This document shows, one piece after another, positions 1 to 64,000 of a stretch of DNA of 64,000 nt. This stretch comes from Microbacterium endophyticum. GTDB taxonomy: Bacteria > Actinomycetota > Actinomycetes > Actinomycetales > Microbacteriaceae. The stretch lies in the NCBI RefSeq assembly GCF_011047135.1, contig NZ_CP049255.1, forward strand, positions 1,178,001-1,242,000, in the 5' to 3' direction. The position numbers and the translations under genes were made by a program. Positions within the stretch are counted from its first letter, which is position 1; each line of letters opens with the position of its first letter. The notes below the pieces were generated by a model, which was not told where the DNA came from, made no database searches, and worked only from the letters and a program-made list of their open reading frames with translations.

Positions 1-182
1 ACACCGAGAGCGCCATATTCGGCATCCACGAGGCTGACGACCGCATCGACGATGTGGCGAAGAACCTGGTCAAGTTCGAGCCCCTCGACCACGGTGTGGT
101 TGGCTGCGAGCAGGCGGAGCGAATCAGCATCCATCTCGCCCTCTCCCCCACCGTCAGTGCCCGAGTCTACGGTTGCTTTCAT
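1..182 (-). CDS. Sensor histidine kinase, DevS/DosT-like, N-terminal fragment (partial)
   Basis: The reverse strand reads an open frame from an ATG at 182 to the window edge, about 60 codons. After a Gly-rich start it gives ...SLRLLAANHTVVEGLELDQV and then LRHIVDAVVSLVDAEYGALG. This is the entry to the first GAF domain of DevS/DosT-type oxygen and redox sensor kinases, whose usual wording is LLxAxxxVxxxLELxxVLrrIV..LvdArYGALGV. The histidine kinase part lies outside the window. The gene is divergent from a universal stress protein gene across a short region with a DosR-like box, which is the usual company of this sensor family. The fragment is short, but the motif is distinctive. Confidence 0.75.
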   Translation of the reverse strand, partial: MKATVDSGTDGGGEGEMDADSLRLLAANHTVVEGLELDQVLRHIVDAVVSLVDAEYGALG

Positions 183-207
183 GTTTTAGGACTTTCGGCA
201 CTGATCG
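183..207. promoter_or_regulatory. DosR/DevR-like box in divergent promoter
   Basis: TTAGGACTTTCGGCACTGA (about 186-204) resembles the imperfect palindrome bound by DevR/DosR response regulators (TTSGGGACTWWAGTCCCSAA). By eye it matches 12 of 20 positions and keeps the GGACT-TT-cGgCaC core. It sits between the DevS-like kinase and the universal stress protein gene, both typical DosR-regulon members. Binding is inferred from the motif and the neighbours only. Confidence 0.5.
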
Positions 208-259
208 GATGCCTGATCTCGGCGAAAGATGAGCAGTAACAAGATCGGGGGCGACGGCA

Positions 260-1021
260 GTGTGCACACGTTACGTGGTCGCAGTCAATGACACTCGACC
301 TTCTGAGAACGCGCTGGCTTGGGCGACATCACGAGCCGCGAGGACCCGTGTGCCCGTCGTCACGGTGCGTGTTGATCCCGGAACCGGTTCCTCCCAATCA
401 TCGGGCCACCAGGAGATCGTGTTGCACGGTCCGATCTCTCACACGCTGGCAGGCTTCGCTCAGAGAGATGACCTGCTTGTCATCGGCACGGGAAAGACGG
501 GCTTCATCCATGCGCGCGGGTACGGGGCGCGCGGCATCCAGATCGCCTCGAGCACTCGAAGCAGCGTCGCTGTCGTTCCCGATGTCGACCTGCGTTTTCG
601 CGCCGGTGTCATCGCTGGCATCGACCACGCCGAGACAGCCGAACTCGTGGCATCCGTCGCGGGTGCCGAAGCTGCAGCGCTCGGCGAACCACTACAACTT
701 ATTCACTCGTCGTTCGGGCGCGAGTCAGCGAAAGCCCCTTCTGAACTCGCAACCGCAGCGGCAACCGTCAAGAACCGTTGGCCTGGCCTTGTCGTACGCA
801 CGCGGATAACAGCGCGTCCGCCAGCCGAAGCGCTCCTCGATGCCTCTCGAAACGCGACGATTCTGGTTCTCGGGCCCGGCTGTTCTCAGCCCGACTCGCC
901 GTTTGCTCTCGTGATCCACGACGTGCTCGTCAATATCAATGCGCCCGTCCTGATTGCGCGCATGGCCTTCGCGAGCGCAGAACCTCCCGCCGATCGGCTC
1001 ACACTCTCCACTAAGGAATGA
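260..1021 (+). CDS. Universal stress protein, tandem UspA domains
   Basis: A 253-residue protein with two UspA-like halves. The first half (about 1-110) starts YVVAVNDTRPSENALAWA and ends with a GTGKTGF...G stretch resembling the nucleotide-binding loop of the family, followed by SSVAVVPD. The second half starts around residue 115 (VIAGIDHAETAELVASVAG) and ends ILVLGPG...NINAPVLIAR. A GTG start at 260 is supported by a G-rich Shine-Dalgarno sequence (GGGGG, about 8 nt upstream). Usp proteins are cytoplasmic and bind ATP or act in dormancy and hypoxia stress. The DosR-like box upstream and the neighbouring DevS-like kinase suggest low-oxygen or redox control. Confidence 0.85.
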   Translation: MCTRYVVAVNDTRPSENALAWATSRAARTRVPVVTVRVDPGTGSSQSSGHQEIVLHGPISHTLAGFAQRDDLLVIGTGKTGFIHARGYGARGIQIASSTRSSVAVVPDVDLRFRAGVIAGIDHAETAELVASVAGAEAAALGEPLQLIHSSFGRESAKAPSELATAAATVKNRWPGLVVRTRITARPPAEALLDASRNATILVLGPGCSQPDSPFALVIHDVLVNINAPVLIARMAFASAEPPADRLTLSTKE

Positions 1022-1025
1022 ACAC

Positions 1026-1517
1026 ATGGACTGGCTATTTAACGGACTTCCGATTCACGTTCTGCTCGTCCACTTCGTGGTGATCGTCGTGCCCCTCACA
1101 GCCATCTGTCTCGTACTTTCGACGTTCTGGCCTGCGGCTCGGCGCCGACTGGGCCTCGTGACTCCGATCTTGGCTCTCGTGGCACTCATCAGCGTGCCGA
1201 TCACGACACAGGCGGGGGAAGCGCTCGAAGAGCAGGTCTCTGAAACAGCGCTGAGCGAGTTGCACACCGAGCTCGGAGATACCCTCCTGCCCTGGGCAAT
1301 TGCACTATTCATCATCGCCGCGCTGCAGTGGTTCTGGTTTGCGTTCTGCACGGGTGATGGTCGATATGCGAAGCAATTCACATCGAAGACGATCCGCACG
1401 ACGATCACCATGGCGCTAAGCATCGCCGTGATCGCCGTCGCGATCGGGTCGGTCGTGGTCGTCGTGATCATCGGCGAGTCGGGTGCCCGAGCAGTGTGGG
1501 ACTCCAAACTCGGTTAG
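1026..1517 (+). CDS. DUF2231 family four-helix membrane protein
   Basis: 163 residues. The chosen ATG at 1026 lies about 8 nt after an AAGGA Shine-Dalgarno sequence and gives MDWLFNGLPIHVLLVHF, the usual opening of DUF2231 membrane proteins (short amphipathic start, then an His-containing LPIH/LVH motif). Four hydrophobic segments are visible at about residues 10-32, 40-62, 84-105 and 120-147. Function is unknown; some relatives are described as possible haem-containing or redox membrane proteins because of the conserved histidines, which is inference here. It starts 5 nt after the Usp stop codon, so the two genes are probably co-transcribed and share the same stress control. Confidence 0.75.
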   Translation: MDWLFNGLPIHVLLVHFVVIVVPLTAICLVLSTFWPAARRRLGLVTPILALVALISVPITTQAGEALEEQVSETALSELHTELGDTLLPWAIALFIIAALQWFWFAFCTGDGRYAKQFTSKTIRTTITMALSIAVIAVAIGSVVVVVIIGESGARAVWDSKLG

Positions 1518-1535
1518 GCCCGAGGGGCTGTGTTC

Positions 1536-2750
1536 TCAATTCGGCGCGGGAACTCGGTCCAATCGACCGGCGACGAGGCCGCCCGCGAGCGCAAAAATGA
1601 GTAGCGCTGCGAGCACCACGTACAGCGATACGACCCAATCACCCGTCTGCTCGTGAAGAGCCCCAACGACTGTCGGCCCCATCGCCGCGATGCCGTATCC
1701 GATCATCTGGGCGAGTCCTGAGCGCCCCGCGATGACGCGCTGTCCGCCGCCGAGCCCGGCGATCATGATGAAAATGATGGTGAGCCCGCCGCCCTGCGCA
1801 ACACCGCCGAGTAAGCACCACAAGAGCCAACCCTGCGGGAAGAACAGAAACCCGAGCGGGACCGAAACCCAGGCCGCGGCTACAGCGACGACGGCGACGA
1901 GTGTGGAGCCCCGCGTCGTGAGCAGCGGAACAAGGAGCGCACCGGCAATACCTGCAACCTGGAAAATGCCCGCTATCGCACCCGCGGCTTCTACGCCGAA
2001 ACCGCTGTCCGTCAACAGTGTCGGCAGCCATGCCGTCATCGCGTAAAAAGAGAACGCCTGACCGGCGAAGGCCGCGCCCAAGATCCATGTCGTGCCGTGC
2101 TTTGCGGCAGATCCCGCCGCGGTTGCAGGACTAGCATCCACGCGTCGACGCTCGGGGACGACAGCCCCGCGGATTCCGTGGAGTGCAATCCAGGTGGCGA
2201 GCGCTGCCACACCGAACGCAACGCTCGCGGCGAGGGCCACGCGCCATCCGAGTGCGCCGGCAAGCGGCGCTGTCGACACTGTGACGGTCATCGTGCCGAT
2301 ATTCAAAGACGCTGTGAACACTCCGGTCATGGTGTGCACACGGTTCGGCGGAAAGTCACGAGCGATGATGACCGGCATCACGACATTGCCGATCGTCAAA
2401 AAGACGCCGATGATCGCAGTTCCGAGAAGTGCCGCTGCCAGCTCTCCGGAAGAGCGGATAACGCACCCCACCACGGCGCCCGCAAGGCTCAGAGTGAGGG
2501 CGAAGTTCGCGCCACCACGGCGAACGATGGCGACGCCGAGCGGTGCACAAATAGCGAACGCGAGCACCGGGACGCTGGTGAGTAATCCAAGCACTGTCGC
2601 ATTGATACCGAGCTGCTGCTCGACGACGCGCGCGACCGGAGCGACGGCGACGACAGGGCTTCGCAGCATCGCCGCAGTGAAGACGATCGCTGCGAGAATC
2701 CAGATGACGCGACTGCGTGAATGATCCGCGCGAGGCAAAGAGGACGCCAT
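1536..2750 (-). CDS. MFS transporter, CynX/NimT (cyanate permease-like) family
   Basis: 404 residues with about 12 predicted membrane helices. The N-terminal TAAMLRSPVVAVAPVARVVEQQLGI segment and the pattern of a short loop then GLLTSVPVLAFAICAPLGV are typical of the CynX/NimT branch (cyanate and nitroimidazole transport relatives), which often carries small anions or drug-like compounds. It is the last gene of a minus-strand run that includes a second MFS transporter (stop at 2760, 10 nt upstream of this start), a glycosyltransferase and a deacetylase/methyltransferase. It may therefore export or import a product of that operon; the substrate cannot be read from the sequence. Confidence 0.85.
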   Translation of the reverse strand: MASSLPRADHSRSRVIWILAAIVFTAAMLRSPVVAVAPVARVVEQQLGINATVLGLLTSVPVLAFAICAPLGVAIVRRGGANFALTLSLAGAVVGCVIRSSGELAAALLGTAIIGVFLTIGNVVMPVIIARDFPPNRVHTMTGVFTASLNIGTMTVTVSTAPLAGALGWRVALAASVAFGVAALATWIALHGIRGAVVPERRRVDASPATAAGSAAKHGTTWILGAAFAGQAFSFYAMTAWLPTLLTDSGFGVEAAGAIAGIFQVAGIAGALLVPLLTTRGSTLVAVVAVAAAWVSVPLGFLFFPQGWLLWCLLGGVAQGGGLTIIFIMIAGLGGGQRVIAGRSGLAQMIGYGIAAMGPTVVGALHEQTGDWVVSLYVVLAALLIFALAGGLVAGRLDRVPAPN

Positions 2751-2759
2751 GTGGGAACG

Positions 2760-4223
2760 TCAGTCCGTGGCCGTTTCGACAGCGCTGGGCTTGCGGATCA
2801 AGAACGAGAGTCCGATGATCGCCAACGACAGGACGGCAGCCAATAACAGCGCATAGTGCGCGCCCTGATCAACGGCGAGTGAAGCTGACCCGCCCCCCGA
2901 GCGCACCGATGTACCGACCATCGTGTACACCACGATAAAAAGAGAGGTACCGGCAGCTCCAGCGATCTGCTGCGCGGTGCCGATGCCGGCGCTGGCGTAG
3001 GGATAGAACTGATCTTTCACCGAACTCAGTGCGACGGTGAACAGCGGGGCGAAGAGCAGAGCGAGACCGGCACAAAGCACGAGGTAGAGGCCGAGCACGG
3101 TTCCGAAGGTTGCGTGCGCCGTGAGCATCAACGCCATCATCCACAACGCGACCGAGGTGATGATGGCTCCGGGGATCACAAGTGGCCGTGGGCCAATCTT
3201 GTCGAACGCCAGTCCAACGAATGGGCCGGCCAGACCCATGAGAAGGCCCCCAGGCAGAACTATCAGTCCGGACTGGAGGGGGCTGAGCCCGAGGCCATCC
3301 TGAATGTACAGCGGCAAAAGCGTCAGCGATCCGAACAGGATCGCATTCATGACCGCCATCATAATGAGCGCCCGAGTGAAGGCTGATGATGCGAAGATTC
3401 GCAGATCGATGAGGGCCTCGTTGGTGCGCTGAAGATACAGCTGGCGGAATACAAAGGCTGCGAGCGAAAGAGCGCCGACGAGCACCGGGATCAGGGGCGA
3501 CATCGTCGAAACACCCTTCGTTTCGTTGCCGAACTCAGACAAGCCATAGATCAGCCCACCGAACGCTAACACCGATAGCAACACGGAGAGGATGTCGATA
3601 CGCACGCGCTCTGGTTCGCTGACATTCGTCATCCGCCAAATACCCAGCACGAGCGCCAGCACTCCGAACGGGAAGATGATGATGAACAGCGCCTGCCACG
3701 GCAGCGAGTTCACGATAATCCCGCCGAGTAGCGGCCCCATCACCGGCGCCACCGACATGACGATCGTGATGGTTCCCATCATTCGACCACGGCGGCCTAC
3801 CGGCACCACCGTCATAATGGTTGTCATCAGCAGCGGCGTCATGACTCCCGTGCCGGCGGCCTGAAGTACTCGACCCGCAAGCAACATGCCGAACACGGGC
3901 GCAACCGCCGCTACCAGCGTGCCAACGACGAAAAGGGTCATCGCACCGATGAATACCGCACGCGTCGTAAAGCGTTTCATGAGGAAGCCGGTGAGCGGAA
4001 TGACCACTGCCATCGTCAGCATGTAAGCGGTCACGAGCCATTGCGCTACGGATGCACCGATCTTGAGGTCATCCATGATCCGCGGCAGGGCAACACCGAC
4101 GAGGGTTTCGTTGAGCATGACAACGAATGCCGAGATCAGCAGCAGGCCGATCACACGGCGGTGTGCTGCCGTAATTCCGGTTGAGTCCTGCTCGACGGGG
4201 ACTTCACTAGTGGGGTTCGACAC
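2760..4223 (-). CDS. DHA2-family MFS multidrug-type exporter (14 TM)
   Basis: 487 residues from the GTG at 4223, which gives MSNPTSEVPVEQDS before the first helix; a longer frame upstream (to 4289) would add Cys/Arg-rich sequence unlike the family and overlap the glycosyltransferase gene. Family marks are LNETLVGVALPRIMDDL in helix 1, the GRVLQAAGTGVMTPLL motif, and the motif-C-like GPLLGGIIVNSLPWQALFII segment, as in EmrB/QacA exporters with 14 helices. It lies 22 nt after the GT2 gene and is probably part of the same transcript, which suggests export of a product or self-protection. No clear Shine-Dalgarno sequence is visible at the GTG. Confidence 0.85.
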   Translation of the reverse strand: MSNPTSEVPVEQDSTGITAAHRRVIGLLLISAFVVMLNETLVGVALPRIMDDLKIGASVAQWLVTAYMLTMAVVIPLTGFLMKRFTTRAVFIGAMTLFVVGTLVAAVAPVFGMLLAGRVLQAAGTGVMTPLLMTTIMTVVPVGRRGRMMGTITIVMSVAPVMGPLLGGIIVNSLPWQALFIIIFPFGVLALVLGIWRMTNVSEPERVRIDILSVLLSVLAFGGLIYGLSEFGNETKGVSTMSPLIPVLVGALSLAAFVFRQLYLQRTNEALIDLRIFASSAFTRALIMMAVMNAILFGSLTLLPLYIQDGLGLSPLQSGLIVLPGGLLMGLAGPFVGLAFDKIGPRPLVIPGAIITSVALWMMALMLTAHATFGTVLGLYLVLCAGLALLFAPLFTVALSSVKDQFYPYASAGIGTAQQIAGAAGTSLFIVVYTMVGTSVRSGGGSASLAVDQGAHYALLLAAVLSLAIIGLSFLIRKPSAVETATD

Positions 4224-4245
4224 GGGGCCAGTATGGCAGCGTGTG

Positions 4246-4938
4246 TCACAACATCTTTGCCTGATCGCGAAGATAGCCCGCGTATCCACCGGGTGTGCGG
4301 CCCGTGAATCGACCCGAAGTGCTGACTTCGGCAGTATCGCTTGCCGTTACGGTGGCGCCGACCTGTCGGCACGATTCCACCAGCCGCACATCTTCGTGCT
4401 CGGCCGACCCGCTAAACCCCCGCGCTGCAAGATAGGTGCTGGCACGCACTCCGAGGTTTGCCCCGTGCACATGGCCGTTGGGCGCACCCGGAAGATGTGT
4501 GCGCAGCCACAGATCTTGATGATTGGGAGCGAGGTCGTTGAAGTCGGGGCGTACCGTGCCGACGACGACATCTGTGCCGGATGCCGCGAGCTCGAGCTGA
4601 GTCGTCAGCCAATTCTTCGGCACAGTTGAATCCGCATCGGTGTTTGCAATCCAGATCTGACGCGAAGGCAGCCCGGAAAACACCGAAAGCGCCGAAGCGA
4701 TACCGCGGGCGCGAGCGACGCCCACCGCGTTCGCCGCGATACTCATCGTCACGAACGGGTGCTGCGCAGCGATATCGGCCGAGCCGTCGCTGCAGGCGTC
4801 GAGCACGACTCGGACTTCGCACGGGATGTCGACACTGCTGATCGCCGTTTCAATCGAGTCGAGGCACGCAGCGAGAAGCATCTCTTCGTCGTGCACTGGC
4901 ACGACGATAACGGCAGCACGTATTCTGCCGAGGCTCAT
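4246..4938 (-). CDS. Family 2 glycosyltransferase
   Basis: 230 residues with a GT-A fold pattern. IVVPVHDEEMLLAACLDSI at the N-terminus is the nucleotide-sugar entry motif, VVLDACSDGSAD follows, and TDADSTVP carries the DxD metal and nucleotide-diphosphate site. HGANLGVRASTYLAARGF is the usual acceptor-side motif of GT2 enzymes, followed by EHEDVRLV. It has no membrane helices, so it probably works in the cytoplasm. Its start overlaps the upstream deacetylase/methyltransferase stop as ATGA (4935-4938), implying translational coupling. Context suggests that it transfers a sugar onto, or from, the molecule processed by the two enzymes upstream. Confidence 0.88.
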   Translation of the reverse strand: MSLGRIRAAVIVVPVHDEEMLLAACLDSIETAISSVDIPCEVRVVLDACSDGSADIAAQHPFVTMSIAANAVGVARARGIASALSVFSGLPSRQIWIANTDADSTVPKNWLTTQLELAASGTDVVVGTVRPDFNDLAPNHQDLWLRTHLPGAPNGHVHGANLGVRASTYLAARGFSGSAEHEDVRLVESCRQVGATVTASDTAEVSTSGRFTGRTPGGYAGYLRDQAKML

Positions 4939-6305
4939 TGCAGCCCCTCCCGCTGGGCCACAGACACGACGGGCCGGCGAGCGAAGACCTCAATGACAAA
5001 GTCTTGCTCTTCATGGATGGCGATGACACCCCAGCCTTCGACGGACCTGAGGGCAGCGTGCACTTCATTGCCATTCAACGGATACTCATCCACTGGATGA
5101 CGCCAATGACAGGCGACGAGGCATCCATCGCCTGTCATCGTGGCGTCGATGAGCGCAATCGTCTTCGCGAGGTCGCGATGCGATAGGTAATAGCCCACTT
5201 CCGAAAAGATGATCGTGTCGAAATCACCGTCTGGCCACTGTTCAGGCACGGCGCTTTGGCGCAGGGTGACGTTGGGCCGCTCAGCGAGTCGAGAAGTTGC
5301 CGTATCGATGGCGGTGGCGGATGCATCGAGCGCGAGAACCTCGTCTGCCCGCGCTGACAGTTCCGCCGTGATCAAGCCCGTTGAACAACCAACTTCTAGC
5401 ACTCTCCCGAGGTTCCGCACCGGAAGGCTTGCCATCAGTAGTGCACGTTTACGCTCCTCGTACCAGCGCGTCTCAAACCCCCACGGATCGGCATGCCGAG
5501 CATAGAACCGCTCGAACCAATCAGCAGCAAGCGTCTCGCCGTCGGTTTTCGAAGCCTCGACGAAGAAGAGCTCGGTGTGCCGCTCGAAGTGCGCGTGCAT
5601 CGACGCAGACAGAATCGGCTCGTCCCCTGGCGCCTCCGACAGTGACTGCACCTGTGACTGGTGCGCGCGGAGCGCTCGGCCCTTCGCCGCACGCTGCCCG
5701 GACGTTAGCGCAAGCATTCGGCCGGCATCCCAAGGCACGTCGTCGGGGCGCCCCCAATGCCACAACCAAATCGGATAGCCGAGATGAGGGATGCCGCGAA
5801 CCTGTGCGACCCGCGACGCACAGTCCGCAGTCACCCGGTGGTCTCTGTGCCCGTCGCCAGACCAGGGGGCGACGATCACGCTCTCCCCCGAACTCTGCGG
5901 CAACTGCTCTATAGCCGAGAGCAACGCCGCGGCGAGTGCTGTCGCATTCTCGCGAAGCTCTCCATCGGGAAGCCCCAAAAAGTGCACGCGAGCGGTGGGG
6001 GCGAGAACACGCACTGCGCTGAGCACCTCTTGCCTTCTCAGCGCAGCTAAGCGCGCAGGGGTGTGAGATGGCGAGTTCGGATGGGATGCCTCGCCGTCGG
6101 TTGCGACGATGACCGTCACCGCACTCTTGTTCTCATATGCCCAACGAATGAGACCTCCCGCGCCGAGAGTCTCGTCATCGGGGTGCGCTGCCACGACGAT
6201 CAGCTGCTTGATGCTCAAGTCGAGCGGCTGAACGCTGCTGATTCGGTCATCCGCCTGCCAGATAGCTTCCGGCGTGCCGGCGGCGAGGTGGTCGAAGCTC
6301 ACCAT
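4935..6305 (-). CDS. Fused PIG-L deacetylase and NodS-like SAM methyltransferase
   Basis: 456 residues with two catalytic domains. Residues about 30-230 form a PIG-L/LmbE zinc deacetylase: VVAAHPDDETLGAGG carries the AHPDDE metal motif, and GDGHRDHRVT the second His site. Residues about 255-440 form a class I methyltransferase: VLEVGCSTGLITAEL is the SAM motif I, and FDTIIFSEVGYYL matches the NodS-type motif IV. PIG-L enzymes remove acetyl groups from N-acetylglucosamine-type substrates, and NodS methylates the exposed amine in Nod-factor synthesis, so sequential N-deacetylation and N-methylation of one amino sugar is a reasonable inference. The start overlaps the upstream acyl-CoA dehydrogenase gene by 7 nt and the end overlaps the GT2 gene by 4 nt. 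Confidence 0.88.
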   Translation of the reverse strand: MVSFDHLAAGTPEAIWQADDRISSVQPLDLSIKQLIVVAAHPDDETLGAGGLIRWAYENKSAVTVIVATDGEASHPNSPSHTPARLAALRRQEVLSAVRVLAPTARVHFLGLPDGELRENATALAAALLSAIEQLPQSSGESVIVAPWSGDGHRDHRVTADCASRVAQVRGIPHLGYPIWLWHWGRPDDVPWDAGRMLALTSGQRAAKGRALRAHQSQVQSLSEAPGDEPILSASMHAHFERHTELFFVEASKTDGETLAADWFERFYARHADPWGFETRWYEERKRALLMASLPVRNLGRVLEVGCSTGLITAELSARADEVLALDASATAIDTATSRLAERPNVTLRQSAVPEQWPDGDFDTIIFSEVGYYLSHRDLAKTIALIDATMTGDGCLVACHWRHPVDEYPLNGNEVHAALRSVEGWGVIAIHEEQDFVIEVFARRPVVSVAQREGLQ

Positions 6306-7372
6306 GCTGCACGGGGTGCAGCAACGATCTCGCGACCGATCTTCGCGACGTCACGGAGGCCGTGGTGCTGACGCAAATAGAGGTGCAAACCCGCAACCTG
6401 GCGCGCATACGCCTCGTCAGCGACGAGCGGCGCGGGGCCGAGCGCTGAATCTGCTTCTCTCAGGGTAAGGGCCGCGGCATCCGCGACGACCGACCGAACG
6501 CGCTCCGCGAGCAGGCGGTTTCCAACTCCTGCCGATGTGCCTTCGTCTACGAGAGTTGCAGCTTCCGAGAGAACAGCACGGGCAGCCCACAGCGCTGCAT
6601 CGACTCGACCCAGGTGGACCAGCGCGAGCTGGTCGGAGTGAGCGGGCCGCGCCGCATCGAGTAGTCGTGCCGCGACTCCGACTGCAGCTCCCCACCAGCA
6701 CGCAGCCACCGACATTGCGCCCCAGGTGAATCCCGAGCGTGAGAGGTACCACCCGGCGTTCCCCACTGGGACTGCCGGAACACCATCAAAGTCGACTGGC
6801 GCGCTGACGACATCGGGCAGGCCACGCGCCACCCAGGGCCCTGGATGGTGCTGCACGCCCGGCTCGCGGAGGTCGACAGCGAAAAGCCCACGATTGCCGT
6901 CACCAACATATGCCGTCACCAGCGCGTGCGAGAGGTGAGCGGCGAGTGAACACCAGGGCTTCGTTCCCGAAAGAGTCCAGCCGCGGGATGTCTCTCGCGC
7001 ATCGACGCGCACACCATCGGCCTCGGCAGCGAAAACACCCCAGCTTGATCCTTCGCCGGCGTTCAAAACCGCCATGTCGTCCCGCTGCGATATGCCGCCC
7101 GCCTGTGCCTGCGCGAGAATACCCAGCGCGTCGAGGTGTGGTTCGAGCATTCGCGCCGCGGACACATCGTACTCAGCGGTCGCTGCGAGCAGCTCCCATG
7201 CCTCCGCGGTGCTGCCTTCCCCCACGCGCGGCGAACGGTTGATCACGTCCACGCACCAGTGCAGCGTTGCCTCGACGTCGCGCCCGAAACCGTGGATGCC
7301 GCGCGCGGCAGCGATCGCAGACGCGACATGATCGCTCTGGCGCGCACCAGGAGCTAACATCGCGCGACTCAT
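6299..7372 (-). CDS. Acyl-CoA dehydrogenase-like flavoprotein in glycosyltransferase operon
   Basis: 357 residues resembling acyl-CoA dehydrogenases: a helical N-terminal domain, a middle beta domain with WTLSGTKPWCSLAAHLSHALV, and a C-terminal helical domain ending YLRQHHGLRDVAKIGREIV, which resembles the terminal FAD-side motif of short divergent members. It is shorter than classical enzymes (about 380), and the catalytic Glu cannot be placed by eye, so a monooxygenase or other oxidase role is possible. The ATG at 7372 overlaps the stop of a 15-codon leader ORF (ATGA), and the gene overlaps the next by 7 nt. It is the first enzyme of the deacetylase/methyltransferase/glycosyltransferase/exporter operon. 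Confidence 0.8.
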   Translation of the reverse strand: MSRAMLAPGARQSDHVASAIAAARGIHGFGRDVEATLHWCVDVINRSPRVGEGSTAEAWELLAATAEYDVSAARMLEPHLDALGILAQAQAGGISQRDDMAVLNAGEGSSWGVFAAEADGVRVDARETSRGWTLSGTKPWCSLAAHLSHALVTAYVGDGNRGLFAVDLREPGVQHHPGPWVARGLPDVVSAPVDFDGVPAVPVGNAGWYLSRSGFTWGAMSVAACWWGAAVGVAARLLDAARPAHSDQLALVHLGRVDAALWAARAVLSEAATLVDEGTSAGVGNRLLAERVRSVVADAAALTLREADSALGPAPLVADEAYARQVAGLHLYLRQHHGLRDVAKIGREIVAAPRAAW

Positions 7373-7416
7373 GCGCCATCGACTCGCGTCTCGTGCTTCG
7401 CCAGCGTTCTCGCCAT
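7369..7416 (-). CDS. 15-codon leader ORF coupled to acyl-CoA dehydrogenase gene
   Basis: Starting at the ATG at 7416 the reverse strand encodes MARTLAKHETRVDGA and stops at TGA 7371-7369. That stop overlaps the ATG of the downstream gene (ATGA). The start has a near-perfect Shine-Dalgarno sequence (GGAGGT, 6 nt before ATG), far better than the start at 7372 itself. This looks like a translated leader that delivers ribosomes to the flavoprotein gene by termination-reinitiation. Alternatively, a frameshift separates the true N-terminus from the main frame; the exact stop/start overlap favours coupling. Confidence 0.5.
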   Translation of the reverse strand: MARTLAKHETRVDGA

Positions 7417-7421
7417 GATTG

Positions 7422-7437
7422 ACCTCCAGGTGGAGGC
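7422..7437 (-). promoter_or_regulatory. Hairpin sequestering the leader Shine-Dalgarno sequence
   Basis: In the minus-strand transcript CCUCC (7436-7432) faces GGAGG (7427-7423) across a four-base ACCU loop, and a G-U pair extends the stem. The 3' arm is the Shine-Dalgarno sequence of the 15-codon leader ORF. Folding would hide the ribosome site, so opening of the hairpin by a protein, RNA or ligand could control the whole operon. The palindrome is directly visible; the regulatory role is inferred. Confidence 0.45.
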
Positions 7438-7499
7438 TATGGCCCTGTTAACCGCAAGAAGTGGGACTTGACAAACGAAATCAAATCCACGACCGAGTG

Positions 7500-7823
7500 C
7501 TACTCGGGTTCAGGAAGAAGCCGAAACGCTCCACTGTTCTTACTGGCCGCACCAGCCAGAATCGCGATCCACTTCGGGTTGAGAGGTTTCGCGCGCGGCT
7601 CGTCGTAGCTGAAATAGAGCGGCGTACTTTTAGATATCCACACGGTGCCGTGAAGACCAGGAGTCGGGAGCGCTGCATCGCCATCGACATCCGGCTCGTT
7701 GTCCCAGCTGAAACTGAAGCTCTCATCACGCCGGAGCTTGCTGAGCATCACCGACTGCAGATGGTACAAGCCCCAATCAGCGATCTCGATCGCCGGCGCA
7801 ACGCCGTAGATTAACTGCCCCAT
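7500..7823 (-). CDS. DUF7882-type small protein of Microbacteriaceae
   Basis: 107 residues opening MGQLIYGVAPAIEIADWGL and containing SKLRRDESFSFSW, followed by a HGTVWISKSTPLYFSY strand and a LNPKWIAIL...LLPEPE end. This order is that of a family that is very common, in several paralogues per genome, in Microbacteriaceae and is sometimes mislabelled ATP-dependent DNA ligase. There are no catalytic ligase motifs, membrane segments or signal peptide. Function is unknown. The gene stands alone between two minus-strand operons; no terminator is obvious between it and its neighbours. Confidence 0.75.
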   Translation of the reverse strand: MGQLIYGVAPAIEIADWGLYHLQSVMLSKLRRDESFSFSWDNEPDVDGDAALPTPGLHGTVWISKSTPLYFSYDEPRAKPLNPKWIAILAGAASKNSGAFRLLPEPE

Positions 7824-8002
7824 TGGTACCCCTCGCCGCCGACAGATCGGCAGTCATTTCGCAATGTGTGCGCCCTTCACCGGCAAACGAGAAGCCAAAG
7901 TCGATTCGGCTGCACACTCGCGACCCTACTCGCTCAAGCACGACCCTGCGAGCACGTTTTCGTGGAATCCGTCGCCGAACCTGTGCACGCGCACTGCGGA
8001 AT
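7824..8002. other. Non-coding gap between DUF7882 gene and sugar-kinase gene
   Basis: 179 bp without a supported gene. It must hold the promoter of the minus-strand DUF7882 gene and the 3' untranslated end of the sugar operon. No strong hairpin, repeat or RNA gene is visible. Confidence 0.5.
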
Positions 8003-9199
8003 TTATCCTGAACCCTCACGGAGGTAGAAGGCCGAGAGAAACCCACCCACGAAGCTGTCGCCAAGGCCGATCGTCGTCGGCGACGCGACATCCGCAACCA
8101 CCGCTGCGACTCCCCGGGCATCGGTACGGGTTCGTTCGAGCGTTGCGACGAGGCGCTCACCTCCTCGATGACGAGGTAGCTGCGCGGTCTCTTCGAGGTC
8201 GGATGCGACAAGAGAGTCGCCGAGGCGGTAGCGCGTTGCCGACATCAAAACAGCGTTTTCAAGAGCTTCGCGATATCGGCCAGCATCGGGCCCGACTGCG
8301 ATTGCCCAGAAACGCGTGTGCACGACAAGTGCTGACACGGGAATAAGAGCGTGTGCTTGAGCCAGCGCGGCGCTTACATCTCGCGCATCCAACAGATCGA
8401 CGGAACGACCGACGTACTCCTGCAACTCGTCCTCGTTCATGCCGTACACATCAATGCGCGGGAGCAGCCGAGCGCGAGCCGTCGCAGCCATCTCACGGTG
8501 ATAGAAGCCGGCATCTTCGTAGTACACCAGCGCTTGCGCGGGCAGACGTTCCATCGCCCGCACGAGCTCGTCTAGACGCTCTTCTAGCAACGCGGGATCC
8601 TGCATCGTGTTGAATCCCGAGATCAGAAACGCTCCTGCACCGTCGAGCACATCGGAAAGTTCAGCAGAAATCGCCATCACCCTGTTAGGCGCATCGTTGG
8701 CGAATATCAGTCGGTTCGAAGCTGGAGAAATGACATCACCATCTACAACGCGCACCCTGGCACCGACGGGATACTGCACGATGAGGTGCGGATCGAGGGA
8801 GTCACCATCGGCCGAACAGATCCATGAGATTGCCTGAGGCATGAGCCTGCGCACGTTTTCATCGATACTGACCAAGTGCTGAATCGTGGGAATGCCCAAC
8901 TTTTCGAGCGCGAGACCCGCCCTCACTCCGGTGCCACCGAGCGTTATAGCCTTCGCAAATCTCCCGGCGAATCGCTCCAGCGTCAGCGAGGACTCCACGA
9001 GCCGTTCCCCGCCGCCTCCGGCGGCGATGAACCCGACGATAGTTACGACAAGGGACCGCTCATCAACGACCGGTGCCGTGGTGGTCAACTCATGGCGGCG
9101 AATGCCGTAAGCAAGCGCAAGCTCGCTGAGCACCGCGGCGTCCCAATCGATCTCGTAATCGACGGTGCCGCCAAGTCCAAGCACAAGGTGACCACTCAT
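8003..9199 (-). CDS. Sugar kinase, ribokinase fold, ADP-dependent PFK/GK-like
   Basis: 398 residues. LGGTGVRAGLALEKLGIPT near residue 90 matches the substrate-side GG motif of ribokinase-fold kinases, and SPTTIGLGDSFVGGFLSAF at the C-terminus holds the GxGD catalytic aspartate. The GLGD form instead of GAGD and the length near 400 fit the ADP-dependent phosphofructokinase/glucokinase branch better than typical PfkB enzymes, but this is a reading by eye. The gene follows a class II ketose-bisphosphate aldolase and a sugar ABC transporter, so it probably phosphorylates a keto-sugar phosphate (or the free sugar) to make the aldolase substrate. It is the last gene of the operon. Confidence 0.78.
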   Translation of the reverse strand: MSGHLVLGLGGTVDYEIDWDAAVLSELALAYGIRRHELTTTAPVVDERSLVVTIVGFIAAGGGGERLVESSLTLERFAGRFAKAITLGGTGVRAGLALEKLGIPTIQHLVSIDENVRRLMPQAISWICSADGDSLDPHLIVQYPVGARVRVVDGDVISPASNRLIFANDAPNRVMAISAELSDVLDGAGAFLISGFNTMQDPALLEERLDELVRAMERLPAQALVYYEDAGFYHREMAATARARLLPRIDVYGMNEDELQEYVGRSVDLLDARDVSAALAQAHALIPVSALVVHTRFWAIAVGPDAGRYREALENAVLMSATRYRLGDSLVASDLEETAQLPRHRGGERLVATLERTRTDARGVAAVVADVASPTTIGLGDSFVGGFLSAFYLREGSG

Positions 9200-9229
9200 G
9201 GCAACGATCGCGTCCTCTCTCTGCGAGCC

Positions 9230-10093
9230 CTAGTAGAGCGAAGCCTTGCCGGATGCGCCGAACAGCTCAATCTTCTGCGCTGCGGTGACCTTCATTGCCT
9301 TGATTGGTTCCGGCTGGATCGCGTTGGGTTCGCGAAGTCGTTCGTCGGTGCCGAGAATTTCGCGCATCCGATTGTGGTAGCTCACCTTGATGTCGCTCGA
9401 GATGTTGATCTTGTTGATCCCCAGCGAAACAGCACGCGCCAGCTCGGCATCGGGGTTACTCGACCCACCGTGCAAGACGAGAGGGATGCCAACGGCCGCT
9501 TTGATTTGTTCGAGGAGATCGTGGCGCAACTCGGGGTTTTTGTCCGATGGATATAGCCCGTGCGATGTGCCGATCGCGATCGCGAGACTATCGACACCGG
9601 TCTCCGCGACGAATCGAACCGCATCATCCACATTGGTGTAGATGATCTCGGCCGCGCCGGATTCTCCGTAACTGTCGTTGGCACCGATCGTGCCGAGCTC
9701 GCCCTCCACTTGAATGCCGACTGCGTGCGCCGCCTCGACTACTTTCCGCGTGAGGGCCACGTTTTCGTCAAAAGGCAAAAGCGACGCGTCGATCATCACA
9801 GAGGTGAACCCCGCCTGGATTGCGACAATCATCTGCTCATAGGTTCCGCCGTGGTCCCAGTGGATAGCGACCGGAACACTGGAACGGTGAGCGCGCTCTC
9901 GCATGGCGGCAATGAGATCGGTGGTGATATGCGCCACCTCGTCGGGGTGGATCGCGACGATCACCGGAGCATCCAGCTCTTCGCTGATGTCCATGATTCC
10001 TGTGAACATCGCCCAATCACTGATGTTGAAGGCAGGGATAGCGAAGTTGTTCACGTTCGCGACGTCGAGGATGGATTTGGCGGTATACAGCAC
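9230..10093 (-). CDS. Class II ketose-bisphosphate aldolase (GatY/KbaY/Fba type)
   Basis: 287 residues, the usual length of tagatose- or fructose-bisphosphate aldolases. NNFAIPAFNISDW is the family opening. VAIHWDHGGTYEQM carries the zinc ligand His and catalytic Asp region. SVMIDASLLPFDENV, VEGELGTIG, GTSHGLYP and LVLHGGSSNPD are the remaining zinc and phosphate-binding segments, and INKINISSDIK closes the barrel. The enzyme splits a ketose 1,6-bisphosphate into DHAP and an aldehyde. The start is GTG at 10093 with AGGAGA 9 nt upstream. Its companion kinase and the upstream ABC transporter suggest catabolism of a dedicated imported sugar; the precise sugar is not visible. Confidence 0.9.
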   Translation of the reverse strand: MLYTAKSILDVANVNNFAIPAFNISDWAMFTGIMDISEELDAPVIVAIHPDEVAHITTDLIAAMRERAHRSSVPVAIHWDHGGTYEQMIVAIQAGFTSVMIDASLLPFDENVALTRKVVEAAHAVGIQVEGELGTIGANDSYGESGAAEIIYTNVDDAVRFVAETGVDSLAIAIGTSHGLYPSDKNPELRHDLLEQIKAAVGIPLVLHGGSSNPDAELARAVSLGINKINISSDIKVSYHNRMREILGTDERLREPNAIQPEPIKAMKVTAAQKIELFGASGKASLY

Positions 10094-10144
10094 TGTAGAT
10101 TCTCCTGTTGATTGGGATGGATGTGCCCGGATTGGGTCGTGGTT

Positions 10145-10990
10145 TCAGCTCTTCACAGAGCCCGCAGTGAGGCCGCTCATGAAGTAACGCTGAAAAAAGA
10201 GGAAAAGGACGAGAACGGGGATTGATCCGAGCACGCTCATGGCCATGATTTGGTTCCACTCGTAGGAGTGCTGGCCCATCAGCAGCTGGATCCCGATGGG
10301 CACCGTGCGCATGTCGATGGTTCGCGTGAGGGTCAAAGCGAAGAGGTACTCGTTCCAGGCGATCATGAACGTGTAAATGCCGACGGAGACGATCCCGGGT
10401 ACCGAAATCGGCACGAGAACGCGCCATAGGGCGGTCATCGAACCCGCGCCATCTACGCGTACCGCTTCGTCGAGCTCGCGGGGCAGGGTATTGAAGTATC
10501 CGGTCAGCATGATGATCGCGTACGGAAGCGTGAACACCATGTACGTGAGAATCAGACCTGGATAGGTGTTGTAAAGTCCGAGCGCAACCATGAGACCGAA
10601 GTACGGAATCAGAAGCGTTATCGGTGGGACGGCCTGAACGCTGACGATAACGACGTTGAGCACACGCTTGCCTCGAAACTCGAAGCGGCTGAGAGCATAC
10701 GCGGCCTGGATTGAGATGAGCAACGTCAATAGCGTCACCGCGATCGCGATGACGTAGCTATTGAGAAAGAACCTCATAGTGACCGGATCAGCAAAGATTG
10801 CGACGTATGCATCGAATGAAAACGTCTCGGTGATCAAACGCGGCGGCAGCTCGAAAATCTCAGTATTCGACTTGAACGAGTTCGACAGCATCCACACGAT
10901 CGGGCCTGCAGCAAACATCGCACCGAGCACCAACCCGACGATGAGTGCGGCTTGCGCACTTCGCTTGCGAACGTTGACAGATGTGGACAT
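10145..10990 (-). CDS. Carbohydrate ABC transporter permease, MalG type
   Basis: 281 residues with six hydrophobic segments. The cytoplasmic EAA loop reads DEAVRVDGAGSMTALWRVLVP, which contacts the ATPase of CUT1 transporters. It begins one base after the stop of the other permease gene (10992), so the two are translated as a pair. No ATPase gene is in this operon, as is common in actinobacteria, where a shared MsiK-type ATPase serves many CUT1 systems. Confidence 0.92.
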   Translation of the reverse strand: MSTSVNVRKRSAQAALIVGLVLGAMFAAGPIVWMLSNSFKSNTEIFELPPRLITETFSFDAYVAIFADPVTMRFFLNSYVIAIAVTLLTLLISIQAAYALSRFEFRGKRVLNVVIVSVQAVPPITLLIPYFGLMVALGLYNTYPGLILTYMVFTLPYAIIMLTGYFNTLPRELDEAVRVDGAGSMTALWRVLVPISVPGIVSVGIYTFMIAWNEYLFALTLTRTIDMRTVPIGIQLLMGQHSYEWNQIMAMSVLGSIPVLVLFLFFQRYFMSGLTAGSVKS

Positions 10991-10991
10991 C

Positions 10992-11918
10992 TCAGTCCCT
11001 CGCCTTCTGGTGACGAACGTAGAAAATGGCGAGCACCATTGACATCAATAGGACAAGAACTGCAGAGGTCGCGGCCGACGAGAAGTCATATTTGGCGAAT
11101 GCGAGCTTGTAGGTGAATGTGCTGAGCACCTCTGTTACGTCAATGGGCCCGCCGCCGGTAGTCATCCAGATAAGAGCAAACTGCTGCGAGGTCCAGATCA
11201 TGTCGAGCAAAAGCAGACTGACGATGATGGGACGCAGCTGCGGAATCGTCACGTTCCAAAAACGCTGAGTCGGGCTGGCTCCATCTACTGTCGCCGCCTC
11301 GTACAAATCGCCGGGGATGCCTTGAAGGCCCGCGAGAAGGCTCACCATGAAAAACGGGTATCCCGCCCAAATGTTGATGAACGTCACCGTCCCAAGCGCG
11401 AGCTGGGGCGATGCCAACCACTCGATGTCAGAGTTCAGCAAAAAGTTAATGACGCCGTTGGGTGCCAAGAGCATTCGCCAAAGCACTGCGATCACTGCGA
11501 CGGTAAACAGCCACGGCAGTACATATAACCCGCGGAAGATGGCACGAGGGAAGGCGCCGATGAGCTTGCTATTGAGCATCATCGCGAATCCAAGGCCGAG
11601 CACGAGGTGTGCTGCGACGCTCGTAACGGTGAAAATGACGGTGTTAGACGTCGCTCGCCAAAAGCCCGCGTCGGTGAGGATGGCAACGTAGTTAGCGATG
11701 CCGACAAACTCCCCGGACTTGCCGAGAATGACATTGTCCTGGAACGAGTATCCGACCACCATCACGATCGGCACGATCATCAAAACCAGCAGCAGAGCCA
11801 ACGTCGGAGCCAAAAAGGAATAAGACTCCGTGGTCTTTCGTAGCTGACGTCGTCGGCGTGATGGCGATACGCCGGTAACGATTACCTCTGTGTCGAGGGA
11901 AGGAATTCTGCTGGCCAT
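10992..11918 (-). CDS. Carbohydrate ABC transporter permease, MalF/UgpA type
   Basis: 308 residues with six membrane helices after a basic N-terminal tail (SRRRRQLRKTTESY). The EAA loop is YEAATVDGASPTQRFWNVTIP. It sits downstream of the binding-protein gene and an intervening hairpin, and directly upstream of the MalG-type permease with which it forms the channel. Substrate is unknown but expected to be the sugar processed by the kinase and aldolase of the same operon. Confidence 0.92.
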   Translation of the reverse strand: MASRIPSLDTEVIVTGVSPSRRRRQLRKTTESYSFLAPTLALLLVLMIVPIVMVVGYSFQDNVILGKSGEFVGIANYVAILTDAGFWRATSNTVIFTVTSVAAHLVLGLGFAMMLNSKLIGAFPRAIFRGLYVLPWLFTVAVIAVLWRMLLAPNGVINFLLNSDIEWLASPQLALGTVTFINIWAGYPFFMVSLLAGLQGIPGDLYEAATVDGASPTQRFWNVTIPQLRPIIVSLLLLDMIWTSQQFALIWMTTGGGPIDVTEVLSTFTYKLAFAKYDFSSAATSAVLVLLMSMVLAIFYVRHQKARD

Positions 11919-11943
11919 CGGCCCACTCGTCTCCTTAGGTGGT

Positions 11944-11974
11944 CAGGTGCCGCATCTGCACGATGCGGCACCTG
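11944..11974 (-). terminator. Hairpin between binding-protein and permease genes
   Basis: Perfect 13-bp arms (CAGGTGCCGCATC / GATGCGGCACCTG) around a 5-nt TGCAC loop, in the 77-bp gap between the binding-protein stop (11996) and the permease start (11918). No T-run follows on the minus strand. Such stem-loops after binding-protein genes usually stabilise the upstream mRNA or attenuate downstream expression so that the binding protein is made in excess. Confidence 0.7.
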
Positions 11975-11995
11975 GTCAAAGTTGTGGATGAAGGA

Positions 11996-13291
11996 TCAGA
12001 ACTCGGACTTCCACGCCGTCTGCGCGTTCTTCAGCGCCTCGTCCACCGATTGCTGGCCGTCGAGCTCAGACTGCAGTTGCTCTCCGAGCAAGCGCATGAG
12101 TTCTTCAGCAACGGGCAGCCCCGTGAACTCATTAGCGGGGTAGCCCGCCTGGTAGATCTCAAAGGCTTTCGCGAACAGCTCATCGTCAGTCACGAACGCT
12201 GGGACGGACTCTGTGTTGCCAGGGAAAGCATTGGCCATCGTCGAAAGGTCTGAATTGACGTCTTCGCTCATCAAGTAAGACACGAGCTTGAACGCTGCGT
12301 CTTTGTGCTCTGAGTTCTCGGCTACGCCAATTCCCCAAGAGGCATAGGGAATACCGCGTTCACCGTCGTACCCGTCTTCAGCGGGGATGGCTGAGATTGA
12401 GAACTCTAGATCTGGATTCGTCTCACGAATCAGGTTGATGTGAGCGAGCGAGTCGATCATCATGCCCACTCGTCCGTTTGTGAACTCTTCCACCTTGTCT
12501 TGCTCTTTCATCGTGAACGACCCGGGTGCGATGACCCCGGCGTCCCACAACTCGGAGATGTAGTCGACTGCCGAGGTGACCTCAGCGTTAGTGAGATCTG
12601 GCTGTCCGGCGTCTAGCATCGAGCCGCCGGAGGCCCAAACCCACGACATCACGTCGTTCTGCACGCCGTTCGGCGATTCGAGCGACAACGGCAGAACCCA
12701 GCCGGAAGCGCCATTATCAAGCGCCGTGATTTTCGATGCCGCATCAGCGAACTCTGTGCGCGTACTCGGCGGGCTCATAACGCCCGCCTCGGCGAGCAAC
12801 GCGTCATTTGTGAACATGGGGTAGACGAAGTTGACGACGGGGATCATGTAGGTGGCGCCGTCGACTTGAATCTGGCTCGCAAGTTCGCTTTCGTCGTATC
12901 CAGAATCTGTCATGAGCTCAGTCAGGTTCGCGATGACGCCCTGCGCCGCAAAGTCATTGACCCACGCGCCGTCCAGACCCACGACATCAGGCATGGTTCC
13001 CGACGCTGCGCCAGCGAACAGTTGCTCTTTCGTCGATGCGTACGGTCCGCTGACAAGGTCGACCTTGATCCCCGGATTCTCTTCTTCAAACTGGTCGATC
13101 AGCGCGCGAAATTCACCATCGGGCAGCTCAGGTTCCCACCATTGCGCAAACTCAATCGTGACATCGCCGTCCGCGTCCGTACCGGATGCGCCTCCCGCAG
13201 AACAGCCTGTCGCTGTCAGCAAGCTGACGACCGCGGTCGCGGCTCCGACCATCTTCAGGGCCTTGCTGTGCCCTTGACCCGTGCTGGTCAT
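11996..13291 (-). CDS. Sugar ABC transporter binding lipoprotein
   Basis: 431 residues from the ATG at 13291, preceded by AGGAG; an upstream in-frame extension lacks this signal. The lipoprotein signal peptide ends LLTATGC with the lipidated Cys at 30. The mature part matches CUT1 (family 1) extracellular binding proteins: EFAQWWEPELPDGEF, FEEENPGIKVDLVSG, VGLDGAWVNDFAAQG and GIPYASWGIGV. It captures the substrate outside the membrane and hands it to the two permeases downstream. The promoter region carries the phased TGC repeats shared with the divergent DeoR gene. Confidence 0.92.
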   Translation of the reverse strand: MTSTGQGHSKALKMVGAATAVVSLLTATGCSAGGASGTDADGDVTIEFAQWWEPELPDGEFRALIDQFEEENPGIKVDLVSGPYASTKEQLFAGAASGTMPDVVGLDGAWVNDFAAQGVIANLTELMTDSGYDESELASQIQVDGATYMIPVVNFVYPMFTNDALLAEAGVMSPPSTRTEFADAASKITALDNGASGWVLPLSLESPNGVQNDVMSWVWASGGSMLDAGQPDLTNAEVTSAVDYISELWDAGVIAPGSFTMKEQDKVEEFTNGRVGMMIDSLAHINLIRETNPDLEFSISAIPAEDGYDGERGIPYASWGIGVAENSEHKDAAFKLVSYLMSEDVNSDLSTMANAFPGNTESVPAFVTDDELFAKAFEIYQAGYPANEFTGLPVAEELMRLLGEQLQSELDGQQSVDEALKNAQTAWKSEF

Positions 13292-13320
13292 CGTTTCTCC
13301 TCTTTGAGTGTCGACGCCTT

Positions 13321-13431
13321 CCGCAAAGATGCGGATTAGTGCGGCTTTCAGCATTAATATGCCAGATTTTGCGGAAATGTCAATATTGTCCGCGATATAA
13401 CTGCGGTTTATTGCTGTTTAGTGCGCCAGCC
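13321..13431. promoter_or_regulatory. 10-bp phased TGC repeat arrays between DeoR gene and sugar operon
   Basis: Two arrays of direct repeats with the same helical phase. In the first, TGC(G/C) begins at 13330, 13340, 13360 and 13370, with AGC at 13350. In the second, TGC begins at 13402, 13412 and 13422 (TGCGGTTTAT, TGCTGTTTAG, TGCGCCAGCC). A short palindrome CCGCA-AAGA-TGCGG lies at 13321-13334. The arrays lie between the divergent DeoR regulator and binding-protein genes, where DeoR-family proteins often bind several direct repeats spaced by one helical turn. Operator function is inferred. Confidence 0.55.
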
Positions 13432-13468
13432 ACTCAGCTTTTGCGCGTGATTGTGCTAGATATGGAGC

Positions 13469-14275
13469 ATGAGCATTCCGCAATCAGGGCGAGGAAAGCG
13501 ACTACCCGCTGGACGAAAGGCTGACCTTGCAGCTTACGTAGCTGGCAATGGACAGGTCACAGTCACCGACCTCGCCGAGCATTTCGGTGTGTCGATCGAC
13601 ACCGTCCGCCGTGATCTCGATCAGCTCCACCGAGAAGGCGCACTCATCCGCACGCATGGCGGCGCCGTCAGCGCCACGGACGGAGGGCTACGTGACCGCG
13701 GACTGGATGTGCGACTGCGCATGCAGGTCGAAGAAAAGGAGTCGATCGCACGCATTGCGGCAGAGATGGTGAACGATGGTGCTGTGATCATGCTCAACGC
13801 AGGCACGACCACCCTCTCGGTCGCTCGCGCACTCCGCAACCACCACGACCTCACGATCGCGACCAACAACCTGCGCATACCGGCAGAGATCGCACCATCA
13901 GCATTCCGCGATCTTTACGTATTCGGTGGTGCCGTGCGCGCTATCACGCAGGCCACCACGGGACCCGTGGTCTTTACTATGGCTGCGGGCGGGCCTGAGG
14001 TCGATATCCGCTGCGACCTCGCACTTGTGGCAGTGGGCGCGATCGATGAGTCCGGGTTTTCCACGAGCAACCTCGGCGACGCCGCGATGATGGCCGAGAT
14101 GATCGAGCGCGCCGAAAAGACTGCAATCCTTGCCGATTCCACGAAGCTCGGACGTCGCCTCTTCGCAAAGGTTGCGCCGCTTGAACGAGCTGACTACTTG
14201 ATCACGGATGCTGCTCCCGAATCCGGCCTCCTCGACGCTCTCGCTGAAGCGGACGTAGCACTCCACACTCCTTGA
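13469..14275 (+). CDS. DeoR/GlpR-family transcriptional regulator of sugar operon
   Basis: 268 residues. The N-terminal winged helix (about 18-70) contains VTVTDLAEHFGVSIDTVRRDLDQL and the family LIRTHGGAV wing. The C-terminal part is the sugar-phosphate sensor: MLNAGTTTLSVARAL, IATNNLRIPAEI, and IADSTKLGRRLFAKV-like text. DeoR members usually repress sugar catabolism operons and respond to a phosphorylated intermediate. Here the gene is divergent from the ABC transporter/aldolase/kinase operon, so that operon is its likely target. A GGAG lies only one base before the ATG, and TAGATAT lies just upstream, so a leaderless transcript is possible. Confidence 0.9.
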   Translation: MSIPQSGRGKRLPAGRKADLAAYVAGNGQVTVTDLAEHFGVSIDTVRRDLDQLHREGALIRTHGGAVSATDGGLRDRGLDVRLRMQVEEKESIARIAAEMVNDGAVIMLNAGTTTLSVARALRNHHDLTIATNNLRIPAEIAPSAFRDLYVFGGAVRAITQATTGPVVFTMAAGGPEVDIRCDLALVAVGAIDESGFSTSNLGDAAMMAEMIERAEKTAILADSTKLGRRLFAKVAPLERADYLITDAAPESGLLDALAEADVALHTP

Positions 14276-14308
14276 AGATCGTGGGGTGCTGGCGTTTTTG
14301 AACGGGGC

Positions 14309-15601
14309 TCAATCAGATTGCTGCGCCGCCGCCCGGAGCTCTCGATAGGCGGCGCTAGTCGCATCGGCGAGCGCCGCGACTCGAGGGAGAGCCTTCGGGT
14401 CGACGCAGAATCCGATACCCATCTCACCGGCGCACGAAATCGCGGAAATACGCAACGCATGGCCGGTCGCGGGTTCCGAGGAGGTGAAGATGTCCTCCAC
14501 GTGCCTGCCAGCTATCGAAACCCGCGCCCGCGGTCCCGGCACGTTCGAGATGGCGACGCTGAACTCCCGGGAGCTGTCGGCAATGCGGTGAGCTGCAGTC
14601 GTCACCCAGTTCCACCGCCCGAGGGCATGAAAAAGGTCATACATGAGTGTCGGGTCGTCATGCAGTTTCTCGTTCCGGGTCTGCGCGCTGATCCGATCGA
14701 GGCGGCGCAGCGGATCAGACTCTGTGAGCGGCAGGTCGACGTTGAGGAACGAATCCCGATTCCCGAGATCGGTCGAAGCTTCGTCACGGTGATGCAGGCT
14801 CACCGGCACCTGTGCGCGCAGGCTGTGCGCGGCATGACTACCGAGCCATCTACTCAGCCCTCCTGCAACCACAGTGAGAAGCACATCATTCACCGTCGCC
14901 CGCTCCGGCCGAGATGCGCCGATCGCCTTCAGTTCTTTCAGCGGTACGGCGACAAATGCAAGCTCGCGCGCGCTCGTCACCGGCCGGTCAAAGGGAGATG
15001 CGGGGCCTGGCCGACCGAGTTCGCGCAGCACAGCTGCCGGCATGCGGCGTAACTCCTCGGCGCGCGATATCGGTTGCTCACCGTCGCGCCGACCCGCGGC
15101 ATGCATCGATGCGCCGGCGACGTCGAGAAGCACGGCGTCGAGAAGGACGGCCTCGAGGAACCGCATCCCCGCGATGCCGTCCACCATCGCGTGATGCATC
15201 CTTGCGGCGATCGCCTCCCGCCCGTCGGCGAGCGGACCGAGCAGGTCGAGGGTCCAGAGAGGATGCGCGCGGTCGAGGTGTTCCGACATCAGCACACCGA
15301 CCGCATGCCAAAGCTCCTCGGTCGTCGCGCCTTCCGCGCCAGTGCGGCGGCGGACGTGGTTGACGATGTCAAAACCCTCGGACGGAACCCACCGTGGCGG
15401 CCCCTCGCCCGCCTCGACCCGCTGGAGTGCCCGCGGTTGATGGACCAGCCGCGCGGCGACAGCGGCGCGCACGGCGTCGAGATCGAGCGGCACCCCCGGC
15501 TCGATGACTATGAGTTTCAGGGTGTGACCGGTCAGCACGTCCGACTCCATCGACAGGATGCGTGCATCGTCGACAGAAAGGGGATCGGGTTCGCTGACCA
15601 T
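14309..15601 (-). CDS. WS/DGAT family wax ester synthase / diacylglycerol acyltransferase
   Basis: 430 residues from the ATG at 15601 (MVSEPDPLSVDDARILSME); the frame extends upstream into Cys/Gly-rich sequence without family similarity. The catalytic HHxxxDG motif is ARMHHAMVDGIAG. PLWTLDLLGPLADGR, an NDVLLTVVAGGLSRWL segment and FSVAISNVPGPR are further family marks. These condensation-domain relatives esterify fatty acyl-CoA with diacylglycerol or fatty alcohol at the membrane and make storage lipids. It is divergent from the maltokinase gene (98-bp gap). Co-location of lipid and glucan storage genes may reflect carbon-storage function, but nothing here shows shared control. Confidence 0.88.
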   Translation of the reverse strand: MVSEPDPLSVDDARILSMESDVLTGHTLKLIVIEPGVPLDLDAVRAAVAARLVHQPRALQRVEAGEGPPRWVPSEGFDIVNHVRRRTGAEGATTEELWHAVGVLMSEHLDRAHPLWTLDLLGPLADGREAIAARMHHAMVDGIAGMRFLEAVLLDAVLLDVAGASMHAAGRRDGEQPISRAEELRRMPAAVLRELGRPGPASPFDRPVTSARELAFVAVPLKELKAIGASRPERATVNDVLLTVVAGGLSRWLGSHAAHSLRAQVPVSLHHRDEASTDLGNRDSFLNVDLPLTESDPLRRLDRISAQTRNEKLHDDPTLMYDLFHALGRWNWVTTAAHRIADSSREFSVAISNVPGPRARVSIAGRHVEDIFTSSEPATGHALRISAISCAGEMGIGFCVDPKALPRVAALADATSAAYRELRAAAQQSD

Positions 15602-15699
15602 CAGCCCCAGGGTAGCGTCCGGTCGCACTCCCGGTACTACGCATCCTCCGCATCGTCCACCCCCTTTCGCGACGTGGTCGTGCCACGCCAAGCTGGAGT

Positions 15700-16941
15700 A
15701 TGCGGTTTCTGGAAGATCTCAGCGCCTGGGTGGCGCAGCAGCGTTGGTACGCGGGCAAAAGTCACGAGCCTCGATTCCGAATTCTTGCGGAACAGTCCGC
15801 GCCGGGGGCCACTCGGTACCTCCTTATGGATGATGCGGGTTCATTGCCCGCGCTTTATAACGTGCCATTGGCTCGCGTGGAATCTTCCGTCGAGGCCGTT
15901 GATTCGATCAGTGGAGACGGCGACGCATACCTTATCGATGCGACCCGGCATCCCGATTTCGCAACCGGCATGCTCGCAGAGATGGGCGTAGACGTCAGCC
16001 GAGTGACGGGCTCACGCGTTCTCACCGCTGAGCAGTCGAATACGTCCATCGTGTTCGATGAGGACGGCGAGCCGACGATCATCCTCAAAATCTTCCGCAC
16101 TCTTCACCACGGCGAGAACCCTGACGTCACTGTGCAGCGCGCGCTTAGCGCCGCTGGATCACCGTACGTTCCACGGTTCCTTGCAAGCCTCGAGACCGAA
16201 TGGCCCGATGTCGGGCGAGCGTCGGGAACGGCACACGGCACGCTCGCATTCGCGCAAGAGTTCCTGCCCGGCGTACAAGACGGATGGGGCGTCGCCCTGG
16301 ACGCCGCGCGAGATGGTCGAGACTTCACCGAGTCAGCTCATGACCTCGGTGTCGCCATCGCCGGGGTGCACGAGGCTCTCGGCGCGACGCTCGAGACTGT
16401 CGATGCTGGTCCTTCCGACGTCGCGATGACGGGCGCCGCGTGGCGCAGACGGCTCGCGATCGCGGCGGCCGAGGTTCCGGCGGTCGCGGATCGAATAGCT
16501 GCAATCGAGGCTATCTACCAGGCGGCCCTCGAACGCCCATGGCCGCGGTTGCAACGCATCCACGGCGACCTTCACCTCGGGCAGGTGCTCGCGGTACCGC
16601 ATGGCGGGTGGCGCATCGTCGATTTCGAAGGCGAGCCGCTCCGCCCCATGGAAGAGCGAGCAATCCCCGACCTCACGACCCGCGATGTTGCCGGGATGCT
16701 GCGCTCCTTCGACTACGCCGGCGCTGTCGGTGGCAGGAGCGACGGCGTCGCCTGGGCGACAGCTTGCCGTGGTGCATTCATTGCTGCGTACGCTGGCGCG
16801 GCCGAGACTGTGGACCTCGACCCGGTCATCCTGCGAGCGCTCGTGCTCGACAAGGCCGTGTACGAGTCGATTTATGAGGCGCGAAACCGCCCGGAATGGC
16901 TGCCAGTCCCGCTCGCAGGCATCGACGCCGCTCTCGCCTGA
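15700..16941 (+). CDS. mak: Maltokinase (Mak/Pep2)
   Basis: 413 residues. MRFLEDLSAWVAQQRWYAGK is the usual N-terminal cap of maltokinases. NTSIVFDEDGEPTIILKIFR corresponds to the ATP-binding lobe, and RIHGDLHLGQVL is the phosphotransferase loop with the catalytic Asp, followed by WRIVDFEGEPLRPMEER containing the magnesium-binding DFEGEP. Mak phosphorylates maltose to maltose 1-phosphate, the donor for GlgE-type alpha-glucan synthesis. In many actinobacteria it is fused or paired with trehalose synthase (TreS), which supplies maltose; here a TreS-like gene is convergent and ends 1 nt away. No GlgE or GlgB is in the window. Confidence 0.88.
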   Translation: MRFLEDLSAWVAQQRWYAGKSHEPRFRILAEQSAPGATRYLLMDDAGSLPALYNVPLARVESSVEAVDSISGDGDAYLIDATRHPDFATGMLAEMGVDVSRVTGSRVLTAEQSNTSIVFDEDGEPTIILKIFRTLHHGENPDVTVQRALSAAGSPYVPRFLASLETEWPDVGRASGTAHGTLAFAQEFLPGVQDGWGVALDAARDGRDFTESAHDLGVAIAGVHEALGATLETVDAGPSDVAMTGAAWRRRLAIAAAEVPAVADRIAAIEAIYQAALERPWPRLQRIHGDLHLGQVLAVPHGGWRIVDFEGEPLRPMEERAIPDLTTRDVAGMLRSFDYAGAVGGRSDGVAWATACRGAFIAAYAGAAETVDLDPVILRALVLDKAVYESIYEARNRPEWLPVPLAGIDAALA

Positions 16942-16942
16942 G

Positions 16943-19237
16943 CTATTCAGCTGACTCCGCGGCGCTCAGCAGCAAGAACATCGCACCGTATGCCGGAAGC
17001 GAGACGGCAAAGCTCTGCAGGTCGTCGACATGTCCGACGGTCTCACCCGTAGCGGCGTCGATCGCCTCGGTCTGCGGTGTGAGTTGCTCGGAGCGAACAG
17101 TGCCCTCGATCGCCTCCGAAGAGAAGTTCAACACCGTCACCTGAATCGGGGCGCCCTCTTCGGCTTCGCCGTTGTCGAGGCGGTGCACCAGCACCAGCAT
17201 GCCGGCATGAGCGACCTCGGGAATATCGATCTGGGATGCCGTGGCAATACTGTGCTCACGCCGAATGTCGAGAATTCCGGCGAGGCGAGATGCGAACGAG
17301 TCCGGATCTTCGAGCTGAGCGGGAAGCGGCCCGTAGAGCGCGCGCCCACGTGGCATACCAGCTGCGGAACGTGTGGCCGTTGGGTCGACATCGAGCAGGT
17401 CGTGTGCCCCGCGCTCTATCCATCGGGTGTCGCCGGCCGAGAGCAGATCGGCGACCTCGTCGGCCGGAACGGTAAGCATGCCGGTGAGATCCCAGCCAGA
17501 CAACGCGAAGACGCCAGGCTGCCATGCGTTGTATGCGCAGAGCAAAAGGTGAGCATTGCTGATCGCAGGGATGTCGGCATCCGTAATCTCGTTTAGGCGA
17601 GCGATACCTCTCGTTGCAGCGATCAGCGACGTTGTCGTGCAGGCGATGCCGTTCTGGGTGAATACGCGGTTGTAGTCGGCGGTGCCGGTGAGACTTTCGG
17701 TGAGGTCCGCCCGGACTTCTTCGGCCAGCTGACCGCCCGAAATTTCTCGTCCGCGGAACCGATACTGGTCGTCGTCATGTCGCGTCGCCCAGTGCACGAG
17801 TTCGTATGTGAGCTCGTCGTGGTTCTGCATGCCGTGCACCAGTTGCACGGGCTCGACCCCAAGTTCGAGCGACGTCCTGAGAGCGAGCCTCAGAAACTCG
17901 GTCTGCCCCGTCGCGAGGGCGTGGTGGTAGCCGGGTCGCCCGACAAAGTCGTACGAAAGGTCGGCGCCGACGGCTCCGGTGTCACGGATATCTTCCATCG
18001 TGAGGTTGAGCTCTTGGAATGTGAACCCGCCGACTTTCCGCACCATCCCGGCGATAATGTGGTTGGCCGCGTGAGAGAGCGGATGCCCCTCAGACCAGGC
18101 GGGGAGGCCCCCAGCGCTCTTCTCCACACCGAGGAAGCCGTTCGCGTCGAGTCGCAGCGCGCTCGTGCCGAGTTCGCCGAGCGAATGCAGAGCGTCACCG
18201 ATCACGAGACGCATGCCCGCGAATGTCGGGTCCAACCAGTTGATCGAGGGCTGACCCTGTTTGAAGTAGTGGAGGTAGACCCACCGGCGCGTGATGCCGT
18301 CGGGGCCGGTGGCGGGTGCTGTCGCGCTCCAGTTCGTTTCTTTCACCCCAGGCGTGTAGAAGATGACCCGCTGGAGCGCGCCGATGATGTAACCGCGCTC
18401 GGCGAGTTCATGTTCGGTGGCCGGGTCGAGGTTGATGCTGTCGACGCCTTCGGGCACGTCGGGAAGCAAAGACCAGTCTTCCTCCGGAATCTGCACCATG
18501 TGATAGATCCCGGGATAGTCCTTGAAGCCCATCTCGGCGAGCCGGAAATCTGCCCCTTTGCCGGTGTGCCCTGGCACGATGTCGTCGATGACGCTTCCGC
18601 CGTGGGTTTCTGCAACATCGCACAGCGCCCGGAACTCGTCCTCGGTGCCGAAAGCCGGGTCGATCTGTGTGCTGATGCGATCAAAGTGTCCGTCGACGCT
18701 CGGGGTGTAACGCCAGTCAGCAATGCCACCGGCACGCTTCACCGGTCCTGTGTGAATCGCCGTTATGCCCACGCGCTCGAATGCTGACCACAGCGCTTCG
18801 TCGCCAAGCGCCGCCAAGAATGACTGTCCTGGTCGCGTAAGGAGAGAGATCGGATAAGCGGTGAACCAAACGTCGCTCGTCTCGATCGCGCGCCGAGCGT
18901 CGGGGCGCGCGTAGGGGTTCCGCCACATCGAGGGCTGCCCCGACACTTGTCGTGCCAAGACATCGGCGTCTTTGAGCATCGACTGTCTGACGAGCCATTC
19001 GACGTACGAGGGATTGGTACCGACCGCGCTTCGCGGGTCGGTCGCGACACGACGCACGCTGCCACCGCGGAAGTGGTCGCGCGGACGCAGCCGACCGGGG
19101 CGTGCGGGATAGCGCTGCTCGTCGTAGGTGATCTCGATCTTGTCGGGATCGGTTTCCTCATCGTCGAGAGCCGCCACTCCGGGCAGATCAATGGGCCCGG
19201 TGTACAGGTCTTCCGGCCGAAGCTCGTCGCGTGCCAT
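16943..19237 (-). CDS. TreS-like GH13 alpha-glucosyltransferase/hydrolase
   Basis: 764 residues, a GH13 TIM-barrel enzyme. [19 protein letters not shown] and [19 protein letters not shown] are the first conserved regions. The nucleophile region is [10 protein letters not shown], the acid/base is in [12 protein letters not shown], and the transition-state His-Asp is in [12 protein letters not shown] beta-sandwich C domain follows ([13 protein letters not shown]...). The sequence differs from standard TreS, with a long N-terminal region (about 1-130) before the barrel, and fits the divergent TreS-like group found with maltokinases. Expected role: interconversion of trehalose and maltose or a related alpha-glucoside, feeding Mak. 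The convergent neighbour maltokinase supports this. Confidence 0.8.
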
Positions 19238-19305
19238 TCCTTAACGCTACGCGCTCTGCACTGCCGCCACGAGGACTGGTGCTAACCATCGCAAGGCGAT
19301 AAGGG

Positions 19306-19392
19306 GCGTCCGGTTTCGGACAGTGTTCGCCAAGGCCGGCTACGTCGGATGGCGCGCCCTCATCCCTACCGTCAACGCTTTCATGCTCGTAA
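19306..19392 (+). pseudogene. Remnant of a DUF5684-like membrane protein gene
   Basis: The gap between two minus-strand genes contains a plus-strand stretch reading RFRTVFAKAGYVGWRALIPT then VNAFMLV. This closely resembles the AGxpGWaaLIPiyN motif of small DUF5684-type membrane proteins. No start codon, no upstream helix and no downstream continuation are present, and the frame runs into the MesD gene region. It is most likely a relic of a deleted gene; a chance match cannot be excluded. Confidence 0.35.
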
Positions 19393-20424
19393 CTGTGCGG
19401 CAGTGAGTTCGTCGCGAACGATGTTTGCCCCCGCGGCCAGCGCGCTCAGCTTCTCGAACGCAACACCCCGAGGCAAGGGCGCCATGCCGCAGTTCGAGCT
19501 TGGAATGAGCTTGTCCGCGTCGACGAATTCGAGTGCTTTCCGAAGTGTGTCGGCGACTTCATCCGCGGTCTCGATCTCGTCGCTCGCAACGTCGATGGCC
19601 CCGAGCATCACCTTCTTGCCACGGATGAGTTCGATGAGATCTATTGGCACATGAGAGTGGTGGCTTTCCAGCGAGATGATGTCGATGGTTGACCGCTGCA
19701 ACAGCGGGAACGACTTCTCGTACTGCCGCCATTCCGAACCCAGAGTCTTCTTCCAGTCTGTGTTCGCTTGGATGCCGTAGCCGTAGCAAATGTGCACGAC
19801 GGTTTCCGCGCGGAGACCTTCTGCCGCCCTCTCCAGCGCTGCTATCCCCCAGTCCTGCACGTCATCGAAGAACACGTTGAATGCAGGTTCGTCGAACTGG
19901 ATGATGTCGACACCAGCGGCCTCGAGTTCTCTCGCCTCCTGATTGAGGATCGTCGCGAACTCCCACGCGAGCTTCTCTCGACTCTTGTAGTGGCGGTCGT
20001 AGAGCGTATCGATCATCGTCATCGGGCCCGGAAGCGCCCACTTGATCGGCTGATCGGTTTGCTGGCGGAGGAACTTCGCGTCGTCGACGAACACTGATTT
20101 CTCGCGGCTCACGGCCCCGACGACCGTGGGTACGCTCGCGTCGTATCGATTTCGGATGCGAACCGTCTCGCGCTGCTCGAAATCGACCCCACTGAGGTGC
20201 TCGATAAACGTCGTGACGAAATGCTGGCGGGTCTGCTCCCCATCGCTGACGAAATGGATGCCGCGTTGTCGCTGCTCCTGAACGGCAACACGCAGAGCAT
20301 CCTGTTTACCCTCGGTCAAGGCATCACCCTGCAACTTCCAGGGGGACCAGAGGGTTTCCGGCTCGGCAAGCCACGAAGGCTTCGGGAGGCTGCCGACAAT
20401 TGCGGTGGGTAAAAGGGGGTGCAT
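19381..20424 (-). CDS. mesD: MesD-type folate-independent methionine synthase (core MetE)
   Basis: 347 residues, equal to the catalytic C-terminal half of MetE only. The start is the ATG at 20424 (MHPLLPTAIVGSLPKPSWLA, the usual TIxGSxPRP-type opening), with GGAG about 12 nt upstream. Zinc ligands are visible in VVHICYGYG (His and Cys) and SSNCGMAPL (Cys), and IIQFDEPAFN is the active-site Asp/Glu segment. Core-MetE proteins transfer a methyl group to homocysteine without methyl-tetrahydrofolate. The MesD branch is known to need its partner MesX (DUF1852) and oxygen; here a DUF1852 gene lies directly upstream, 20 nt away, which is decisive for the branch assignment. Confidence 0.85.
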   Translation of the reverse strand: MHPLLPTAIVGSLPKPSWLAEPETLWSPWKLQGDALTEGKQDALRVAVQEQRQRGIHFVSDGEQTRQHFVTTFIEHLSGVDFEQRETVRIRNRYDASVPTVVGAVSREKSVFVDDAKFLRQQTDQPIKWALPGPMTMIDTLYDRHYKSREKLAWEFATILNQEARELEAAGVDIIQFDEPAFNVFFDDVQDWGIAALERAAEGLRAETVVHICYGYGIQANTDWKKTLGSEWRQYEKSFPLLQRSTIDIISLESHHSHVPIDLIELIRGKKVMLGAIDVASDEIETADEVADTLRKALEFVDADKLIPSSNCGMAPLPRGVAFEKLSALAAGANIVRDELTAAQLRA

Positions 20425-20444
20425 AGTCGTTGACTCTCCGCTGC

Positions 20445-21437
20445 TCAACCGACAAGAGTCGGGTAGTTTGCAGCCCACTGTTCCAGGACGTTCTTGTGCG
20501 GCTTCACAAAGTGTTGCTCGGTGTACTTCCCCTGCTTGATCGCGAGCTCACCGCGCTCGACCCGGTCGTAGGCAATCTGCGTCAGCGTGAAGTCCTGCTG
20601 ATTCAGACTCGGCCGATAGACGCTCGCCGCAGTCGAGTTCGCGTTGTAAATCTCGGGTCGATAGATCTTCTGGAACGTCTCCATCGTGCTGATCGTGCCG
20701 ACGAGCTGCAGGTCGGAATAGTCACTGAGCAAATCGCCACGAAAGTAGAACGCGAGTGGCGCCACGCTGCCAGTTGGCATGAAATACCGAACCTGCAACC
20801 CCATCTTGCCGAAGTATTCATCAGTGAGTGAGTACTCGTCCTGCTGATACTCCACGCCGAGTGCGGGGTGGTAGTTGTCGGTCCGGCGATATGTCTTACT
20901 CGTTGACACGCTGATGCAGATGACTGGCGGCAGTGCGAAGCGTTCCTGGTACGCGGCGGAGTCCAAGAAGTGCTGGAACAGCTTGCCGTGCAGGTCGCCG
21001 AAGTCTTCGGGCACGGTCGGCTCGGTCGCAGCTTCGTTGACCGCGGGCAACAGCACGCTGAAATCAAAGTCGCGCACATACGACGAGAAGTTGTTGCCGA
21101 CGATTCCGTGGTGACGAACACCCGTGTGCAGATCGACGATCTGGATGTCGAGCATTTCGAGCAGCGGAAATTCATGGTCGTTGCTTTCGGCAGCGAACCC
21201 AAGCGAGACAGAAACGATCTCGAGTTCGACGGCGTAGCGGTCCTGTTTCGGGTTGTCCCCGTGTGCGAGCTCGTTGAATCGACGGTCGATCATTGCCAGC
21301 GCGTTGCGGAGGTTCTGCTGACGATGCTCACCTCTGGCCAGATTGGCAAAGTTTGTCGTGGCCCGAGAACTCTCCGACGGCGCGTAGTTCTCGTCGAAGC
21401 GGGTGGTGGTGATGCTGAACGTGAATTCGTTCGTCAT
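20445..21437 (-). CDS. mesX: MesX, DUF1852 partner of MesD methionine synthase
   Basis: 330 residues from the ATG at 21437 (MTNEFTFSITTTRFDENYAP). The text FANLARGEHRQQNLRNALAMI, HGIVGNNFSSYVRDF, ICISVSTSKTYRRTDNYHPALG and YFGKMGLQVRYFMPTGS belongs to DUF1852, named MesX where it was shown to be needed for the oxygen-dependent MesD methionine synthase. It is proposed to be an oxygenase; the methyl donor is not established. It is first in a two-gene operon with MesD and divergent from a LysR regulator. Together they allow methionine synthesis without methyl-folate or cobalamin. Confidence 0.88.
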   Translation of the reverse strand: MTNEFTFSITTTRFDENYAPSESSRATTNFANLARGEHRQQNLRNALAMIDRRFNELAHGDNPKQDRYAVELEIVSVSLGFAAESNDHEFPLLEMLDIQIVDLHTGVRHHGIVGNNFSSYVRDFDFSVLLPAVNEAATEPTVPEDFGDLHGKLFQHFLDSAAYQERFALPPVICISVSTSKTYRRTDNYHPALGVEYQQDEYSLTDEYFGKMGLQVRYFMPTGSVAPLAFYFRGDLLSDYSDLQLVGTISTMETFQKIYRPEIYNANSTAASVYRPSLNQQDFTLTQIAYDRVERGELAIKQGKYTEQHFVKPHKNVLEQWAANYPTLVG

Positions 21438-21560
21438 GAGCGGCCAATCCGGTAGCTGATCGGCCGAGCTGGCCAAACGGAAGTCAGTACATTTATCGTG
21501 TCGGCACCCTCTGGTCATCGGGTAACTCGATGAACTTATGGTTTCCTATAGCCTTTGCCT

Positions 21561-22502
21561 ATGGCCAGGAAATCGAGTGGCATCACACTGCAGCAACTGC
21601 AGTACTTCATCGAGGTCGCCGCCGAGGGATCGATCACCGCGGCAGCCGAGATGCTCTATGTCGCCCAGCCGACGATGTCCGCGGCGATGAAAGACCTCGA
21701 GAACCGGGTGGGCCGCACCCTCCTCGCCCGTTCTGCCCGCGGGGTCACACTCACGACTGACGGTGCGGAGTTTCTCGGCTACGCCCGGCAGGTTGTTGAG
21801 CAAGCAGCACTCCTCGAGCAGCGATACCTCGGCCGGCCACCGTCTCGGCGCCTACTCGGGGTGTCTACACAGCACTATTCGTTCGCGGTAGACGCGTTCG
21901 TTCGAATGGTCAAGGGCACCGAGGCATCCGAATACGAATTCTCGCTGCGCGAGACCCGCACCTGGGACATCATCGAAGACGTGCGAACGCTCCGCAGCGA
22001 ACTCGGCATCCTGTTCTGCAACGATTTCAACCGCAATGTCATCGCCAAACTGCTCCGCGACTCCGGGCTCATTTTCCACCCGCTATTCCTTGCCAAGCCG
22101 CACATCTTCATCTCGCGGAAAAACCCACTCGCCGAGCAAAATCGTGCAACCCTCGCCGATATCGCCAATCTGCCGAGACTCACGTTCGACCAAGGCGCGA
22201 ACAACTCGTTCTACTTCGCCGAGGAAATCCTCTCTACCCTTTCAAGCGCGCGGGAGATCCGCGTTTCGGATCGGGCAACGATCTTCAACCTCATGATCGG
22301 GCTCGACGGCTACACGATCTCGACGGGCATCATCAGCGGCGACCTCGACCCGCAGATTGTTGCCGTGCCGCTCGACGTCGATGAACGCATCGAGATCGGC
22401 TGGATCGGCCATTCCGCGATCCCCCTCACCGAGCAGGCACAGCGATACCTCACCGAAGTGCGAGCTGTCGTCTCAGACTTCGGCGTCGAGCTGCTCTACT
22501 AG
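21561..22502 (+). CDS. LysR-family regulator, probable control of mesX-mesD
   Basis: 313 residues from the ATG at 21561 (a TTG two codons earlier is less likely). The N-terminal winged helix contains LQQLQYFIEVAAEGSITAAA and VAQPTMSAAMKDLENRVG. The C-terminal effector domain contains the ILFCNDFNRN and FISRKNPLAEQN segments. LysR proteins usually activate a divergent operon with an amino-acid or pathway effector; this one faces mesX across 123 bp, so methionine or homocysteine sensing as in MetR is plausible. There is no Shine-Dalgarno sequence, and CTATAG lies 14 nt before the ATG. Confidence 0.88.
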   Translation: MARKSSGITLQQLQYFIEVAAEGSITAAAEMLYVAQPTMSAAMKDLENRVGRTLLARSARGVTLTTDGAEFLGYARQVVEQAALLEQRYLGRPPSRRLLGVSTQHYSFAVDAFVRMVKGTEASEYEFSLRETRTWDIIEDVRTLRSELGILFCNDFNRNVIAKLLRDSGLIFHPLFLAKPHIFISRKNPLAEQNRATLADIANLPRLTFDQGANNSFYFAEEILSTLSSAREIRVSDRATIFNLMIGLDGYTISTGIISGDLDPQIVAVPLDVDERIEIGWIGHSAIPLTEQAQRYLTEVRAVVSDFGVELLY

Positions 22503-22582
22503 GGCTCGTCGAGATGCCGACAGGGCCGGTCACGAGGCGGGCGAGTCAGCCCAGGTCGGCGATGGAGCCCGGTCACAACGGA

Positions 22583-23015
22583 TCAGTGTTGTATTTGCGC
22601 GTGATCGGTCATGTCCGTGTGAAGGAAGCCGTTCAGGAGGACATCGATCGCCCACGAGTTGCGTTCCCCCGGAGAACTGTTGTAAAGGCGGTCGTCCCTG
22701 CCTCGACCAGCAGAGGATGGCGCTCAGGGCGAGCGGAGACGAGCGTGGACTCGAGGTCGGATAACTCTTGCGCGTCGGCGGACGCATGCGCAGCCCGTTC
22801 GACCGCTGATGCTGTGGCGAACTGGAGTAGCAGGTCGACCGCTCGACCTGCCGTCGAAGCATCAAGCCCCAGGTCGTGGAGAGCGCGGAGGAGGAGCTCG
22901 AGCAAATCCAGGTAGTGCGGACCCTCTGGCCAGGTGACGAGGGCAGCCTGGGCGAGAGCGGGTTGGCTGGCGAGAAGTTGCATGTAGTCATTGAGCGTGC
23001 GGTGGATCTCATCGA
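22583..23015 (-). pseudogene. TetR-family regulator, C-terminal remnant (truncated, frameshifted)
   Basis: Reading from about 23015 the reverse strand gives VDEIHRTLNDYMQLLASQPA, then WPEGPHYLDLLELLLRALHD and AVDLLLQFATASAVE, the effector-binding domain of a TetR regulator. The DNA-binding helix-turn-helix that should precede it is absent; instead the sequence changes into the start of an MFS gene on the other strand. A second lesion lies in a G-run near 22670: after VEAGTTAFTTVL the family text NSWAIDVLLNGFLHTD continues in another frame and stops at 22583. So the regulator has lost its HTH and is frameshifted. Confidence 0.75.
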
Positions 23016-24098
23016 CTCGACCATCACGAACATCGCGGCACCCTCCATCGCCGCTGACCTCGGCGCCGGTGACAGCATGATCAAGTAGCTCGGCGCGGCT
23101 TACGCCCTCGCCCTCGGTTCGCTCTTGGTGCTTAGGGGCGGCTTGGCGACAAGTTCGGGCAGAAACTCACATTCCTCGTCGGGATTACTGGGTTCGTTCT
23201 GGCCTCTGCCGTCGCAGACCTCGCCCCCTCGTCCGCAGTACTCATCGGCTCACGGGCTGCCCAAGGAATCTTCGGCGCCCTCCTGATCCCGCAGGGAATG
23301 GCGATCATGGCAGCGACATTTCCCAAGCCGATGCTGCAGAAGGCCTTCTCGGTGTTCGCACCCATGCTCGGGGTGTTCACTGTGGCAGGCCCCATCCTCG
23401 GCGGTGTACTTATCGACGCGAATCTTTTCGGGCTCGAGTGGCGCCCGATCTTCCTCATTAACGTCGTGATCGGCGGCGTCGCGCTCGTCATGGCGGTGAG
23501 ATTTCTCCCCACCGTCCCGGCGCATACCGCACCACGCATCGACGTGCTGAGCAGCGGCCTCCTGTACGTACTGTCGCTGTTCTTTCAGCTCACCCTCGAA
23601 TACACGCCGACGCAGACCTCACTCGCCCTCATCCCTCTGACCGTCGGCATTATGGCCGGGTCTGGAATCGCGGCGGGGCTTGTTGCGAAGCTTGCTCGTC
23701 GACTTGTTGCTGCGGGTCTATTGGCGATCATCGCCGGCATCGCCGCGATGCTCGTGCTCCTGCACACGACCGGGCTCGATCTGCCGTGGTGGCAACTCGC
23801 GATCTCAACACTGATGATGGGGATCGGTGCCGGGATCTGCTTCAGCTCGATCTTCAACACCGCACTCGGAGATGTGAGCCCCGAAGAAGCGGGGTCCGCG
23901 AGCGGATCGCTCAGTGCCGTCCAACAGGTTGCCAACGGGATCGGTTCAGCCCTCGTCACGAGCATCTTCCTCGCTCTGCTCCCCAGCGGTGATCTGGCCG
24001 CAGTCACCGCCACCCTTCTCGGGTTCCTCGCGCTCATCGGCATTTGCCTGCTCGTCGTACCGCTGCTCCCGAAGACGGCCGCGCCCGATGTCGACTGA
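23005..24098 (+). pseudogene. DHA2-family MFS exporter, multiply broken
   Basis: Plus-strand text LIDSTITNIAAPSIAADLGA is helix 1 of a DHA2 exporter, without its start. Lesions in order: loss of the 5' end at the junction with the TetR remnant (about 23005); TAG at 23086-23088 where the family has Trp (MIKW-LGAAYALALG); a frameshift near 23131-23142 inside the expected LGGRLGDKFG motif; and an in-frame internal deletion near 23555-23570, joining DVLSSGLL directly to YVLSLFFQLTLEYTP, so that roughly 80 residues covering about helices 7-9 are missing. The rest is intact to 24098. An ATG at 23298 could still start a 266-residue stub, but it would not be a working exporter. Confidence 0.82.
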
Positions 24099-24354
24099 GC
24101 CCCGGCAGCTACTCGCCCCAACTGCGGATTTCAAAGTGTCCGCGAAGACGATGGTCTCAACGATGGCGAACTACGTGCGCAGGCTAGAGGTCATAGCCTC
24201 AGAGATGCAGATCACGTCGCGGCTGCCAATTGCCCTCGCCCCCGATGACAACGCATAACCGGGCGAGGAGACGCAGAATCTGTTGCACATGCATTTTCGA
24301 GCCCCGGAGGGCTTGAAAATGCACGTGCAACACTACGAGACCCTGCCCGCGCCG
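24099..24354. other. Gap between broken MFS gene and glycan locus, with long inverted repeat
   Basis: 256 bp without a supported gene. The frame ending at 24258 (ANYVRRLEVIASEMQITSRL) has no recognisable family and overlaps the pseudogene. The main feature is the long hairpin at 24282-24331. The gap is the left edge of the GC-rich glycan-use locus. Confidence 0.5.
24282..24331. terminator. Long inverted repeat (23-bp arms), probable bidirectional terminator
   Basis: GTTGCACATGCATTTTCGAG (start of the left arm, 24282-24304) and its counterpart ending TGCACGTGCAAC (24309-24331) pair over 23 bp with two mismatches around a four-base loop (CGGA). It lies between the convergent broken MFS gene and the last gene of the glycan locus, as expected for a shared terminator. 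The arms are much longer than usual for a terminator and no long T-run follows. Confidence 0.6.
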
Positions 24355-25173
24355 CTATTTGCCGCCCATCCCCATCACGCCGGCGACGAGCGCCTTACGG
24401 GCGAAGAGGTAGACCAGCAGGATGGGGATGATCGTCAGGATGACAGCCGCCATCAGACCCGGCACATTGACCGCGTACTGCGACCGGAACTGGTTCAGCG
24501 CGACCGTCGCGACGGTCGTTTCGGGCGTGCGCGCGAGCACGAGAGGAAGGAGGAATCCGTTCCACGCCTGCAGCGCGGAGAAGACCACAATCGTCGCAAT
24601 CCCGCCCTTGCTCAACGGCAGCACCATGCGGCGGAACATGCCCCAGGGGCTCGCGCCGTCAATCGACATCGCCTCATAGAGTTCGTTGCCGATGTTACGC
24701 ATCGATCCTGTGAGAACCAGCGTGCAGACCGGGATCGCGAACGCCGCCGTTGGCAGGATGACACCGATCAGCGAATTGTTTAGCCCGAGTTGGCTGATCA
24801 GGTAGAACACCGGCACCACGACGACCTGCGCGGGGATCGCGAGACCCACGAGCATGAGCCGGAACGCATTCGACACCAGCCGGGAGCGCGCGCGCACGAT
24901 CGCGAACGACAGCGGCGGGACCACGATCAGGATGATCGCAACGGTCCCCGCCGTGATGATCGCCGAGTTGAGCAAGTTGAGGAGGAACCCTCCCTCGATC
25001 GCGTCGACGAAGTTCTGCAGGGTGAACTCCCGCGGCAGCGACAGCGGGCCGTGCTGACTGTACGACTCCTGCGATTCGAACGCCGCCCGAACCATCAGGT
25101 AGATGGGAATGAGGATGATCAGGAGCCAGGCTCCGGCGACGACGCCGCCGATGATGTTCGGACGAGTCTTCAT
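24355..25173 (-). CDS. Carbohydrate ABC transporter permease, MalG type (glycan locus)
   Basis: 272 residues with six membrane helices. The N-terminal MKTRPNIIGGVVAGAWLLII helix and the EAA loop LYEAMSIDGASPWGMFRRMV mark a CUT1 inner-membrane component. The last base of the upstream permease stop is the first base of its start codon (25173), so the pair is translationally coupled. Last gene of the glycan-use locus on the minus strand. Confidence 0.92.
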   Translation of the reverse strand: MKTRPNIIGGVVAGAWLLIILIPIYLMVRAAFESQESYSQHGPLSLPREFTLQNFVDAIEGGFLLNLLNSAIITAGTVAIILIVVPPLSFAIVRARSRLVSNAFRLMLVGLAIPAQVVVVPVFYLISQLGLNNSLIGVILPTAAFAIPVCTLVLTGSMRNIGNELYEAMSIDGASPWGMFRRMVLPLSKGGIATIVVFSALQAWNGFLLPLVLARTPETTVATVALNQFRSQYAVNVPGLMAAVILTIIPILLVYLFARKALVAGVMGMGGK

Positions 25174-26105
25174 CAGACGCCTTCCTGCGAGCTGCGCATA
25201 CGGTCGAAGCCGGTGAGTTTGACCATGACGAGCGAGATCGCGCTTGCGATGACGATGAGCACCACGGCGATGGCCGAGGCGTAGCCGTAGTCGGAGGCGG
25301 CACCGAAGCCCGTGATGTACATGAGGTAGGCCAGGATCGTGGTCGATCCAGACGGGCCGCCCGCCGTGATGATCAGGATCGTCTCGAACGTCGTGAACGT
25401 TCCGACGATGATGAGGATCACCGAGGTGACGAGCGTGTTCGTGAGCTGCGGGAGCGTGATGCTGAAGAACTGGCGCACGATACCGGCGCCGTCGAGCGCG
25501 GCCGCTTGGTACAGCACGGGCGGGATCGCGCGGGCGGCGCCCTGGTAGATGAGGCTGTGGAACGGCACGAATTGCCAGACCAGCACGAATGTGATCACCG
25601 CGGTCGCCGAGGTAGGCGAGCCGAGCAGGTTACCGTCGCCGAAAAGCCAAGGCATCGCATCCGGCAGACCGAAGTTCGGGTCCAGCAGCGACGAGAACAG
25701 CACCGCGATGGCCGCCGAGGACATCAGGAGGGGGATGAAGTAGAGCGCCGCGACGATCGCTCGACCGCGCTGAGGGCCCGCGGTCCACACGCCGATGAGC
25801 AGAGCGACCGGCGTCTGCGTCACAACGGCGAGTGCGACAAGAATTACGCTGATGATCAGCGACTGCAGGACCTGCGGGTCGGCGAAGAGTTCTGCCCAGT
25901 TCTCGAACGCGACGAACTTTGGAGGACTGATTACGATGCCCTTGTACTGGGTGAATGAGAGGTAGACCGCGTACCCCAGGGGCAGCAGGGCGAAGAAGGC
26001 GAAGAAGAGAACCGCGGGCAGCGCCCACACGGCGCCGGGGCGGCCTGCGTTCTGCAGACCACCCCGGGCCGATTGGGACCGCTCGCGAACAAAGGGGAGA
26101 GTCAC
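25173..26105 (-). CDS. Carbohydrate ABC transporter permease, MalF type (glycan locus)
   Basis: 310 residues from the GTG at 26105 (MTLPFVRERSQSARGG). The open frame continues upstream to 26567, but that part is the antisense-frame shadow of the binding-protein gene, so the GTG 20 bp after that gene's stop is preferred. Six helices, with the EAA loop YQAAALDGAGIVRQFFSITL. It forms the channel with the MalG-type partner and receives sugar from the lipoprotein encoded upstream. No ATPase gene is in the locus. Confidence 0.88.
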   Translation of the reverse strand: MTLPFVRERSQSARGGLQNAGRPGAVWALPAVLFFAFFALLPLGYAVYLSFTQYKGIVISPPKFVAFENWAELFADPQVLQSLIISVILVALAVVTQTPVALLIGVWTAGPQRGRAIVAALYFIPLLMSSAAIAVLFSSLLDPNFGLPDAMPWLFGDGNLLGSPTSATAVITFVLVWQFVPFHSLIYQGAARAIPPVLYQAAALDGAGIVRQFFSITLPQLTNTLVTSVILIIVGTFTTFETILIITAGGPSGSTTILAYLMYITGFGAASDYGYASAIAVVLIVIASAISLVMVKLTGFDRMRSSQEGV

Positions 26106-26124
26106 GAGATAATTCCGGTGGTTC

Positions 26125-27429
26125 CTAGTAGTCGAGTGCTTGCATCGCGGAGATGAACTGGTCCGCGTCGAGGCTGCCGTTGAAGAAGCCCGACATGGCA
26201 TCCAGCATGCCCTGTTTGCTGGCGGTGGGGACGGCCTGGTCCCATGAAAGCTGGAAGCTCGGCGCGGCCTGGACAGCGTCGTTGGTGAACTGCAAGAACG
26301 CCTTCGACGACTCCGTGCCGTCCGAGTCGGCGATGAAGTCGCCCACGTCGGTCGTCGTCGGCAGGTTGCCAAGCGCGAGCTGCGACTCGATGAACTCGGG
26401 GCTGTACAGCTCCTCGAGGAACGCCTTGACAGTCTCGGGGTATCGCGTGTCCGCCACGACGTTGTAGTAGTTGCTAACGTTTCCGGCCAGCTGACCCGGC
26501 TCGAGGTCCCCGAACTCGGGGAACAGGGCATAGCCGAGACCGTCCTCGGCGAACGCCTCGTCGGCACCCGCCTGCACGGCGTAGTTCCAGGTGCCCATCA
26601 GCTCGTAGGCCGACTTTCCCGTGCGCAGGAGGGCCGGCGAGTTGTCGTAGTCGACCGAGTCGAACGTCGTACCGAACGCTCCGGAGTCGATCAGCTCGCG
26701 CAGCAGCTCGAGAGCTTCACGGCTTCCGTCGCTCGCCCACACATCCGTGTCACCCGCGAGCGCCTCGGCGACGACGTCGTTTCCGATGGTCTGCGCGTAG
26801 ACGTACTCGAACCACATTAGCGTGGGCCACTGGCTGGCGCCCGCAAGGCCGACGGGGATGACGCCCGCGGCCGTGAGGGTGTCGACCTGCTCGAGGAGCT
26901 CGTCCCAGGTCGCCGCCGGTTCGAGGCCGTTCTGCGCGAGGACGTCCTCGTTGGTGAACATGAACACAGGCTGCGTGCCCCGCACCGGGACGCCATAAGC
27001 CTCGCCGTCGATAACCTCCTGGTCGAAGACGGCCGGACTGAACGAGTCACGCAGGGCAGGCGTTTCGTCGATCCAGTCGTTGAACGATAGAAGGGCGTCG
27101 GAATCGACGAAGTCCTGGATCTGCGCGGCACCCCAGCTCATGAAGATGTCCGGCGCCTCGGCGGTGCCGAGCGACTGACGCACACCGTTGATGTAGGCGA
27201 CCGACTCCGTCTCGGGGGACTTGTCGACGACGATCTTCACCTCGCTCGTCTCGTTGAAACGCTCAGCCAAGGCGATCTCGGCCGCGGCCGCCGCGTCGTT
27301 GAAGACGAGGAGGTGGACCTCGTTCTCGGGTCGAGTCGATCCAGAGCCGCCGGTGCAGCCGGCCAGACCGACGGTGAGTGCCGCGACGGCGGTGACCGCC
27401 GCGAGCCGCAGGTAGTTGCTGTTCTTCAT
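26125..27429 (-). CDS. Sugar ABC transporter binding lipoprotein (glycan locus)
   Basis: 434 residues from the ATG at 27429, which begins a lipoprotein signal peptide MKNSNYLRLAAVTAVAALTV ending LAGC (lipidated Cys25); the frame extends further upstream without such a signal. The mature protein is a family 1 binding protein: FNETSEVKIVVDKSP, DIFMSWGAAQIQDFVDSDAL, MFTNEDVLAQNGLEPAATWD and YELMGTWNYAVQAG. It likely binds oligosaccharides released by the GH3 and sialidase-fold enzymes of the locus. A palindrome, GCCAAAC-N6-GTTTGGC, lies about 85 bp upstream. Confidence 0.9.
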   Translation of the reverse strand: MKNSNYLRLAAVTAVAALTVGLAGCTGGSGSTRPENEVHLLVFNDAAAAAEIALAERFNETSEVKIVVDKSPETESVAYINGVRQSLGTAEAPDIFMSWGAAQIQDFVDSDALLSFNDWIDETPALRDSFSPAVFDQEVIDGEAYGVPVRGTQPVFMFTNEDVLAQNGLEPAATWDELLEQVDTLTAAGVIPVGLAGASQWPTLMWFEYVYAQTIGNDVVAEALAGDTDVWASDGSREALELLRELIDSGAFGTTFDSVDYDNSPALLRTGKSAYELMGTWNYAVQAGADEAFAEDGLGYALFPEFGDLEPGQLAGNVSNYYNVVADTRYPETVKAFLEELYSPEFIESQLALGNLPTTTDVGDFIADSDGTESSKAFLQFTNDAVQAAPSFQLSWDQAVPTASKQGMLDAMSGFFNGSLDADQFISAMQALDY

Positions 27430-27513
27430 CGAACTTCTCTCTTCGTGGGTGCCGCCGGGTTGGTGATCGGCACGGGATTGCGGTGACACATTGACGGTAG
27501 GTCTCGAAAACCT

Positions 27514-27533
27514 GCCAAACAATGCAGTTTGGC
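27514..27533. promoter_or_regulatory. Palindrome upstream of binding-protein gene, candidate LacI operator
   Basis: Perfect 7-bp arms GCCAAAC and GTTTGGC with a 6-bp spacer (AATGCA), in the 112-bp gap between the GH3 stop (27542) and the binding-protein start (27429). The position suits an operator for an internal promoter. The LacI-type regulator encoded in the same locus is the likely ligand, though the spacer is longer than the classic CG-centred LacI site. Confidence 0.5.
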
Positions 27534-27541
27534 GCGAAAAC

Positions 27542-29863
27542 TTATCGCACCGGAGGCGCATCATTCTCGATAGTCGTGAATGAGGTGAAACGCGCTTGGG
27601 GCAGGCCGATCGGGTTCCGCTCACCCGACAACTCGACCTCGGTGGGGAGTCCCACGTCGCTCGCAGATCGAGCCACCGTGAGGGTTACCCGACCCGGCTC
27701 GACGGCCTTGACACGGTCGACCCCCGTGATCGCGAGAGCCTCGACCGGGATCGTGAACGAGAGTCGGGTGGATGTCCCCGCGGCGATATCGACCCGCGCA
27801 AATCCGAGGAGGCGCCGCACGGGCTGAACCACGCTCGCATACGGCGTGCCCACGTACAGCTGCACGACATCGGCGCCCGGGCGATCGCCGATGTTGGTCA
27901 CGTCGACGGTGAGCGTCACGACATCCCCATCCGTGTCCACGACCGTGTCGGCGTGCACGAGCGCGTGCTCGAAGGTCGTATAGCTCAGCCCATGACCGAA
28001 CGGGTACGCGGGGGTGGGGTCGATGTTGCTCACGCCGTCGCTGCGCAGGGCGAGTGGGGGCGCGAGATAGGTGCTCGGCTGCGATCCGGCGAGCGCGGGG
28101 ATCTGCACGGGCAGCCGGCCCGATGGATTGACGGCACCGCAGAGGATGTCGGCGAGAGCTCCCGCGCCCTCCTGTCCCGGAAAGAACGTCTGCAGGATCG
28201 CGGATGCACGCGTGGGGGCGGAGGCGAGCGAATAGGGGCGGCCCGAGCTGACGACCACGGCAGTCGGTGTGCCGGTCTCGAGCACGGCCGTCAGGAGATC
28301 CTGCTGGGCGCCGGGCAGCGTCAGGTCGGTGGCATCGCAGCCCTCACCCGACGTGCCATGGCCGAACATGCCCGAGCGGTCGCCGACGAAGAGCAGCACG
28401 ATATCCGCGTCGCGCGCCGCTCGGACGGCGTCTTCGATGCCTTCCGTTTCGCCCCCCGACACCGAGGTCCCCGACTCGTGCACGATCTGCGCACCGGGGA
28501 ACGCCCCACGCACCGCATCCAGATAGGTCGGCGCCGAGATGCCGAGTTCGAGGCCGGGATGGTGCGGCAGCACGTGATTGGGGAACGAGTAGCACCCGAA
28601 CAGGCATCCGGGATCGTTCGTGACGGGGCCGACCACCGCGATGCGGGCGGGGGCCTCGGTAAGCGGCAGCAGCCCGTCGTTGCGCACCAGCACGATCGAG
28701 CGCTCGGCGACCGCACGAGCGGCGCGGATGTTGTCGGCACTGTCCAGATCGACACCGGTCGCATCGGGGGCGCTCCAGTCGGGGTCGAGCAGCCCCAGTT
28801 CGAGTTTCTGGCGCAGCACGCGCTCGGCGGCGCGGTCGATATCCGTCTCCGACAGGGCTCCCGAAGAGACCAGCTCGGCGAGGTGGGTGAATCCCATGCG
28901 GTGCGGAAGTTCGACATCCATCCCGGCGCGCATGGCCAGGCGTGCCGCATCCGACTCGTTCCGCGCGATGCGATGCATCGAGTGCAGGAACGGAATGGCC
29001 CAGTAGTCCGAGACCACCGTGCCCTCGAAACCCCAGGTGTCGCGCAGCAGACGGGTCAGCAGATCGTGATCCGCGCCCGCCGGCACACCATCGGTGTCGG
29101 TGTAGGAGTTCATGACCGAGCGGGCCGTCTGCAGCGCACGCTCGAACGGCGGAAGGATCACGTCCTGCAGCTCCCGCACGCCGATCGAGACGGGCGCGTG
29201 GTTGCGGGCGCCGCGGGAGGCGGAATACCCCGCGAAGTGCTTGGGAGTGGCGACCACGCCCGCGGATTCGATGCCCTCGACGTACGCCGTGCCGATCTCG
29301 GCGACGAGGTTCGGGTCCTCGCCGATGGTCTCTTCCACGCGACCCCAGCGGTAGTCGCGCACCACATCCAGCACCGGGGAGAGCCCCTGCTGCACGCCGA
29401 GGTCGCGAAGATCTCCGCCGATTCGAGCGGCCATCTCGCGCACGATCTGCGGGTCGAACGTCGCTCCCCAGGCCAAGGGGGTGGGGTAGACCGTCGCCTT
29501 CCACGCGGTCACCCCGGTGAGGCATTCCTCGTGCGCGACAGCGGGGATACCGAAGCGGTTGCCCTCGGTCACCGCGGTCTGGAGCGCGGCCAGGCGGCGT
29601 CCACCCTCGGCGGGGTCGATCGGCGCGGTGCCGTAGTTGCGCGTGATCTGGCCGAGTCCACCGACGACGGCCTGCTCGAACGACTCGGCCCGCAGGTGTG
29701 TCTCCTGCATGGGGGCGACGTCGCCCTCCGCCTCCTCAGAACCCGGCCAGCTGCTGCCGAGTTGAGCGATCTTCTCGTCGAGGGTCATCGCGTCCAGCAG
29801 GGCACGGATGCGGGTCTCGGCGGAGAGGGTGAGGTCGCGCCAGGGCGCAGTCGACTGAGGCAT
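27542..29863 (-). CDS. GH3 family beta-glycosidase
   Basis: 773 residues from the ATG at 29863 (MPQSTAPWRDLTLSAETRIR); the frame continues upstream into Arg/Leu repeats created by a purine-rich gap. Domain order is a GH3 barrel (about 25-310) with PKHFAGYSASRGARNHAPVS, and FEGTVVSDYWAIPFL holding the nucleophile Asp; an alpha/beta sandwich (about 350-560) with VLLFVGDRSGMFG...EGCDATDL; and a fibronectin-III-like C domain (VVQLYVGTPYASVVQPVRRL). GH3 members with this order are beta-glucosidases or beta-xylosidases. No signal peptide is seen, so it should act in the cytoplasm on imported oligosaccharides. It follows the LacI gene by 62 bp. Confidence 0.92.
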   Translation of the reverse strand: MPQSTAPWRDLTLSAETRIRALLDAMTLDEKIAQLGSSWPGSEEAEGDVAPMQETHLRAESFEQAVVGGLGQITRNYGTAPIDPAEGGRRLAALQTAVTEGNRFGIPAVAHEECLTGVTAWKATVYPTPLAWGATFDPQIVREMAARIGGDLRDLGVQQGLSPVLDVVRDYRWGRVEETIGEDPNLVAEIGTAYVEGIESAGVVATPKHFAGYSASRGARNHAPVSIGVRELQDVILPPFERALQTARSVMNSYTDTDGVPAGADHDLLTRLLRDTWGFEGTVVSDYWAIPFLHSMHRIARNESDAARLAMRAGMDVELPHRMGFTHLAELVSSGALSETDIDRAAERVLRQKLELGLLDPDWSAPDATGVDLDSADNIRAARAVAERSIVLVRNDGLLPLTEAPARIAVVGPVTNDPGCLFGCYSFPNHVLPHHPGLELGISAPTYLDAVRGAFPGAQIVHESGTSVSGGETEGIEDAVRAARDADIVLLFVGDRSGMFGHGTSGEGCDATDLTLPGAQQDLLTAVLETGTPTAVVVSSGRPYSLASAPTRASAILQTFFPGQEGAGALADILCGAVNPSGRLPVQIPALAGSQPSTYLAPPLALRSDGVSNIDPTPAYPFGHGLSYTTFEHALVHADTVVDTDGDVVTLTVDVTNIGDRPGADVVQLYVGTPYASVVQPVRRLLGFARVDIAAGTSTRLSFTIPVEALAITGVDRVKAVEPGRVTLTVARSASDVGLPTEVELSGERNPIGLPQARFTSFTTIENDAPPVR

Positions 29864-29924
29864 GTGTCGCTTTCGATCGGAGAAAAGAAGAAGACGAAGG
29901 AGAAGGAGGAGAAGGAGCGGGGGC

Positions 29925-31022
29925 CTACGGCGGGGGCGGCGCGGTGGAATCGCGAACCACCAGGTGTGTTGCCAGTTCGACACGCTTGGTGGCGAAGGTT
30001 TCGCCGCGCGCGAGCCGCAGGAGCGCGTTGACGGCGGTGCGACCGATATCGGCAATCGGCTGGTGAACGGTCGTCAGGTTCGGCGCCGACGAGCGGGCGA
30101 GGACCGTGTCGTCGAAGCCGACGACGGAGAGCTCCTCGGGTACGCGGATTCCGCGGCGTCGAGCCGCCTCCATGACACCCATCGCAGAGATGTCGGATCC
30201 GGCGAAGATCGCTGTGGGGCGATGCGGCGCATCGAGCAACTCGCCGCCCGCGGTCAGTCCGTGCTCGAAGGTGTACGAATGCCGCGGCACGGTCTCGACG
30301 TTCACACGGCGCCCCGCCGCGCCCATCGCGGCCGACCACCCCGAGACCCGCGCGACGTCGCACGCGGCGTTCGGGTGTCCGCCGATGTAGGCGATGCGGG
30401 TGTGACCGAGCTCGAGGAGGTGCTCGGTAGCGGCGTAAGCACCGGCCCAGTTCGTCGCGCCGATGCTCATCGTCGCCGTGCGCGGGAAGTCGATGGGATC
30501 GACCAGCACCATGGGCAGGCCCACGGCACGGAGCGCCTTCTCGCGAGCCGCGGAATAGCGCGTCGTCACCTCGATGACCCCCGCGCGACTCCGCTCCGCC
30601 AGCGTGCGCGCCCACGCCACCGGGGAGGGGTCGCCCAAGAGGTCGAGGCGACGCGTGACGAGCGCGGCGCCGAGGTCGCCCGCCGCCTCCATGGCGCCGC
30701 CGAGAAGGGCGAACATGTACGGGTTGCGCTCGTCGAAGGGCTCGACGAGCAACTCGAACGTCGGTTCCGCGAGCCGGGACGCCGATAGCTGTCGTTCGCC
30801 GTGCGTCACGTAACCGAGCTCGGCGATGACGTTCTGCACGCGCTGTCGCGTCTCTTCACCCACGCCCGTGCGACCGTTGACCACCTTCGACACCGTCGCG
30901 ACGGAAACATGGGCACGTTCCGCGATCGAGGACAGCGTCGTCCGGCGCCCGGTCAGGGCATCCGAGGGGTCCCGATGACCGGCACCGTCGATCACAGACG
31001 ATCGAGAATGCGTCAGAACCAT
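29925..31022 (-). CDS. LacI-family regulator of the glycan locus
   Basis: 365 residues from the ATG at 31022 (MVLTHSRSSVIDGAG), preceded by GAGG. The HTH and hinge are at about 30-75: TTLSSIAERAHVSVATVSKV and VVNGRTGVGEETRQRVQNVI. The periplasmic-binding-like ligand domain contains IGATNWAGAYAATEHLLELG, IAYIGGHPNAACDVARVSG, IFAGSDISAMGVMEAAR and LSVVGFDDTVLAR. It lies between the hydrolases and the transporter and has a palindrome GCGAAA-GCT-TTTCGC about 70 bp before its start, suggesting autoregulation and control of the locus by a sugar derived from the glycan. Confidence 0.92.
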   Translation of the reverse strand: MVLTHSRSSVIDGAGHRDPSDALTGRRTTLSSIAERAHVSVATVSKVVNGRTGVGEETRQRVQNVIAELGYVTHGERQLSASRLAEPTFELLVEPFDERNPYMFALLGGAMEAAGDLGAALVTRRLDLLGDPSPVAWARTLAERSRAGVIEVTTRYSAAREKALRAVGLPMVLVDPIDFPRTATMSIGATNWAGAYAATEHLLELGHTRIAYIGGHPNAACDVARVSGWSAAMGAAGRRVNVETVPRHSYTFEHGLTAGGELLDAPHRPTAIFAGSDISAMGVMEAARRRGIRVPEELSVVGFDDTVLARSSAPNLTTVHQPIADIGRTAVNALLRLARGETFATKRVELATHLVVRDSTAPPPP

Positions 31023-31092
31023 CAACCCCACCTCACTTCCGGCATCTTCACCAAAATCAGAGTAAAAGTCGCAGCCACTTCTTGTACGAATC

Positions 31093-31107
31093 GCGAAAGC
31101 TTTTCGC
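31093..31107. promoter_or_regulatory. Palindrome upstream of lacI-type gene, candidate operator
   Basis: GCGAAA-GCT-TTTCGC, arms of 6 bp around 3 bp, 71 bp upstream of the LacI start codon. Half-sites with GAAA/TTTC resemble LacI-family operators. An autoregulatory site is inferred. Confidence 0.45.
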
Positions 31108-31119
31108 TCGGGCGCGACG

Positions 31120-31169
31120 CACGTGGGGGTGCCGTGGTGCGCCTGCGCGCACAACGGCACCCCCACGTG
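31120..31169 (-). terminator. Strong hairpin after the sialidase-fold hydrolase gene
   Basis: Perfect 16-bp arms, CACGTGGGGGTGCCGT at 31120-31135 and ACGGCACCCCCACGTG at 31154-31169, with a GC-rich inner loop. It begins 11 bp after the stop of the large hydrolase gene (31180) on the minus strand and separates it from the LacI gene. There is no clear T-run, which is common in high-GC actinobacterial terminators. Confidence 0.75.
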
Positions 31170-31179
31170 ACGGATGCTC

Positions 31180-34100
31180 TTACGGGTGCGTGCGGCGCCG
31201 TCGGGCACCGGCCACAACGAGGGCACCACCAGTTCCGAAGACGAGCAGAGCCGCCATGGTCAGCCACGCCAGGGTCGCCGTATCGAAGCCCGTGTTCGCG
31301 AGCGACGCACCCGAGCCCGAGCCCGAAACGGTCACCGACAGCCACACCGACCCCGACTCCGCCCCGCGTACCTCGATACGGTGCGTGCCCGGTTCGAGAT
31401 CACTCGGAATCACGACCGTCTGGTTCACAGCGCCGCTGGAGGACGCGGCGCCCGACCACAACAGCACGGGCGTCGAGTGGATCCAGATCTGCACCGCCTC
31501 GCCCGGCTCGAAGCCGGACGCCGTGACCACAATGGACCCGCCCTGGCTGGCGGTACTGGACGACACGCTCGCAGTCGGAGTCGCTTCGGGCACACTGCCC
31601 GGCGTCACCGTCAGGACGACTGAGCGAGCCTCTTCGACGTTGCCCGCGACATCCACCGACCGGTATTGCAGCTCGTGGTCGCCGAGCTCGGTGAACGAGA
31701 CTCCCTCGCTCGCGGCCGGAACCCACGTGGCCCCACCGTCCGTGGAGTACTCGGTCGTAGCCACACCCGACACGCTGTCGACCGCGTCGAAGGTCGCGGT
31801 GACGGTCGAACCGAGGGACGCCTCGCCCGACTCCGGGTCGGTGTCTACGGATGTGACCGGAGCGATGCCGTCGATCTTGACGTCGAGGCTTCCCGCCGAA
31901 CCTTCGATCGGCTCTCCCGCTTCCGTCGCACGATAGAACACGGTCGTGATCCCCTGCGCCGCCACGACGATGTCGTCGCTGGCCGCAACCCAGTCCGCGT
32001 CATCCCCGAGTCGGTACTCGACGGTCGCCGTCTCGCTGTCGTCGACGAGAGCCACGGTGACGGGACCGACGAACCAGCCGGCCTCGTTGGCCGGGAGCTC
32101 GCTCGTCAGCGTCGGCGTCACGACGACGGGTTGCGGCGCCTCGACGGTGACGGTGTCCCACACGATCGGTGTCGAATCGAACTGGACGGCAATCTTCAGC
32201 TCGACGCCCACTTCGAGATCGGCGGGGAGCGTCACACTGCCCTTCTCGGATGCATCGAAGTCGACGACCCCCAGGTCGAGGGCAGCGTCACTGCCCGAGA
32301 ACGCGTAGACATGGCCGGGGACATTCGCGTGCGAAGCCACGGGAGCAGGCTCGTCAACCGCAGCGTTCAGCTCGAGCGTCGCCTCGGACGGCACCGTGTC
32401 CTGCGCGACGAGCGCCGTGGACTGCCGACCCGAGGTCAACGCCGCCGCGGTCGGCGCCTCGGCGACGAGCATCCACTCCTGCCCGTCGTCCGCGGCGGCG
32501 TCGGACGAAGCATCGATGCTGGCACGCAGGTCGACCGCGCCTCCGCCGCCCGCGTTGGTCATGTAGACCTCGGTGTTCTTCACGGACTGGATCTTGTAGT
32601 AGCCGTCGCTCGTCGGGACGAGGTTCCACAGCTTGTCCGATCCACCATCGTCGACCCACTGGACGACGCGCTGACCGACCGAGGCGTTGCCCTGCCAGAT
32701 GCCGATCGAGCGGCCGCCCGCCTTGTTCAGGAAGGTGACGTTCTCGCCCTTCTTGGTCACGTGCCAGCGCTGCGTGTCGTTGACCGGGTTGTTCGTCCAG
32801 GTGATGATGTCCTCGCGGTTGCCCGTCAGGCTGACGTCCTGTGTCTTATCGGCGTCGGTGCTGATGATCTGCCCCGTGGCGCGGTTCTGGATGCTGTAAT
32901 ACGCACCGTCGCTGTGCCCGAGATCGACCTCGGAGTACTTCACCGGACCGATGCTTCCGCCCGCCCATGCGGCCTGCAGGACGAGGAGGCGTCCCGTGCC
33001 GTCGACGTACTGGATGTTGCGGCTGTACCCGCCGGGAAGCGACGTCTGGTAGGCCTTCCAGGTACCGTCGCTACGACCCGACTCGTTCACCCACACGTTT
33101 CCACTTCCGGACGCGTTGAACACGATCCGGCCGTCGGGGAAAGTGGTCAGAACCGGGCTGCCCCCGCGTGCGAGCGCACCGCCGGCGCTCGGCAGCGCCG
33201 TGATGTTGGTGCCGTTGGCCTCGCTGACCTTGTAGAACTCGAGCGGGTCGTCGGCGATCTTGTACTTCGTGTCGTCTCCGCCTCCGAAGTACTCGAAGGT
33301 CATCATCCACTTGCCGTCCGTGGTGGGGGCGACGGTGGTCATGCCGGGACGGCCACCACCGATCTGCGTCTTCCCGTTACCCATGTCCTGGGTGTAGCCG
33401 GGAACGTCTATCACCGGAGCGCTCCACCCTGCTGATGTGCCGTCCCACGTCTTGTGGAGCAGCACCTGGCCCTGCGAATCGGTGGCCGTGTCGTCATCGG
33501 GGTCGATGACGGGGATGCCGGTGGTGGCGTCGTAGCTCAGGTAGTCCTGTTCGTCGGAGTAGTACGCGACGAGCTGGCCCTCGTAGACCATCAGGAACGG
33601 CTCCCAGATGGGATCGACCTGGTCGTAGGTGTTCGCCTCGGACGTGCGCCCCTTGGCGCCGGCGCTGCCGCCCTGCCAACCGCCCTCCGCGATGATGTTC
33701 AGCAGGCTCCAGCTCTGTCCCTCGTCCGTGCTCGCGTACAGGGCGAGCGCGAGGTCCTGGCGGTCGCCGTCTCCGCTCGGCGCCCAGTTCGGGTCGGCCG
33801 CCTTCTGCTCGTTGTAGTACTGGTCATCGCCCGACACGATGTTGGCCAGCAGCAGCGTGCCCGCGGCCAGATCACCGACAGTCTCCGGCATGACGTAGAG
33901 GTAGGGGTTGGTCCAGTTGCTGGTGTACTTCGCATACTGCGGGTCGCTCGAAGCCTCCGCGGGAGCGGGCACGTCCGTGAGCTTGCGCCAGGTCGTGCCG
34001 TAGTCGTCGCTGACGTGGATCGGCATCTTCTGTCCGACCACAGCGCTCTCGCTGTCCTCGAACGTCGCGACGATCCTTCCGCTCGGTAGCTGCGCCGACT

Positions 34101-34272
34101 TCGGGTAGAGAACACAGGGACGCTTGTTGCAGTCCTGCGGGTTCTCGGCCGTGTACAGATCACCCGGGCCAGGTTGGTATGCCGCGGCTGGCATACCAAC
34201 GGCGGCTGCGCCGATAATCACACCTATCGAGGTAGCGATGGCGAGTGTTCTACGAAAGATGGTGGGCTTCAT
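31180..34272 (-). CDS. Cell-wall-anchored sialidase-fold glycosidase with lectin and Ig-like domains
   Basis: 1030 residues from the ATG at 34272 (GAGAGGAA upstream). Residues 1-31 are a signal peptide (cleavage after PAAA). About 40-460 is a sialidase-type beta-propeller with Asp-boxes VSDDYGTTW and STDEGQSW and a YPKSAQLPSGRIVATF opening, resembling exo-arabinanases (GH93) more than true sialidases (no YRIP motif seen). About 470-625 is a ricin-type beta-trefoil lectin with QRW, KLW and QEW repeats. Then come Ig-like and chitobiase-like domains (VSGVATTEYSTDGGATWV). The C-terminus has a sorting signal LANTG, a helix and RRRR, so the enzyme is displayed on the wall. It probably releases sugars for the ABC transporter of the locus. 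An exo-arabinanase role is tentative. Confidence 0.82.
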   Translation of the reverse strand: MKPTIFRRTLAIATSIGVIIGAAAVGMPAAAYQPGPGDLYTAENPQDCNKRPCVLYPKSAQLPSGRIVATFEDSESAVVGQKMPIHVSDDYGTTWRKLTDVPAPAEASSDPQYAKYTSNWTNPYLYVMPETVGDLAAGTLLLANIVSGDDQYYNEQKAADPNWAPSGDGDRQDLALALYASTDEGQSWSLLNIIAEGGWQGGSAGAKGRTSEANTYDQVDPIWEPFLMVYEGQLVAYYSDEQDYLSYDATTGIPVIDPDDDTATDSQGQVLLHKTWDGTSAGWSAPVIDVPGYTQDMGNGKTQIGGGRPGMTTVAPTTDGKWMMTFEYFGGGDDTKYKIADDPLEFYKVSEANGTNITALPSAGGALARGGSPVLTTFPDGRIVFNASGSGNVWVNESGRSDGTWKAYQTSLPGGYSRNIQYVDGTGRLLVLQAAWAGGSIGPVKYSEVDLGHSDGAYYSIQNRATGQIISTDADKTQDVSLTGNREDIITWTNNPVNDTQRWHVTKKGENVTFLNKAGGRSIGIWQGNASVGQRVVQWVDDGGSDKLWNLVPTSDGYYKIQSVKNTEVYMTNAGGGGAVDLRASIDASSDAAADDGQEWMLVAEAPTAAALTSGRQSTALVAQDTVPSEATLELNAAVDEPAPVASHANVPGHVYAFSGSDAALDLGVVDFDASEKGSVTLPADLEVGVELKIAVQFDSTPIVWDTVTVEAPQPVVVTPTLTSELPANEAGWFVGPVTVALVDDSETATVEYRLGDDADWVAASDDIVVAAQGITTVFYRATEAGEPIEGSAGSLDVKIDGIAPVTSVDTDPESGEASLGSTVTATFDAVDSVSGVATTEYSTDGGATWVPAASEGVSFTELGDHELQYRSVDVAGNVEEARSVVLTVTPGSVPEATPTASVSSSTASQGGSIVVTASGFEPGEAVQIWIHSTPVLLWSGAASSSGAVNQTVVIPSDLEPGTHRIEVRGAESGSVWLSVTVSGSGSGASLANTGFDTATLAWLTMAALLVFGTGGALVVAGARRRRTHP

Positions 34273-34624
34273 TGCGGTTCCTCTCGAGCAAATCACCGAT
34301 GATTCAGATAGAGATGTTGGCCCAGGTGGGCTGCTAACGGTGCGATTTGGCAAACGTTTCGTGATGCGTCGTTGCATGTACTCGAAACCGGTACGGTCGG
34401 CGTCGAGGCCGAATTCCACAAGTCGGAGCCGATATGGCACATCTGCGCGGCGACTCAGTCGGAGTTGATGTCAATGATCTGCTTATGCAAGAAATGGTCT
34501 CGGCTTAATGCGCGAACTCCTATGACGTGCAGAGTTTCGTCACGCCTCGGCCCTCACTACACGGGTGACTTCGGACCGCAATCCCGACGCGGGTGAGAGG
34601 CCGCCACGCCCCACGACTACCAAC
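34273..34624. other. Promoter-side gap between glycan locus and tRNA terminator
   Basis: 352 bp without a supported gene. Short open frames here have no recognisable family. It should contain the promoter of the large hydrolase gene; the only clear element is the CG-centred palindrome at 34349-34362. Base composition is more AT-rich than in the locus to its left. Confidence 0.5.
34349..34362. promoter_or_regulatory. CG-centred LacI-type operator before hydrolase gene
   Basis: GGCAAACGTTTCGT contains the AAACGTTT core (34352-34359) with the central CG typical of LacI/CcpA-family operators. It lies about 77 bp upstream of the hydrolase start at 34272. It is the best-matching LacI site of the locus. 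Confidence 0.6.
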
Positions 34625-34663
34625 GAAAAAACGGATGAACCCCGACTTTAGGGGTTCATCCGT
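34625..34663 (-). terminator. Rho-independent terminator of tRNA-Ser
   Basis: Perfect 13-bp arms ACGGATGAACCCC and GGGGTTCATCCGT around GACTTTA, followed on the minus strand by a run of six T. It lies 24 bp beyond the encoded CCA end of the tRNA. A classic intrinsic terminator, and the clearest one in the window. Confidence 0.92.
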
Positions 34664-34689
34664 CCACGATGTCCTGAGACATCACATGG

Positions 34690-34776
34690 CGGTGACGGTG
34701 GGATTTGAACCCACGGTAGGGGTGAACCTACACAACATTTCGAGTGTTGCACCTTCGGCCGCTCGGACACGTCACC
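34690..34776 (-). tRNA. tRNA-Ser (anticodon CGA)
   Basis: The reverse strand folds as a class II tRNA: acceptor arms GGTGACG/CGTCACC, D arm with GAGCGGCC, anticodon stem CAACA/TGTTG with loop CTCGAAA (anticodon CGA, codon UCG), a long variable arm TAGGTTCACCCCTA, and T arm GTGGG-TTCAAAT-CCCAC. The discriminator is G at 34690, and CCA is encoded at 34689-34687. The long variable arm confirms serine. The 3' end faces the glycan locus, a common orientation for island insertion. Confidence 0.97.
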
Positions 34777-34871
34777 GCTGAAGAGTTTACGCGAGGTTTG
34801 CCACGCGAGCGAATCGCGTTCTCAGCGCCAAAAATACGACGACCTTCCCGTCGCGCAACTAACGTGTCGAT

Positions 34872-36239
34872 ATGGCCGAAACGATGACACCCGCACAGCG
34901 CCGCGTACTCACAATCGCTGTTCTCGCGTCATTCGTGGCATTTCTCGACGGCACTGTCGTGAACGTTGCGCTCCCCGCTATCCGCGCCGAGCTCGGCGGC
35001 GGACTCACCACACAGCAGTGGGTCGTCGACGCCTATCTGATCACGCTCGGGGCGCTCATCTTGTTTGCCGGCTCCGTCAGCGACGCCTTCGGTCGCACGG
35101 TTGTGCTCCGCATTGGCCTCATCGGCTTCGGCGTGACGTCTCTTGCGGCGGGTCTTGCCCCCGACCCCGTCTTCTTGATTGCCGCGCGCGCGGCTCAGGG
35201 CGCCGCCGGTGCTTTTCTCGTTCCGAGCTCGCTCGCCCTCATCACCGAAGCATTCGACGGGCCGGTGCGCGGTCGAGCGATCGGCATCTGGACGTCGATG
35301 ACGACGGGTGCCATGATCGCTGGTCCCCTCGTCGGCGGCGCGCTGGTCGATCTCGTGTCGTGGCGCCTGGTCTTCGTCATCAACGTCATCCCGATCGCCT
35401 GCGCCCTCTGGATGCTGCGGCTGAAGCACACATCTGACGAACGAAACCCGGATGCCACAATCGATATCCTCGCGGCGGTCATGTGCACGCTCGGCCTCGG
35501 CCTCACGGTCTTCGCACTTATCGAACAGCCAAACCTCGGCTGGGGCGATCCCGCGGTGTGGGCAACGTTCGTGTCCGGCATCGTCCTGTTTACCCTGTTC
35601 CTGTTGCGGCAACGCACCTCACGGGCGCCGATTCTGCCGCTCGATATGTTCCGTGCCCGTAACTTCTGGTCGGGAAACGTCGCGACCTTCTTCATCTACG
35701 CGGCGCTGTCGCTGAATGGATTCGTACTGTCGGTCTATCTGCAGCAGGGCGCCGGATTGTCGGCAACACTGGCGGGGCTCGCCAGCATCCCGATGACGCT
35801 GTTGATGGTCGCGTTGAGCTCTCGAGCCGGTTCACTTTCTGACCGCTTCGGTCCGCGCATCTTCATGACGGTCGGACCGCTCATCATCGCGGCAGGATGC
35901 CTCATGCTCCTTTCGGTCTCAGGTGACTTCAACTACTGGACCCAAGTGCTCCCGGGCCTCATCCTGTTCGGACTCGGCCTCTCGATCACGGTGTCACCGC
36001 TCACGTCGGCCGTGCTGGGAGCAGTTGATGCGAAGCGATCTGGCACAGCATCCGCTGTCAACAACGCGATTTCGCGCGTAGCAGGGCTCCTCGCGATCGC
36101 GGCCATCGCCACGATCGTGGACGGAAGCCTTGACCTGAACGGCTTCCATCGCGCCGCCATCGTGACCGCCGCGCTCATGGTGCTGGGCGCTATCGTCTCT
36201 TTTCTTGGGATTCGCAGCCAGCGCAGACCTTCGCCCTGA
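34872..36239 (+). CDS. DHA2-family MFS exporter
   Basis: 455 residues with about 14 helices. VAFLDGTVVNVALPAIRAEL is the helix-1 motif of DHA2 pumps. GSVSDAFGRTVVLRIGLIGF is the loop 2-3 motif A variant, and GPLVGGALVDLVSWRLVFVI is motif C. It is likely to be a drug or metabolite/H+ antiporter in the cytoplasmic membrane. It lies 12 bp upstream of L-lactate dehydrogenase in the same direction and might share a transcript; a lactate-export role is not supported by the family. Confidence 0.88.
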   Translation: MAETMTPAQRRVLTIAVLASFVAFLDGTVVNVALPAIRAELGGGLTTQQWVVDAYLITLGALILFAGSVSDAFGRTVVLRIGLIGFGVTSLAAGLAPDPVFLIAARAAQGAAGAFLVPSSLALITEAFDGPVRGRAIGIWTSMTTGAMIAGPLVGGALVDLVSWRLVFVINVIPIACALWMLRLKHTSDERNPDATIDILAAVMCTLGLGLTVFALIEQPNLGWGDPAVWATFVSGIVLFTLFLLRQRTSRAPILPLDMFRARNFWSGNVATFFIYAALSLNGFVLSVYLQQGAGLSATLAGLASIPMTLLMVALSSRAGSLSDRFGPRIFMTVGPLIIAAGCLMLLSVSGDFNYWTQVLPGLILFGLGLSITVSPLTSAVLGAVDAKRSGTASAVNNAISRVAGLLAIAAIATIVDGSLDLNGFHRAAIVTAALMVLGAIVSFLGIRSQRRPSP

Positions 36240-36251
36240 CACACTGGGTGC

Positions 36252-37202
36252 ATGAGCGTGATCGAGAACTCGAAACTGACCGTCGTCGGCGCTGGCAGCG
36301 TCGGCTCCAGCACCGCATACGCGGCTCTCATTCGGGGTTCGGCACGCCACGTCGCTCTCTACGACATCGCGACCGAGAAAGTCGAGGCTGAGGTACTCGA
36401 CCTCGCCCACGGCACGCAGTTCACAGGTGCCAGCGACATCATCGGCGGCAGCGACATCTCGGTCGCCGAGGGCTCACACGTTGTCGTCATCACGGCTGGC
36501 GCGAAGCAGAAGCCCGGCCAGACCCGCATCGAACTGGCGGGAACGAACGCCAACATCTTGAAGACGATGCTGCCGCAACTTCTCGAAGTAGCGCCCGACG
36601 CTTTCTACGTCATCGTGACGAACCCTTGCGACGTGCTCACGGTTCTCGCGCAAGATGCGACCGGCCTGCCGCCCGAGCGCATCTTCGCCTCGGGCACGGT
36701 GCTCGACACATCGCGACTGCGATGGAAGCTCGCCCAGCGCGCCGGCGTCTCGTCATCGAGCGTGCACGCCTACATCGTCGGCGAACACGGCGACACCGAG
36801 TTTCCGCTGTGGTCGAACGCGACGATCGGTACGGTTCCGATTCTCGATTGGGAGAGCCCCGGCCACCCACGCATGACGACAGATGAGCTCGATGAGATCG
36901 CCATCGATGTGCGCGACGCGGCCTACAAAGTCATTCAGGGTAAGGGCGCCACCAACTACGCGATCGGCCTCTCGAGTGCACGCATCGTCGAGGCGATTCT
37001 CGGCGACGAGCACTCCGTCATGCCGGTGTCTACCGTGCTGAGCAACTACCACGGCATCGACGGTGTCGCCCTGTCGGTTCCCTCGATCGTCAGTGCGTCG
37101 GGTGCGATCCCGATTCACGAAACGCCCTTCAGTTCCAACGAGTTCGAGCTTCTCGCGCGCTCGGCTGCGACGCTCCGCGAGGCCGCGACGACATTGCGCT
37201 AA
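36252..37202 (+). CDS. ldh: L-lactate dehydrogenase
   Basis: 316 residues, normal for LDH. VVGAGSVGSSTAYA is the NAD-binding GxGxxG motif. GAKQKPGQTRIEL holds the mobile-loop Arg, TNPCDVLTVLAQ the substrate/NAD Asn region, GTVLDTSRLRWKLA the Asp-Arg pair, and YIVGEHGDTEF the catalytic His (His179). The KPGQTR loop (Gln rather than Arg before the Thr) favours pyruvate/lactate over malate. It reduces pyruvate to L-lactate with NADH, used for redox balance under low oxygen. Its stop overlaps the convergent ABC ATPase gene by 4 nt. Confidence 0.93.
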   Translation: MSVIENSKLTVVGAGSVGSSTAYAALIRGSARHVALYDIATEKVEAEVLDLAHGTQFTGASDIIGGSDISVAEGSHVVVITAGAKQKPGQTRIELAGTNANILKTMLPQLLEVAPDAFYVIVTNPCDVLTVLAQDATGLPPERIFASGTVLDTSRLRWKLAQRAGVSSSSVHAYIVGEHGDTEFPLWSNATIGTVPILDWESPGHPRMTTDELDEIAIDVRDAAYKVIQGKGATNYAIGLSSARIVEAILGDEHSVMPVSTVLSNYHGIDGVALSVPSIVSASGAIPIHETPFSSNEFELLARSAATLREAATTLR

Positions 37203-38809
37203 CCGGCCGTGTGCGCGCCAGGGATCGCGCCGATGAGTTCGCGCGTGTAGTCGGTGCGCGGGCTCTCAAAAATAGACGTCGCTGTGCCCTGCTCGAGGAA
37301 TTCACCGCGGCGCATCACGGCGATCTGATCAGAGACCTGACGGATAACACCGAGGTCGTGCGAGATGAAGAGATAGGTCAGCCCGAAGTCAGCCTGCAGA
37401 TCAACGAGCAACTGCAGCACCTGCTCCTGCACCGAGACGTCGAGGGCCGACACCGGCTCATCGAGCACCAAGAACTCGGGGCGAAGGGCAATCGCACGGG
37501 CGATGGCGACGCGCTGGCGTTGACCACCCGAAAGCTGTGCCGGGGTGCGATCGATGAGGGCGGCATCCAACTGCACTTGCCCCATGAGGTCTCGCACGGC
37601 CGCGGCACGTTCGCGTCGCGACGACGTGCCGAAAGCACGGAGCGGCTCGGCGACGATCGCACCGACCTTCATCCGGGGATCCAGCGAACCGAACGGGTTC
37701 TGGTAGACGACCTGAATGCGACGTCGGAGCTGGCGCAGCTTCTCACCGCGGAGCGCCGTGATGTCAGCGCCGTCAAACATGATGCGGCCACTGTCGGAGG
37801 GAACGATACGCGCGATCATTCGCGCCGTCGTGCTCTTGCCCGACCCTGACTCGCCCACGATCGAGAACGTGCTGCCGCGCGGAATCTCGAACGAGACATC
37901 CTTCGCTGCCGCAACCCCACCGCGACCGTAAGTCTTCGACAGCCCATCGACCGACAGCAGGATGCCTTCGCGCACCTGCCGCGCTTCGGCTGTCACCGTC
38001 GGTTCTAAGCGTCGACTGTTGAGGCCAGGAGCCGCCGCAACCAGGCGCTGGGTGTACTCGTGTGTCGGCGAGGCAAGTACGTCTTGCGCATTTCCCGCTT
38101 CGACGATGCGCCCCTTGTTGACGACGACGATGCGGTCGGCCCGATCGGCCGCGACAGCGAGGTCGTGCGTGACGAGCAGCACCGAAGTGCCGTGCGCAAC
38201 GCGGAGCGCTTCGATGCGGTCGAGCACGTGCCGCTGCACGGTGGCATCGAGCGCGCTCGTCGGTTCATCGGCGATGACGAGATCGGGCGTGCACGCCCAC
38301 GCGATTCCGATGAGGACACGCTGGCGAAGACCACCAGAAAGTTCATGCGGATACTGTGTGCTCCGAAGCTCAGCATCGGGAATACCAACCTCGGTGAGAA
38401 TGTCGATAGCACGGTTCGCTGCCACTCGCTGGGTGAGCCCGAGGTGGCGACGGAGCGTTTCGGCGATCTGTTCCCCCACCCGCATGAGCGGATTGAGGCT
38501 GTGTGACGGGTCTTGCGGCACGAAACCGATGCGGCCACCGCGAATGCGGCGCATGGCGCGCTGGCTGAGACTCTGCAGATCGGTGCCATCGAAGCGCACC
38601 TGGCCGGCACGCACGCGCGCCTCATCGGGGAGCAACCGCACGAGAGAGTGCGCGATCGTGCTCTTGCCCGACCCCGATTCACCCACGACCGCGAGAACCT
38701 CACCGCGGTTGAGCACAAAGTCGACGCCGTGGACGGCGGGCATCGTTCCGGCCGGTGTCGTGTAGTCGATGCGTAGATCGTCAACGACGAGTAGTGGCTG
38801 CGAAGTCAT
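37199..38809 (-). CDS. Peptide-type ABC transporter ATPase with two fused nucleotide-binding domains
   Basis: 536 residues made of two complete NBDs, like DppD-DppF or GsiA. First domain: Walker A GESGSGKSTIAHSL, signature LSGGLRQRV, Walker B LVIADEPTSAL. Second domain: Walker A GESGSGKSTTARM, signature LSGGQRQRVAIA, Walker B LVLDEPVSAL. Both carry the oppDF-type C-terminal tail (EAGNAQDVLASPTHEYTQRL and EQGTATSIFESPRTDYTREL). It drives the two permeases encoded upstream (38806-40610), with which it overlaps by 4 nt. Confidence 0.93.
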   Translation of the reverse strand: MTSQPLLVVDDLRIDYTTPAGTMPAVHGVDFVLNRGEVLAVVGESGSGKSTIAHSLVRLLPDEARVRAGQVRFDGTDLQSLSQRAMRRIRGGRIGFVPQDPSHSLNPLMRVGEQIAETLRRHLGLTQRVAANRAIDILTEVGIPDAELRSTQYPHELSGGLRQRVLIGIAWACTPDLVIADEPTSALDATVQRHVLDRIEALRVAHGTSVLLVTHDLAVAADRADRIVVVNKGRIVEAGNAQDVLASPTHEYTQRLVAAAPGLNSRRLEPTVTAEARQVREGILLSVDGLSKTYGRGGVAAAKDVSFEIPRGSTFSIVGESGSGKSTTARMIARIVPSDSGRIMFDGADITALRGEKLRQLRRRIQVVYQNPFGSLDPRMKVGAIVAEPLRAFGTSSRRERAAAVRDLMGQVQLDAALIDRTPAQLSGGQRQRVAIARAIALRPEFLVLDEPVSALDVSVQEQVLQLLVDLQADFGLTYLFISHDLGVIRQVSDQIAVMRRGEFLEQGTATSIFESPRTDYTRELIGAIPGAHTAG

Positions 38810-39603
38810 CGCTCACCTCCGACGTAGCGGGCGATGCGGTTCACCGAGAGCACGACCGCGAGAATCACAGCGCCGGGAAGGAGGCTCAGCCAAGGAGCGA
38901 CCGCAATGAAGTCGCGCCCTGAGGATACGAGGGCGCCCCATTCCGGAGCTGGCGGCTGTGCCCCGAAACCGAGAAAGCTCAGGGCGGAAACAGCCAGAAT
39001 CGCCAGGGCGAGCTCGAGCGCCGCCATCGCGATGATCGGGCGCGCAGCGTTCGGAAGTACGTGCCGCACCAGGATGGTGCCGCCGCGCACGCCGAGCGTC
39101 CGCGCCGCTTCGACGTACTCTTCCGACCGCACCCGCAGAACTTGCGCGCGCATGACGCGGGCAAACGAACCCGCGGTACCGAGGCCGACACCCAGGGCGA
39201 TAGAAATCGGCCCGAACCCAAGGGATGCGACCACGATGAGTGCGAGCAAAATACCGGGAATCGCAATGAGCACATCGACGAAGCGCATCACGACAGCATC
39301 AACGATGCCGCGCACGTACCCGGTCACGAGGCCGATGATGGCACCGAGGGTGACACCGGCGACGACCGCGAGGCCGGCCGCCGAGATCGACAGCTGCGCA
39401 CCGTAGATCACACGCGAGAAAACATCGCGAGCCAAGTAGTCGGTGCCGAAGAGGTGCTCCCAACTGGGCGCCGCCAGACGTTCGGTGCCCACTGAATCGT
39501 AGGGATCGTACGGCGCCAGCACCGAGGGCGCGACAATTGCGAGAGCTGTGAGCGCGAGAATAAGAATGGCCAGCAGGATGCCGGGCTTACGCAAGATACT
39601 CAT
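38806..39603 (-). CDS. Peptide-type ABC transporter permease, DppC type
   Basis: 265 residues with an N-terminal helix followed by a periplasmic segment (APYDPYDSVGTERLAAPSWEH) containing the typical LFGTDYLARDVFSRVIYG motif of DppC/OppC proteins, and a five-helix transmembrane domain with the EAARTLGVRGGTILVRHVLP EAA loop. It pairs with the DppB-type gene upstream. Start and stop overlap both neighbours by ATGA, so the transporter is tightly coupled. Confidence 0.93.
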   Translation of the reverse strand: MSILRKPGILLAILILALTALAIVAPSVLAPYDPYDSVGTERLAAPSWEHLFGTDYLARDVFSRVIYGAQLSISAAGLAVVAGVTLGAIIGLVTGYVRGIVDAVVMRFVDVLIAIPGILLALIVVASLGFGPISIALGVGLGTAGSFARVMRAQVLRVRSEEYVEAARTLGVRGGTILVRHVLPNAARPIIAMAALELALAILAVSALSFLGFGAQPPAPEWGALVSSGRDFIAVAPWLSLLPGAVILAVVLSVNRIARYVGGER

Positions 39604-40610
39604 CGGCTCACCACCGCCTTGGCCTTTAGCGTTTGACGCGTTCGCGGGTCGATCACTCCGTAGAGTGCATCAACAACCAAAGTGACAACGGCGTACACGA
39701 TCGCCACCACGATCACGACACCCATCACGACATTGACATCGCGCGCGAGTACGGCATCCACGGTGATGCGGCCGATCCCATCACGTGAAAAGACGGTTTC
39801 AACAACGGCGGTCCCGCCTGCGAGATACGCGACCTGTAGACCGATCACGGTGATCGCGGGCAGCATCGCGTTTCGAAGCACGTGCCTAAAGACCACAGTC
39901 GACTGCGACAAGCCCTTGGCGTTGGCGGTAAAAACGAAGGGACTCGTGCCGGCGTCGAACACGGCGGCAGAGAACACCTGGAAGAACACGGCAGCGGTGG
40001 GAAGCGCGAGAGTGACCCCGGGAAGAACGACGCTTTCAAACCCGCCAGTTCCGGATGCCGGAAACCAGCCGAGGCCGAACGAGAAGACGGTGATCAGCAC
40101 AAGACCGCTTAAGAACGCGGGAATCGCGATTCCGAGCGGTGGAATCTGTACGAGCACCTGTCGCACCCATGCCGGGCGTGCGATGTATGCCCACACCGTG
40201 AAGCCGAGAGCGAGAACAAAACCGAGGATCAAGGCGAAAACGGCAACGGCGGCCGTGTGGGGCAGCGCGCGACCGATGATGTCAGCAACCGGCGCCCCCG
40301 TGGAGATAGAGATACCGAGGTCACCACGGAAAAGTCCGAAGAAGCCGTTGAGGTACTGCTGCCAGAGCGGTCCATCGAGACCGTACTGGGCACGCACGGC
40401 GTTGAGCACCTCGGGGTCGGTGCTCGTCGCGTCGCCGCCCTTGACGGCGAGAGCTGCGAGCACCGGGTCGCCGGGCAGCGCGTGGATCAAGAGGAATGCA
40501 ACCGTGTAGGCAGCCCACACGACGAAGACGCCCTGGGCGATCTTCGGGAGAAGGAACCGCAGGACGGTCACCGTTCTCGCTTTCACTCTTACTTTTTCCA
40601 CGCGCTGCAC
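39600..40610 (-). CDS. Peptide-type ABC transporter permease, DppB type
   Basis: 336 residues. An N-terminal helix with VVWAAYTVAFLLIHALPGDP is the DppB/OppB opening; QYGLDGPLWQQYLNGFFGLFRGDLG is the conserved periplasmic segment; the cytoplasmic loop contains VFRHVLRNAMLPAITVIGLQ. Six helices. A start at a GTG a few codons downstream (VKARTV) is also possible. It follows the binding-protein gene by 10 bp. Confidence 0.92.
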   Translation of the reverse strand: MQRVEKVRVKARTVTVLRFLLPKIAQGVFVVWAAYTVAFLLIHALPGDPVLAALAVKGGDATSTDPEVLNAVRAQYGLDGPLWQQYLNGFFGLFRGDLGISISTGAPVADIIGRALPHTAAVAVFALILGFVLALGFTVWAYIARPAWVRQVLVQIPPLGIAIPAFLSGLVLITVFSFGLGWFPASGTGGFESVVLPGVTLALPTAAVFFQVFSAAVFDAGTSPFVFTANAKGLSQSTVVFRHVLRNAMLPAITVIGLQVAYLAGGTAVVETVFSRDGIGRITVDAVLARDVNVVMGVVIVVAIVYAVVTLVVDALYGVIDPRTRQTLKAKAVVSR

Positions 40611-40620
40611 CGGCTATTTC

Positions 40621-42228
40621 TTAGTTGGACGTGACCATCGCGTCATAGAGGTTGATGCGCGAGGCCGAGTCGAAGGTGATCCCTTCAACGCCCGAACGCG
40701 AGGCGTGCAGCTGCACTGTCTCGAGCGTCGGGATGACGTAGGCGCGGTCAGCAACCATCTGCTGAATTTCGTCGACGATCGTCTGACGCTCATCGGCGTC
40801 GGCGGTCTGACCCTGCTCGATGAGCAGCGCTTCGAGCTCGTCGTCGCCCGTGATTCCCCACTGCGATGACGAGGAGTCAGAGAGCAGGACGCGGAGTACA
40901 TCAGGATCGGTGCGCGTGAGGCCCGCACCGAGCATGTCGTAGTCACCACTCGCGATGGCACCGAAGAAGTCACCGGCGCTCACCATGTTGAGCTGAAGAT
41001 CGATTCCGACATCCTTCAGCTGAATCTGAGCGGCTTCCAGCACGTCCTGCGCGTAGAACGCTGTGACGGTAACTGTGAGCTTCTCGCCATCTTTTTCGTA
41101 GATTCCGTCGCTACCGAGCACCCAGCCGTCGGCTTCGAGGAGCGCCTGGGCGCCCTCGGGGTCGAAGGCGAGAGTGTCGCCGAGGTCGGTGTAGCCCGGG
41201 GTCGAAGAGGTCAGCACACTCGTGGGAGCAGAACCGCTCACAGAACCCGCGATCACATTGATCTGGTCACGATCGAGGCCCTTCGAAATGGCCTGACGTA
41301 CCGACTCATCGCCCATGAGGCCGTGAGTGGTGTTCACGACGAACGAGTTCGGAACACCGGGGTTCGCCTGTGCGTACAGGTTGTACTCGTCGGTTGTGTA
41401 CCGCGCTTCGTCGACGTAGGGCAGGTCCTGGATGACGTCGTACTCACCGGAGGTGAGGCCGCCGGTGCGAACGCTTGCTTCGGTGATGATCGGGAAGGTG
41501 ACGGTTTCGAGGTAAGCGTCGCCCTCGTGCTCGCGAAGCTCTGACGCCCAGTCGTAGCCATCACGACGATCGATGACGACCGAGTCGTTGGGCACATAAG
41601 AGGTGAGCGTGAATGCGCCGGTCCCGACAATGCTCTGGCAGCGCTCTTCAGCCGTTGCTGCAATGGTGTCTTCAGACAGGATGCCGAGCGACATTGTCGT
41701 TGCGCCCTGCTCGAACTGCACGTTCGGCTGTGAGAAGTTGACGGTGAACTCGGTGTCGCTCGTCACATCGGTGCCCGCGTAGTTCTCGAGGTACCCGTTC
41801 GCAAGCGACGCGGAGGCTCCGAGCGCCGCGATCGCGTCGAAGTTGTCGGCCACGACCTGCGAGGTAAGAGCGGTTCCGTCAGAGAAGGTCACACCATCTT
41901 GCAGAGTGAACGTGTACGACGTGAGGTCGTCTGAGACATCCCAGCTCTCAGCGAGCCAGGGCACGAGCTCGCCGGTTTCAGGATCCTGATCGAGCAGCGA
42001 GTCGACGATCTGGCGACCCACGTTCAGTGACGTCGTGAGTGACGTCTGCTGCGGGTCGATGCAGGTCGGGTCTTCTTTGAGGGCGAAGACGATGTTCTGG
42101 TCAGCGTCTGCTGCGGGCGTTGCCGTCGTCTCGGTGCCGCCGGAGCAGCCAGCGAGCGCGAGAACGCCGACAAGAGCGCCTGCGGGTAGCGACGCCCAGC
42201 GGACGAAGCGGTGATTATTGGTGGTCAC
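40621..42228 (-). CDS. Family 5 ABC transporter binding lipoprotein (peptide or related ligand)
   Basis: 535 residues from the GTG at 42228, with GGAG 9 nt upstream, giving MTTNNHRFVRWASLPAGALV and a lipobox LALAGC (Cys28); the longer frame starts inside the upstream gene. Family 5 marks include ESWDVSDDLTSYTFTLQDGV, FSDGTALTSQVVADNF and GAFTLTSYVPNDSVVIDRRD. Family 5 proteins bind peptides, nickel, or a wide range of amide-type molecules. The neighbouring amidohydrolase, PPC protein and creatininase suggest a non-peptide amide or ring-lactam ligand; this is inference. Confidence 0.9.
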   Translation of the reverse strand: MTTNNHRFVRWASLPAGALVGVLALAGCSGGTETTATPAADADQNIVFALKEDPTCIDPQQTSLTTSLNVGRQIVDSLLDQDPETGELVPWLAESWDVSDDLTSYTFTLQDGVTFSDGTALTSQVVADNFDAIAALGASASLANGYLENYAGTDVTSDTEFTVNFSQPNVQFEQGATTMSLGILSEDTIAATAEERCQSIVGTGAFTLTSYVPNDSVVIDRRDGYDWASELREHEGDAYLETVTFPIITEASVRTGGLTSGEYDVIQDLPYVDEARYTTDEYNLYAQANPGVPNSFVVNTTHGLMGDESVRQAISKGLDRDQINVIAGSVSGSAPTSVLTSSTPGYTDLGDTLAFDPEGAQALLEADGWVLGSDGIYEKDGEKLTVTVTAFYAQDVLEAAQIQLKDVGIDLQLNMVSAGDFFGAIASGDYDMLGAGLTRTDPDVLRVLLSDSSSSQWGITGDDELEALLIEQGQTADADERQTIVDEIQQMVADRAYVIPTLETVQLHASRSGVEGITFDSASRINLYDAMVTSN

Positions 42229-42263
42229 GGGGGTGATCTCCTTGTTGTGAATGGTGTGGTGCA

Positions 42264-43472
42264 TCACGCCGGCAGGACACCGGCAACGAGCTCACCGCGT
42301 GCCACAACGGCAACGATGTTCTCGCGGTTTAGGTCGCCGATGTTCTCCCACGGACGGCCGCGCACAACGACGAAGTCGGCGCCCTTTCCGGTAGCGAGTC
42401 GGCCAACGTGCGCACCCATGCGCACAGCATCTGCGGCATCCGATGTCCCAGCTTTCAGGGCGCGCTCATCGGTCCATCCGAACGCCTGCTTCATGAGGCG
42501 CAATTCTTCGAGTTGGTCGCCGAACGCGACGAAAATTCCGTTTGCATCGGTTCCAAGAACGAACCGCACGCCCGCGGCCGCCGCGCCAGTGAAATTCCTG
42601 TCACGTTCGATCACGACAGCGCGTGCTTTCTCGGATGCATCATCGCTCACCGTGAAACGTCGATCGGCGATAGCGTCGTTGATCAGAAGCGTCGGGGCGA
42701 CCGGGATGTTGCGCTCGATGAGCGTCTCCCAGTGGCGTTCTTCGATGCCCGTGCCGTGCTCGATGGAGTCGACCTCGAACTTCAACGCAATGTCGACGCC
42801 TTCGGCCGTGTGCGTGTGCGCGGCAACGAGCATTCCCAGGGCGTGCGCTTCATCGAGCGTCGCGGCGATCTCTTGTTCCGTCTGGTTTCGCCAACCGACC
42901 TTGTCACCGATCGACAGCACCCCGCCGCTCGTAAAGATCTTGATGCCATCAGCGCCCGATCGCGCCCACTGTCGCACGAGCTTGCGGCACTCATCAGGCG
43001 AATCGGCCACTGGGCCGCGATGCGGATAGTGGGGCGGGGTAAACAGGTCGCCATGCCCCGCCGTCATACCAACAGCACCGTGCACGAGAAGGCGGGGCCC
43101 GGGAACAAGTCCAGCCTCCAACGCCCGTGCCGCGGCGAGCTGCACTGCAGAACCGGAAAGGTCGCGAAGCGTTGTCACGCCAGCCGCAGCGGCGCGGCGC
43201 GCGTGCGCAAGAACGTGAATCGAGCGCTCGGGCTCGGGCGTAATGAGGGGCCACGTCATCCAGTCGACCGATCCGGAACCGGCGTAACCGTCGAAGTGGA
43301 CGTGCGTGTCTACGAGGCCCGGAATAATGCTGAACTCAGCCTTTTCAACGGCTTCGTCTGCAGCATCAACCGATGTAATGCGGCCATCTTCCCACGCTAG
43401 GGCCGCAGTGCCCCGGTGGCTATCCCCATCCCACAGCGCGATGCCCTCGATGCGTCCGTTGGCGTTCGTCAT
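42264..43472 (-). CDS. Metal-dependent amidohydrolase (imidazolonepropionase/prolidase-like)
   Basis: 402 residues from the ATG at 43472, with GGAAGGGA upstream. HVH (His57, His59) in IIPGLVDTHVHFDG starts the barrel. GIKIFTSGGV provides the probable carboxylated Lys. AHTHTAEG and SIEHGTG supply the next metal His residues, and GTDANG the catalytic Asp. This is the binuclear or mononuclear amidohydrolase group that includes Xaa-Pro dipeptidases and imidazolonepropionase relatives. There is no signal peptide, so it is cytoplasmic. It heads the operon with the family 5 transporter and probably hydrolyses the imported amide. It is divergent from the PPC/creatininase genes. Confidence 0.85.
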   Translation of the reverse strand: MTNANGRIEGIALWDGDSHRGTAALAWEDGRITSVDAADEAVEKAEFSIIPGLVDTHVHFDGYAGSGSVDWMTWPLITPEPERSIHVLAHARRAAAAGVTTLRDLSGSAVQLAAARALEAGLVPGPRLLVHGAVGMTAGHGDLFTPPHYPHRGPVADSPDECRKLVRQWARSGADGIKIFTSGGVLSIGDKVGWRNQTEQEIAATLDEAHALGMLVAAHTHTAEGVDIALKFEVDSIEHGTGIEERHWETLIERNIPVAPTLLINDAIADRRFTVSDDASEKARAVVIERDRNFTGAAAAGVRFVLGTDANGIFVAFGDQLEELRLMKQAFGWTDERALKAGTSDAADAVRMGAHVGRLATGKGADFVVVRGRPWENIGDLNRENIVAVVARGELVAGVLPA

Positions 43473-43544
43473 GGGCGTCCCTTCCAGTGAGCGCGGCGTG
43501 CGCATAAGAGTGCAAGCCGCCACGATACCGGCCGAGTTTCCGCA

Positions 43545-43558
43545 AAAGATCAACAAGT
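43545..43558. promoter_or_regulatory. GntR-type palindrome, degenerate copy (amidohydrolase side)
   Basis: AAAGAT-CA-ACAAGT keeps the right half-site ACAAGT and CA spacer of the site at 46346-46359 but has a poor left half. It lies 73 bp upstream of the amidohydrolase start. Included because three better copies occur in the same gene region. Confidence 0.35.
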
Positions 43559-43603
43559 GACCAAAATGACCAAATATTTACGTGAATGAAACACACGTTG
43601 CAG

Positions 43604-43621
43604 TAACGCAAAATAGCGTTA
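43604..43621. promoter_or_regulatory. Palindrome TAACGC-N6-GCGTTA in divergent promoter
   Basis: Perfect 6-bp arms around AAAATA in the AT-rich region between the amidohydrolase and PPC genes. It may be a second operator type or part of a promoter. No known family match is claimed. Confidence 0.4.
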
Positions 43622-43654
43622 GAGAACGAAAGACAGCTATGACGGCGACACATC

Positions 43655-43668
43655 GCTTGTCGATAAGT
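43655..43668. promoter_or_regulatory. GntR-type palindrome before PPC/creatininase genes
   Basis: GCTTGT-CG-ATAAGT fits the shared form nCTTGT-NN-AyAAGT. It lies 11 bp before the GAGGAG ribosome site of the PPC-domain gene, a position that suits repression. Confidence 0.55.
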
Positions 43669-43723
43669 CGCGAATTTTGAGGAGCGCATCATCCGGCATC
43701 AGCTACTGACCACTGGTCGCAGA

Positions 43724-44155
43724 TTGGCCATCTGCCTCGACCCTGGCGACGACATCATCCCGAGTATCGGCGCTGCGTGCGCGCAACTCGGGATAGCGCA
43801 AGGCGTGATCGTAACTTTCAGCGGAGCGTTCCGCTCCGTCGAACTGATCGCTTCGCACACGCCCGCTACCGACCCGGAGGTGCCGCTTCCGGAATCGGTC
43901 GTCGTGACATACACCGAAGGCATCGGATCAGGCACGATCACATCCCGCGACGGCGAGTACACCGTGCACCTTCACGTCGTCGCCGGCGAGAAGGATGCCG
44001 CGGCCGCAGCGTACGCCGGGCATCTCCTCCGCGGCACTGCCCACTACACGGTCGAGGTCGTCATCGACGAGGTTCTCTCGCCCCGACTCGAGCGCTCACC
44101 CCGCACCGGCACCTACGGCATCCCCACCCTCGGATTCGAGTCGCCCAATGATTGA
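43724..44155 (+). CDS. PPC/DUF296-domain protein
   Basis: 143 residues from the TTG at 43724: RLAICLDPGDDIIPSIGAAC followed by GVIVTFSGAFRSVELI, HLHVVAGEKDAAAAAYAGHL and VEVVIDEVLSPRLER. This is the PPC (plants and prokaryotes conserved) or DUF296 fold, a trimeric domain of mostly unknown bacterial function. Family-like text extends upstream of the TTG (RHQLLTTGRR) to a strong ribosome site GAGGAG at 43679-43684, but no ATG, GTG or TTG lies at the right distance; the in-frame codons there are ATC at 43688 and 43691. The true start may thus be a non-standard ATC. The stop overlaps the creatininase start, so the two are coupled. Confidence 0.75.
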   Translation: MAICLDPGDDIIPSIGAACAQLGIAQGVIVTFSGAFRSVELIASHTPATDPEVPLPESVVVTYTEGIGSGTITSRDGEYTVHLHVVAGEKDAAAAAYAGHLLRGTAHYTVEVVIDEVLSPRLERSPRTGTYGIPTLGFESPND

Positions 44156-44897
44156 GTACAGCCGCAGTACGTCGACCGATGTCGGCGCGTTTCTCGAAGC
44201 CGAAGGCCGCGTCGCGGTGATGCCGTTCGGTGCCCTCGAACAGCACGGACCGCACCTCCCCCTGTCAACGGATACTCTGCAAGCCGAAGCGCTCGCTGCC
44301 ACGATCGCCGAACGCATTTCAGGTGCGCTCATTCCCGCGATGCCCTATGGCAACACGTGGAGCAACGACGCCCTCCCGGGAACGGTCTCGCTCAGCGCCG
44401 ACACGGTGACAGCCGTTTGCAGCGATATCGCGCTCTCGCTGGAACGAGCGGGGTTTGACCTTTTGGTTGTGGTCAACGGTGATTTCGGCAATCGGCTACC
44501 GCTCCACCGAGCGGCCGAGGCCGCAGCGGCACGCGGCGGAATGCCGGTTCTCGTACTCGACTATCCCGGACTCGCGGAAATCGGCGACGCTGTAAAAGAG
44601 ACGCCGTGGGCCGCCCCCGGACTCTGTCACGCCGAGGAGATAGAAACATCGCTCGTTCTCGCGATCGCGCCAGAACTCGTGGATCGCGAACGCTATGTCG
44701 CCGAGTACCCTCAACTCCCCGCGGACTTCGGACTGCGCCAGATGGCTTTGGCCCCGTTGTCGGACAGCGGCGTGTTCGGCGATCCTCGTCCGGCGAGCGC
44801 CGAAAAGGGCAACCGCATCCTCTCGCACGTCGTCGAGGAGTCGTTGCACGTCATTGCAGCCGTCCGTGCATCACTCAGCGCGAAGAAACCGCGGTAA
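44148..44897 (+). CDS. Creatininase-family amidohydrolase
   Basis: 249 residues from the ATG at 44148, which overlaps the PPC gene end by 8 nt. GALEQHGPHLPLSTDT carries the Glu, His and Asp metal ligands; MPYGNTWSNDALPGTVSL, VVVNGDFGNRLP and GLCHAEEIETS complete the family pattern. Compared with the usual N(G/H)GGN motif, NGDFGN is a divergent form. The family includes creatinine amidohydrolase and enzymes that cleave cyclic amides or formamides in pterin, riboflavin and mycofactocin pathways. Substrate is unknown; the neighbours suggest a cyclic amide from purine or related heterocycle catabolism. Confidence 0.88.
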   Translation: MIEYSRSTSTDVGAFLEAEGRVAVMPFGALEQHGPHLPLSTDTLQAEALAATIAERISGALIPAMPYGNTWSNDALPGTVSLSADTVTAVCSDIALSLERAGFDLLVVVNGDFGNRLPLHRAAEAAAARGGMPVLVLDYPGLAEIGDAVKETPWAAPGLCHAEEIETSLVLAIAPELVDRERYVAEYPQLPADFGLRQMALAPLSDSGVFGDPRPASAEKGNRILSHVVEESLHVIAAVRASLSAKKPR

Positions 44898-44966
44898 TCG
44901 TGACGACCCCACTCGCGCTAGCGTGAGAATCTCGTCGCGCTCACTATCGATGGTGAAAGAGAGTCC

Positions 44967-45722
44967 ATGACCACGTATCTGCCGCTACCGAGACCAGACA
45001 GTGACCCCGTGCACATGCGCGTGCAACACGGGCTGCTCAGGTTCGTTCGCGAAGCCGCCCACAACCGCACACCGCTCCCGGGAGAGATCGAGCTCACATC
45101 GCGACTCGGGTGCACCCGCCAGCAGTTGCGAAACGCGATGGCAGGCCTCGAAGCGCAGGGCGTCGTGCGGCGCCGACAGGGCACCGTCACCACCGTCGAT
45201 CCCATCGCGCTGCGACTGAGCGTGCGACTCGAAGAACAGTTTGAGCACACCGACCTGCTCAACAGACTCGGGTACCGCGCCGAGGTCGAGGTGCTGGATT
45301 CCCACCGAGCCCCGCTTCATCCCGATGTCGCGGCCGTGATGGAACTACCGGCGAACACCGAGGGAATCTCGGTACGTAAAAGATGGCGGGCAGATGGCGC
45401 GGTCGCGATGATTGCCGACGACGTCGTGCCACTCGGGGCAGAAGACTTGACGCGGGGCCCCGACGAGTCGATCTTCGCTCTCGCGGCGCGGGTATGGGGG
45501 GAGCCGGTCATCTGGGAAGTTTCCACACCCGGAATCACCACACTCGACGAGAACCTCGCGGCGCTCTTCGAGCGCGATATCGGCGCGCCCGTCATGACCT
45601 TTGAGATCATCGGCATCGGTACCAGCGGTCGCCGTCTGATGCACAGCTTCGAGTATCACGACCCCGACATCGTGTCGTACTCACTCGTTCGCACAGTCCG
45701 CCCGCCGTGGGGCGGTCTGTGA
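44967..45722 (+). CDS. GntR-family regulator with UTRA domain
   Basis: 251 residues. Winged helix at about 18-80: RVQHGLLRFVREAAHNRTPL, SRLGCTRQQLRNAMAGLEAQ, then GVVRRRQGTVTTV. UTRA (HutC-type) ligand domain at about 95-245 with MELPANTEGISVRKRWRADG and SFEYHDPDIVSYSLVRTVRP. HutC-type proteins repress catabolic operons and respond to a small substrate. The gene lies between the two promoter regions that share nCTTGT-NN-AyAAGT palindromes, so it is the best candidate for binding them. It ends 1 nt before the convergent deaminase gene. Confidence 0.88.
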   Translation: MTTYLPLPRPDSDPVHMRVQHGLLRFVREAAHNRTPLPGEIELTSRLGCTRQQLRNAMAGLEAQGVVRRRQGTVTTVDPIALRLSVRLEEQFEHTDLLNRLGYRAEVEVLDSHRAPLHPDVAAVMELPANTEGISVRKRWRADGAVAMIADDVVPLGAEDLTRGPDESIFALAARVWGEPVIWEVSTPGITTLDENLAALFERDIGAPVMTFEIIGIGTSGRRLMHSFEYHDPDIVSYSLVRTVRPPWGGL

Positions 45723-45723
45723 T

Positions 45724-46218
45724 TCAGGAAGCTGTCCAAAAACCCACGTGGGCTACTGCTGCTTCGTCTTCGAGAAGCGGCCCGACGACCTGAATCTCTC
45801 GTTGACCGCGAGCGAACACTTCGCGGCAGGGCAACGAGAAGGTCGGGTTTTCCGGGTGGTCACCGGTCAGCTCGAGCAGCCTTCGCTCTGAGAGCGCATA
45901 CACAACCCGGTCGATTCCTGTCCAGTATGCAGCGCCGGCACACATCGCGCAGGGCTCCGCGCTCGTAAAGAGAGTCGACCCCACCATGCCTTCGGCACCG
46001 ACCGTGCGCCACGCCCCCGCTACCGCCTGCAGCTCTGCGTGCTGAGTGGGGTCCCCGTGCGGCGGAAGTGAATTATTTTCGGCGGTCGACACGACCTCAC
46101 CGGCCGCACTCACCACGAGCGAACCAAACGGGTGCACTCCGCGCTCTCGCGCGCGCTCTGCAATGCGGATGCTCTCTCGAAGAAACTCGAGGTCATCGGC
46201 GCTCAACTCAGTCGTCAT
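45724..46218 (-). CDS. Nucleoside/nucleobase deaminase (CDA-like zinc fold)
   Basis: 164 residues. HAELQAV holds the zinc His and proton-shuttle Glu, and TSAEPCAMCAGAAYWTGIDR the PCxxC zinc cysteines of the cytidine/deoxycytidylate deaminase fold. RVVYALSERRLLELTG and PLLEDEA follow. Length and the GVHPFGSLVV/NNSLPPHGDPTQHAE pattern resemble bacterial guanine deaminase and tRNA-adenosine-deaminase relatives rather than cytidine deaminase. A purine base or nucleoside substrate fits the adjacent adenosine and adenine deaminases. A palindrome at 46240-46253 lies 22 bp upstream of its start. Confidence 0.85.
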   Translation of the reverse strand: MTTELSADDLEFLRESIRIAERARERGVHPFGSLVVSAAGEVVSTAENNSLPPHGDPTQHAELQAVAGAWRTVGAEGMVGSTLFTSAEPCAMCAGAAYWTGIDRVVYALSERRLLELTGDHPENPTFSLPCREVFARGQREIQVVGPLLEDEAAVAHVGFWTAS

Positions 46219-46239
46219 TTCATCTCCTCAGAATCGCCT

Positions 46240-46253
46240 TCTTGTAGATAAGT
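46240..46253. promoter_or_regulatory. GntR-type palindrome before deaminase gene
   Basis: TCTTGT-AG-ATAAGT fits nCTTGT-NN-AyAAGT. It lies 22 bp from the deaminase start codon on the minus strand, overlapping the likely promoter or leader. Confidence 0.55.
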
Positions 46254-46345
46254 TGCGGCGAGTCACATCCAGCGTAAGGCCATATTTGCCGTATTTCAGG
46301 TCTTTTATTTCGCTTGTGTTACAGGTTTCGAAAGATGAAGGTGCG

Positions 46346-46359
46346 ACTTGTCAACAAGT
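46346..46359. promoter_or_regulatory. GntR-type palindrome before adenosine deaminase operon
   Basis: ACTTGT-CA-ACAAGT, perfect 6-bp arms, with a GTnnAC core as in many GntR operators. It lies 56 bp upstream of the adenosine deaminase start and heads the long purine operon. Confidence 0.6.
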
Positions 46360-46415
46360 GGTTTCATGCGACTAACTTGAGACACCAAGAAGCACCCGCA
46401 CCACGAAAGGCCCTC

Positions 46416-47516
46416 ATGCCAGAGCGCACACCAAGCGCACCGCGCATCGACGAGTTCGATATCCGCGCCCTCCCGAAAGCCGAAGTGCATATCCACCTCG
46501 AGGGCAGCTTCGCCCTCATCGATATCCTGACGCTCGCGAAGGAGTCCGAAAGCGCGCTCCCCGGACCCGCCTCGACGATCTTCGACATCACAACGCATGG
46601 CGCCTACGCGGCTCCAGAAGTGACCACGGGCGGCGGCTCAGGAGTCGGCGCGGGCGGGCTCACGGGCTTTCTCGGTTTTCTCGACTGGCAATGCGGCCTC
46701 GTCCGCACGGCCGATCAAGCAGCGCGCATCGCCTACTCGTTCGCAGCGCGACAGAGTTCATCGGGCGTTCGATACAGCGACGTCATCGTCAACCCCACCC
46801 ACTGGAATGCATGGCGGGGCCGCGAACTCGAACTTATCGATGCCTTTGCTGCCGGGTTCGACGAAGCCGAACAAGATGGCCTCTGTGTGACGAATATGGC
46901 CTATTCACTGCTGCGCTCTCAGTCGGCAATCGAGGCAGAAGACATCGTGGGTACCCTCGTTGCAGCGCGTCCACGACGAGTGGTTGCGCTCTCGGTCGAT
47001 GGCGACGAAAAGGTCTCCGGGCGCACCGGCGAGAAGTTCAACACGGCATTCACCGCCGCGGCGAGCGCCGGCTTTCACCGCACTGTGCACGCTGGTGAAT
47101 CGAGCGGCCCTGAGGGCGTCTGGGATGCAATCGACCTGCTGCACGCGGAGCGCGTCGACCACGGCGTGCGCGCCATCGAGGACCCGGCACTCATCGAAAC
47201 GCTCATCGATCGCGGGATCACGCTCGGCGTCTGCCCTCGCTCGAACGTCTCGCTCGGCATCTACCCGAACTGGCAGTCCCACCCGCTTCCGCGTCTACTC
47301 GAAGCGGGCGTGTCTGTGACGCTGAACACCGATGACCCCGCACCTCTCGGCACAACGCTCGACGCCGACTGGGCAGTGGCCGTCGCTGAATTCGGATTCA
47401 CTTACGCCGACCTCGCCGGCTTCGCTGAACGCTCCATCGATGCGTCGTTCGCCGACGACGATCTGAAGACGACGCTTCGTTCCGAGCTGCAGGCCACTGT
47501 CGCAGGGCGCAGCTGA
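46416..47516 (+). CDS. add: Adenosine deaminase
   Basis: 366 residues from the ATG at 46416 (AAAGG 6 nt upstream). KAEVHIHLEGSF holds His25 and His27 zinc ligands; FHRTVHAGESSGPEGVWDAI holds the third His and catalytic Glu region; RVDHGVRAIED the active-site His; and VTLNTDDPAPLGT the final Asp pair. This is the ADA fold that converts adenosine (or deoxyadenosine) to inosine. The stop overlaps the next start (TGATGA). It is the first gene of a long operon with the nucleoside transporter and adenine deaminase, so it acts on imported nucleosides. Confidence 0.92.
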   Translation: MPERTPSAPRIDEFDIRALPKAEVHIHLEGSFALIDILTLAKESESALPGPASTIFDITTHGAYAAPEVTTGGGSGVGAGGLTGFLGFLDWQCGLVRTADQAARIAYSFAARQSSSGVRYSDVIVNPTHWNAWRGRELELIDAFAAGFDEAEQDGLCVTNMAYSLLRSQSAIEAEDIVGTLVAARPRRVVALSVDGDEKVSGRTGEKFNTAFTAAASAGFHRTVHAGESSGPEGVWDAIDLLHAERVDHGVRAIEDPALIETLIDRGITLGVCPRSNVSLGIYPNWQSHPLPRLLEAGVSVTLNTDDPAPLGTTLDADWAVAVAEFGFTYADLAGFAERSIDASFADDDLKTTLRSELQATVAGRS

Positions 47517-48175
47517 TGAGTCGACGCCTGTTCGGAGCCGCCGGGGTGGGCATTGCGCTTGCCTCGGTGCTTACGGCAGGCGTCGTGGCATGGGCCGCTC
47601 CCAACGTTTCGGAGGGAGACACTGTCGACCTGGCTGGCATCGTCGCGAGCTGGCCAGACAGCTACCAGGTCACCGGGACAAAGTCAGAACCGCTCTACAC
47701 CGAGCGAATCGTTGCGACCCGCGACGGCGACACGTTCGCCGTCCGCATCGAAGTGCTCGGCCAGGGCGATGCGGCCATGGGGACGCAGTTGAGCGCCGTT
47801 CGCGCGACCAGCGTCGGCATCGAGTGGATCACAGGCTGCACCAAGTCGGCTGCCCTGTGTGCCGATGACTCCGAGCTGCGGGGGTTTCTCGCGACGGCGA
47901 CCGTCGTCGAGGGTGCTCGCAACGGCACGCTTCCTGAAACGGGCGTGGTACGGGTTTTGCATGGCACCGATGTTGTCTGCATCGACGACGAGGCGCTCCA
48001 TCCGAATTCCTCGCCCGCGCTTGTGCCGCTCGACCCGTGCGTTGACATCGAAACCGGAGCGGTACTTGGACACTGGTCCACGGCCAGCGCCGCATTCGTT
48101 GGCGCAACCCTTGCGGACGGCTTCACTGTCATCGACTCACCCAACTTTTCACTCCTCTCCGACGTGCACCGCTAA
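47516..48175 (+). CDS. Exported protein of unknown function in purine operon
   Basis: 219 residues. An N-terminal signal peptide or anchor (MSRRLFGAAGVGIALASVLT then AGVVAWA) is followed by a soluble domain with no family that I recognise. Four cysteines form two likely disulfide pairs (CTKSAALC, and VVCIDD with LDPCVD). The gene starts at the last base of the adenosine deaminase stop and precedes the binding-protein gene by 27 bp, so it belongs to the operon. A surface or accessory role in nucleoside uptake is possible but unproven. Confidence 0.8.
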   Translation: MSRRLFGAAGVGIALASVLTAGVVAWAAPNVSEGDTVDLAGIVASWPDSYQVTGTKSEPLYTERIVATRDGDTFAVRIEVLGQGDAAMGTQLSAVRATSVGIEWITGCTKSAALCADDSELRGFLATATVVEGARNGTLPETGVVRVLHGTDVVCIDDEALHPNSSPALVPLDPCVDIETGAVLGHWSTASAAFVGATLADGFTVIDSPNFSLLSDVHR

Positions 48176-48202
48176 TCCCCCCTCACACAAAGGAACCCAC
48201 GC

Positions 48203-49222
48203 ATGCGAATCCGACCACTCCTCCTCACCGCTACGGTTACCGCAACCGTGTTCGCCCTCGCAGGCTGCTCGAGCACAGCCGACACGTCTGCTGACAGCGC
48301 GAGCGCTGACACATCCGACGTCATCACCGTGGGCGCCCTGACCCCCGGCAACACGAACGACGGCGCCTTCAACCAGGCGCTCGCCGATGCCCTCGCTCAG
48401 CTCGAAGATGAAGGACTCATCACCTACGAACTTCGCGATCAGATGTCTGATCCGGCAACGTCCGAACCCGTCATCGCAGACTTCGCCAGCCAGGGGTTCG
48501 ACCTCATCATCGGCCACGGCATCGAGCTCGGAGACGCTGTCTTCTCGGTTGCTGAAGACTTCCCCGACGTGAACTTCACCGCTTCGGGTGGCACCGACAT
48601 CCTCGATGCGTACACCGACAACGTCGAAACGTGGACGTACGACTCTTCACAGGTCGGTTACCTGTCGGGTTACATCGCCGGGCTCACCGGGGCAACCCAA
48701 ATCGGACGGGTCGAGAGCATGGAGCTCGACTTCGTCGTCGCCACCGACGAGTTCTTCCAGCAGGGCGTTCTGGCGGCAAATCCAGAGGCATCGCTGCTTC
48801 CGGTCGTGTACGCCGGCAGCTTCGACGATGCCGAAGCCGCGGCGTCCGCAACCACCGGGCTTATTGGCCAGGGCGCTGACCTGGTGTACACGACCGGAGA
48901 CGGAATCGCCGCCGGTGTCGGCTCGGCTGCCTCATCTGCGGGAGTTCTCTCGGTCGGCGTATCGCCAGCCGCGGGCGAGGATGCTCTCGCCACCAACGTC
49001 TCAACCGTCGACCTCGACATGTACCCGATCGTGAAAGCCTGGGTCGAAGAAGTGGCCGCAGAGAAGTTCGGCGGCAAGGGCGTGACATCCACGCTCGAAA
49101 ACAGCGGCATCGTTTACGCGCCGATCAACGACGTTGATGGCACAGTGCCCTCCGACGTCACCCAGAAGGTCGAAGATCTGTTGGCTGGACTCGCAGACGG
49201 AAGCGTCACAATCTCCAAATGA
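48203..49222 (+). CDS. BMP-family nucleoside-binding lipoprotein
   Basis: 339 residues. Signal peptide with lipobox ALAGC (Cys22). VGALTPGNTNDGAFNQALAD and LIIGHGIELGDAVFSVAEDF are the BMP/Med domain text, as in PnrA/BmpA purine-nucleoside receptors. SQVGYLSGYIAGLTGATQIG and GADLVYTTGDG follow. It delivers nucleosides to the ATPase and two permeases downstream (YufO/P/Q-type). Its stop overlaps the ATPase start by 4 nt. Confidence 0.9.
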   Translation: MRIRPLLLTATVTATVFALAGCSSTADTSADSASADTSDVITVGALTPGNTNDGAFNQALADALAQLEDEGLITYELRDQMSDPATSEPVIADFASQGFDLIIGHGIELGDAVFSVAEDFPDVNFTASGGTDILDAYTDNVETWTYDSSQVGYLSGYIAGLTGATQIGRVESMELDFVVATDEFFQQGVLAANPEASLLPVVYAGSFDDAEAAASATTGLIGQGADLVYTTGDGIAAGVGSAASSAGVLSVGVSPAAGEDALATNVSTVDLDMYPIVKAWVEEVAAEKFGGKGVTSTLENSGIVYAPINDVDGTVPSDVTQKVEDLLAGLADGSVTISK

Positions 49223-50754
49223 GCACTACCCCCTTTATCGAGACGGGCCGCGTGCTGACAGCGCGGTCCGTCTCAAAGAGCTTCGGCGCCGTGCGAGCAC
49301 TCGACGATGTCGAGATCGTCGTGCGCCCCGGACGCGTACACGCCATCGTCGGCGAAAATGGTGCCGGCAAGTCAACCCTCGCCAAAATTCTTGCGGGGAT
49401 CGAACAGCCAGATCACGCTGTGATGTCGATCGACTCCGAGCCTTACACCCCCAGTGACCGGGCGACTGCGCGGGCGCTCGGCATCAACATGGTGCCGCAA
49501 CAGCTCAGCCTCGTCGGCGAGCTCAGCCTCGCCGAGAATCTCTTGCTCGTCGCACCCGAGCGCATCGCACGTCGCGCCCACGCCCGCGCGATGCTCGCCG
49601 AAACACTTTCTCTTGCCGGCGTCGACGTGAACATCGACGTTCCCACTTCATCGCTCGGTCAAGCCCACCGCCAGCTCGGTGAAATCGTGGTCGCTCTCGC
49701 CGAGGGCGCCCGAACCCTGATCCTCGATGAACCGACGGCGAGCCTCGGCCCCATCGAAGTCGGCGGACTCTTCGCCCACCTTCGCGCGCTGTGCGAGCTG
49801 GGCACGGGAATTGTGCTCATCACGCATCGCCTCGACGAGGTCAGTGACGTCGCCGATGACGTCACGGTGCTCTCGCATGGAGTCGATGTTCACAACGGCC
49901 CCACACAGGACCTTGATGCGCGACGAATCGCCCAGTTGATGGTCGGCGACCTGCCGGCACCGGCTCAGCGCGCACCTCGTGAGTTAGGTGAAGTCGTACT
50001 CGAAGCAGTGGAGGTTACAGCTGCGGCGGCGCGAGACTCCCCCCTCACCGACGTCTCGATTGAGCTACGCGCGGGCGAGATCACGGGAATCGCCGGCGTC
50101 GCGGGTAGCGGACAAAACCTTCTCATGGATGTACTGGCGGGCTTTGTTTCTCCAGCGACGGGGCAGGTGCTGCTTGATGGGCGGCCAGCTGGCGCAGTAG
50201 ACCTGCTGCGGGGGCACGTTGCGTGGATCCCGGAAGAACGCTCGGAGTCGCTAGTACCGAATCTGTCCGCCGGGGAGAATCTCGATGTGTACCGACACAC
50301 GGCCGGATTTCGAGCACCAACCCCGCCAAGTCGCGCTGAGCAACGGCGACGCCACGAAGCGGCAATGCGCGAATTCGACGTGCGACCCGCCGATGCCACG
50401 CTCGCGGCGACGGGACTCTCGGGCGGCAATCAGCAAAAGCTCCTCGTCGCGCGCGAACTTGGCACCGGCCTTCCCGGTTCCGGTACGCCACGGGTCGTCT
50501 TGGCGTACGGGCCAACCCAAGGTCTCGATCTGCGCGCGGCTCAAGCTATTCGCGAGCGCCTGATCACGTGCGCCGAACAGGGTGCAGCTGTGCTCGTCGC
50601 CTCGCACGACCTCGAAGAGATCCTGGAGGTCGCCGATCGGGTCCTGGTGATGTTCGCCGGAAGAATAGTCACCGACCTTCCCGTGGGCGATGCGACAACT
50701 GACCGCCTCGGCTCGGCTATGGCTGGTATTACGACGGAAGAGCAGAACTCATGA
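49219..50754 (+). CDS. Nucleoside ABC transporter ATPase (YufO/RbsA type, two NBDs)
   Basis: 511 residues, two fused NBDs. The first has an intact Walker A GENGAGKSTLAKIL and Walker B TLILDEPTASLG. The second has a degenerate Walker A (GVAGSGQNLLMDVL) but a good signature LSGGNQQKLLVARELG. This asymmetry is normal for RbsA/YufO-type sugar and nucleoside importers. It energises the permeases at 52553-54627; adenine deaminase is inserted between the ATPase and permease genes. All joints overlap by 4 nt. Confidence 0.92.
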   Translation: MSTTPFIETGRVLTARSVSKSFGAVRALDDVEIVVRPGRVHAIVGENGAGKSTLAKILAGIEQPDHAVMSIDSEPYTPSDRATARALGINMVPQQLSLVGELSLAENLLLVAPERIARRAHARAMLAETLSLAGVDVNIDVPTSSLGQAHRQLGEIVVALAEGARTLILDEPTASLGPIEVGGLFAHLRALCELGTGIVLITHRLDEVSDVADDVTVLSHGVDVHNGPTQDLDARRIAQLMVGDLPAPAQRAPRELGEVVLEAVEVTAAAARDSPLTDVSIELRAGEITGIAGVAGSGQNLLMDVLAGFVSPATGQVLLDGRPAGAVDLLRGHVAWIPEERSESLVPNLSAGENLDVYRHTAGFRAPTPPSRAEQRRRHEAAMREFDVRPADATLAATGLSGGNQQKLLVARELGTGLPGSGTPRVVLAYGPTQGLDLRAAQAIRERLITCAEQGAAVLVASHDLEEILEVADRVLVMFAGRIVTDLPVGDATTDRLGSAMAGITTEEQNS

Positions 50755-52556
50755 CCGAAAAGACCGATCTCTACCCGACCACTGCCGAGATGGCAGCTCT
50801 TCGCGCCGTCGCAACAGGTCGCGCAGTTCCTGACGTCATCATCCGTGGCGGTCTCGTTCAGTCTCCCGGCACCGAGGAATGGCTCGAGCGCGACATCGTC
50901 ATCTCCGGCCGCCACATCGCGACACTCACTCCCTGGGGTCACTTCACCGAAGCGACGACATTCATCGATGCCGGCGGCGACTATGTCGTGCCGGGCTTCA
51001 TCGACACTCATCTTCATATCGAGTACACCAACCTCACGCCCGGCGAGCTTGCGCGAGTGAGTGTTGCACGTGGAACAACGACGGTTCTCACCGACCCCAA
51101 CGGCGCCGCGAACGTCTGGGGCCCGCGCGGTATGGACTTTCTTCTCGACACGCAGACCCCGCTGCATATCTTTCAACAGGTGTCGCCGACAACCCCCGCA
51201 TCGACAGCCCTCGAAACCGGCGGCACCGTCATCCCCGAAGAAACAGTGTTGTCTCGTCTTCACGACGACGTCACGGCCACCCTCGGCGAAGGGAATCCCT
51301 TCGACTACGGGGATGTCTCCACCAACCGTTTCCGCGAGGCCCTCGTCGCTGGCCGGCGCATCACCGGCCACACTGCCGCGCAGACCGAGGAGTCACTGTG
51401 GGGGTACCTGGCAGCCGGCGTCGGGGACGATCACAACTCCGCGACGATCGACGAAGTGCTCGAACGCACCCGGCTCGGCGCGATGGTCACGATCATGGGA
51501 TCATCGCTCACCGACAACACGATTCCGCTGTTTTCGGATCTCGACCGCGTCGCCCCGGCTCTACGCAGCATGTGTTTCTGCGCTGATGACAAGCACGCCC
51601 TCGACCTCTCCGTCGAAGGACACATCGATCACCACGTACGTCAAGCGATCGCCTTCGGCGTCGACCCGCAGCTCGCGTACCGTATGGCGACGACCCACGC
51701 GGCGCACTACTACCGCCTCGATCAGGTTCTCGGCATCCTCGCGCCCTCGCGTCTCGCCGACCTCCAGATCATTTCCGACCTCACCGAGGTTCGCCCCGAC
51801 GTCGTGATGGTGGCCGGGGCGATCGTCGCGCGCGACGGCGAAGCACTCTTCGCCAATAGTGACGCCGTCCCGGACTGGGCACGCGATACGGTGCGGCTAC
51901 CAGCGCAGCTCGACCGCAAAATCTTCGAGGTCCACGCCGTGGGGGATACCGCTCGCGTGCGCGCGATGGAGATGTACAACGGATATTTCAAACACGCGTT
52001 CGAAGCATCGCTCGAGGTTATAGACGGTCTCGTGCAGAGCGACACCGAGACCGACGTCTTGAAGATCGCCATTCTCGATCGCCACCACGCCTCCGGAGAA
52101 ACCGGCGTCGGGTTCGTGCGTGGTTTCGGCCTCTCTCGGGGTGCGATTGCGATCAGCATGAACTGTCCCAATATGAACATCGCGGTTGTGGGTGCCGACG
52201 ATGAGTCGATGCTGCTCGCTGTTGCTGAGCTCGAACGCATGCAGGGCGGATTCGTCACTGTCGCCGACGGCGAGGTCCTCGCTTCGGTGCCGCTACCCAT
52301 CGGCGGAATGATGAGCGATGCTCCGTTCGAAGAGACAGCGGCGGCTCTGAAGGCCGGTCACGCAAAAACGGCCGAACTCGGATGCCGCATCCCTTCGCCG
52401 TACATCATCTTGTCGTTCGTGGGGCTCTATGTCGTCCCCGACCTCGGCATCACCGAACGCGGACTCATTGACGCATTCGAGCAGTCGTTCGTCGACCTGC
52501 TGATCCCCGGCCAGGTCGACTCGTGCGGTCACGGCGAGGTGCACCCGTCATCATGA
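50751..52556 (+). CDS. ade: Adenine deaminase
   Basis: 601 residues, close to the usual 570-600. An amidohydrolase barrel (GFIDTHLHIEYTNLTPGELA, with DPNGAANVWG) is followed by the adenine-deaminase C domain (FKHAFEASLEVIDGLVQSDT then VLKIAILDRHHASG, and NCPNMNIAVVGADD). RRITGHTAAQ and FCADDKHALDL supply metal and catalytic His/Asp. It converts adenine to hypoxanthine with ammonia release. Its place inside the transporter operon, coupled by ATGA at both ends, shows use on imported or salvaged purines. Confidence 0.92.
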   Translation: MTEKTDLYPTTAEMAALRAVATGRAVPDVIIRGGLVQSPGTEEWLERDIVISGRHIATLTPWGHFTEATTFIDAGGDYVVPGFIDTHLHIEYTNLTPGELARVSVARGTTTVLTDPNGAANVWGPRGMDFLLDTQTPLHIFQQVSPTTPASTALETGGTVIPEETVLSRLHDDVTATLGEGNPFDYGDVSTNRFREALVAGRRITGHTAAQTEESLWGYLAAGVGDDHNSATIDEVLERTRLGAMVTIMGSSLTDNTIPLFSDLDRVAPALRSMCFCADDKHALDLSVEGHIDHHVRQAIAFGVDPQLAYRMATTHAAHYYRLDQVLGILAPSRLADLQIISDLTEVRPDVVMVAGAIVARDGEALFANSDAVPDWARDTVRLPAQLDRKIFEVHAVGDTARVRAMEMYNGYFKHAFEASLEVIDGLVQSDTETDVLKIAILDRHHASGETGVGFVRGFGLSRGAIAISMNCPNMNIAVVGADDESMLLAVAELERMQGGFVTVADGEVLASVPLPIGGMMSDAPFEETAAALKAGHAKTAELGCRIPSPYIILSFVGLYVVPDLGITERGLIDAFEQSFVDLLIPGQVDSCGHGEVHPSS

Positions 52557-53713
52557 AGCTCACTTTCGACGCTCGACGCGTCGCCATCATCGGTGGCGTC
52601 GTCGTCGGAATCATCGCGATCGCAGCCCTGCTGATTCTGCTTGCCGGCGCAAGTCCCCTTGACGGGCTCCGCGGCTTGATCGAAGGCGTGTCGAGTTCGC
52701 CCTATCGGTTCGGCGAGCTTCTCGTCGGCACAGTACCGATCGCCATCATCGCCCTCACCCTCATTCCCGCTCTTCGCGCGGGTGTGTTCTCGGTGGGCGC
52801 CGAGGGGCAGGTCACGATCGGTGCCATCACCGCGACGGCAAGCATCTTCGGCCTGCAGAATCTCTTCGGCGATGCCGTTCCGGCGGCGGTCTATCTCGTC
52901 TGCGGCGCGGTCGCTGGCGCCATCGGCGGCGGCGCTTTCGCCCTCCTTCCGGCGTTGCTGGCGGTGCGCTGGAATGTCAATGAGATCCTCTCGACGCTCC
53001 TTCTGAACTACGTCGCCACCGGGATCCTGGGCTGGTCTTTGCGCACGTGGCTTGCGAGCGGTGAGAACACAGCGACTCCTCAAAGCGCGCTCTTGCCTGA
53101 TGCTGCTGCCATTCCGACGCTGATCGAGGGAACCCGCGCGCACTGGGGGCTTGTTCTTGTCGTTGTCGTCGCTGCAGCTCTCATGTGGTGGCAGCGCACG
53201 TCGAGCAGTGCACGCCTCACGGTTTTTGCGAGCCGCCCTAAGCTCGCCCGCCGACTCGGAACAACCCGTTCGCGGACGATCTACACCACCATGCTGATTT
53301 CAGGTCTCGGTGCGGGGCTCGTCGGCTGGATCCAGGTGTCCGGCATCAACGATCGCCTGATGGGCTCGGTTTCGGGTGGCGTCGGCTTCTCCGGAATTGC
53401 TGTCGCCCTGCTTGGTGCTCTGGTGCCGAGCGGCATCGTCATCGCGGCCCTCTTCTTCTCCGCACTCGCGGCCGGCGCATTGGGGATGCAGTCAGCCACC
53501 GGTAGCGTGCCAACCTCGATCGCCGAGGTCATCAAGGGCGTCATTCTGCTCGGCGTCGCCTGCATCGCGGCGGTCCAGAAGAGGCCCGCCGCCATTGTTG
53601 CCCCGACCGCAGAGCCGACGGCCGCCGACGACGACCCACCCGGAGCGGGGTCGGGCACGAGTGCCGCAGTCGAGGATCACATCGGACTGAGTGAAAGCGA
53701 GCCGCGACGATGA
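52553..53713 (+). CDS. Nucleoside ABC transporter permease (YufP type)
   Basis: 386 residues from the ATG at 52553 (MKLTFDARRVAIIGGVVVGI). About ten hydrophobic segments with VGAEGQVTIGAITATASIFG and ALLAVRWNVNEILSTLLLNY, typical of the BPD_transp_2 inner-membrane family that serves BMP receptors. A charged, Ala/Pro-rich C-terminal tail (about 350-386) is unlike the family core. It overlaps both neighbours by 4 nt. Confidence 0.92.
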   Translation: MKLTFDARRVAIIGGVVVGIIAIAALLILLAGASPLDGLRGLIEGVSSSPYRFGELLVGTVPIAIIALTLIPALRAGVFSVGAEGQVTIGAITATASIFGLQNLFGDAVPAAVYLVCGAVAGAIGGGAFALLPALLAVRWNVNEILSTLLLNYVATGILGWSLRTWLASGENTATPQSALLPDAAAIPTLIEGTRAHWGLVLVVVVAAALMWWQRTSSSARLTVFASRPKLARRLGTTRSRTIYTTMLISGLGAGLVGWIQVSGINDRLMGSVSGGVGFSGIAVALLGALVPSGIVIAALFFSALAAGALGMQSATGSVPTSIAEVIKGVILLGVACIAAVQKRPAAIVAPTAEPTAADDDPPGAGSGTSAAVEDHIGLSESEPRR

Positions 53714-54627
53714 GCCTCGAACTCTGGATCTCGATCTTCGCGGGCGCTATCGCGCTCTCGACTCCACTCATCATCGCCGGCGTCGGCGAAGGCTTCGTTG
53801 AACGTGCAGGCCGCATCAACCTCGGCATCGAGGGCATGATGATCCTCGGTGCATTCACCGCTGTTGTGGCCGCGAGCGTTGCGGGCCCGTTCGTCGGGCT
53901 GCTCGCTGGCACGCTCGCCGGCCTCGTTGCCGCCGTGGTCATGAACACAGCCGTCTACCGGCTGCGCGCCAACGAGATCGTGGTGGGCCTCGCCATCACC
54001 ATGCTCGGTCTGGGCCTCAGCGCGTACCTTTTTCAGCTCTGGGTACCCAGCGGCGAAACCAACGTGAGCGTCGACACTATCGGCCGCACGCCCCTCGGGC
54101 CGCTCGCCGACATCCCGATCCTCGGCCCGGTGTTCTTCAACCAGAGCCCGCTGGTATATGCCGCGATTGCTCTACTCATCGCCGCGTGGGCCGTTATGCG
54201 GTTCACGCGCTTTGGACTTCAAATCCGCGCCGTCGGCTCGGACCCCACGTCCGCTGCGCTTCGAGGGGTGCGCACGGCGAAGGTGGGCGCTCGTGCTTTA
54301 CTCATCGGCGGCGCTCTCGCCGGGCTCGCCGGGGCGACGATCACTGTCGGCTCGATCGGCTCCTTCACCCCGGGAATCACAGCGGGGCGTGGTTATGTTG
54401 TTTTGGCGGTCGTCATCATGGGCCGGATGACTCCCCTCGGCATCGCGCTCGGGGCACTGCTGTTCTCGTTCCTGCAGAGCTTTTCGCTGCTTTCGCAGGC
54501 GACGACTGTGCAGCTGCCCAGCGAGGTCTATCAAGCACTTCCCTACGTCGTCACTCTCGTTGTCTTGGTCTTCACGTCGCGCGCCCAGCTACGTCGGACC
54601 ACGGCAAAAGCGCAACTCGCGGCGTAG
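53710..54627 (+). CDS. Nucleoside ABC transporter permease (YufQ type)
   Basis: 305 residues with about eight helices. INLGIEGMMILGAFTAVVAA and RANEIVVGLAITMLGLGLSA are the family landmarks, with FGLQIRAVGSDPTSAALRG as the conserved cytoplasmic loop. It is the second half of the channel and the last of the transporter genes; the acyl-CoA dehydrogenase-like gene begins 23 bp later. Confidence 0.92.
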   Translation: MSLELWISIFAGAIALSTPLIIAGVGEGFVERAGRINLGIEGMMILGAFTAVVAASVAGPFVGLLAGTLAGLVAAVVMNTAVYRLRANEIVVGLAITMLGLGLSAYLFQLWVPSGETNVSVDTIGRTPLGPLADIPILGPVFFNQSPLVYAAIALLIAAWAVMRFTRFGLQIRAVGSDPTSAALRGVRTAKVGARALLIGGALAGLAGATITVGSIGSFTPGITAGRGYVVLAVVIMGRMTPLGIALGALLFSFLQSFSLLSQATTVQLPSEVYQALPYVVTLVVLVFTSRAQLRRTTAKAQLAA

Positions 54628-54650
54628 TCTCACCCGCAAGAAAGGACCCA

Positions 54651-55769
54651 ATGCTCACCCGCCTCTCCCCCGTTCAGGTTCCAGCCCACGAGCAGCACTG
54701 GCTCGACACGGTCGCAAGCCTGGCGAAGACCTTCGCCGAGACCGTCGCCACCGACGATGCCGAAGCACGACTGCCGATAGACCACCTGCGTGCGATCTCG
54801 GCGTCCGGCCTCGACGCTGCGTTCCTTCCCGTCGAGCACGGTGGCGAAGCGCTTTCGTATGCGACCCTCGGACAGGTGGTCCGCACCCTCGCGGCGGCTC
54901 ACCCCGCTGTCGCAACAGTCTGGCTCATGCACATCGGGGCAGCCCACGCGCTCGTGAGCATGTCACCGCCCGACGAAGCGAAGTTCTTCGCTTCGGAGCT
55001 GCGCGCGGGAAAACGCTTCTCGAATGCCCTGTCGGAGCCCGCCGGCGGAAACTTCTTTCTCAATTCGCAGCAGGATGCCGAAGCCGTCGAAAACGGCTGG
55101 GTCTTGGACGGCCGAAAGCTCTTCGTCTCTGGCTCAGAAGCTGCCGACTATCTCTTCCTCAACTCTCGTGTCGATGGCGCCCCAGCGTTCTTCGGTGTGA
55201 CGGTAGACGACACCATCAGCTTTCCGCCGATCGACGAGACCATCGGAATGCGCGCCACGCGTAGCCGGAGCATGACGCTCTCTCGCACTCCTCTGCTCGC
55301 CTCGCGTCTGTGCGCACCGCCCGCCCCTGACTACGCCAACCTCATCACTGTCGGATTTGGCTTCGTCTCGATCGGTATCGCCGAGTCGGCCCTCGATGCG
55401 CTCAAGGACTACGCCGCTTCCCGCCGGTCGCCTCAGGGAACCCTCGCCGAGGCGCAGTGGGTGAAATCAGACGTCGGACCGGTGTGGGCTGAGCTCCGTG
55501 CTGCGCGCCTGATGGCAGAGCAGGTCTCCTGGCTCGCCGACCAGAAGTCACCCGAGGCGATGCCCGCGGCAACTGAGACCAAAATGCTCGCCAACGAAGT
55601 TGCCAAGAAGGCGGCCGCCCTCGCCGTTCGCGTCGGCGGCGGTAGCGGATACCTCGTGCGCTCCCCCATCCAACGCATCTTCCGCGACGCCCAAGCCGGC
55701 GCCCTGATGGCGTATTCAGTCCCGTTCAGCGAAGAGCTGGTCGGCGGCTGGGTACTCGACGCTGACTAA
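54651..55769 (+). CDS. Acyl-CoA dehydrogenase-like flavoprotein in purine operon
   Basis: 372 residues from the ATG at 54651 (GAAAGGA upstream); the frame also runs far upstream through the permease gene, which is a shadow. N-terminal helices, then HPAVATVWLMHIGAAHALVS, the flavin-domain SNALSEPAGGNFFLN, GWVLDGRKLFVSGSEAADYL, and a C-terminal domain with RVGGGSGYLVRSPIQRIFRD and AQAGALMAY. The end resembles ACAD type-2 proteins and group D flavin monooxygenases (DszC/SfnB relatives) more than fatty-acid enzymes. In this operon, oxidation of a heterocycle or an N-alkyl purine is more plausible than beta-oxidation. That reassignment is inference. Confidence 0.82.
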   Translation: MLTRLSPVQVPAHEQHWLDTVASLAKTFAETVATDDAEARLPIDHLRAISASGLDAAFLPVEHGGEALSYATLGQVVRTLAAAHPAVATVWLMHIGAAHALVSMSPPDEAKFFASELRAGKRFSNALSEPAGGNFFLNSQQDAEAVENGWVLDGRKLFVSGSEAADYLFLNSRVDGAPAFFGVTVDDTISFPPIDETIGMRATRSRSMTLSRTPLLASRLCAPPAPDYANLITVGFGFVSIGIAESALDALKDYAASRRSPQGTLAEAQWVKSDVGPVWAELRAARLMAEQVSWLADQKSPEAMPAATETKMLANEVAKKAAALAVRVGGGSGYLVRSPIQRIFRDAQAGALMAYSVPFSEELVGGWVLDAD

Positions 55770-55786
55770 TCCCCTCGGAGACTCCC

Positions 55787-57154
55787 ATGACTTCTCAGTT
55801 ACTCACCGCCGACATCGTCGTGACGATGAACGCAACCCGCGACGTGCTAGTCGATGCCGGGATCGTCATCGAGGGCGACACGATCGTGGCGGTGGGGGCG
55901 GCATCCGACCTCGCTTTCGCGTACCCCGATGCTGACCGCACCCACCTCGCCGACCGCGTGCTCATGCCAGGGCTCGTGAACGCCCACCACCACTCCGGCA
56001 TGCTTCGCGGCACCGCCGAGCACCTTCCGGTGTGGGAATGGCTGCGCCTGCACATCGACCCTATGCACCGTGTGCTCGAGCCCGAAGATGCGGAGGCCGC
56101 TGCATGGCTCTGCTACGCCGAGGGGCTGCTTTCCGGCACGACGACGGTTGTCGACATGTGGCGCTACATGGATGGTGCTGCTCGCGCGGCGAGCGCGCTC
56201 GGCAATCGTCTCGTGACCGTCAACTACGTGGGCGAGCACCCCGACTACAACTACTTCGACACGCTCGACGACAACGAGAAGATGCTGCAGGAGTGGACGG
56301 GAGCCGCAGGCGGGCGCATCATGCCCTGGGTGGGGCTGGAGCATCCGTTCTATGCGGATGCCGCCGGTCAGCGCCGGGCAATCGCTCTCGCCAAGGAGTA
56401 CAACACCGGGCTCTACACCCACTGCAGCGAGTCGGAGCTCGATGTGGAGTTGTTCGATCAGCGCACCGGCAAGCGCCCCATGTTCGCACTCGACGACATC
56501 GGATTCTTCGATGTGCCGCGCACGATGATCGCCCACGCGGTGTGGCTCGATGCGCCCGAGATTGCTCTCATGGCCCAGCGCGGTGTGAGCGTCTCGCACA
56601 ACCCCGTGAGCAACATGAAGCTTGCCAGCGGCTTTGCCCCCGTCGCCGAGCTTTTGGCCGCCGGTGTCGCTGTCGGAATCGGCACCGACGGCGAAAAAGA
56701 GAACAACAACCTCGACATGTTCGAAGAGATGAAAGTCGCGTCTCTCATGGGAAAGCTCCGCAAGATGGATGCCGCGGCCATGGATTCCTGGCAGGTGCTC
56801 GAAATGGCCACCACCGGTGGCGCACGCGCCATTGGCGAAGGTGACCGGCTTGGGTCTCTCGAAGTCGGGAAGCAAGCCGACATCGTCGCCGTTCGCACCG
56901 ACACACCTCGTATGACACCACTGCTGCCCGAGGGGCCGTACGCCAACATCCACCACAACCTCGTGCACGCAGTCCGCGGCGGAGACGTGACCCACACGAT
57001 CGTTGCCGGTCGCACTGTTGTCGCCGACGGTGAGCTCGTGACAGCTGACATGCCGGATCTGATCGCGCGGGTGCGTGAGCGTGTGCCGGGTTTGTTTGCC
57101 CGACGGACGGCATACCTCGAGAGCGCCGGTGAACTCGGCGGTTTGATGGGGTGA
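55787..57154 (+). CDS. TRZ/ATZ-family amidohydrolase (heterocycle deaminase)
   Basis: 455 residues. MPGLVNAHHHSGMLRGTAEH holds the first metal pair, LYTHCSESELD and MIAHAVWLD the other His ligands, and GIGTDGEKENNNLDMFEEMK the catalytic Asp. QVLEMATTGGARAIGEGDRL and a C-terminal beta-sandwich (HTIVAGRTVVADGELV) complete the fold. The family contains 8-oxoguanine, guanine, S-adenosylhomocysteine and s-triazine deaminases. As last gene of the purine operon it likely deaminates a modified purine or its oxidation product from the flavoprotein just upstream. Confidence 0.87.
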   Translation: MTSQLLTADIVVTMNATRDVLVDAGIVIEGDTIVAVGAASDLAFAYPDADRTHLADRVLMPGLVNAHHHSGMLRGTAEHLPVWEWLRLHIDPMHRVLEPEDAEAAAWLCYAEGLLSGTTTVVDMWRYMDGAARAASALGNRLVTVNYVGEHPDYNYFDTLDDNEKMLQEWTGAAGGRIMPWVGLEHPFYADAAGQRRAIALAKEYNTGLYTHCSESELDVELFDQRTGKRPMFALDDIGFFDVPRTMIAHAVWLDAPEIALMAQRGVSVSHNPVSNMKLASGFAPVAELLAAGVAVGIGTDGEKENNNLDMFEEMKVASLMGKLRKMDAAAMDSWQVLEMATTGGARAIGEGDRLGSLEVGKQADIVAVRTDTPRMTPLLPEGPYANIHHNLVHAVRGGDVTHTIVAGRTVVADGELVTADMPDLIARVRERVPGLFARRTAYLESAGELGGLMG

Positions 57155-57178
57155 TAGCGGCTGTTGATAGCGGCTGTT
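57153..57178. repeat. 13-bp tandem duplication at the end of the purine operon
   Basis: GATAGCGGCTGTT occurs twice in immediate succession (57153-57165 and 57166-57178), beginning within the stop codon of the amidohydrolase gene. A small local duplication in the 53-bp gap before radA; no function is seen. Confidence 0.8.
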
Positions 57179-57207
57179 ATGTCGGTGGTGGCGCGTAGCC
57201 TTGAGGG

Positions 57208-58590
57208 ATGGCCACACGTAAGAGCACCGTCGCGCCCTACCGGTGTACCGAATGCGGGTGGACCACGTCCAAATGGGCCGGACGCTGCGGCGAGTGCCAG
57301 CAGTGGGGCACCGTCGTCGAGGTATCTCAGCAGTCAGGCATCGTTCGCGGCGTGACCGCCGTCGCGCCGGGTGCAAGCCGGGCCGCGCGCCCCATCACCG
57401 AGCTCGACTCACAGGACACTCCTCGCCGAACGACCGGTGTGGCTGAGTTTGATCGCGTGCTCGGTGGCGGCATCGTTCCGGGCGCCGCAATACTTCTTTC
57501 CGGTGAACCCGGCGTCGGCAAATCAACGCTTCTGCTTGATGTGGCCGCCAAGAGCGCTCGCTCTGGCCGCCGGGTCCTCTACGCCAGCGGTGAAGAGTCG
57601 ACGTCTCAGGTGCGTCTGCGCGCTGAACGCACCGGAGGGCTCCACGACGAGCTGTACCTCGCGAGCGAAACCGACCTCGCCACGATCCTCGGCCACATCG
57701 ACGAAGTCTCCCCCGAGCTCGTCATCGTCGACTCTGTCCAGACGGTTTCGTCGGCGCTGTCTGATGGGGCAGCGGGTCATCCGTCGCAGGTGCGGGAGGT
57801 GGCATCCGCTCTCATTCGGGTGGCGAAAGACCGGGGCATTCCTATCGTGCTGGTGGGCCATGTCACGAAAGACGGCTCGATCGCCGGGCCCCGCGTGCTC
57901 GAGCACCTCGTCGATGTCGTCTGTCACTTCGAGGGTGACCGCCACACGTCGCTGCGATTCGTGCGTGCGCAGAAAAACCGCTTCGGGCCAACCGATGAGG
58001 TCGGCTGCTTCGAAATGAGTGGCGCTGGGATCGTTGAAGTCCCCGACCCCAGCGGGCTCTTCATCAGCCGAGGCGAACCCGTCGCCGGAACCTGCGTCGC
58101 CGTCGCAATGGAGGGCCGCCGCGCGCTTCCCGTCGAGGTGCAGGCGCTCACTGTGCACACCACAGCGCCCAACCCCCGGCGCGTGGTGAACGGGGTCGAC
58201 TCCTCGCGCGTCGCGATGATCTTGGCCGTACTCGAACGCCGCGGCGGCATCAAACTTTCCGACCAAGACGTCTACGTTTCCACGGTCGGCGGAGTGCGCC
58301 TCACCGAGCCCGCCGCCGACCTCGCCATTGCGATCGCGATCGCAGGGGCACTCCGCGAGCGCGCCGTGCGGCACGACGTTGCCGCCATCGGCGAGCTCAG
58401 CTTGGCGGGCGAAGTGCGCCCGGTGTCGCAAGCATCGCAGCGGCGTGCTGAGGCGGAACGGTTAGGGTTCCGAACTGTTGTGGATGAGGCATCCGTCAAC
58501 CTGCAGGGTGCTCTGCAGGCCATCGCTGCTCGCGGTATGCCCGCGCCGAAGTCGGCCGCCCGCGACCGCGTCGATGTTCCGGAGTTCTAA
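57208..58590 (+). CDS. radA: DNA repair protein RadA (Sms)
   Basis: 460 residues, standard length. N-terminal zinc finger with Cys13, Cys16, Cys27 and Cys30 (YRCTECGWTTSKWAGRCGEC). Walker A GEPGVGKST starts near residue 99, Walker B-like ELVIVDSVQTV follows, and the RadA-specific KNRFGPTDEVG motif is at about 256. The C-terminal Lon-protease-like domain begins at about 285. RadA is a hexameric helicase that moves branches during homologous recombination. Its stop overlaps the convergent small gene by 4 nt. Confidence 0.96.
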   Translation: MATRKSTVAPYRCTECGWTTSKWAGRCGECQQWGTVVEVSQQSGIVRGVTAVAPGASRAARPITELDSQDTPRRTTGVAEFDRVLGGGIVPGAAILLSGEPGVGKSTLLLDVAAKSARSGRRVLYASGEESTSQVRLRAERTGGLHDELYLASETDLATILGHIDEVSPELVIVDSVQTVSSALSDGAAGHPSQVREVASALIRVAKDRGIPIVLVGHVTKDGSIAGPRVLEHLVDVVCHFEGDRHTSLRFVRAQKNRFGPTDEVGCFEMSGAGIVEVPDPSGLFISRGEPVAGTCVAVAMEGRRALPVEVQALTVHTTAPNPRRVVNGVDSSRVAMILAVLERRGGIKLSDQDVYVSTVGGVRLTEPAADLAIAIAIAGALRERAVRHDVAAIGELSLAGEVRPVSQASQRRAEAERLGFRTVVDEASVNLQGALQAIAARGMPAPKSAARDRVDVPEF

Positions 58591-58997
58591 GCGCCGAGCG
58601 CTTCGATCAGGTCGGCCGGCGTCGCTTGCATCGCGTGGGGGCCGGCGATGTCGAAGAACACCGTCGTGATCTGCTCGCCATGCGTCGCGAGAAATGCGAG
58701 AAGCCATTCGGGTGACTGCAGCGCGACCGCCGGCGGAAGAGTTTCGGGCTTGTGTGTCGCGTCACTGAAGAGCAGTAGTGCAATATCGCCGGAGTTTGGG
58801 TCGCGATACGTCCAAACTTCGCCCGCGTCACGCGGGTCGTCGCGTGATCCCTGGCGTAGCAGCGGAACTACTGTCGGGCCGTGCCGCAGTGCAAACGCCA
58901 CGGCGGCCATGTCTTGCGTCTGCAACGCGTCACTCAACGCGGTGTTGCGAAACTCTTGCGACGCAGCCTTGTTCTTTCGCTTCTTTCCCGAGGCCAT
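58587..58997 (-). CDS. Small SseB-like protein next to radA
   Basis: 136 residues with a basic N-terminus (MASGKKRKNKAASQEFRNTA). DALQTQDMAAVAFALRHGPTVVPLLRQG and DIALLLFSDATHKPETLPPAVAL then SPEWLLAFLATHGEQITTVF resemble the SseB N-terminal domain found alone in many actinobacteria. Cytoplasmic; function unknown. Convergent with radA (4-nt overlap). Relatives next to radA are sometimes labelled dehydrogenase without support. Confidence 0.65.
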   Translation of the reverse strand: MASGKKRKNKAASQEFRNTALSDALQTQDMAAVAFALRHGPTVVPLLRQGSRDDPRDAGEVWTYRDPNSGDIALLLFSDATHKPETLPPAVALQSPEWLLAFLATHGEQITTVFFDIAGPHAMQATPADLIEALGA

Positions 58998-59056
58998 CCC
59001 TCCACCCTACTGAGCCTCGCCCCACCCCGGCCCGCCGCGTGCCATGTTCCGGCCCG

Positions 59057-59098
59057 CCTCGCGCCCTGCCCGACCCACCTCGCGCCCTGCCCGACCCA
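59057..59098. repeat. 21-bp tandem repeat, two copies
   Basis: Two exact, adjacent copies of a 21-bp unit that starts CCTCGCGCCCTG and ends CCGACCCA (59057-59077 and 59078-59098), with the start of a third copy. It is the kind of site that varies in copy number between strains. Confidence 0.85.
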
Positions 59099-59261
59099 CC
59101 TCCGGCACCCCGTCTCCCTCCCGCCCTGCACGAACGCAGGCAAAATCTCCGCCACGGACCAGTGCAGAGCCAAAAAGTGACCGCACAGCCTGAGTTCGTG
59201 CAGGGGTAGAGGTGGCAAGCGGAGAGGGATCGGGCAGCCCATGGGCATGGCGTGCAGCGAA

Positions 59262-59289
59262 TTGGGGCCGCGCGAAAGTTCGCGATACT
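59262..59289 (+). promoter_or_regulatory. Candidate leaderless promoter of lipoprotein gene
   Basis: TTGGGG (59262-59267) and GATACT (59284-59289) are separated by 16 bp, and the -10-like box ends 8 nt before the ATG at 59298. There is no Shine-Dalgarno sequence. This spacing suits a leaderless transcript, common in actinobacteria; unverified. Confidence 0.4.
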
Positions 59290-59297
59290 GTTTCGGC

Positions 59298-59876
59298 ATG
59301 CGCCACTTACCCGCTCAAATCCTCGCAATCGGATTCGTCGCCACGCTGGTTGCCGGCTGCACCCCATCCATCGAAGAGCCCGAGCCATCTGCAGCGCAGA
59401 CCACCGCCGCCGCTATCTCGTCGACGCCAACACCGGCAGACACCGCGACACCCACGAGTGAGCCGTCGGCGAGTTCTCCCGCGACTGTGCTCAGCTGCGA
59501 CACACTCCTCACGCCAGAGGCGGACGCCGACCTCCGGGCTCAAGGACTGGTTCCGTCTCAAAAAGACGGATTCCATCTCTTCTACGATGGATTCACGCTT
59601 CCCGCAGTCGAATGCCCCTGGGGGCCGCCGGATGGCCATGATGAGTATGTGGTGGCGTACTACGGCTGGGCCGAGCTTTCCGCGGGGCAAAAGCAAGAAA
59701 TTATCGACCTTGCCCGCGACTACGGCTACACGACCCGGGACGTCGAGGGTGGAACCGAGCTCGTACCGGATCCCAACGACGGACCGCCAGCGACCACGGT
59801 CTATGTCGTGACCGAGGATTGGTTTGCCATTGCACCGTCGGTCGACGAAGTGAGCAACATAGCTTGGGCTTCTTAA
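59298..59876 (+). CDS. Small lipoprotein of unknown function
   Basis: 192 residues from the ATG at 59298 (MRHLPAQILAIGFVATLVAG). The lipobox is LVAGC, with the lipid-bearing Cys21. A Ser/Thr/Pro/Ala-rich linker (about 22-70) leads to a small domain starting CDTLLTPEADADLRAQGLVP, with a second Cys in AVECPWGPPDG and a WAELSAGQKQEIIDLARDYG helix. No enzyme motif is visible. It resembles the uncharacterised two-Cys lipoproteins of Microbacteriaceae. It stands alone between minus-strand genes. Confidence 0.82.
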   Translation: MRHLPAQILAIGFVATLVAGCTPSIEEPEPSAAQTTAAAISSTPTPADTATPTSEPSASSPATVLSCDTLLTPEADADLRAQGLVPSQKDGFHLFYDGFTLPAVECPWGPPDGHDEYVVAYYGWAELSAGQKQEIIDLARDYGYTTRDVEGGTELVPDPNDGPPATTVYVVTEDWFAIAPSVDEVSNIAWAS

Positions 59877-59899
59877 CTTCACGAAGCGACGACGAGGCT

Positions 59900-60049
59900 T
59901 CAGCTGTCTTGCGTGAAGCGCTCCAGCGCCTTGGCGATGTTCTCGACGGCTTTCGCCAACTCACGAAACTCGTCATCTTTCGCGAGGTATTTCGCTTGGC
60001 GCGCGTGCGCCACGGCTTCGTGCGCCGCCTCCATTGCAGTTTCGTTCAT
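59900..60049 (-). CDS. 49-residue charged helical protein
   Basis: From the ATG at 60049 the reverse strand encodes 49 residues: MNETAMEAAHEAVAHARQAK, then YLAKDDEFRELAKAVENIAK and ALERFTQDS, with stop at 59900. GGGGGC lies about 5 nt upstream of the start. The sequence is one long amphipathic helix rich in Ala, Glu and Lys, without Cys or membrane segments. Codon choice looks like that of the neighbours, and the ribosome site supports translation. The family is unknown to me. Confidence 0.65.
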   Translation of the reverse strand: MNETAMEAAHEAVAHARQAKYLAKDDEFRELAKAVENIAKALERFTQDS

Positions 60050-60130
60050 GACTGCCCCCAGTTCGCTTCATCGCGTGGGGAAAGACTAGCGAGCGGGATG
60101 CCTCACGTCGATGCCCCGGACGAAACGATG

Positions 60131-60826
60131 TCAGTTCAGAAAGAACTGGGTCGTGCCATTCGCTGAGATGCCGCCAATCTCCACGGCCAAATGATACGAC
60201 GCTCCATTCCCGGGAGCTTGTGCGCGATCGGCGCTGTCGCAGGTATCGACGGACGAGCGTGTCCGGTCCCAGCTGAGCGCTTCAGCACTCGAAACGGTTT
60301 GCCCAGCGGCAAGCGTCACGATCATGTCGCTCGGCTCTGCCTGGCAATCGGTTGAACGCCACCACGTATCGGAGCCGCTCGTCACAGTGAAGGACTGCGC
60401 GCTCGTTCCGACGTTGATCGTGCAGTCGGCATCGCTCGTATTGGTGAGGGTGATCGAAAACTCGGGGTTCTCACCGGATGCATAAGACTCTTTACTGGTC
60501 GCGCCCTCTACAGTGACGTCTCCTGCGTTGCAGGCGGGCGCTCCATCAGCGGCGGCAGCATCGTCGGGGGCTGCCGATTCCTCAGCCGCGGCAGGCGTTT
60601 CCGCGTCCGCGGGTGCAGAAGCCGCAGCGTCAGCACTCGCCGATGCCGAAGGGCTCGGGCTCACAACGGGCGTCTCAGTGGCGTTGCTCCGCCAGGGTTG
60701 TGCAACGACCGCCCAGATGCCGGCAACGATCGCTGCGACGACAATCAGCGCCAAGAGAAGTGCCACTAGCCGGCGCCGCCGGTACACAGCGGGCGACGGA
60801 CGCCGCCGCGGGGTCGGGCTACTCAT
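60131..60826 (-). CDS. Membrane-anchored secreted protein with Ala/Ser-rich linker
   Basis: 231 residues. A basic cytoplasmic start (RRRPSPAVYRRRR) and one helix (about 21-43, LVALLLALIVVAAIVAGIW) anchor the protein. A low-complexity linker (about 50-95) rich in Ala, Ser, Pro and Glu leads to a compact beta domain (about 96-231) with CNAGDVTVEGATSKESYASG, DADCTINVGTSAQSFTV and STDCQAEPSDMIVTL. Four cysteines probably form disulfides. The domain resembles DUF4232-type or immunoglobulin-like extracytoplasmic modules. It is found beside argA and clpC in related genomes; function unknown. Confidence 0.8.
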   Translation of the reverse strand: MSSPTPRRRPSPAVYRRRRLVALLLALIVVAAIVAGIWAVVAQPWRSNATETPVVSPSPSASASADAAASAPADAETPAAAEESAAPDDAAAADGAPACNAGDVTVEGATSKESYASGENPEFSITLTNTSDADCTINVGTSAQSFTVTSGSDTWWRSTDCQAEPSDMIVTLAAGQTVSSAEALSWDRTRSSVDTCDSADRAQAPGNGASYHLAVEIGGISANGTTQFFLN

Positions 60827-60875
60827 GCTGAAAGGTTAAGCGCTGACTGTGCAACGGCATGCGCGGCGCGCGGCG

Positions 60876-61379
60876 TCAGAGATGCTTCAGCATGCGCGTG
60901 TTGCCGAGCGTGTTCGGCTTCACGTGGGCGAGATCGAGGAATTCAGCGATTCCCTCGTCGGGGCTGCGAAGAAGCTGCGAGTACACATCGGGATCGACGA
61001 CGTGCTCACCGATGGGCGAAAAACCACGCCGCGTGAAGAAGTCGACTTCGAACGTGAGACAGAACAGACGAGTCAATCCGAGTCGGCGAGCAACAGCTTC
61101 AAGCTCCGCAACGATCTCGCGCCCCACCCCGAGGTGCAGCCACTCCTCGGCAACCACAAGGGTTCGCACTTCACCAAGGTCTTCCCACATGACGTGCAGA
61201 GCGCCGAACCCAATGAGCCGCCCCTCATCGGACTCCGCGATCAAGAACTGCTGCACCGATTCGTACAGCACGACGAGATCTTTTCCGAGCAGAATTCGTC
61301 GCTGCACGTGCGGCTCCAAAAGCGCGTGAATAGCGCGTACGTCTGAAGCTCGTGCCGGGCGGATCGTGAATGTGCTCAT
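60876..61379 (-). CDS. argA: N-acetylglutamate synthase, short actinobacterial type (GNAT)
   Basis: 167 residues from the ATG at 61379 (MSTFTIRPARASDVRAIHAL); the longer frame upstream runs through the terminator hairpin. GNAT motif A is VAEEWLHLGVGREIVAELEA, and LTRLFCLTFEVDFFTRRGFS is the acceptor-side text shared with the mycobacterial Rv2747-type ArgA. It transfers acetyl from acetyl-CoA to glutamate, the first step of arginine synthesis. This short GNAT form replaces the classical ArgA in actinobacteria. It lies 41 bp after the clpC terminator. Confidence 0.85.
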   Translation of the reverse strand: MSTFTIRPARASDVRAIHALLEPHVQRRILLGKDLVVLYESVQQFLIAESDEGRLIGFGALHVMWEDLGEVRTLVVAEEWLHLGVGREIVAELEAVARRLGLTRLFCLTFEVDFFTRRGFSPIGEHVVDPDVYSQLLRSPDEGIAEFLDLAHVKPNTLGNTRMLKHL

Positions 61380-61419
61380 TTCTTCAAGCCTATTGCTGTC
61401 AGGAACTCCGGCGCCAAAC

Positions 61420-61457
61420 CACGAAGAGCGGATGCCGCGTGGCATCCGCTCTTCGTG
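61420..61457. terminator. clpC terminator hairpin
   Basis: Perfect 17-bp arms CACGAAGAGCGGATGCC and GGCATCCGCTCTTCGTG with a GCGT loop, 17 bp beyond the clpC stop on the minus strand and upstream of argA. The minus-strand tail after the stem is GTTTG, a weak U-run. Confidence 0.85.
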
Positions 61458-61473
61458 TGATAACTCTCGTGGA

Positions 61474-63999
61474 CTATTCGCCCTGAGCGACGATGTCGGG
61501 TGTTGCCGTGATTTCGCCGCCGGTTGCAACTCCCACGGCAACCTTGTCGGCGCGAGGTGCGCTGACGAAGGCGAACTTGCCGTCTTCGAAGGTCACCTTG
61601 ACGTGGTCGCCGGGGTTCAGCTCGCCGTGGAGAATCTGCTCGCTGAGGTTGTCCTCGATCTCGCGCTGCATGGCACGACGAAGCGGACGCGCACCGAGTG
61701 TCGGGTCGAACCCAACCTCGATGAGGCGCTCCTTCGCGGGCTGCGAAAGCTCGATGGTCATGTCGCGGTCGAGCAGACGCTCGCTCAGTCGCTTGGTGAA
61801 AAGGTCAACGATCTGCACGAGCTCGGTCTTCGACAGCTGCGGGAACACGATGACGTCGTCGACACGGTTGAGGAACTCGGGCTTGAAGTGGCGCTTGAGT
61901 TCTTCGTCGACCTTGCCCTTCATCCGCTCGTAGCTGGTCTGGGCGTTGCCCTCGACCTGGAATCCGACGGGTCCACCGGCGATCGCCGACGAACCGAGGT
62001 TCGTCGTCATGATGATCACGGTGTTCTTGAAGTCGACGACGCGACCCTGGCCATCGGTCAGGCGACCCTCTTCGAGAATCTGCAACAGCGAGTTGAAGAT
62101 GTCGGGGTGTGCCTTTTCGATCTCATCGAAAAGTACGACCGAGAAGGGCTTGCGGCGCACCTTTTCGGTGAGCTGTCCGCCCTCTTCGAAGCCGACGAAG
62201 CCGGGAGGGGCACCGAACAGACGCGAGACCGTGTGCTTCTCGCCGTACTCGCTCATGTCGAGGGAAATCAGCGCACCCTCGTCGTCGAAGAGGAATTCGG
62301 CAAGAGCCTTCGCAAGCTCGGTCTTTCCGACACCGGTGGGGCCAGCGAAGATGAACGATCCCGAGGGACGCTTGGGGTCTTTCAGCCCCGCACGCTGACG
62401 GCGAATCGTGCGCGAGAGCGCGGCAATCGCCTGCTCCTGGCCGATAACCCGCTGGTGCAACGCCTTCTCCATGAAGACGAGACGGCTGGTCTCCTCTTCA
62501 GTGAGTTTGAACACCGGGATGCCGGTGGCCTGCGCGAGCACTTCAGCAATCAGGCCCTCGTCAACGACTGCGTGGGATGCCACGTCGCCGCTGCGCCACT
62601 GCTTCTCGAGGCGAAGGCGCTCAGCAAGAAGCGACTTCTCTTCGTCGCGCAATGACGCGGCCTTTTCGAAGTCCTGCTCTTCGGAAGCAACTTCTTTCTG
62701 CTCGCGGACCTTGGCGATTTTCTCGTCGAATTCGCGCAGCTCCGGCGGGCTCGACAGGATCGACAGGCGAAGGCGAGCTCCGGCCTCATCGATCAGGTCG
62801 ATGGCCTTGTCAGGAAGGAAGCGGTCGCTCACGTAACGGTCGGCGAGGTTCGCTGCCGCAACGATGGCGCCATCAGTGATCTGTACCTTGTGGTGCGCTT
62901 CGTAGCGGTCGCGCAGACCCTTCAAGATGTTGATCGCGTGGGGCAAGCTGGGCTCAGCCACCTGGATCGGCTGGAAGCGGCGCTCGAGCGCGGCATCCTT
63001 CTCGAAGTGCTTGCGGTACTCGTCGAGCGTCGTCGCACCGATCGTCTGCAGCTCACCGCGGGCAAGCAGCGGCTTGAGGATCGACGCAGCATCTATTGCA
63101 CCCTCAGCGGCACCGGCACCAACAAGCGTGTGGATCTCGTCGATGAAGACGATGATGTCACCGCGCGTGCGGATCTCTTTCGTGACCTTCTTGAGGCGCT
63201 CTTCAAAGTCACCGCGGTAGCGGGACCCGGCAATGAGCGAGCCGAGGTCAAGCGAGTAGACCTGCTTGTCTTTCAGCGTCTCGGGAACATCGCCCTTGAC
63301 GATCGCCTGGGCGAGGCCCTCAACGACGGCTGTCTTACCGACGCCGGGCTCACCGATCAGCACGGGGTTGTTCTTGGAGCGGCGCGACAGAATCTGCATG
63401 ACGCGCTCGATCTCTTTCTCGCGCCCGATGACCGGGTCGAGCTTGTTGTCGCGCGCGGCCTGCGTGAGGTTGCGCCCGAACTGGTCGAGCACGGCAGAGC
63501 CGCCCTGAGCGGCCTGGCCGCTCTCGCTTGCGGCGCCAGAGACGGCGGCAGGTTCTTTGCCCTGATACCCGCTCAGCAATTGGATGACTTGCTGGCGCAC
63601 CTTGTTGAGGTCGGCTCCGAGCTTCACGAGAACCTGCGCGGCGACGCCCTCACCCTCACGGATGAGACCAAGCAGGATGTGCTCGGTGCCGATGTAGTTG
63701 TGTCCGAGCTGTAGTGCTTCGCGCAGTGACAACTCGAGAACCTTCTTCGCACGCGGCGTAAAGGGGATGTGGCCGGTCGGCTGTTGCTGACCCTGACCGA
63801 TAATGTCTTGCACTTGCTCGCGCACGGCATCAAGCGAAATCCCGAGCGACTCGAGAGCCTTGGCGGCGACACCTTCGCCCTCGTGGATCAGACCCAGCAG
63901 AATGTGCTCGGTGCCGATGTAGTTGTGGTTGAGCATCTTCGCCTCTTCTTGGGCGAGCACCACCACTCGACGGGCACGGTCGGTAAATCTTTCGAACAT
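61474..63999 (-). CDS. clpC: ATP-dependent Clp protease ATPase subunit ClpC
   Basis: 841 residues, complete, with its ATG at 63999 at the window edge ([20 protein letters not shown]). Two Clp-N repeats (about 2-145) carry the twin [15 protein letters not shown] and [15 protein letters not shown] motifs. D1 (about 170-410) has Walker [10 protein letters not shown] and Walker [12 protein letters not shown]. The ClpC-specific UVR/middle domain (about 415-465, [20 protein letters not shown]) follows. D2 (about 490-820) has Walker [15 protein letters not shown] and Walker [14 protein letters not shown]. ClpC unfolds proteins and feeds them to ClpP; it is essential in many actinobacteria. Confidence 0.97.
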
Positions 64000-64000
64000 C

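Follow-up and report, generated by a model that had tools for sequence, protein, structure and literature searches.

Introduction

NodS N-methylates a deacetylated chitooligosaccharide in Nod-factor synthesis, and nodA, nodB and nodC are found beside its gene. Flavin monooxygenases of the DszC/TdsC and KijD3/ORF36/DnmZ groups have the acyl-CoA dehydrogenase fold and catalyze another reaction, in which the DszC/KijD3-type enzymes use O2 and reduced flavin supplied by a reductase. In the acyl-CoA dehydrogenases the glutamate of the YEGT motif is the catalytic residue, some members placing the glutamate elsewhere.

The locus described here lies in a 64,000-nucleotide window (the whole stretch of DNA that was analyzed) of the Microbacterium endophyticum genome. 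A previous sequence-only reading had placed five genes and a leader on one strand at 1536-7437 and had taken them as one biosynthetic and export system; the five ORFs are indeed found there, on the minus strand at 1536-7372, and neither an acyltransferase nor a polysaccharide deacetylase is encoded among them. The conserved unit, as judged from gene order in other genomes, is smaller and consists of the flavoprotein, PIG-L/methyltransferase and GT2 genes. We give about an even chance to the proposal that this cassette is an uncharacterized three-protein unit for a modified amino-sugar compound, which it would glycosylate, N-deacetylate, N-methylate and oxidize. A narrow literature search found no described product for it.

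Organization of the locus and its upstream region

The features of the locus, all on the minus strand, are the following:

7434-7473, minus: promoter signature upstream of the flavoprotein gene, TGTCAAG (7467-7473), 27 nt and TAGCCT (7434-7439, proposed -10)
7369-7416, minus: leader ORF of 15 codons, MARTLAKHETRVDGA, read from the sequence, overlapping the flavoprotein start by ATGA
6299-7372, minus: flavoprotein of predicted acyl-CoA dehydrogenase fold, 357 aa, Glu of the YEGT motif absent (predicted structure, pLDDT 92.3)
4935-6305, minus: fusion of a PIG-L N-deacetylase and a NodS-like SAM methyltransferase, 456 aa (predicted structure, pLDDT 90.8)
5811-6200, minus: PIG-L part of the fusion, residues 36-165 (Pfam match)
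5118-5492, minus: NodS-like methyltransferase part of the fusion, residues 272-396 (Pfam match), with the DPWGFETRWYEERK and FDTIIFSEVGYYL motifs
4246-4938, minus: GT2 glycosyltransferase, 230 aa, DAD motif at 101-103
2760-4289, minus: DHA2/EmrB-type MFS transporter, neighbor outside the conserved cassette
1536-2750, minus: CynX/NimT-like MFS transporter, neighbor outside the conserved cassette

The flavoprotein and fusion genes overlap by 7 bases, and the fusion gene overlaps the GT2 gene via ATGA, as had been read before. A Usp gene and a DUF2231 gene are located downstream. No Rfam match was found in positions 1-10000 of the window.

The promoter signature has a single match in the window, where 0.01 would be expected. 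TGTCAAG occurs in 26 of 77 flavoprotein upstream regions versus 41 of 14,088 control windows, and lies 27 bases from a [TG]ANNCT-like hexamer, giving the general form TGTCAAG-N27-[TG]ANNCT; as the signature was itself found from word counts in these upstream regions, the figure of 26 of 77 does not test it independently. Better evidence comes from the spacing, constant at 27 bases, from the bias in strand (0 antisense) and from its rarity elsewhere. In 1.24 Mb of loci TGTCAAG-N26-28-[TG]ANNCT was matched 17 times, 14 of them at the flavoprotein gene, counts that are not independent because the loci are partly close kin. Among 61 pieces of the own genome (1.264 Mb, 43%) the N27-TANNYT form appears once, at this cassette, and a looser form has three other matches (L175, L199, L203). 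SigB-like, SigH-like and GGGTAT patterns were no commoner in the 78 upstream regions searched (0-2 of them) than in shuffled sequence, and known stress promoters were accordingly rejected; no sigma-70-type match was found in 1300-8100.

The 15-codon leader ORF is present as had been reported. Microbacterium halimionae (L040) has a related leader ORF of 20 codons, and 3 of 11 other upstream regions (L042, L050 and L049, the first two nearly identical) contain an ORF of 16-18 codons that ends on the flavoprotein start and has no clear sequence likeness to the leader. Conservation of the leader ORF thus appears weak.

Conservation and distribution of the cassette

The co-occurrence that had been proposed as a check was borne out: in a sample of 150 Microbacteriaceae genomes, fusion and flavoprotein were matched in the same 53 (limits 1e-20 and 1e-15) and neither in the other 97, no genome having one alone. 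In a scan of genome contigs, with matches mostly in Actinomycetota, the methyltransferase lies between the flavoprotein and GT2 genes at 77 of 80 loci, and on these counts chance falls far short of explaining the three-gene order. A gene of the zinc alcohol dehydrogenase family accompanies the cassette in 26 of the 80 loci, in 20 of them on the same strand directly after GT2, and is not beside the cassette of the window.

By our own count, 45 of the 53 cassette-bearing Microbacteriaceae carry both halves of the fusion in one uninterrupted frame (11 of the 45 judged by equal open-frame length), so that the fusion is not rare; in two genomes the match is interrupted by a single in-frame TGA, and six genomes have the halves in separate frames. 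Such proteins already carry the NCBI name 'bifunctional PIG-L family deacetylase/class I SAM-dependent methyltransferase'. The two activities are separate genes of the cassette in Pseudomonadota, Deinococcota and other Actinomycetota. In 12 plasmid regions they are separate neighboring genes preceded by the flavoprotein gene, hence the fusion joins proteins whose genes were already kept together. A sequence search of the PDB with the N-terminal extension seen in Deinococcus (L001) gave no match.

In Rubrobacter the gene ahead of the flavoprotein gene encodes a polysaccharide deacetylase (PF01522) and PIG-L is not annotated in that stretch, and two trifunctional proteins combine a GT2, a NodS-like methyltransferase and a polysaccharide deacetylase in a single polypeptide. 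Judging from these cases, the methyltransferase does not always have the same partner, yet that partner stays a deacetylase. A set of enzymes that is inherited together in several phyla probably has a useful product.

The fusion protein and the glycosyltransferase

The fusion claimed by the sequence-only reading is real, both Pfam domains of the single ORF scoring above the Pfam cut-offs: PF02585 with 93.7 bits (cut-off 28.2) at residues 36-165, and NodS, PF05401, with 51 bits at residues 272-396. In the PIG-L half the HPDDE and HRDH residues are present, and H41, D44 and H156, which we take to be the zinc ligands, are invariant across 37 alignment rows.

The structural neighbors of this half include chitobiose deacetylases and the teicoplanin deacetylase, and also LnmX, which comes from a natural-product pathway. 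The last neighbor would suit an N-acylated metabolite other than a sugar as substrate, of the kind met in thiol or amide metabolism, which the GT2 would glycosylate for storage or detoxification, and so would the BshB/MshB/Mca thiol enzymes that the PIG-L family includes and that are weakly matched here. However, the NCBIfam models of these thiol deacetylases all remain far below cut-off (best 40.9 versus 195.25), and the deacetylase that accompanies the methyltransferase in Rubrobacter belongs to a carbohydrate family, which makes a non-sugar substrate improbable.

The FDTIIFSEVGYYL motif noted earlier in the methyltransferase half is present. Against solved structures this half matches 4isc first, then NodS (102.9 bits), the next family reaching 70.3; NodS is its nearest characterized relative and, after 4isc, its nearest solved one, in place of the ubiquinone or lipid enzyme that would have spoken against the earlier assignment. 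The score with the NodS model NF041650 of NCBIfam is 53.6 bits, versus a cut-off of 300. In an unrooted tree, used in place of one with methyltransferases of the own genome as outgroup, which gave very long branches, four NodS and the two trifunctional proteins are split from 27 cassette proteins with support of 97/94. By these sequence comparisons the methyltransferase half belongs to the NodS family in its wider sense and is not itself a NodS.

The GT2 protein matches PF00535 with 46.3 bits (cut-off 23.3), and its DxD motif, D101-A102-D103, is invariant in 8 alignment rows. Such an enzyme might place a residue on a polymer or lipid-linked sugar, to be then deacetylated and N-methylated, in which case the cassette would modify a cell-surface or extracellular glycan and yield no small metabolite. 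In Sphingobium and Novosphingobium the cassette is preceded by three additional glycosyltransferase genes, a glycosyltransferase and a UDP-galactopyranose mutase follow it in D. gobiensis, and the trifunctional relative of Sulfitobacter indolifex adjoins polysaccharide genes. Nevertheless, apart from frames that overlap the cassette or run antisense to it, no outside family other than the alcohol dehydrogenase occurs in more than 20 of the 80 loci, and we regard a glycan role as possible, though rather unlikely.

The flavoprotein

The flavoprotein scores 28.4 bits with PF02770, below the cut-off of 33.3, and its predicted structure has the acyl-CoA dehydrogenase fold. At the YEGT position, the one site compared, it reads LYLRQ and lacks the usual catalytic Glu, two proteins of the own genome having TYEGTES (L207) and IYGGTNE (L206). 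Three profiles were compared with solved structures. Profile A5 gave DszC (1.7e-17), the acyl-CoA dehydrogenase 2dvl (9.2e-15) and KijD3 (2.6e-12), the last crystallized with a dTDP-amino sugar according to its entry title; profile A2 was led by 5z8t/5gj7, followed by KijD3, with DszC at 7.6e-15; and profile A6 was led by 7xp7, with DszC at 1.9e-5. DszC-type or other monooxygenases are thus at the top for two of the three profiles, not for the third, and Foldseek and VIA ranks did not separate dehydrogenases from monooxygenases. The absence of the usual Glu, together with the lead of monooxygenases in two profiles, does not support the plain acyl-CoA dehydrogenase-like oxidase proposed before, and a DszC/nitrososynthase-type monooxygenase seems more likely. 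The cassette contains no reductase gene.

The neighboring transporters

Of the two exporters that had been read, the protein of 2760-4289 stands as DHA2/EmrB-type (304 bits, cut-off 230.2), while that of 1536-2750 shows a CynX/NimT likeness below cut-off (186.2 versus 406). A self-contained system exporting an aminoglycoside-like compound through both MFS proteins would agree with their location on the cassette strand with short gaps or overlap, with the drug-efflux type of the DHA2 protein, and with M. halimionae L040, in which a DHA2 gene adjoins GT2 and a CynX-like gene lies about 1.2 kb further. Among the 80 loci, however, the five-gene order is kept only there, and loosely, and a DHA2 gene lies within 1 kb of GT2 in 1 of the 80 loci and in 0 of 29 loci whose flanks extend for only about 1.5 kb. 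At a limit of 1e-100, 121 of the 150 Microbacteriaceae genomes have DHA2 homologues, far above the 53 with the cassette. Comparison of the listed positions shows that, of the 52 further genomes with the cassette, G003 alone has such a homologue within 5 kb; this one is on the opposite strand, at about 2.9 kb from the flavoprotein gene. We regard such an export system as very improbable. The transporters do not appear to be members of the system; with the DHA2 gene adjacent in 1 of 80 loci, an 'exported' product is unsupported, and so is an 'aminoglycoside-like' one.

Cassettes on plasmids and a possible stress role

Of 17 annotated regions of plasmids that carry cassette genes (about 282 kb), hand-chosen for diversity and including two from Acinetobacter with near-identical methyltransferases, six have an annotated catalase and four have trehalose synthesis or GlgE genes. 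Control stretches of 50 kb, five in all and taken from five of those plasmids, contain one catalase, in Sphingobium, lying with superoxide dismutase, ligD and DUF6766 genes, and no trehalose genes. In the 80 contig loci catalase occurs in 3, and otsA, otsB, GlgE, Ku, Hsp20, CsbD and PRC-barrel in 0; each query was a single sequence, so that short proteins may have been missed. Beyond the downstream Usp and DUF2231 genes, there is thus little in the window's own clade to support a stress island; hence a stress role, hinted on plasmids and not in Micrococcales, is kept only as a lead.

Proposed pathway

In the amino-sugar pathway that we propose, the GT2 would transfer an N-acetylated amino sugar, presumably of GlcNAc type, to an acceptor, and the PIG-L half of the fusion would take off the acetyl group. 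The NodS-like half would methylate the freed amine, the product staying on or near the same polypeptide, and the flavoprotein would then oxidize this product. Export by the adjoining transporters lies outside this scheme. It is very improbable that Nod-factor-like chemistry outside symbiosis is combined here with flavin N-oxygenation to give an N-methyl-N-hydroxy or nitrone amino sugar with a stress-protective function, by a widespread and undescribed pathway.

Comparison with known systems

The bifunctional PIG-L/methyltransferase proteins of Microbacterium named by NCBI belong to the same fusion family and are known there by name alone. The closest solved structure to the methyltransferase half is 4isc, a putative methyltransferase of Pseudomonas syringae (E 1.1e-61 by profile, 41% identity), which differs from the fusion in being a stand-alone chain of 164 residues, and whose entry title names no function.

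The flavoprotein shares the acyl-CoA dehydrogenase fold with the DszC/TdsC and KijD3/ORF36/DnmZ monooxygenases, and in a hand-counted alignment its S142 and H79 correspond to S163 and H97 of DszC; identity to DszC/KijD3-type enzymes is nevertheless low (14-20%), and no reductase partner was seen at the cassette.

Nod-factor synthesis employs NodC (a GT2), NodB (a polysaccharide deacetylase) and NodS (an N-methyltransferase), and the cassette likewise encodes a GT2, an N-deacetylase and a NodS-family methyltransferase, the latter having DPW...E and FD...EV(x)YY-type motifs in common with NodS. The cassette differs in that its deacetylase is a PIG-L protein fused to the methyltransferase, in having no NodA acyltransferase and an added flavoprotein, and in that its methyltransferase lies outside the NodS clade of the unrooted tree and below the NodS cut-off. 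Judging from the NodS-like branch described here, the methylation in Nod-factor synthesis may be part of a far broader family of amino-sugar modifications.

Extent and conservation of the gene unit

The operon that the sequence-only reading proposed is a real finding, stronger as a conserved unit than that reading could know, and its boundary is smaller than claimed. The coordinates and motifs are correct, as judged from the open reading frames and from Pfam and NCBIfam domain assignments. A promoter signature, a short leader frame and five genes extend from 7473 to 1536 on the minus strand of the window:

7369-7416, minus: leader frame
6299-7372, minus: flavoprotein gene
4935-6305, minus: fusion gene, with PIG-L and NodS domains, one per half (Pfam, NCBIfam)
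4246-4938, minus: GT2 gene, Glycos_transf_2 (Pfam/NCBIfam)
2760-4289, minus: MFS transporter gene, DHA2 (Pfam/NCBIfam)
1536-2750, minus: MFS transporter gene (Pfam/NCBIfam), CynX/NimT-like below the cut-off

The genome is a single contig of 2.9 Mb, and its closest relatives in the searches are Microbacterium, foremost M. halimionae, with 80% identity for the flavoprotein and 87% for the methyltransferase half. Among 150 sampled Microbacteriaceae genomes, 53 have a match to the fusion protein at 1e-20 and an equal number have one to the flavoprotein at 1e-15; the two lists, compared by eye, name the same genomes, and at these limits neither protein is matched in the remaining 97. In two of the 53 (G004 and G087) the flavoprotein gene sits between the PIG-L and methyltransferase genes, the cassette being rearranged rather than separated. 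Flavoprotein and GT2 genes are both neighbouring in all 29 flanked family loci, which are the best matches of the fusion search.

In 80 contig loci, the best 80 of 157 and mostly from Microbacteriaceae and their kin, the flavoprotein gene is adjacent in 78, GT2 in 78 and both in 77; 77 loci encode the two halves of the fusion in a single open frame. The five exceptions are L107 and L108, whose contigs measure 6.2 and 3.7 kb, two split loci (L070 and L094) and one with no partner gene in place (L103). Once frames that overlap the cassette or run antisense to it are set aside, zinc alcohol dehydrogenase (26/80) is the only non-cassette family in more than 20 loci; its gene lies just 3' of GT2 on the same strand in L053, L063, L066, L068, L072, L073, L078, L084-L087, L089, L091, L100, L106, L111, L114, L115, L117 and L118. 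A fused cassette is also present in locus L090, whose contig is labelled Stenotrophomonas maltophilia; its methyltransferase is 53% identical to that of the window, and either transfer or contamination may account for it.

The two transporters had been included in the operon as exporters. A DHA2 gene lies within 1 kb of GT2 in only one of the best 80 loci, though homologues are present in 121 of the 150 family genomes; besides the window's own genome, comparison of three search lists placed one within 5 kb of the cassette in G003 alone. The transporters are therefore incidental neighbours rather than members, and for the second, CynX/NimT-like below the cut-off, the term exporter is unproven.

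Other genes surround the locus. Directly upstream of the promoter is a DUF7882 gene (7500-7823, minus), with related genes in L040, L052, L057, L061, L096 and L119. Next upstream (8003-11918, minus) are an ADP-dependent glucokinase-like protein, far below the cut-off, and, from reading of the translations, a class II aldolase and two ABC permease-like proteins, apparently a sugar-use operon. Downstream of the transporters, Usp-family and DUF2231 membrane protein genes are convergent (260-1517, plus). PF00441 has five matches in the genome, one being an acyl-CoA dehydrogenase domain within a 655-residue open frame at about 55362-55703 (plus).

Promoter signature and leader frame

TGTCAAG occurs in the sense strand of 26 of 77 upstream regions, a count made on the same regions in which the motif was discovered and so not an independent test, in none of the 77 in antisense and in 41 of 14,088 control windows. 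Twenty-seven bases after it lies a hexamer of the form [TG]ANNCT, with A at place 2 in 21 of the 26 copies, C at place 5 in 20 and T at place 6 in 21. The start codon of the flavoprotein gene in L111 and L115 is 6 bases past the hexamer, the distance that would be expected for a leaderless transcript. Across loci, 14 of 17 occurrences of the signature are at the flavoprotein gene, and the N27-TANNYT form has a single occurrence in 43% of the window's own genome, at this promoter. The other three occurrences precede a DUF6766 gene (L050:14518) and genes for small hydrophilic proteins next to a gene for an ion channel (L057:15113 and L061:14135), which, to judge by the signature, may be co-regulated with the cassette.

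The leader of the window and frames in L042, L049 and L050, together of 15-18 codons, end on the flavoprotein start (ATGA or TGATG), with sequences unlike between groups; such abutment might reflect translational coupling.

Distribution beyond the family

In a phylum sample of 198 genomes the fusion query was matched at 1e-20 in 20, and both halves were matched in one stretch only in the window's own genome and in G234 (same order). Matches were also found in 95 plasmid records, among them one of the cyanobacterium Nostoc, without annotation, covering 90% of the query. Separate neighbouring PIG-L and methyltransferase genes, with the flavoprotein gene just before them, occur in 12 plasmid regions, those of Bradyrhizobium, Sulfitobacter, Pandoraea, Comamonas, Roseomonas, Sphingobium, Novosphingobium, Komagataeibacter, Acinetobacter johnsonii, Kitasatospora and two Deinococcus species (D. 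gobiensis and D. radiophilus). The flavoprotein query matched 30 plasmid records; 15 of the matches are listed, and a methyltransferase adjoins it in the 14 for which coordinates were compared (all but Comamonas endophytica).

The arrangement has exceptions. In Paraburkholderia (L145) methyltransferase and GT2 are the only cassette genes annotated in the fetched stretch, and Roseomonas L121 is without an adjacent glycosyltransferase. In D. radiodurans (L120) a helicase gene separates PIG-L and methyltransferase, and glycosyltransferase is absent from the stretch examined. The PIG-L gene of Cupriavidus (L128), encoded on the other strand, lies upstream at a distance of about 3 kb, and D. gobiensis, D. 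radiophilus, Bradyrhizobium and Komagataeibacter have their closest glycosyltransferase gene on the opposite strand. Three Deinococcus flavoproteins (L001, L002 and L120) carry about 400 additional N-terminal residues, possibly a glycosidase-like domain; one of the 12 proteins in their alignment, the member not shown, matched a GH35 model weakly (7e-4).

Catalase is found in 6 and trehalose genes in 4 of 17 plasmid regions with cassette genes, versus one catalase and no trehalose gene over five control stretches; the corresponding counts in the 80 Micrococcales-rich loci are 3 and 0. A stress role for the cassette is a lead only.

Comparison with NodS and related systems

The flavoprotein gene of Rubrobacter follows one for a polysaccharide deacetylase, and PIG-L is not annotated anywhere in the 18.5-kb stretch; Sulfitobacter indolifex and Mesorhizobium each have one protein that unites GT2, NodS-like methyltransferase and polysaccharide deacetylase. 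The recurring theme is GT2, N-deacetylase and NodS-like methyltransferase, with an exchangeable deacetylase family, and this is the main argument from which we infer that the methyl group is accepted by a deacetylated amine. The roles of NodS, KijD3 and DszC and of the catalytic residues are used here as background, in part as given by PDB titles.

By profile, the solved structures nearest to the methyltransferase half are 4isc (1.1e-61) and NodS 3ofj (1.8e-28, 102.9 bits), followed by phosphomethylethanolamine methyltransferase (70.3 bits), and Foldseek with the predicted structure (pLDDT 90.8) again placed 4isc and NodS first. An unrooted tree of 33 proteins splits four NodS and the two trifunctional proteins from 27 cassette proteins with support of 97/94. 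Taken together, these neighbours and the split place the methyltransferase half within the wider NodS family but outside NodS itself.
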